Shown here: positions 1-11,045 of the stretch, piece by piece
Numbering within the stretch: position 1 is the stretch's first letter
Layout of the letters: each line of letters begins with the position of its first letter
Origin: Bacteroidaceae bacterium
GTDB lineage: Bacteria > Bacteroidota > Bacteroidia > Bacteroidales > Bacteroidaceae
NCBI GenBank assembly: GCA_017557475.1
Contig: JAFYYO010000031.1
Location: forward strand, 1-11,045
Direction of reading: 5' to 3'
Length of the DNA: 11,045 nt
The notes under the pieces: generated by a model
The model's input: only the letters and a program-made list of their open reading frames with translations
What the model was told of the DNA's origin: nothing
Databases searched by the model: none
Made by a program: the position numbers and the translations under genes

Positions 1-5
1 ATTTC

Positions 6-38
6 TTGCGATGAATTGGGGATTTTTTGCTATCTTTG
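6..38 (+). promoter_or_regulatory. Probable Bacteroidetes-type promoter for ftsY
   Basis: TATCTTTG at 31-38 is an exact match to the Bacteroidetes -7 consensus TAnnTTTG used by the primary sigma factor of this phylum. A weak -33 element, TTG at 6-8, lies 22 nt upstream; the usual spacing is about 19-21, so this half is poor. Transcription would start near 45, giving a leader of about 20 nt before the ftsY ATG at 64. No Shine-Dalgarno sequence precedes that ATG, which is normal for the phylum. The -7 match is seen directly; promoter activity is inferred. Confidence 0.6.
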
Positions 39-63
39 TCCCCGAAACTAAGCAAGAAAAGAT

Positions 64-1020
64 ATGGGATTCTTTAATTTCTTTAGCAAAGAGAAGAAGG
101 AAACGCTCGACCAAGGGCTTGAGAAAACGAAGGAGAGCTTCTTCGGTAAGTTGACGAGAGCTGTTGCTGGAAAGTCGAAGGTGGATGATGAAGTGCTCGA
201 CAACCTTGAGGAAGTCTTGGTGACGAGCGACGTTGGAGTGGATACAACACTCAATATTATTAAGCGAATCGAAGCAAGAGTTGAGCGCGATAAGTACGTT
301 ACAACCGACGAGCTGAACAACATTCTTCGCGATGAAATCGCGCAATTACTTACAGAAAACAATACCGACGACACCGAAGGTTTTCAGATTCCTGCGGACA
401 AAAGGCCGTATGTTATCCTTGTTGTGGGTGTGAATGGAGTGGGCAAGACAACCACTATAGGCAAACTCGCTTACCAGTTCAAGCAGGCAGGCTTGAAGGT
501 TTGTCTTGGTGCAGCTGATACTTTCCGAGCTGCTGCTGTGGAGCAGATTTGCATTTGGGGCGAAAGGATTGGCGTTCCTGTTATAAAACAGAAGATGGGA
601 AGCGACCCAGCCAGCGTGGCTTACGACACTCTGAACAGCGCGATTGCCAATGGAATGGACGTCGTCCTCATCGATACTGCAGGACGACTCCACAACAAGA
701 AGGGCCTCATGGATGAGCTTACGAAGATAAAGAGAGTGATGCAGAAACTTATGCCTGATGCTCCTCATGATGTGATGCTTGTCCTCGACGGCAGTACTGG
801 CCAGAATGCCTTCGAGCAGGCAAAGCAGTTCACGTCGGCCACAGAAGTGACCAGTATGGCAATCACCAAGCTTGATGGTAGCGCAAAAGGCGGCGTAGTC
901 ATCGGTATCAGCGACCAATTCAAGATTCCTGTCCGCTATATCGGCCTCGGAGAACGTGCCGAAGACCTTCAGCCCTTCAATCGTAGAGAGTTTGTTGACT
1001 CGCTGTTCAAGCAATCTTAG
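64..1020 (+). CDS. ftsY: FtsY, signal recognition particle receptor GTPase
   Basis: FtsY is the membrane-associated GTPase that receives the SRP-ribosome-nascent chain complex and hands it to the Sec translocon. The 318-residue product has the SRP-GTPase NG layout: a helical N domain (about 20-105) followed by the G domain. G-domain motifs are all present: P-loop GVNGVGKTTT at 122-131, DTFRAAA at 152-158, DTAGRLH at 204-210, TKLDG at 268-272 followed by SAKGG, and a C-terminal GLGERAEDLQPF segment typical of FtsY. The DTFRAAA form and the absence of a methionine-rich M domain separate it from Ffh. The acidic A domain seen in long E. coli-type FtsY is missing; only a short N-terminus (MGFFNFFSKEKKE) precedes the N domain. 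Its phenylalanines and lysines suit a membrane-touching amphipathic helix. It is the first gene of the block and ends 10 nt before rimO. Confidence 0.97.
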   Translation: MGFFNFFSKEKKETLDQGLEKTKESFFGKLTRAVAGKSKVDDEVLDNLEEVLVTSDVGVDTTLNIIKRIEARVERDKYVTTDELNNILRDEIAQLLTENNTDDTEGFQIPADKRPYVILVVGVNGVGKTTTIGKLAYQFKQAGLKVCLGAADTFRAAAVEQICIWGERIGVPVIKQKMGSDPASVAYDTLNSAIANGMDVVLIDTAGRLHNKKGLMDELTKIKRVMQKLMPDAPHDVMLVLDGSTGQNAFEQAKQFTSATEVTSMAITKLDGSAKGGVVIGISDQFKIPVRYIGLGERAEDLQPFNRREFVDSLFKQS

Positions 1021-1030
1021 CCTTCCTTCC

Positions 1031-2329
1031 ATGAAGCGCAACACCATAGATATTATCACCCTTGGCTGCAGCAAGAATCTTGTTGACAGCGAGAAGCTCA
1101 TCCGTCAGCTTGAGTTGAACGGCTTCGAGGTGACGCATGATGCCGAAGAGCCTGAGGGTGAGATAGCTATTGTGAATACTTGCGGTTTCATCGGCGATGC
1201 CAAAGAGGAGAGCATCAACATGATTCTCGAACTCGCTCAGCGCAAGCAAGAGGGCAAGCTCAAGCAGCTAATCGTGATGGGATGCCTGTCTCAGCGTTAT
1301 TTGCAGGAGTTGAAGATGGAGCTTCCGGAAGTAGATCGCTTCTACGGCAAGTTCGATTGGGAGCAGATTATCGCTGATTTGGCGGGAACTTATCACAAGG
1401 AAGCCTGCAATGAACGCAGGTTGACGACACCTTCGCACTATGCCTATCTTAAGATAAGTGAAGGTTGCAATCGGCATTGTGCCTATTGTGCCATTCCCAT
1501 CATCACAGGCAAGCAAAAGTCACATTCCATCGAAGAAATCGTGGCAGAAGTGGAGAGTTTGGTGGCAAAGGGAGTGAAGGAGTTTCAGGTCATCGCCCAA
1601 GAGTTGACGGGCTATGGCACAGACCTCTATGGAAAACAGATGATAGCGTCGCTCATCGAACGCATTGCTGAGGTTCCAGGTGTGGAATGGATACGACTTC
1701 ACTATGCCTATCCGACCAACTTCCCGATGGAACTTCTGCAAGTTATGGCGCGACATAAGAACGTCTGCAAGTATCTCGACATCGCTCTGCAACACATTTC
1801 CGACAGTCAACTCTCGGCGATGAAGCGGCACATCAATCGTCAGCAGACTTACGACCTCATCGAAACCATTCGTCGAGAAGTGCCTGGCATTCATCTTCGC
1901 ACAACCTTGATGGTCGGCTTTCCTGGTGAAACTGAGGACGATTTCAAAGAATTGCTCGACTTTGTGAAGTGGGCGAAGTTCGAAAGAATGGGGGCTTTTG
2001 CCTATAGCGAAGAGGAAGGAACGTACGCAGCAGAGCATTACAAAGACGATGTTTCAGAGGAAGTGAAGCAGGTTCGCCTGAGTAAGTTGATGCGGCTCCA
2101 GCAACAGATTAGCGAAGAGGTGCAGCAAAGCAAAGTCGGTCAAACACTGAAGGTCATCATCGATAGAGAAGAGGGCGATTACTTCATTGGAAGGACAGAA
2201 TTCGATTCCCCAGAGGTTGACCCAGAGGTGCTCTTCAAGAAGGCTGATTCTCCTAGCCTCAAGCCAGGAATGTTCGTGCAAGCAAAGATAGAAAATGCCG
2301 ATGAATTCGACCTTTATGCTAAAATTTAG
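1031..2329 (+). CDS. rimO: RimO, ribosomal protein S12 methylthiotransferase
   Basis: RimO is a radical-SAM enzyme with two iron-sulfur clusters. It adds a methylthio group to the beta carbon of a conserved aspartate in ribosomal protein S12. From the ATG at 1031 the product has 432 residues, the usual family length. The N-terminal MTTase domain has three cluster cysteines: C13 in TLGCSKNLVDSE (a RimO hallmark), C51 in NTCGF, and C85 in MGCLSQR. The radical-SAM signature CNRHCAYC (C146, C150, C153) follows, and the TRAM domain (about 367-432) contains GRTEFDSPEVD. The reading frame stays open upstream to a GTG at 956, but that would overlap ftsY by 65 bases and add 25 residues unlike any MTTase N-terminus, so 1031 is preferred. 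The ten-base gap after ftsY suggests cotranscription. The motifs favour RimO over the tRNA enzyme MiaB. Confidence 0.97.
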   Translation: MKRNTIDIITLGCSKNLVDSEKLIRQLELNGFEVTHDAEEPEGEIAIVNTCGFIGDAKEESINMILELAQRKQEGKLKQLIVMGCLSQRYLQELKMELPEVDRFYGKFDWEQIIADLAGTYHKEACNERRLTTPSHYAYLKISEGCNRHCAYCAIPIITGKQKSHSIEEIVAEVESLVAKGVKEFQVIAQELTGYGTDLYGKQMIASLIERIAEVPGVEWIRLHYAYPTNFPMELLQVMARHKNVCKYLDIALQHISDSQLSAMKRHINRQQTYDLIETIRREVPGIHLRTTLMVGFPGETEDDFKELLDFVKWAKFERMGAFAYSEEEGTYAAEHYKDDVSEEVKQVRLSKLMRLQQQISEEVQQSKVGQTLKVIIDREEGDYFIGRTEFDSPEVDPEVLFKKADSPSLKPGMFVQAKIENADEFDLYAKI

Positions 2330-2365
2330 GGATCTCAAAGCATACATAACAAACAAACTAACAAT

Positions 2366-2641
2366 ATGAATAACAAAGAATTTATTGCCGACTTGGCGAA
2401 TCGCACCAAGTTAGGAAGCAGGGAAGTCTCTTCGTTGGTGGACGCCACAGTCTCTGCTATCATCAGTGAACTAAAGGAGGAGAACACGATTTCGGTTCCT
2501 GGCTTCGGTTCTCTCGAAGTAAAAAAGAAGCTGGAACGCGTGCTTGTCAATCCTACAACCAAGCAAAGAATGCTTATTCCGCCCAAGATGGTGGTGAACT
2601 TCAAGCCGAACACTTCGTTGAAATCTAAAGTTAAGAATTAA
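2366..2641 (+). CDS. HU-family DNA-binding protein (91 aa)
   Basis: This is a compact nucleoid protein of the HU/IHF superfamily. Members dimerise and bend DNA with two beta-ribbon arms. The 91-residue length is standard. Two N-terminal helices (about 3-38) lead into the core motif VPGFGSLEVKKK (about 46-57). The arm region contains NPTTKQRMLIPP, a variant of the usual NPQTG...IPA, and the end VNFKPNTSLKSKV matches the family's FKPGKALK segment. It lies 36 nt after rimO with an AT-rich leader and 12 nt before a second gene that starts with an HU-like domain, so the pair is probably cotranscribed with rimO. The arm has TTK in place of the common QTG, so DNA bending by the arm may differ. The HU family call is firm; a specific name (hupA/hupB/ihf) is not justified. 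Confidence 0.93.
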   Translation: MNNKEFIADLANRTKLGSREVSSLVDATVSAIISELKEENTISVPGFGSLEVKKKLERVLVNPTTKQRMLIPPKMVVNFKPNTSLKSKVKN

Positions 2642-2653
2642 GAGTCAAGCGCT

Positions 2654-3604
2654 ATGAATACCAAGATAAATCTCCAGCAACTGGCCAAGATATTGGCTCA
2701 GAAGAAGAACATTCCGCAGAAAGATGCCGAGACATTTTTGAAAGAATTCTTCGATTCCATCGTTCAAAACGTCACTTCCGACAAGCTCGTCAAGATAAAA
2801 GGCTTGGGTACTTTCAAACTGATTGAGGTGCTTGATCGCGAGAGTGTGAATGTCAATACCGGTGAACGCTTTGTGATTCCCGGTCACTCGAAGCTCTCGT
2901 TTACCCCCGAGACTGCCCTCAAGGACTTGATTAACAAGCCCTTTGCTGACTTCCAAACAACTGTTATCAACGAAGGAACAAGCATCGAAGAGATGGAGCG
3001 CGTTCCTCAGCAAGAGGAAGAGGCAGAAACGGAAGAGGAGATAGAACAGGAAGTTTCCGCTCAACTCGTTGAACCTGAGGTTGAGGAGAAGCCTATAGTG
3101 GCAGAAACTCCTGTTCAAAAGCTTGTTGATGAGCCTGTTGAAGTGCATGAACCTGAGGCCAAAGCGGAAGAAACGCCTGCTCCAAAGCCTGATTATGACG
3201 AGGAGAAACCAAAGGGTTCCTTCGGAAAGATTCTTGCTTGGATACTCGGAATCCTGCTACTTTGCGTGCTTGTTTTCTTTGCTTATAAGTATTTGTCGAG
3301 CATGCCTTCTGCCCAAGTTGAGGATGAAAGCGAGTTAATAGAGGAAGTTCCAGCAGACTCGCTAGCTGAGACTCCAGCTCCAGAGGTGCAATATGCGCAA
3401 GTTCCAGGCGGAAAATATAAGATTGTGGGCACCAAGAAGACCTATGTCATGAAGCGTGGCGACTTCCTGACCAGGATTGCGATACAGGAGTATGGCGACA
3501 AAGATGTTGCCCAATATATCATCGTCCACAACAACTTCCCTGACCCCGACAATGTCCCAGTCGATGCCGAAATTAAACTTCCTGAACTGGAACCTGTAGA
3601 ATAA
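2654..3604 (+). CDS. HU-domain / single-TM / LysM-like fusion protein
   Basis: The product has 316 residues and three parts. Residues 1-105 form an HU-like domain of the longer Bacteroidetes type, with IKGLGTFKL (48-56), VNTGERFVIPGHSKLSFTP (67-85) and KPFADF (95-100). Residues 112-186 are a glutamate- and proline-rich linker. Residues 191-211 are one strongly hydrophobic helix, with K184, K186 and K192 before it and an acidic stretch after it (223-231). Residues 263-312 resemble LysM: TYVMKRGDFLTRIA starts the fold and PVDAEIKLPEL ends it. The charge pattern predicts the HU domain in the cytoplasm and LysM in the periplasm. LysM binds peptidoglycan glycan chains, so the protein could link the nucleoid to the cell wall; that role is inferred. 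It is the last gene of the block, 12 nt after the small HU gene. The domain layout is clear, the function is not known. Confidence 0.88.
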   Translation: MNTKINLQQLAKILAQKKNIPQKDAETFLKEFFDSIVQNVTSDKLVKIKGLGTFKLIEVLDRESVNVNTGERFVIPGHSKLSFTPETALKDLINKPFADFQTTVINEGTSIEEMERVPQQEEEAETEEEIEQEVSAQLVEPEVEEKPIVAETPVQKLVDEPVEVHEPEAKAEETPAPKPDYDEEKPKGSFGKILAWILGILLLCVLVFFAYKYLSSMPSAQVEDESELIEEVPADSLAETPAPEVQYAQVPGGKYKIVGTKKTYVMKRGDFLTRIAIQEYGDKDVAQYIIVHNNFPDPDNVPVDAEIKLPELEPVE

Positions 3605-3613
3605 AATGTAAGC

Positions 3614-3673
3614 AAACTGCCCGTTTCGGTTTCTTTCTGTCATTTTGAAAGTTGACGCAAAACGGAGCAGTTT
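3614..3673 (+). repeat. Long-stem inverted repeat just after the HU-LysM stop
   Basis: AAACTGC (3614-3620) pairs with GCAGTTT (3667-3673), and CGTTT (3622-3626) pairs with AAACG (3660-3664), with a 1x2 internal loop between the two helices. The apical region can add CTTTC against GAAAG. It starts 9 bases after the stop codon. It is followed by only four T residues, so it is at best a weak terminator; it may instead protect or help process the 3' end of the upstream mRNA. Pairing is seen by eye only. Confidence 0.4.
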
Positions 3674-3694
3674 TGATAAGAAAACGCCTCGAAA

Positions 3695-3848
3695 GCCGAC
3701 TTGACAGGTTAAATTTGCCGACATAACAGGGAGCGTTGGCAAACATAACAGGGTGTGTTTGCCAACTAGCCACGCCTAGTTGGGCAATTATCCACGTATA
3801 ATTCGCGATTAAATCGTGTTGAAAAAGCCCGTTTTCCACTCGAAAATG
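3695..3848. repeat. Array of seven degenerate 22-bp palindromic units
   Basis: Seven consecutive units start at 3695, 3717, 3739, 3761, 3783, 3805 and 3827, exactly 22 bp apart. All begin with G and six begin GC. At the same offset each has a five-base core: ACAGG in units 1-3, CCACG in units 4-5, TCGTG in unit 6, CCACT in unit 7. Around the core the flanks are inverted repeats: GTTGGCAAAC/GTTTGCCAAC (3735-3744 with 3757-3766), CCAACTAG/CTAGTTGG (3762-3769 with 3776-3783), AATTAT/ATAATT (3786-3791 with 3798-3803), and GTTTTC/GAAAAT in the terminator. Arm sequences differ between units but stay complementary. Units 1 and 6 are the most degraded. Two further candidate units with AAACG at the core position may start at 3651 and 3673. 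I do not recognise it as a named repeat family. Confidence 0.75.
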
Positions 3849-3857
3849 GGCTTTTTT
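3822..3857 (+). terminator. Intrinsic terminator after the ftsY-HU block
   Basis: A 15-bp stem (3822-3836 with 3842-3856) carries one G-T wobble and a five-base loop CACTC. The stem contains the GC-rich block GCCC/GGGC and is followed by a run of six T residues (3852-3857). The A-rich start of the stem means it could also work on the minus strand, but no minus-strand gene is present. It lies 217 bases after the last stop of the left block, so the array ahead of it would be transcribed. Its loop sits exactly at the core position of the last 22-bp unit. Confidence 0.85.
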
Positions 3858-3992
3858 CTTGCCTAAAACTGGTGATGAAAAATGTAAGTCCCGCATTTCC
3901 AGCTTGTTATGAGAATGCTTAAAAATGGCGTTCTTTTTGCCCTCGACGTGAGTTGAGCTATTTTGTGCGATTCTCAGCGTGTTTGCAAAATA

Positions 3993-4031
3993 CAGGATGT
4001 AAGTAAAAACAGGCTTTTATCTTACAATCTG
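3993..4031. promoter_or_regulatory. Imperfect dyad upstream of the bat operon promoter
   Basis: TGTAAGTAAAA (3998-4008) pairs with TTTTATCTTACA (4015-4026) with a single bulged base, and the outer bases CAG/CTG extend the symmetry to 3993-4031. No T run follows, so it is not a normal terminator. It ends about 80 bases upstream of the predicted moxR promoter, a possible operator position. The dyad is visible in the sequence; a regulatory role is a guess. Confidence 0.4.
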
Positions 4032-4110
4032 TCAAATATGTTGTCTTTGCACCATTTTGCCCGTTTTTAACAAAGTTAAACATCGTTATAACTCTTTTTA
4101 TATTTTCATG

Positions 4111-4142
4111 TTTGGCAGATAATGCAGAAAAGTGTAATTTTG
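4111..4142 (+). promoter_or_regulatory. Bacteroidetes-type promoter for the bat operon
   Basis: TTTG at 4111-4114 and TAATTTTG at 4135-4142 match the -33 (TTTG) and -7 (TAnnTTTG) boxes exactly, with a 20-nt spacer inside the usual 19-21 range. A start of transcription near 4149 would leave an AT-rich leader of about 24 nt before the moxR ATG at 4173. This is the best promoter match in the window and marks the start of a new operon after the terminator at 3857. Confidence 0.8.
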
Positions 4143-4172
4143 TGCCCGAATTTATAACAAACTAAACACAAT

Positions 4173-5168
4173 ATGGCAGAAAACATCGACATTCGCGAAC
4201 TCAATGAACGCATTGAGAGACAAAGTGGATTCGTCACGAACCTCGTGACAGGAATGAATCAAGTTATCGTAGGACAAAAGCATCTGATAGAGTCGCTCCT
4301 CATCGGTTTGCTCAGCGACGGACACATCCTGCTGGAAGGTGTGCCGGGTCTGGCTAAGACTATGGCTATCAAGACGCTGGCCCAACTGGTGGACTCCAAG
4401 TTCAGCCGCATTCAGTTTACGCCTGACCTGCTGCCTGCCGACGTCATCGGCACGATGATTTATAGTCAGAAGGACGAGAAGTTCTTGGTGGAGCAAGGTC
4501 CCGTCTTCGCTAACTTCGTGTTGGCCGACGAGATAAACCGTGCTCCAGCAAAGGTGCAGAGTGCTCTTCTGGAGGCGATGCAGGAACGTCAAGTCACTAT
4601 CGGTAAGAATACTTTCCAGCTTCCGAAGCCTTTCCTCGTGCTTGCCACTCAGAACCCAATCGAGCAGGAAGGCACTTATCCTCTGCCTGAAGCTCAGGTG
4701 GACCGTTTCATGCTGAAGGTGGTCATCGACTATCCGAAGCTCGACGAGGAGAAGCTTATAATACGCCAGCAAATCAAGGGCGACCAGCCTGATGTGAAGC
4801 CAGTTATGGGTACGGAGGAAATCATGAAGGCTCGCGAAATCGTCCGTCAAGTGTATCTCGATGAGAAGATTGAGCAGTACATCGCCGACATCGTGTTCTG
4901 TACGCGCTATCCAGAGAAATATGGATTGAAGGAAATCAAGGACTACATCGAGTTTGGAGGCTCGCCTCGTGCCAGCATCAATCTCGCTTTGGCAGCTCGC
5001 GCCTTTGCCTTCATCAAGCGTCGCGGCTACGTGATTCCAGAAGATGTGCGTAGTGTGGCTCACGATGTGCTTCGTCATCGTATCGGTCTTACCTACGAGG
5101 CTGAGGCCAACAACGTCGTTAGCGAGGAAATCATCAGCAAGATTGTGAATAAAGTTGAAGTGCCCTAA
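4173..5168 (+). CDS. MoxR-family AAA+ ATPase of the bat operon
   Basis: MoxR ATPases are AAA+ proteins thought to act as chaperones for the activation or metal loading of partner VWA proteins. The 331-residue product has Walker A GVPGLAKT (56-63), Walker B FVLADE (115-120) followed by INRAPAKVQSALLEAM, sensor 1 ATQNP (158-162) with the MoxR hallmark IEQEGTYPLPEAQVDRF, and sensor 2 GSPRAS (263-268) at the start of the C-terminal lid. Length and motif order are typical for the family. No signal peptide or membrane segment is present, so it is cytoplasmic. It opens the operon and ends 5 nt before the DUF58 gene, the standard MoxR-DUF58-VWA neighbourhood. The family is certain; the client protein is inferred from the context. 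Confidence 0.95.
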   Translation: MAENIDIRELNERIERQSGFVTNLVTGMNQVIVGQKHLIESLLIGLLSDGHILLEGVPGLAKTMAIKTLAQLVDSKFSRIQFTPDLLPADVIGTMIYSQKDEKFLVEQGPVFANFVLADEINRAPAKVQSALLEAMQERQVTIGKNTFQLPKPFLVLATQNPIEQEGTYPLPEAQVDRFMLKVVIDYPKLDEEKLIIRQQIKGDQPDVKPVMGTEEIMKAREIVRQVYLDEKIEQYIADIVFCTRYPEKYGLKEIKDYIEFGGSPRASINLALAARAFAFIKRRGYVIPEDVRSVAHDVLRHRIGLTYEAEANNVVSEEIISKIVNKVEVP

Positions 5169-5173
5169 GAAGC

Positions 5174-6043
5174 GTGGAAACATCAGAGATACTAAAGAAG
5201 GTCAGGCAGATTGAGATAAAGACTCGAGGCCTGAGTAGCAACATCTTTGCAGGCGAGTACCACTCTGCCTTCAAAGGTCGCGGTATGACCTTCTCCGAAG
5301 TGCGCGAGTACCAGTATGGCGACGATATTCGCGACATCGAATGGAACGTGACTGCTCGTTTCGGCAAGCCTTATGTGAAGGTCTTCGAGGAGGAACGAGA
5401 GCTGACTGTTATGCTTCTGGTCGATGTCAGCGGAAGTCTCGACTTTGGTTCCGTCAAGCAGTTTAAGCGGGATATGGTGACCGAGATTGCAGCCACGCTT
5501 GCCTTCTCAGCCATTCAGAACAACGATAAGATCGGCGTCATCTTCTTCTCGGACAAGATTGAGAAGTTCATCCCGCCTAAGAAAGGTCGCAAACATATCC
5601 TGTATATCATTCGCGAACTCCTCGACTACAAGCCAGAAAGCCAACAGACGAACATCGCCTATGCCCTCGAATACTTGACGAGAGCCATCAAGAGAAGATG
5701 CATCGCCTTTGTGCTGAGCGACTTCCTTGACCAGCATTCTTTCCTGCAGCCACTTTCCATAGCGGCTCACAAACACGATGTCGTTGCCATACAGGTCTAT
5801 GATAAGCGAGTTGCAGAACTGCCCAACATCGGCCTCCTGAAAGTGCATGATGCTGAGACAGGACAGGAAAGGGTCATCGATACAGGCAGTAAGGCCGTTC
5901 GAAATGCGCAGGCAAAATGGTGGAAGGATCAGTCTATGCGGCTCAAGGACACATTTAGTCGCAGCCAGGTTGATGCGGTAAGTGTTCGAACGGATCAGGA
6001 CTATGTGAGTGTGTTGAGGAGTTTGTTTGCAAGTAGAAGCTAA
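5174..6043 (+). CDS. DUF58 family protein with VWA-like fold
   Basis: DUF58 proteins accompany MoxR ATPases and have a VWA-related fold in their C-terminal part. The 289-residue product starts with a GTG at 5174, chosen because the resulting METSEILKKVRQIEIKTRGL is the usual N-terminus of Bacteroidetes DUF58 proteins and because the start lies 5 nt after the moxR stop. The DUF58 signature YGDDIRDIEWNVTARF occupies 48-63. The MIDAS-like DVSGS at 84-88 and the later SDFLD (182-186) suggest that a metal-binding VWA core is kept. I see no membrane helix or signal peptide, so it is probably cytoplasmic, or peripheral at the membrane. It is separated from the next gene by only 4 nt. The role is inferred from the family: partner or adaptor of the MoxR ATPase. 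Confidence 0.93.
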   Translation: METSEILKKVRQIEIKTRGLSSNIFAGEYHSAFKGRGMTFSEVREYQYGDDIRDIEWNVTARFGKPYVKVFEEERELTVMLLVDVSGSLDFGSVKQFKRDMVTEIAATLAFSAIQNNDKIGVIFFSDKIEKFIPPKKGRKHILYIIRELLDYKPESQQTNIAYALEYLTRAIKRRCIAFVLSDFLDQHSFLQPLSIAAHKHDVVAIQVYDKRVAELPNIGLLKVHDAETGQERVIDTGSKAVRNAQAKWWKDQSMRLKDTFSRSQVDAVSVRTDQDYVSVLRSLFASRS

Positions 6044-6047
6044 AGAA

Positions 6048-7127
6048 ATGACGAAACGAATACAGATATTTCTATTGTTGTTCCTGTCCTTGTTGACAGG
6101 CACAAAAGCCCAAGTTCAGGTTGATGTCAAGCTTGATTCGCTTCAACTCTACATCGGTCAGCAGACAAACCTCACGCTTTCCGTCACTCTCGACGCGAAG
6201 CAGAAGCTCAAGATGCCTGATATCAAGAAGGGACAGGAGCTGATTCCCGACATAGAAGTTGTGGAGGTAGGCAAGTTGGATACAGCTGTCCTGAACGACG
6301 GAAAACGCATGACTGTCAGCCAAGCCTATACGATAACGGCTTGGGACTCAGCCTTCTACTACTTGCCGCCGATGCAAGTGATGGTCGATACCAGCAAGTA
6401 TGAGTCGAAGAGCCTCGCTTTGAAGGTATATACGGTTGACATTGATACCCTCCATCTCGATAATTTCTTCCCGCCAAACGACATCATGGAGCTTCCTTTC
6501 CTATGGGAAGAGTGGCGACCAGTCATTTTGGGAAGCCTGCTTCTCCTGTTGATGCTTGCCTGCATAGGTGTGCTTTACTATCATGTTAAGCACGGCAAAC
6601 CAATCGTAAAATTCATTCGTAGGAAGAAGAAACTGCCGCCTCATCAAGTGGCAATGGACGAGATAGAGCGCATCAAGAGTGAGCGTAAGTGGGCAGAAGA
6701 AGATAGTAAAGAGTACTATACCTTGCTTACGGACACCCTCAGAAACTACATTCGCGACCGCTACGGCTTCAATGCAATGGAGATGACCTCTTCCGAAATC
6801 ATCGACCGACTCATCTCCGAGAACAATCAGGAAGCGCTTGATGAATTGAGGGAAATCTTCAGAACAGCCGATTTGGTTAAGTTCGCGAAGTGGAGCACCC
6901 TGATAAATGAGAACGATGCAAACCTCGTTGCAGCCGTCGAATACGTTAATCAGACCAAGATAGAAGTTGATCCGAATGCCAAACCAGAGCCTGAAATCAT
7001 CAAGGAGACTGACCAAAAGCGCCTCACTCAAGTGAAGATAATGCGTGTGGCAATGATTGTGCTGGCCGTTCTCTCTGTAGTATTGCTGGCTTGGATTGTG
7101 TGGCGTTCTGCCGATCTGCTAATGTAA
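6048..7127 (+). CDS. Membrane protein of the bat operon, DUF4381-like
   Basis: Counting from the ATG at 6048, the product has 359 residues. A signal peptide (1-21, ending TGTKA before Q22) leads into a periplasmic domain of about 135 residues rich in beta-type segments. A membrane helix (158-179) is followed by a very basic stretch (KFIRRKKK, 188-195) that marks the cytoplasmic side. A cytoplasmic part of about 135 residues follows, with EYYTLLTDTLRNYIRDRYG (222-240) and MTSSEII, as in the equivalent gene of other bat operons. A second membrane helix (333-352) ends the protein. The frame is open from a TTG at 6027, but that would overlap the DUF58 gene and place seven polar residues before the signal peptide. 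Position and layout fit the protein usually found between DUF58 and BatA; its activity is unknown. Confidence 0.75.
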   Translation: MTKRIQIFLLLFLSLLTGTKAQVQVDVKLDSLQLYIGQQTNLTLSVTLDAKQKLKMPDIKKGQELIPDIEVVEVGKLDTAVLNDGKRMTVSQAYTITAWDSAFYYLPPMQVMVDTSKYESKSLALKVYTVDIDTLHLDNFFPPNDIMELPFLWEEWRPVILGSLLLLLMLACIGVLYYHVKHGKPIVKFIRRKKKLPPHQVAMDEIERIKSERKWAEEDSKEYYTLLTDTLRNYIRDRYGFNAMEMTSSEIIDRLISENNQEALDELREIFRTADLVKFAKWSTLINENDANLVAAVEYVNQTKIEVDPNAKPEPEIIKETDQKRLTQVKIMRVAMIVLAVLSVVLLAWIVWRSADLLM

Positions 7128-7138
7128 ATGACTGAGTT

Positions 7139-8137
7139 ATGACATTTGAAAACCCACTATATCTGCTTCTGTTGTTGCTTGCGATACCTTATCTCGTATG
7201 GTATTGGTTCAAGTACAAGTCTTCGACGCCTTCCATTCGCGTCAGCAGCACAGAGGCTATGTTCCAAGCTCCCAAGAGTCTGCGGCAACGATTACTGCAT
7301 TTGCCGCTTCTCTTGAGGCTTGCAGCTTACACCTTTGCCGTGATTGCTTTGGCTCGACCACAGACCTCAAACAGCTGGAGCAGCAAGCATACCGAAGGTA
7401 TAGACATCATGCTTTGTATGGACGTCAGCACCAGTATGCTCGCAGAAGACCTGAAGCCCAATCGCATAGAGGCAGCCAAGAATGTTGCCCTCGAGTTCAT
7501 AAGTGGTCGTCCTGACGATAATATCGGCCTCACCCTCTTTGCTGGAGAGGCTTACACACAATGTCCCATGACTGTCGATCACGCAGTCCTCTTGAACTTG
7601 CTGAATGGAATGAAGGTCGATATGGCACAAAGAGGTCTCATCGACGACGGTACTGCAATAGGCATGGGACTTGCGAATGCTTTGTCGCGACTCAAGGACA
7701 GTAAGGCGAAGAGCAAGGTCATCATCCTACTCACGGATGGTACCAACAACTGCGGACAAATAAGTCCCAATACTGCAGCCGATATTGCGAAGAGCTTCGG
7801 CATTCGTGTCTATACCATCGGTGTCGGCACAAATGGAACTGCTCGCTATCCCTACCCAGTTGGAGGACGCATAGAATACGTCAACATTCCCGTTGAGATT
7901 GATACGAAGACACTCGCCACAATTGCTCGCAAGACTGATGGCGAGTTCTATCGCGCCACAAATAATCAGAAGTTGCACGAAGTCTATCAGGAAATCGACA
8001 AGCTGGAAAAGACCAAGATGAATGTGAAACAATACTCCAAGAGGTACGAAGCCTTCGGAATGTTCCTGCTCATCAGCGTTCTCTGTCTCTTGATGGAAAT
8101 CCTGCTGAGAAACACAATATTGAAGAGAATACCGTAA
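7139..8137 (+). CDS. batA: BatA, membrane-anchored VWA protein
   Basis: BatA belongs to the Bacteroides aerotolerance set: a VWA domain held at the inner membrane. The 332-residue product has membrane helices at about 6-22, 53-71 and 306-323, with the VWA domain between the second and third. The MIDAS metal site is complete: DVSTS (D95, S97, S99), T172 in DDGTAIG, and D200 in LLTDG. The basic loop between helices 1 and 2 and the basic C-terminus (ILLRNTILKRIP) place the VWA domain in the periplasm. It is closely similar in layout to the next gene, for example LAED(L/V)KPNR right after the MIDAS motif in both, which points to an old duplication. The start ATG lies 11 nt after the previous stop. 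The family call is firm; the precise role in oxidative stress tolerance is based on the family name rather than on this sequence. Confidence 0.93.
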   Translation: MTFENPLYLLLLLLAIPYLVWYWFKYKSSTPSIRVSSTEAMFQAPKSLRQRLLHLPLLLRLAAYTFAVIALARPQTSNSWSSKHTEGIDIMLCMDVSTSMLAEDLKPNRIEAAKNVALEFISGRPDDNIGLTLFAGEAYTQCPMTVDHAVLLNLLNGMKVDMAQRGLIDDGTAIGMGLANALSRLKDSKAKSKVIILLTDGTNNCGQISPNTAADIAKSFGIRVYTIGVGTNGTARYPYPVGGRIEYVNIPVEIDTKTLATIARKTDGEFYRATNNQKLHEVYQEIDKLEKTKMNVKQYSKRYEAFGMFLLISVLCLLMEILLRNTILKRIP

Positions 8138-8167
8138 ATCGTAAATTGTCTAATTGTCAAATTGAAG
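8136..8167. repeat. Four tandem AT-rich 8-nt units between batA and batB
   Basis: The spacer between the batA stop and the next ATG is almost wholly made of 8-base units: AAATCGTA (8136-8143), AATTGTCT (8144-8151), AATTGTCA (8152-8159), AATTGAAG (8160-8167). It forms the leader just before the ATG at 8169. The AT-rich, unstructured character may help translation start in a phylum that lacks Shine-Dalgarno use; slippage could alter its length. Confidence 0.55.
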
Positions 8168-8168
8168 A

Positions 8169-9872
8169 ATGTTTCGCTTTGCAAGTCCACAATATCTGTA
8201 TTTGTTGTTAGTGCTTTTGGCGCTGGCTGCGATACATTATTACATTATATATAAGAAGAAGCAACAGGTTAAACGCTTTGGTGACCCTGAGTTGACCAGA
8301 CAACTTTTCCTCGGCGTTTCGCGTTGGAGGCCTGAAGTAAAGTTTTGGTTAGCGATGTTGGCTTTGGCGTCATTCGTCGTTGCTTTGGCTCGTCCTCAGT
8401 TCGGCACTCGCCTCGATACCCGCGAACGAATGGGCATAGAGGCAATCATAGCTCTTGATGTCAGCAACTCTATGTTGGCTGAAGACGTGAAGCCCAACCG
8501 ATTGGAAAAGGCGAAGATGATGGTCAGCAATATGGTTGATGGCATGAAGGACGATAAGATTGGCCTGATTGTCTTTGCTGGTCAGGCTTTTGTGCAATTG
8601 CCCATCACCAGCGATTACGTGAGTGCCAAGATGTTCCTCGAGACCATTTCGCCTTCTATGATTAATGTTCAAGGCACAGATGTTGCGGAAGCCATCACGC
8701 TTTCAATGCGGAGCTTCACTCAGCAGGAAGACGTTTCCAGAGCTATCTTCGTGATAACTGATGGCGAAGACAATGAGGCTCGAGGTGTTGAGGCTGCAAA
8801 ACAAGCTGCTGCTAAAGGCATTCGCGTCTATGTTTTGGGCATCGGCAATCCTGGCGGAGCACCCATTCCCATCCCTGGAACCGGTCAGTACATCATCGAT
8901 GACGAGGGCAACACAGTCGTTTCGAAGTTGAGCGAAGAGATGTGTCGCGAGATTGCGACTGCCGGAAACGGTTCTTATATCTATGTCGATAACAGCAGTT
9001 CGGCTCAGAAGAAGCTTTCGGAACAGCTCGACCGACTCGCGAAAGCCAAGATGGAGAGCCAGATTTACAGCGAATACGACGAGCAGTTCCAGGGCTTTGT
9101 CCTCATCGGAATCCTGCTTTTGCTCATCGATGTCCTGCTTCTTGAAAGGGAAAGCAAGTCCACTTGGCTCAGTAACCTCTTCCGCAGAGGACGCTCTGTT
9201 TCAGCAGTTTGCCTGCTGCTCTTCAGCTTGACTGCTTTCTCGCAGACCGACAGAGACTATATTCGTAGGGGCAATCGCTTGATGCGAGACAGCGTTTACG
9301 ATAAGGCTCAGGTCGAGTACCAGAAGGCTATCGAGAAAGACAACACGAATCCCATCTCGCATTACAACCTCGGAAACGCTCTCCTCTATCAGAATAAGGC
9401 CGAAGACGCCATGAAGGAGTACGAGACGGCGGCTCGATTGGAGAAAGACAAAGGTCGTCTCGCTCAGATTTATCACAATATGGGCGTCATCCTTCAGAGT
9501 GCCAAGCAGTTCGACAAAGCAGTAGCTTGCTATCGGAACTCCCTCAGAAACGACCCAACTAACGATGAGACGAGGTACAACTATGCCTTGAGTCTCTTCC
9601 AATTGAAGAAGAATCAAGGAGGTCAAGACAATCAGGATCAGCAGAAGGACGACAAGGGTCAGGATGAGAAGAAAGAGCAGGAACAGCAACAACAGAAACA
9701 AGAACAAGATAAGAAAGACGAGCAACAACAGCAACCTCAGCCAGAGCAGATGAGTCGCGAGAATGCCGAGCAGATGCTGAATGCCGCGATGCAGGACGAA
9801 AAAGCTACGCAGGAAAAGATTCAGAAAGCTCAGCAAAAGCGTCAACAGAAACAGTTGCAGAAACAATGGTAA
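8169..9872 (+). CDS. batB: BatB-BatC fusion: membrane VWA plus TPR protein
   Basis: One 567-residue frame covers what are usually two genes. The BatB part has membrane helices at 8-26, 58-74 and 310-325 and a VWA domain with a complete MIDAS site: DVSNS (D97, S99, S101), T170 in QGTD, D198 in ITDGEDN. A basic loop (FRRGR, 338-342) then leads into a hydrophobic stretch (343-358) ending AFS-Q, which looks like the signal peptide of a separate BatC. After it come three TPR motifs (about 364-393, 396-426, 433-464) and a long Q/K/E-rich tail (481-567). The charge pattern puts both the VWA and TPR parts in the periplasm. TPRs bind partner proteins, so the fusion fixes BatB and BatC at 1:1. The frame is open throughout, with no internal stop. 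Signal peptidase could still cut after S358 and release the TPR half. Confidence 0.92.
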   Translation: MFRFASPQYLYLLLVLLALAAIHYYIIYKKKQQVKRFGDPELTRQLFLGVSRWRPEVKFWLAMLALASFVVALARPQFGTRLDTRERMGIEAIIALDVSNSMLAEDVKPNRLEKAKMMVSNMVDGMKDDKIGLIVFAGQAFVQLPITSDYVSAKMFLETISPSMINVQGTDVAEAITLSMRSFTQQEDVSRAIFVITDGEDNEARGVEAAKQAAAKGIRVYVLGIGNPGGAPIPIPGTGQYIIDDEGNTVVSKLSEEMCREIATAGNGSYIYVDNSSSAQKKLSEQLDRLAKAKMESQIYSEYDEQFQGFVLIGILLLLIDVLLLERESKSTWLSNLFRRGRSVSAVCLLLFSLTAFSQTDRDYIRRGNRLMRDSVYDKAQVEYQKAIEKDNTNPISHYNLGNALLYQNKAEDAMKEYETAARLEKDKGRLAQIYHNMGVILQSAKQFDKAVACYRNSLRNDPTNDETRYNYALSLFQLKKNQGGQDNQDQQKDDKGQDEKKEQEQQQQKQEQDKKDEQQQQPQPEQMSRENAEQMLNAAMQDEKATQEKIQKAQQKRQQKQLQKQW

Positions 9873-9884
9873 AACACAAAGTTT

Positions 9885-9994
9885 ATCAACTTGACAAGTT
9901 GTCTCACATTTTCCCACACGTGAGACAAGCTTTTCCCACACGTGGGAAAAGGTCTTCCCACCGGTGGGAAAAGTGATTTAGCCACGTTAAGTTG
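9885..9994. repeat. Second 22-bp palindrome array, between batBC and batD
   Basis: Five units start at 9885, 9907, 9929, 9951 and 9973. Their five-base cores lie exactly 22 bp apart: ACAAG (9894), ACACG (9916), ACACG (9938), ACCGG (9960), CCACG (9982). Palindromes include CAACTTG-A-CAAGTTG (9887-9901), TTGTCTCAC/GTGAGACAA (9899-9907 with 9920-9928), CTTTTCCCAC/GTGGGAAAAG (9930-9939 with 9942-9951), and the loopless TTCCCACCGGTGGGAA (9955-9970). TTTTCCCACACGTG occurs twice, 22 bp apart (9909 and 9931). The array fills most of the 138-base gap between two genes of one operon. No T run follows any stem, so it is not a standard terminator. The period and core match the array at 3695-3848, but the arms differ. 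Confidence 0.8.
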
Positions 9995-10010
9995 AAAGAG
10001 ACACCATAAG

Positions 10011-11045
10011 ATGAAAAGACTTTACACGATATTCGTTCTATTCCTTCTTGCGTTAAGTCCCGTCTTTTCGCAAGTTTCGCTAAAGGTTCAGGCACCCTCT
10101 CAAGCCGAAGTAGGGCAGAGAATCCGCATCAGTTATGTGGCCAACACGCAGGACATCGAAGACTTCCAGGTCGGAGACTTCGAGGGTTTCAACGTCCTTT
10201 ACGGCCCCAGCACAAGTCGTTCGAGCAGTTTTTCAATGACGAATGGCCGCACAACTCAGAGCAGTACGGTAACCTTTACTTATACCGTCGTGCCCACTTC
10301 TGAGGGAACACTCAAGGTGCCCGCAGCCACAATCAAGGTCGATGGAAAAGCCGTCAAGAGCGGTTCTCCCAGTATGGAAGTGTTGCCAGCCAGTCAGCAA
10401 CAAAGTCAGCAGCCTCAGAACCAACAACAAGGCACCAATCCTCGCCAGCAACGTCAGCAACAAAGTGCTGGTGGGTCTGGTCAAATCTCGGGGAATGAGC
10501 TCTATATGACCGTTACAGCCAACCGCAAAAAGATTTATGAGCAGGAGGCTGTGATGCTTACTTACAAGCTCTATACGCTGGTGAACATCCAACAAATCTC
10601 AGGCGAAATGCCTCAGATAGACGGTTGTCACGTCCAAGAACTCGATAGAGCCGCTCAAATGTCGCTCAAGTACGAGCGCGTCAACGGCAGGAACTACGGC
10701 ACAGCCGTCTGGAAGCAATACGTCATCTTCCCGCAGAAGACGGGCAAAATCACGATTCCAAGCATCACTTTCGACACGCAAGTCGAGGTTCAGAACCACT
10801 CGATGGACCCCTTCGACATCTTCTTCGGAGGCGGAAGTCTCTCGCAGATGGTGCGCAAACAAATCTCTACGCCAACTGTTGAGATTGAGGTGATGCCCCT
10901 TCCAACCCCGAAGCCCGACAACTTCTCAGGTGCCGTCGGCAAGTTCTCTGTGTCCGCTTCTCTCACTCCTGACCAGGTGAATGCGAACGATGCGGCAACC
11001 CTTCGACTCGTCGTAAGCGGTCAGGGCAACATGAAACTCATGAAG
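10011..11045 (+). CDS. batD: BatD, N-terminal part (runs off the window)
   Basis: The frame runs from the ATG at 10011 to the last base, 345 complete codons with no stop, so the gene continues beyond the window; BatD proteins are usually near 600 residues. A signal peptide (1-20, SPVFS before Q21) leads to beta-rich domains typical of the BatD family: VGQRIRISY (35-43), YTVVPTSEGTLKVP (91-104), YGTAVWKQYVIFPQKTGKITIP (split here as YGTAVWKQYVIF at 229-240 and PQKTGKITIP at 241-250), and GAVGKFSV (308-315). A glutamine-rich linker (128-153) separates the first domain from the second. The protein is expected to be anchored by a C-terminal membrane helix that is not in view. It follows the BatB-BatC fusion after 138 bases, the longest gap in the operon, filled by the palindrome array. 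I see no promoter motif there, so cotranscription is likely. Confidence 0.92.
   Translation, partial: MKRLYTIFVLFLLALSPVFSQVSLKVQAPSQAEVGQRIRISYVANTQDIEDFQVGDFEGFNVLYGPSTSRSSSFSMTNGRTTQSSTVTFTYTVVPTSEGTLKVPAATIKVDGKAVKSGSPSMEVLPASQQQSQQPQNQQQGTNPRQQRQQQSAGGSGQISGNELYMTVTANRKKIYEQEAVMLTYKLYTLVNIQQISGEMPQIDGCHVQELDRAAQMSLKYERVNGRNYGTAVWKQYVIFPQKTGKITIPSITFDTQVEVQNHSMDPFDIFFGGGSLSQMVRKQISTPTVEIEVMPLPTPKPDNFSGAVGKFSVSASLTPDQVNANDAATLRLVVSGQGNMKLMK

Follow-up and report, generated by a model that had tools for sequence, protein, structure and literature searches.

Arrays of near-palindromic sites in a 22-bp register near gene 3' ends in a Bacteroidaceae bacterium and its relatives: candidate phased sites for a DNA-binding protein

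Tandem operator and iteron arrays consist of symmetric sites about two helical turns apart, to which proteins bind cooperatively on one face of the DNA. REP, BIME and REPIN elements, which go with RAYT transposases, are high-copy extragenic palindromes by gene 3' ends, with convergent and co-directional gaps favoured (accessible part of PMC3733652). The known system nearest to the arrays described here is the 23-nt BrickBuilt minisatellite of Porphyromonas gingivalis. The accessible part of its description (PMC4596501) reports intergenic 23-nt head-to-tail repeats with predicted stem-loops at 19 dispersed loci, with 1 to 22.8 copies per locus and with a leader and a tail that have IS5-like terminal repeats. 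The BrickBuilt sequences of P. gingivalis and P. gulae form a single family, and 22-nt repeats are also mentioned for strain W83 (same source and part). The literature searched, including the accessible parts of PMC5771137, PMC3733652, PMC4060949 and PMC4596501 and with most subscription papers outside its scope, contains no description of arrays phased at 22 bp, either for Prevotella or for Bacteroidales at large.

We analysed 11,045 nt of DNA from a Bacteroidaceae bacterium; "the window" below means this whole stretch. It contains two intergenic arrays, listed here with their neighbouring genes (G010 is the nearest relative found).

2654 to 3604, plus strand: gene for an HU-domain protein (Pfam PF00216), upstream of array 1
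3692 to 3809, plus strand: array 1 proper, five G010-type units 22 bp apart, with cores at 3702-3711, 3724-3733, 3746-3755, 3768-3777 and 3790-3799 (weight matrix, lag-22 test)
3812 to 3821, plus strand: unit 6, in register, doubtful (G010 matrix score -19.2)
3822 to 3856, plus strand: unit 7, a strong hairpin, AAAAAGCCCGTTTTC-loop-GAAAATGGGCTTTTT (inverted repeat I3; matrix score -25.1)
4173 to 5168, plus strand: gene for a MoxR-type AAA ATPase (Pfam PF07726), downstream of array 1
8169 to 9872, plus strand: gene for a protein with VWA and TPR domains (Pfam), upstream of array 2
9887 to 9996, plus strand: array 2, in the VWA/TPR-batD gap, with centre hexamers that begin, by eye, at 9893, 9915, 9937, 9959 and 9981 (tandem repeat scan, lag test, alignment)
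10011 to 11045, plus strand: gene for BatD (Pfam PF13584), running off the end of the window, downstream of array 2

We take the gene at 8169-9872 to be BatB/BatC-like, a name that goes beyond the Pfam matches. A genome scan with the MoxR protein led to the uncultured Prevotellaceae RUG606 (G001; locus L001), and a search of the relatives of G001 led to G010, which is 89% identical to window DNA over 7.0 kb and 87% over 3.6 kb. G010 and the other relatives are presumably congeners of the window organism. Like BrickBuilt, the arrays are intergenic direct repeats in Bacteroidales, with a period of 22 in G010, G001 and G014 and of 22-24 in G003. They differ from it in that most have three cores, in that conservation at the ends, in G010, covers no more than about 26 bp, and in that unit sequences vary between relatives in the same gap.

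We found that the register of array 1 is exact. A preliminary description of this DNA had reported seven units at 22 bp, and the core 10-mers do begin at 3702, 3724, 3746, 3768, 3790, 3812 and 3834; the core that it gave, (A/C)CA(C/G)G, is present by eye in five of the seven. Identity at lag 22 was compared with that in 2000 dinucleotide shuffles and with that at other lags from 10 to 40. Array 1 (3695-3848) had 73 of 132 positions identical at lag 22 (mean of shuffles 32.6, sd 4.9), its whole spacer (3605-4172) 185 of 546 (143.3, sd 10.5), and the spacer of array 2 (9873-10010) 53 of 116 (29.0, sd 4.8). None of the 2000 shuffles reached 73, 185 or 53, respectively, and 22 was the top lag within 10-40 in each case. 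Tandem Repeats Finder reported array 2 (22 x 3) and did not report array 1.

Array 1 belongs to a family that is dispersed in G010. A weight matrix trained on G010 units, with the window excluded, gave its five highest plus-strand scores in the window to the sites at 3746, 3702, 3724, 3768 and 3790 (25.0, 11.4, 10.0, 6.9 and -1.0). The best plus-strand site elsewhere in the window scored -4.9, and the only minus-strand sites above -4.9 were again those at 3746, 3724 and 3702. Judged by its sequence, array 1 is a five-unit member of the G010 family, because the matrix ranks exactly those five sites best. The seven units had been described as one object; that holds for units 1-5, but units 6 and 7 were rejected by the matrix (-19.2 and -25.1). 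Unit 7 is the loop of the strong, long hairpin at 3822-3856, which has A- and T-runs within its stem. This hairpin is probably an ordinary terminator and may be in register by chance; a pattern scan did not list it, the T-run being inside the stem.

Further inverted repeats lie between array 1 and moxR: a long one at 3910-3976, TGAGAATGCTTAAAAATGGC / GCTATTTTGTGCGATTCTCA, with 27 nt between its arms (I4), and an imperfect hairpin at 3992-4032, ACAGGATGTAAGTAAAAA / TTTTATCTTACAATCTGT (I2).

The sampled 636 kb of G010 contained 68 arrays (70 at lag 22 in noncoding DNA, merged). Three good cores were present in 44 of the 68 elements, two in 11, four in 7, and one or none in 6. The unit consensus, from 185 units, is TTTGCAAACG TAACACGTTA AGTTTGCCAA. 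In the 62 elements with at least two good cores, conservation reaches about 26 bp outside the outer cores on both sides and then ends; a standard three-core element is about 107 bp. Its ends are roughly inverted (AAAAC / GTTTT); the elements of G073, by eye, have A/T-rich inverted ends.

Spacing between cores was rigid. The centre AACACGTT or its complement occurred 151 times in the 636 kb of G010, 143 times in noncoding DNA. All 80 pairs of neighbouring AACACGTT-type cores no more than 150 bp apart were at 22 bp (74 pairs) or 44 bp (6 pairs), in agreement with the preliminary guess that the cores are helically phased. When cores could carry one mismatch, the same-strand noncoding pairs no more than 40 bp apart numbered 100, and every one was at 22 bp. 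The 134 linkers from detected G010 arrays carried 451 substitutions relative to the consensus. The phasing was also fixed in G103 (36 pairs at 22 bp and 3 at 44, 39 of 39; stretches that were pieces of four contigs) and in G073 (23 and 1, 24 of 24); in G235, 7 of 9 pairs were at 22 bp, one at 21 and one at 43, the stretches of G073 and G235 having been picked around known matches. Fixed phasing of this kind, together with two-fold symmetric sites that change symmetrically (inner positions 1-3 in G010, see below), is a likeness to operator and iteron arrays. The arrays differ from those in their scatter across the 3' ends of many genes (68 arrays in 636 kb of G010), as against a single origin or promoter, and in having a partner protein that is putative.

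The main rival to protein-binding sites is a minisatellite similar to BrickBuilt, selfish or neutral; that is, a palindromic repeat spread by slippage and recombination, as BrickBuilt may be, with a period that is inherited and unselected. We consider this rather unlikely, and the elements of G010 argue against it. They are discrete, with exactly three good cores in 44 of 68 and conservation that ends about 26 bp outside the block of cores, unlike an expanding satellite, and they have no off-register core pairs despite their diverged linkers.

The arms of array 1 had been described as changing together so that pairing is kept, and this was partly borne out. Arms paired with their own partners at 33 of 56 positions compared to 22.9 with permuted partners (p = 0.001), but the axis used (first at 3707, through the cores) was the best of 44 tried, and the p value corrected for 44 axes is about 0.044. 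Pairing in the successive units was 4, 3, 6, 7, 6, 3 and 4 of 8; that is, three units pair well and the other four do not. For array 2 the best axis gave p = 0.05, uncorrected.

We measured symmetric change with the axis fixed on CACG, in units with an exact CACG, against both species-wide and within-array shuffles. In G010, arm positions 1, 2 and 3 showed compensation (p = 0.001, <0.001 and 0.006 species-wide; 0.004, 0.001 and 0.15 within arrays), and positions 4-6 did not (p > 0.8). G103 showed compensation at position 2 only (p = 0.008 species-wide, 0.09 within arrays), and G073 is silent on symmetric change, its inner arm positions being nearly invariant. In G001, positions 1-5 and 7 exceeded the species-wide shuffles (p from 0.001 to 0.023) and none exceeded the within-array shuffles. 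Because only the species-wide shuffles were exceeded, the arms of G001 appear to vary between arrays and not within them. G014 was weak, with positions 1 and 5 above species-wide shuffles (0.023 and 0.020). Thus symmetric change between arrays extends past position 3 in G001 and G014. The seven CACG units of the window exceeded the species-wide shuffles at positions 2 (p = 0.003) and 4 (0.042) and the within-array shuffles at none. Three compensating bases on each side of a 4-nt centre would suit a dimer operator in size and would be too short for a useful hairpin.

Covariation outside the centre was rare. Across the linker axis, the linker columns of G010 did not covary (four pairs, p from 0.75 to 1.0), and across the core axis one of six positions did, the nearly invariant position 4 (192 of 214 compared to 186.3, p = 0.0005). 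Linker columns covaried in none of 24 tests in G103 and G073 and in 2 of 12 in G235 (11 linkers) at p <= 0.05. Loss of pairing in orthologues, which the preliminary description had named as a refutation, did occur for the outer arms.

The preliminary description had left a choice between a folded RNA and two-fold symmetric protein sites. The rigid spacing, the variable linkers and the symmetric change at the centre favour protein sites. A chain of hairpins in the RNA between cistrons or in 3' untranslated regions, with an effect on decay or processing, seems very unlikely to us. RNAalifold predicted no pairs over 42 gap-free G010 elements (the subset of the 68 that has complete flanks and exactly three consecutive good cores). 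The arms of G010, G103 and G073 lack covariation beyond the inner three bases, with the one exception in G010, and the linkers of G103 pair at column 3 in 2 of 45. No Rfam family matched at its gathering score in the window or in seven stretches of G010. The hairpin chain would account for the stable predicted folds of window stretches 3600-3870 (z = -4.25) and 9870-10010 (z = -7.66), for the compensation in array 1, and for the position of array 2 between two genes of one apparent operon, but palindromic sites in duplex DNA fold well as RNA anyway.

Arms could also be matched without selection, by correction of quasi-palindromes through template switching. This could account for the wholesale symmetric change of arms in window arrays 1 and 2, but the outer arms of G010, G103 and G073 show no such correction and the fixed 22-bp spacing is left unexplained, and we think it a very unlikely explanation.

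We found that arrays in G010 and G001 are concentrated where genes end. Among gene pairs 100-600 bp apart in G010, an array lay between 25 of 32 convergent pairs, 26 of 68 co-directional pairs and 3 of 27 divergent pairs (p = 2.5e-7 for convergent compared to divergent); these and the following context counts are approximate, with genes called as longest ORFs and ORFs shorter than 600 bp that covered an array removed. G001 was similar (8 of 13, 14 of 41 and 1 of 16, respectively; p = 0.003). Taken alone, none of three other relatives was significant: G014 had arrays in 5 of 8, 10 of 36 and 4 of 10 gaps, G103 in 5 of 10, 8 of 29 and 1 of 10, and G073, in the reverse direction, in 0 of 7, 6 of 33 and 2 of 7. 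Pooled, G001, G014, G103 and G073 had arrays in 18 of 38 convergent, 38 of 139 co-directional and 8 of 43 divergent gaps (p = 0.008). In co-directional gaps of G010, 16 arrays had the orientation of the genes and 12 the opposite one, in the orientation and core-count set, which leaves out the 6 of 68 elements with fewer than two good cores. If the arrays were a minisatellite, their avoidance of promoters could be explained by purifying selection alone.

We also considered arrays as stand-ins for intrinsic terminators. Terminator-like hairpins were about as frequent at gene ends with an array as at those without one, both in convergent gaps (14 of 46 and 7 of 18) and in co-directional gaps (10 of 25 and 15 of 46), by a custom rule for T-run and fold with crude gene calls in gaps of 100-900 bp. 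We rejected this candidate on these frequencies, and a role in termination is therefore without direct support.

The location of the arrays, extragenic and at gene 3' ends, agrees with the earlier suggestion of a mobile REP-like element, but other features of REPs do not. A REP/BIME-type element moved by a RAYT transposase would explain why near-palindromic copies are numerous outside genes (the genome of G010 has 213 core-pair matches) and the bias to 3' ends and convergent gaps that is described for REPs in the accessible part of PMC3733652. The location is REP-like in G010, with 68 arrays in 636 kb and a convergent bias; the bias was not seen in G073. In contrast to REPs, the arrays run head to tail at a fixed 22-bp register, with 64 of the 74 G010 pairs at 22 bp in the same orientation and 10 in the opposite one, and by eye the G010 consensus lacks GTAG and CGTC. 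A Y1 transposase (PF01797, E <= 0.001) was found in one of nine genomes, G015, and in 5 of 14 control genomes, the assemblies being possibly incomplete. A scan for target duplications in G010 gave no clear one (best offset 6 of 62 compared to 1.4 expected, the best of many offsets). We rejected membership of the REP/RAYT systems on the tetranucleotide, the transposase and the head-to-head or tail-to-tail pairing, and movement by a RAYT seems to us very unlikely. The sole Y1 transposase match among the nine genomes lies at G015:C4:17736-18074 (L244), in a relative with few sampled 22-bp arrays.

As the preliminary description had anticipated, 22-bp arrays were present in noncoding DNA of relatives (G010, G001, G014 and others). 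Exact 6-mers recurred at lag 22 in noncoding DNA of the sampled stretches 780 times in G010 (55.7 kb noncoding; median of lags 10-60, 18), 540 times in G001 (median 10), 295 times in G014 (6) and 126 times in G015 (14), where lags 18 (90) and 21 (119) were also high. G003 had 118, 277 and 156 at lags 22, 23 and 24, compared to a median of 13, and Escherichia coli K-12 (9.3 kb noncoding) had 1 at lag 22, compared to 2. An array finder run on noncoding DNA at lags 15-40 gave 70 arrays at lag 22 in G010 (0-5 at other lags), 29 in G001 (0-9) and 26 in G014 (0 or 1). In G015 it gave 6 at lag 22 compared to 7 at lag 21; thus 22 is not outstanding there. Among 80 Bacteroidota loci, mostly Bacteroidales, period 22 was the commonest, with 19 arrays of unrelated sequence in 13 loci; periods 14, 21, 23 and 24 had 5 arrays each, and the rest 0-2.

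Pairs of the AACACGTT centre at 22 bp had at least one match in 12 of 201 family genomes: 239 in G103, 213 in G010, 59 in G235, 29 in G073, 5 in G053 and 1-3 in the other seven. The outer letters around this centre differ among G010, G103 and G235. A reversed pattern, used as a control, matched in 5 of 201 genomes (G164 11, G073 7, G177 3, G194 1 and G210 1) and had no match in G010, G103, G235 or G053. Virus-borne spread was considered and rejected (11 viral contigs, one match each).

Several very different unit types coexist in G001 (CCCTATAGGG, TACATGTA and CACGTG). TTGNCAA-type linkers and CACG/CGTG, motifs picked post hoc, show enrichment over other noncoding DNA in the arrays of three genomes (G010, G001 and G014), and the TTGNCAA-type linker motif is present in none of the arrays of G015; we give such shared sub-motifs little weight. 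G001 (L103-L122 and L001) also has a second noncoding period, of 14 bp, with a count of 215 at lag 14 and 128 at lag 21, and with lags 28, 35 and 42 raised. G003 (the genome of L007; L088-L102) has 22-, 23- and 24-bp arrays that differ in sequence, for example 24-bp units TTGGGCCAGCC..GGCCAA in L100.

The same gap often holds a 22-bp array in different species with different letters. We compared arrays to the orthologous gap in other species in 52 pairs, which come from sampled stretches only, are partly reciprocal and are dominated by two gaps. A 22-bp array was present as the best period in 31 pairs and was not in 21. The 52 pairs make up 10 gap groups, and in 8 of the 10 two or more species have 22-bp arrays. 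In the 31 shared pairs, the unit consensus sequences agreed at no more than 12 of 22 positions in 16 pairs (12 of 22 is the 95th percentile for random 22-mer pairs), at 13 in 4, and at 17 to 22 in 11. Units were unrelated or nearly unrelated in five of the eight groups, namely at batD (window compared to the rest), at HU-moxR and in three others.

Array 2 is an example. An alignment of its gap, which follows the VWA/TPR gene and precedes batD, puts the ACACGT-type centres of the window, G010, G001, G026 and G014 into shared columns; exactly 22 columns are missing from G001, a clean loss of one unit. The arms are TTTTCCC/GGGAAAA in the window and of AACTTAA- or AACTTC-type in the other species, and array 2 has no match to the G010 weight matrix. 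From this alignment, the arms of array 2 have apparently been replaced in the lineage of the window, and the same gap holds arrays in four relatives. G015 has no array there in the alignment.

The gap that holds array 1 is different. Measured from one alignable flank to the other, the window has 474 bp between HU and moxR, and G010 has 34 bp with no array (L153, 8338-8372), although G010 has 68 arrays elsewhere in its sampled 636 kb. Because of this difference in length between flanks that are 87-89% identical, array 1 and its neighbourhood appear to have been recently gained or lost. No clear 22-bp array was found in the HU-moxR gap of G026, G022 or G015. Other repeats occur upstream of moxR: L024 (8806-9328) has two distinct 23-bp arrays back to back in one gap, and L002 and L004 have tandem repeats with CCGGAAACCCCGGAGATC.. 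and GATGCCAAGCAGACGTCCTCC.. units no more than 800 bp upstream, probably inside the gene for the HU-domain protein.

These comparisons bear on the minisatellite from both sides. Slippage and recombination would explain why G001 has cleanly lost exactly one 22-bp unit between the VWA/TPR gene and batD, why unit number differs between G001 and G014 at one gap, why presence and absence differ in 21 of 52 orthologous-gap pairs, and why 13 of the 80 Bacteroidota loci have period-22 arrays that are unrelated in sequence. In contrast, a merely inherited period does not account for the same period in arrays of unrelated sequence, in the same place in 5 of the 10 gap groups.

We propose that the arrays are phased sites in duplex DNA for a putative dimeric protein that would act as a boundary at gene 3' ends, and we put the probability of this reading at about 0.5. 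The arrays have a common register, symmetric sites, rigid spacing with variable linkers, dispersed copies and, in G010 and G001, a bias to 3' ends and convergent gaps. Each site would be near-palindromic (NNN-C-AC-G-NNN), about 10 bp long with an asymmetric AC centre, and locked at 22 bp to the next. Since 22 bp is about two turns of the helix, successive sites would lie on the same side of the DNA. The putative dimeric protein would bind the sites cooperatively, so that 3-5 dimers form a short filament or plug. Such plugs at gene 3' ends, chiefly between convergent genes, may be boundaries, either as a roadblock to read-through from both sides or as a topological anchor.

Several observations speak against phased protein-binding sites. 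The context bias is reversed in G073, and G014 and G103 alone show no significant bias. Of the orthologous-gap pairs, 21 of 52 lack a 22-bp array in the other species. Arm compensation is longer in window array 1, symmetric change goes beyond position 3 in G001 and G014, and 22 bp is not outstanding in G015. The observation that phased sites explain least well is the coexistence of unrelated units in G001, since one protein would not bind all of them.

It is possible, and we put it forward tentatively, that the arrays are a Bacteroidales-wide class of gene boundary in which the 22-bp register and often the position are kept. The letters would turn over fast, in step in the two half-sites, along with a partner protein that itself evolves rapidly. 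With no more confidence than that, we suggest that such a class may be a bacterial counterpart of satellite or recombination-site systems, in which protein and DNA chase each other.

If phased protein binding is correct, two or more of the sampled relatives would bear a phased protein-binding array between most of their convergent genes (G010 in 25 of 32 gaps, G001 in 8 of 13), and this abundant gut phylum may have a nucleoid or transcription-boundary factor that is yet to be found. Given the sharp G010 consensus and the rigid register, the phased-site reading is directly testable. If it is true, the turnover of sequence at fixed positions would offer a bacterial case of co-evolution of protein and DNA.
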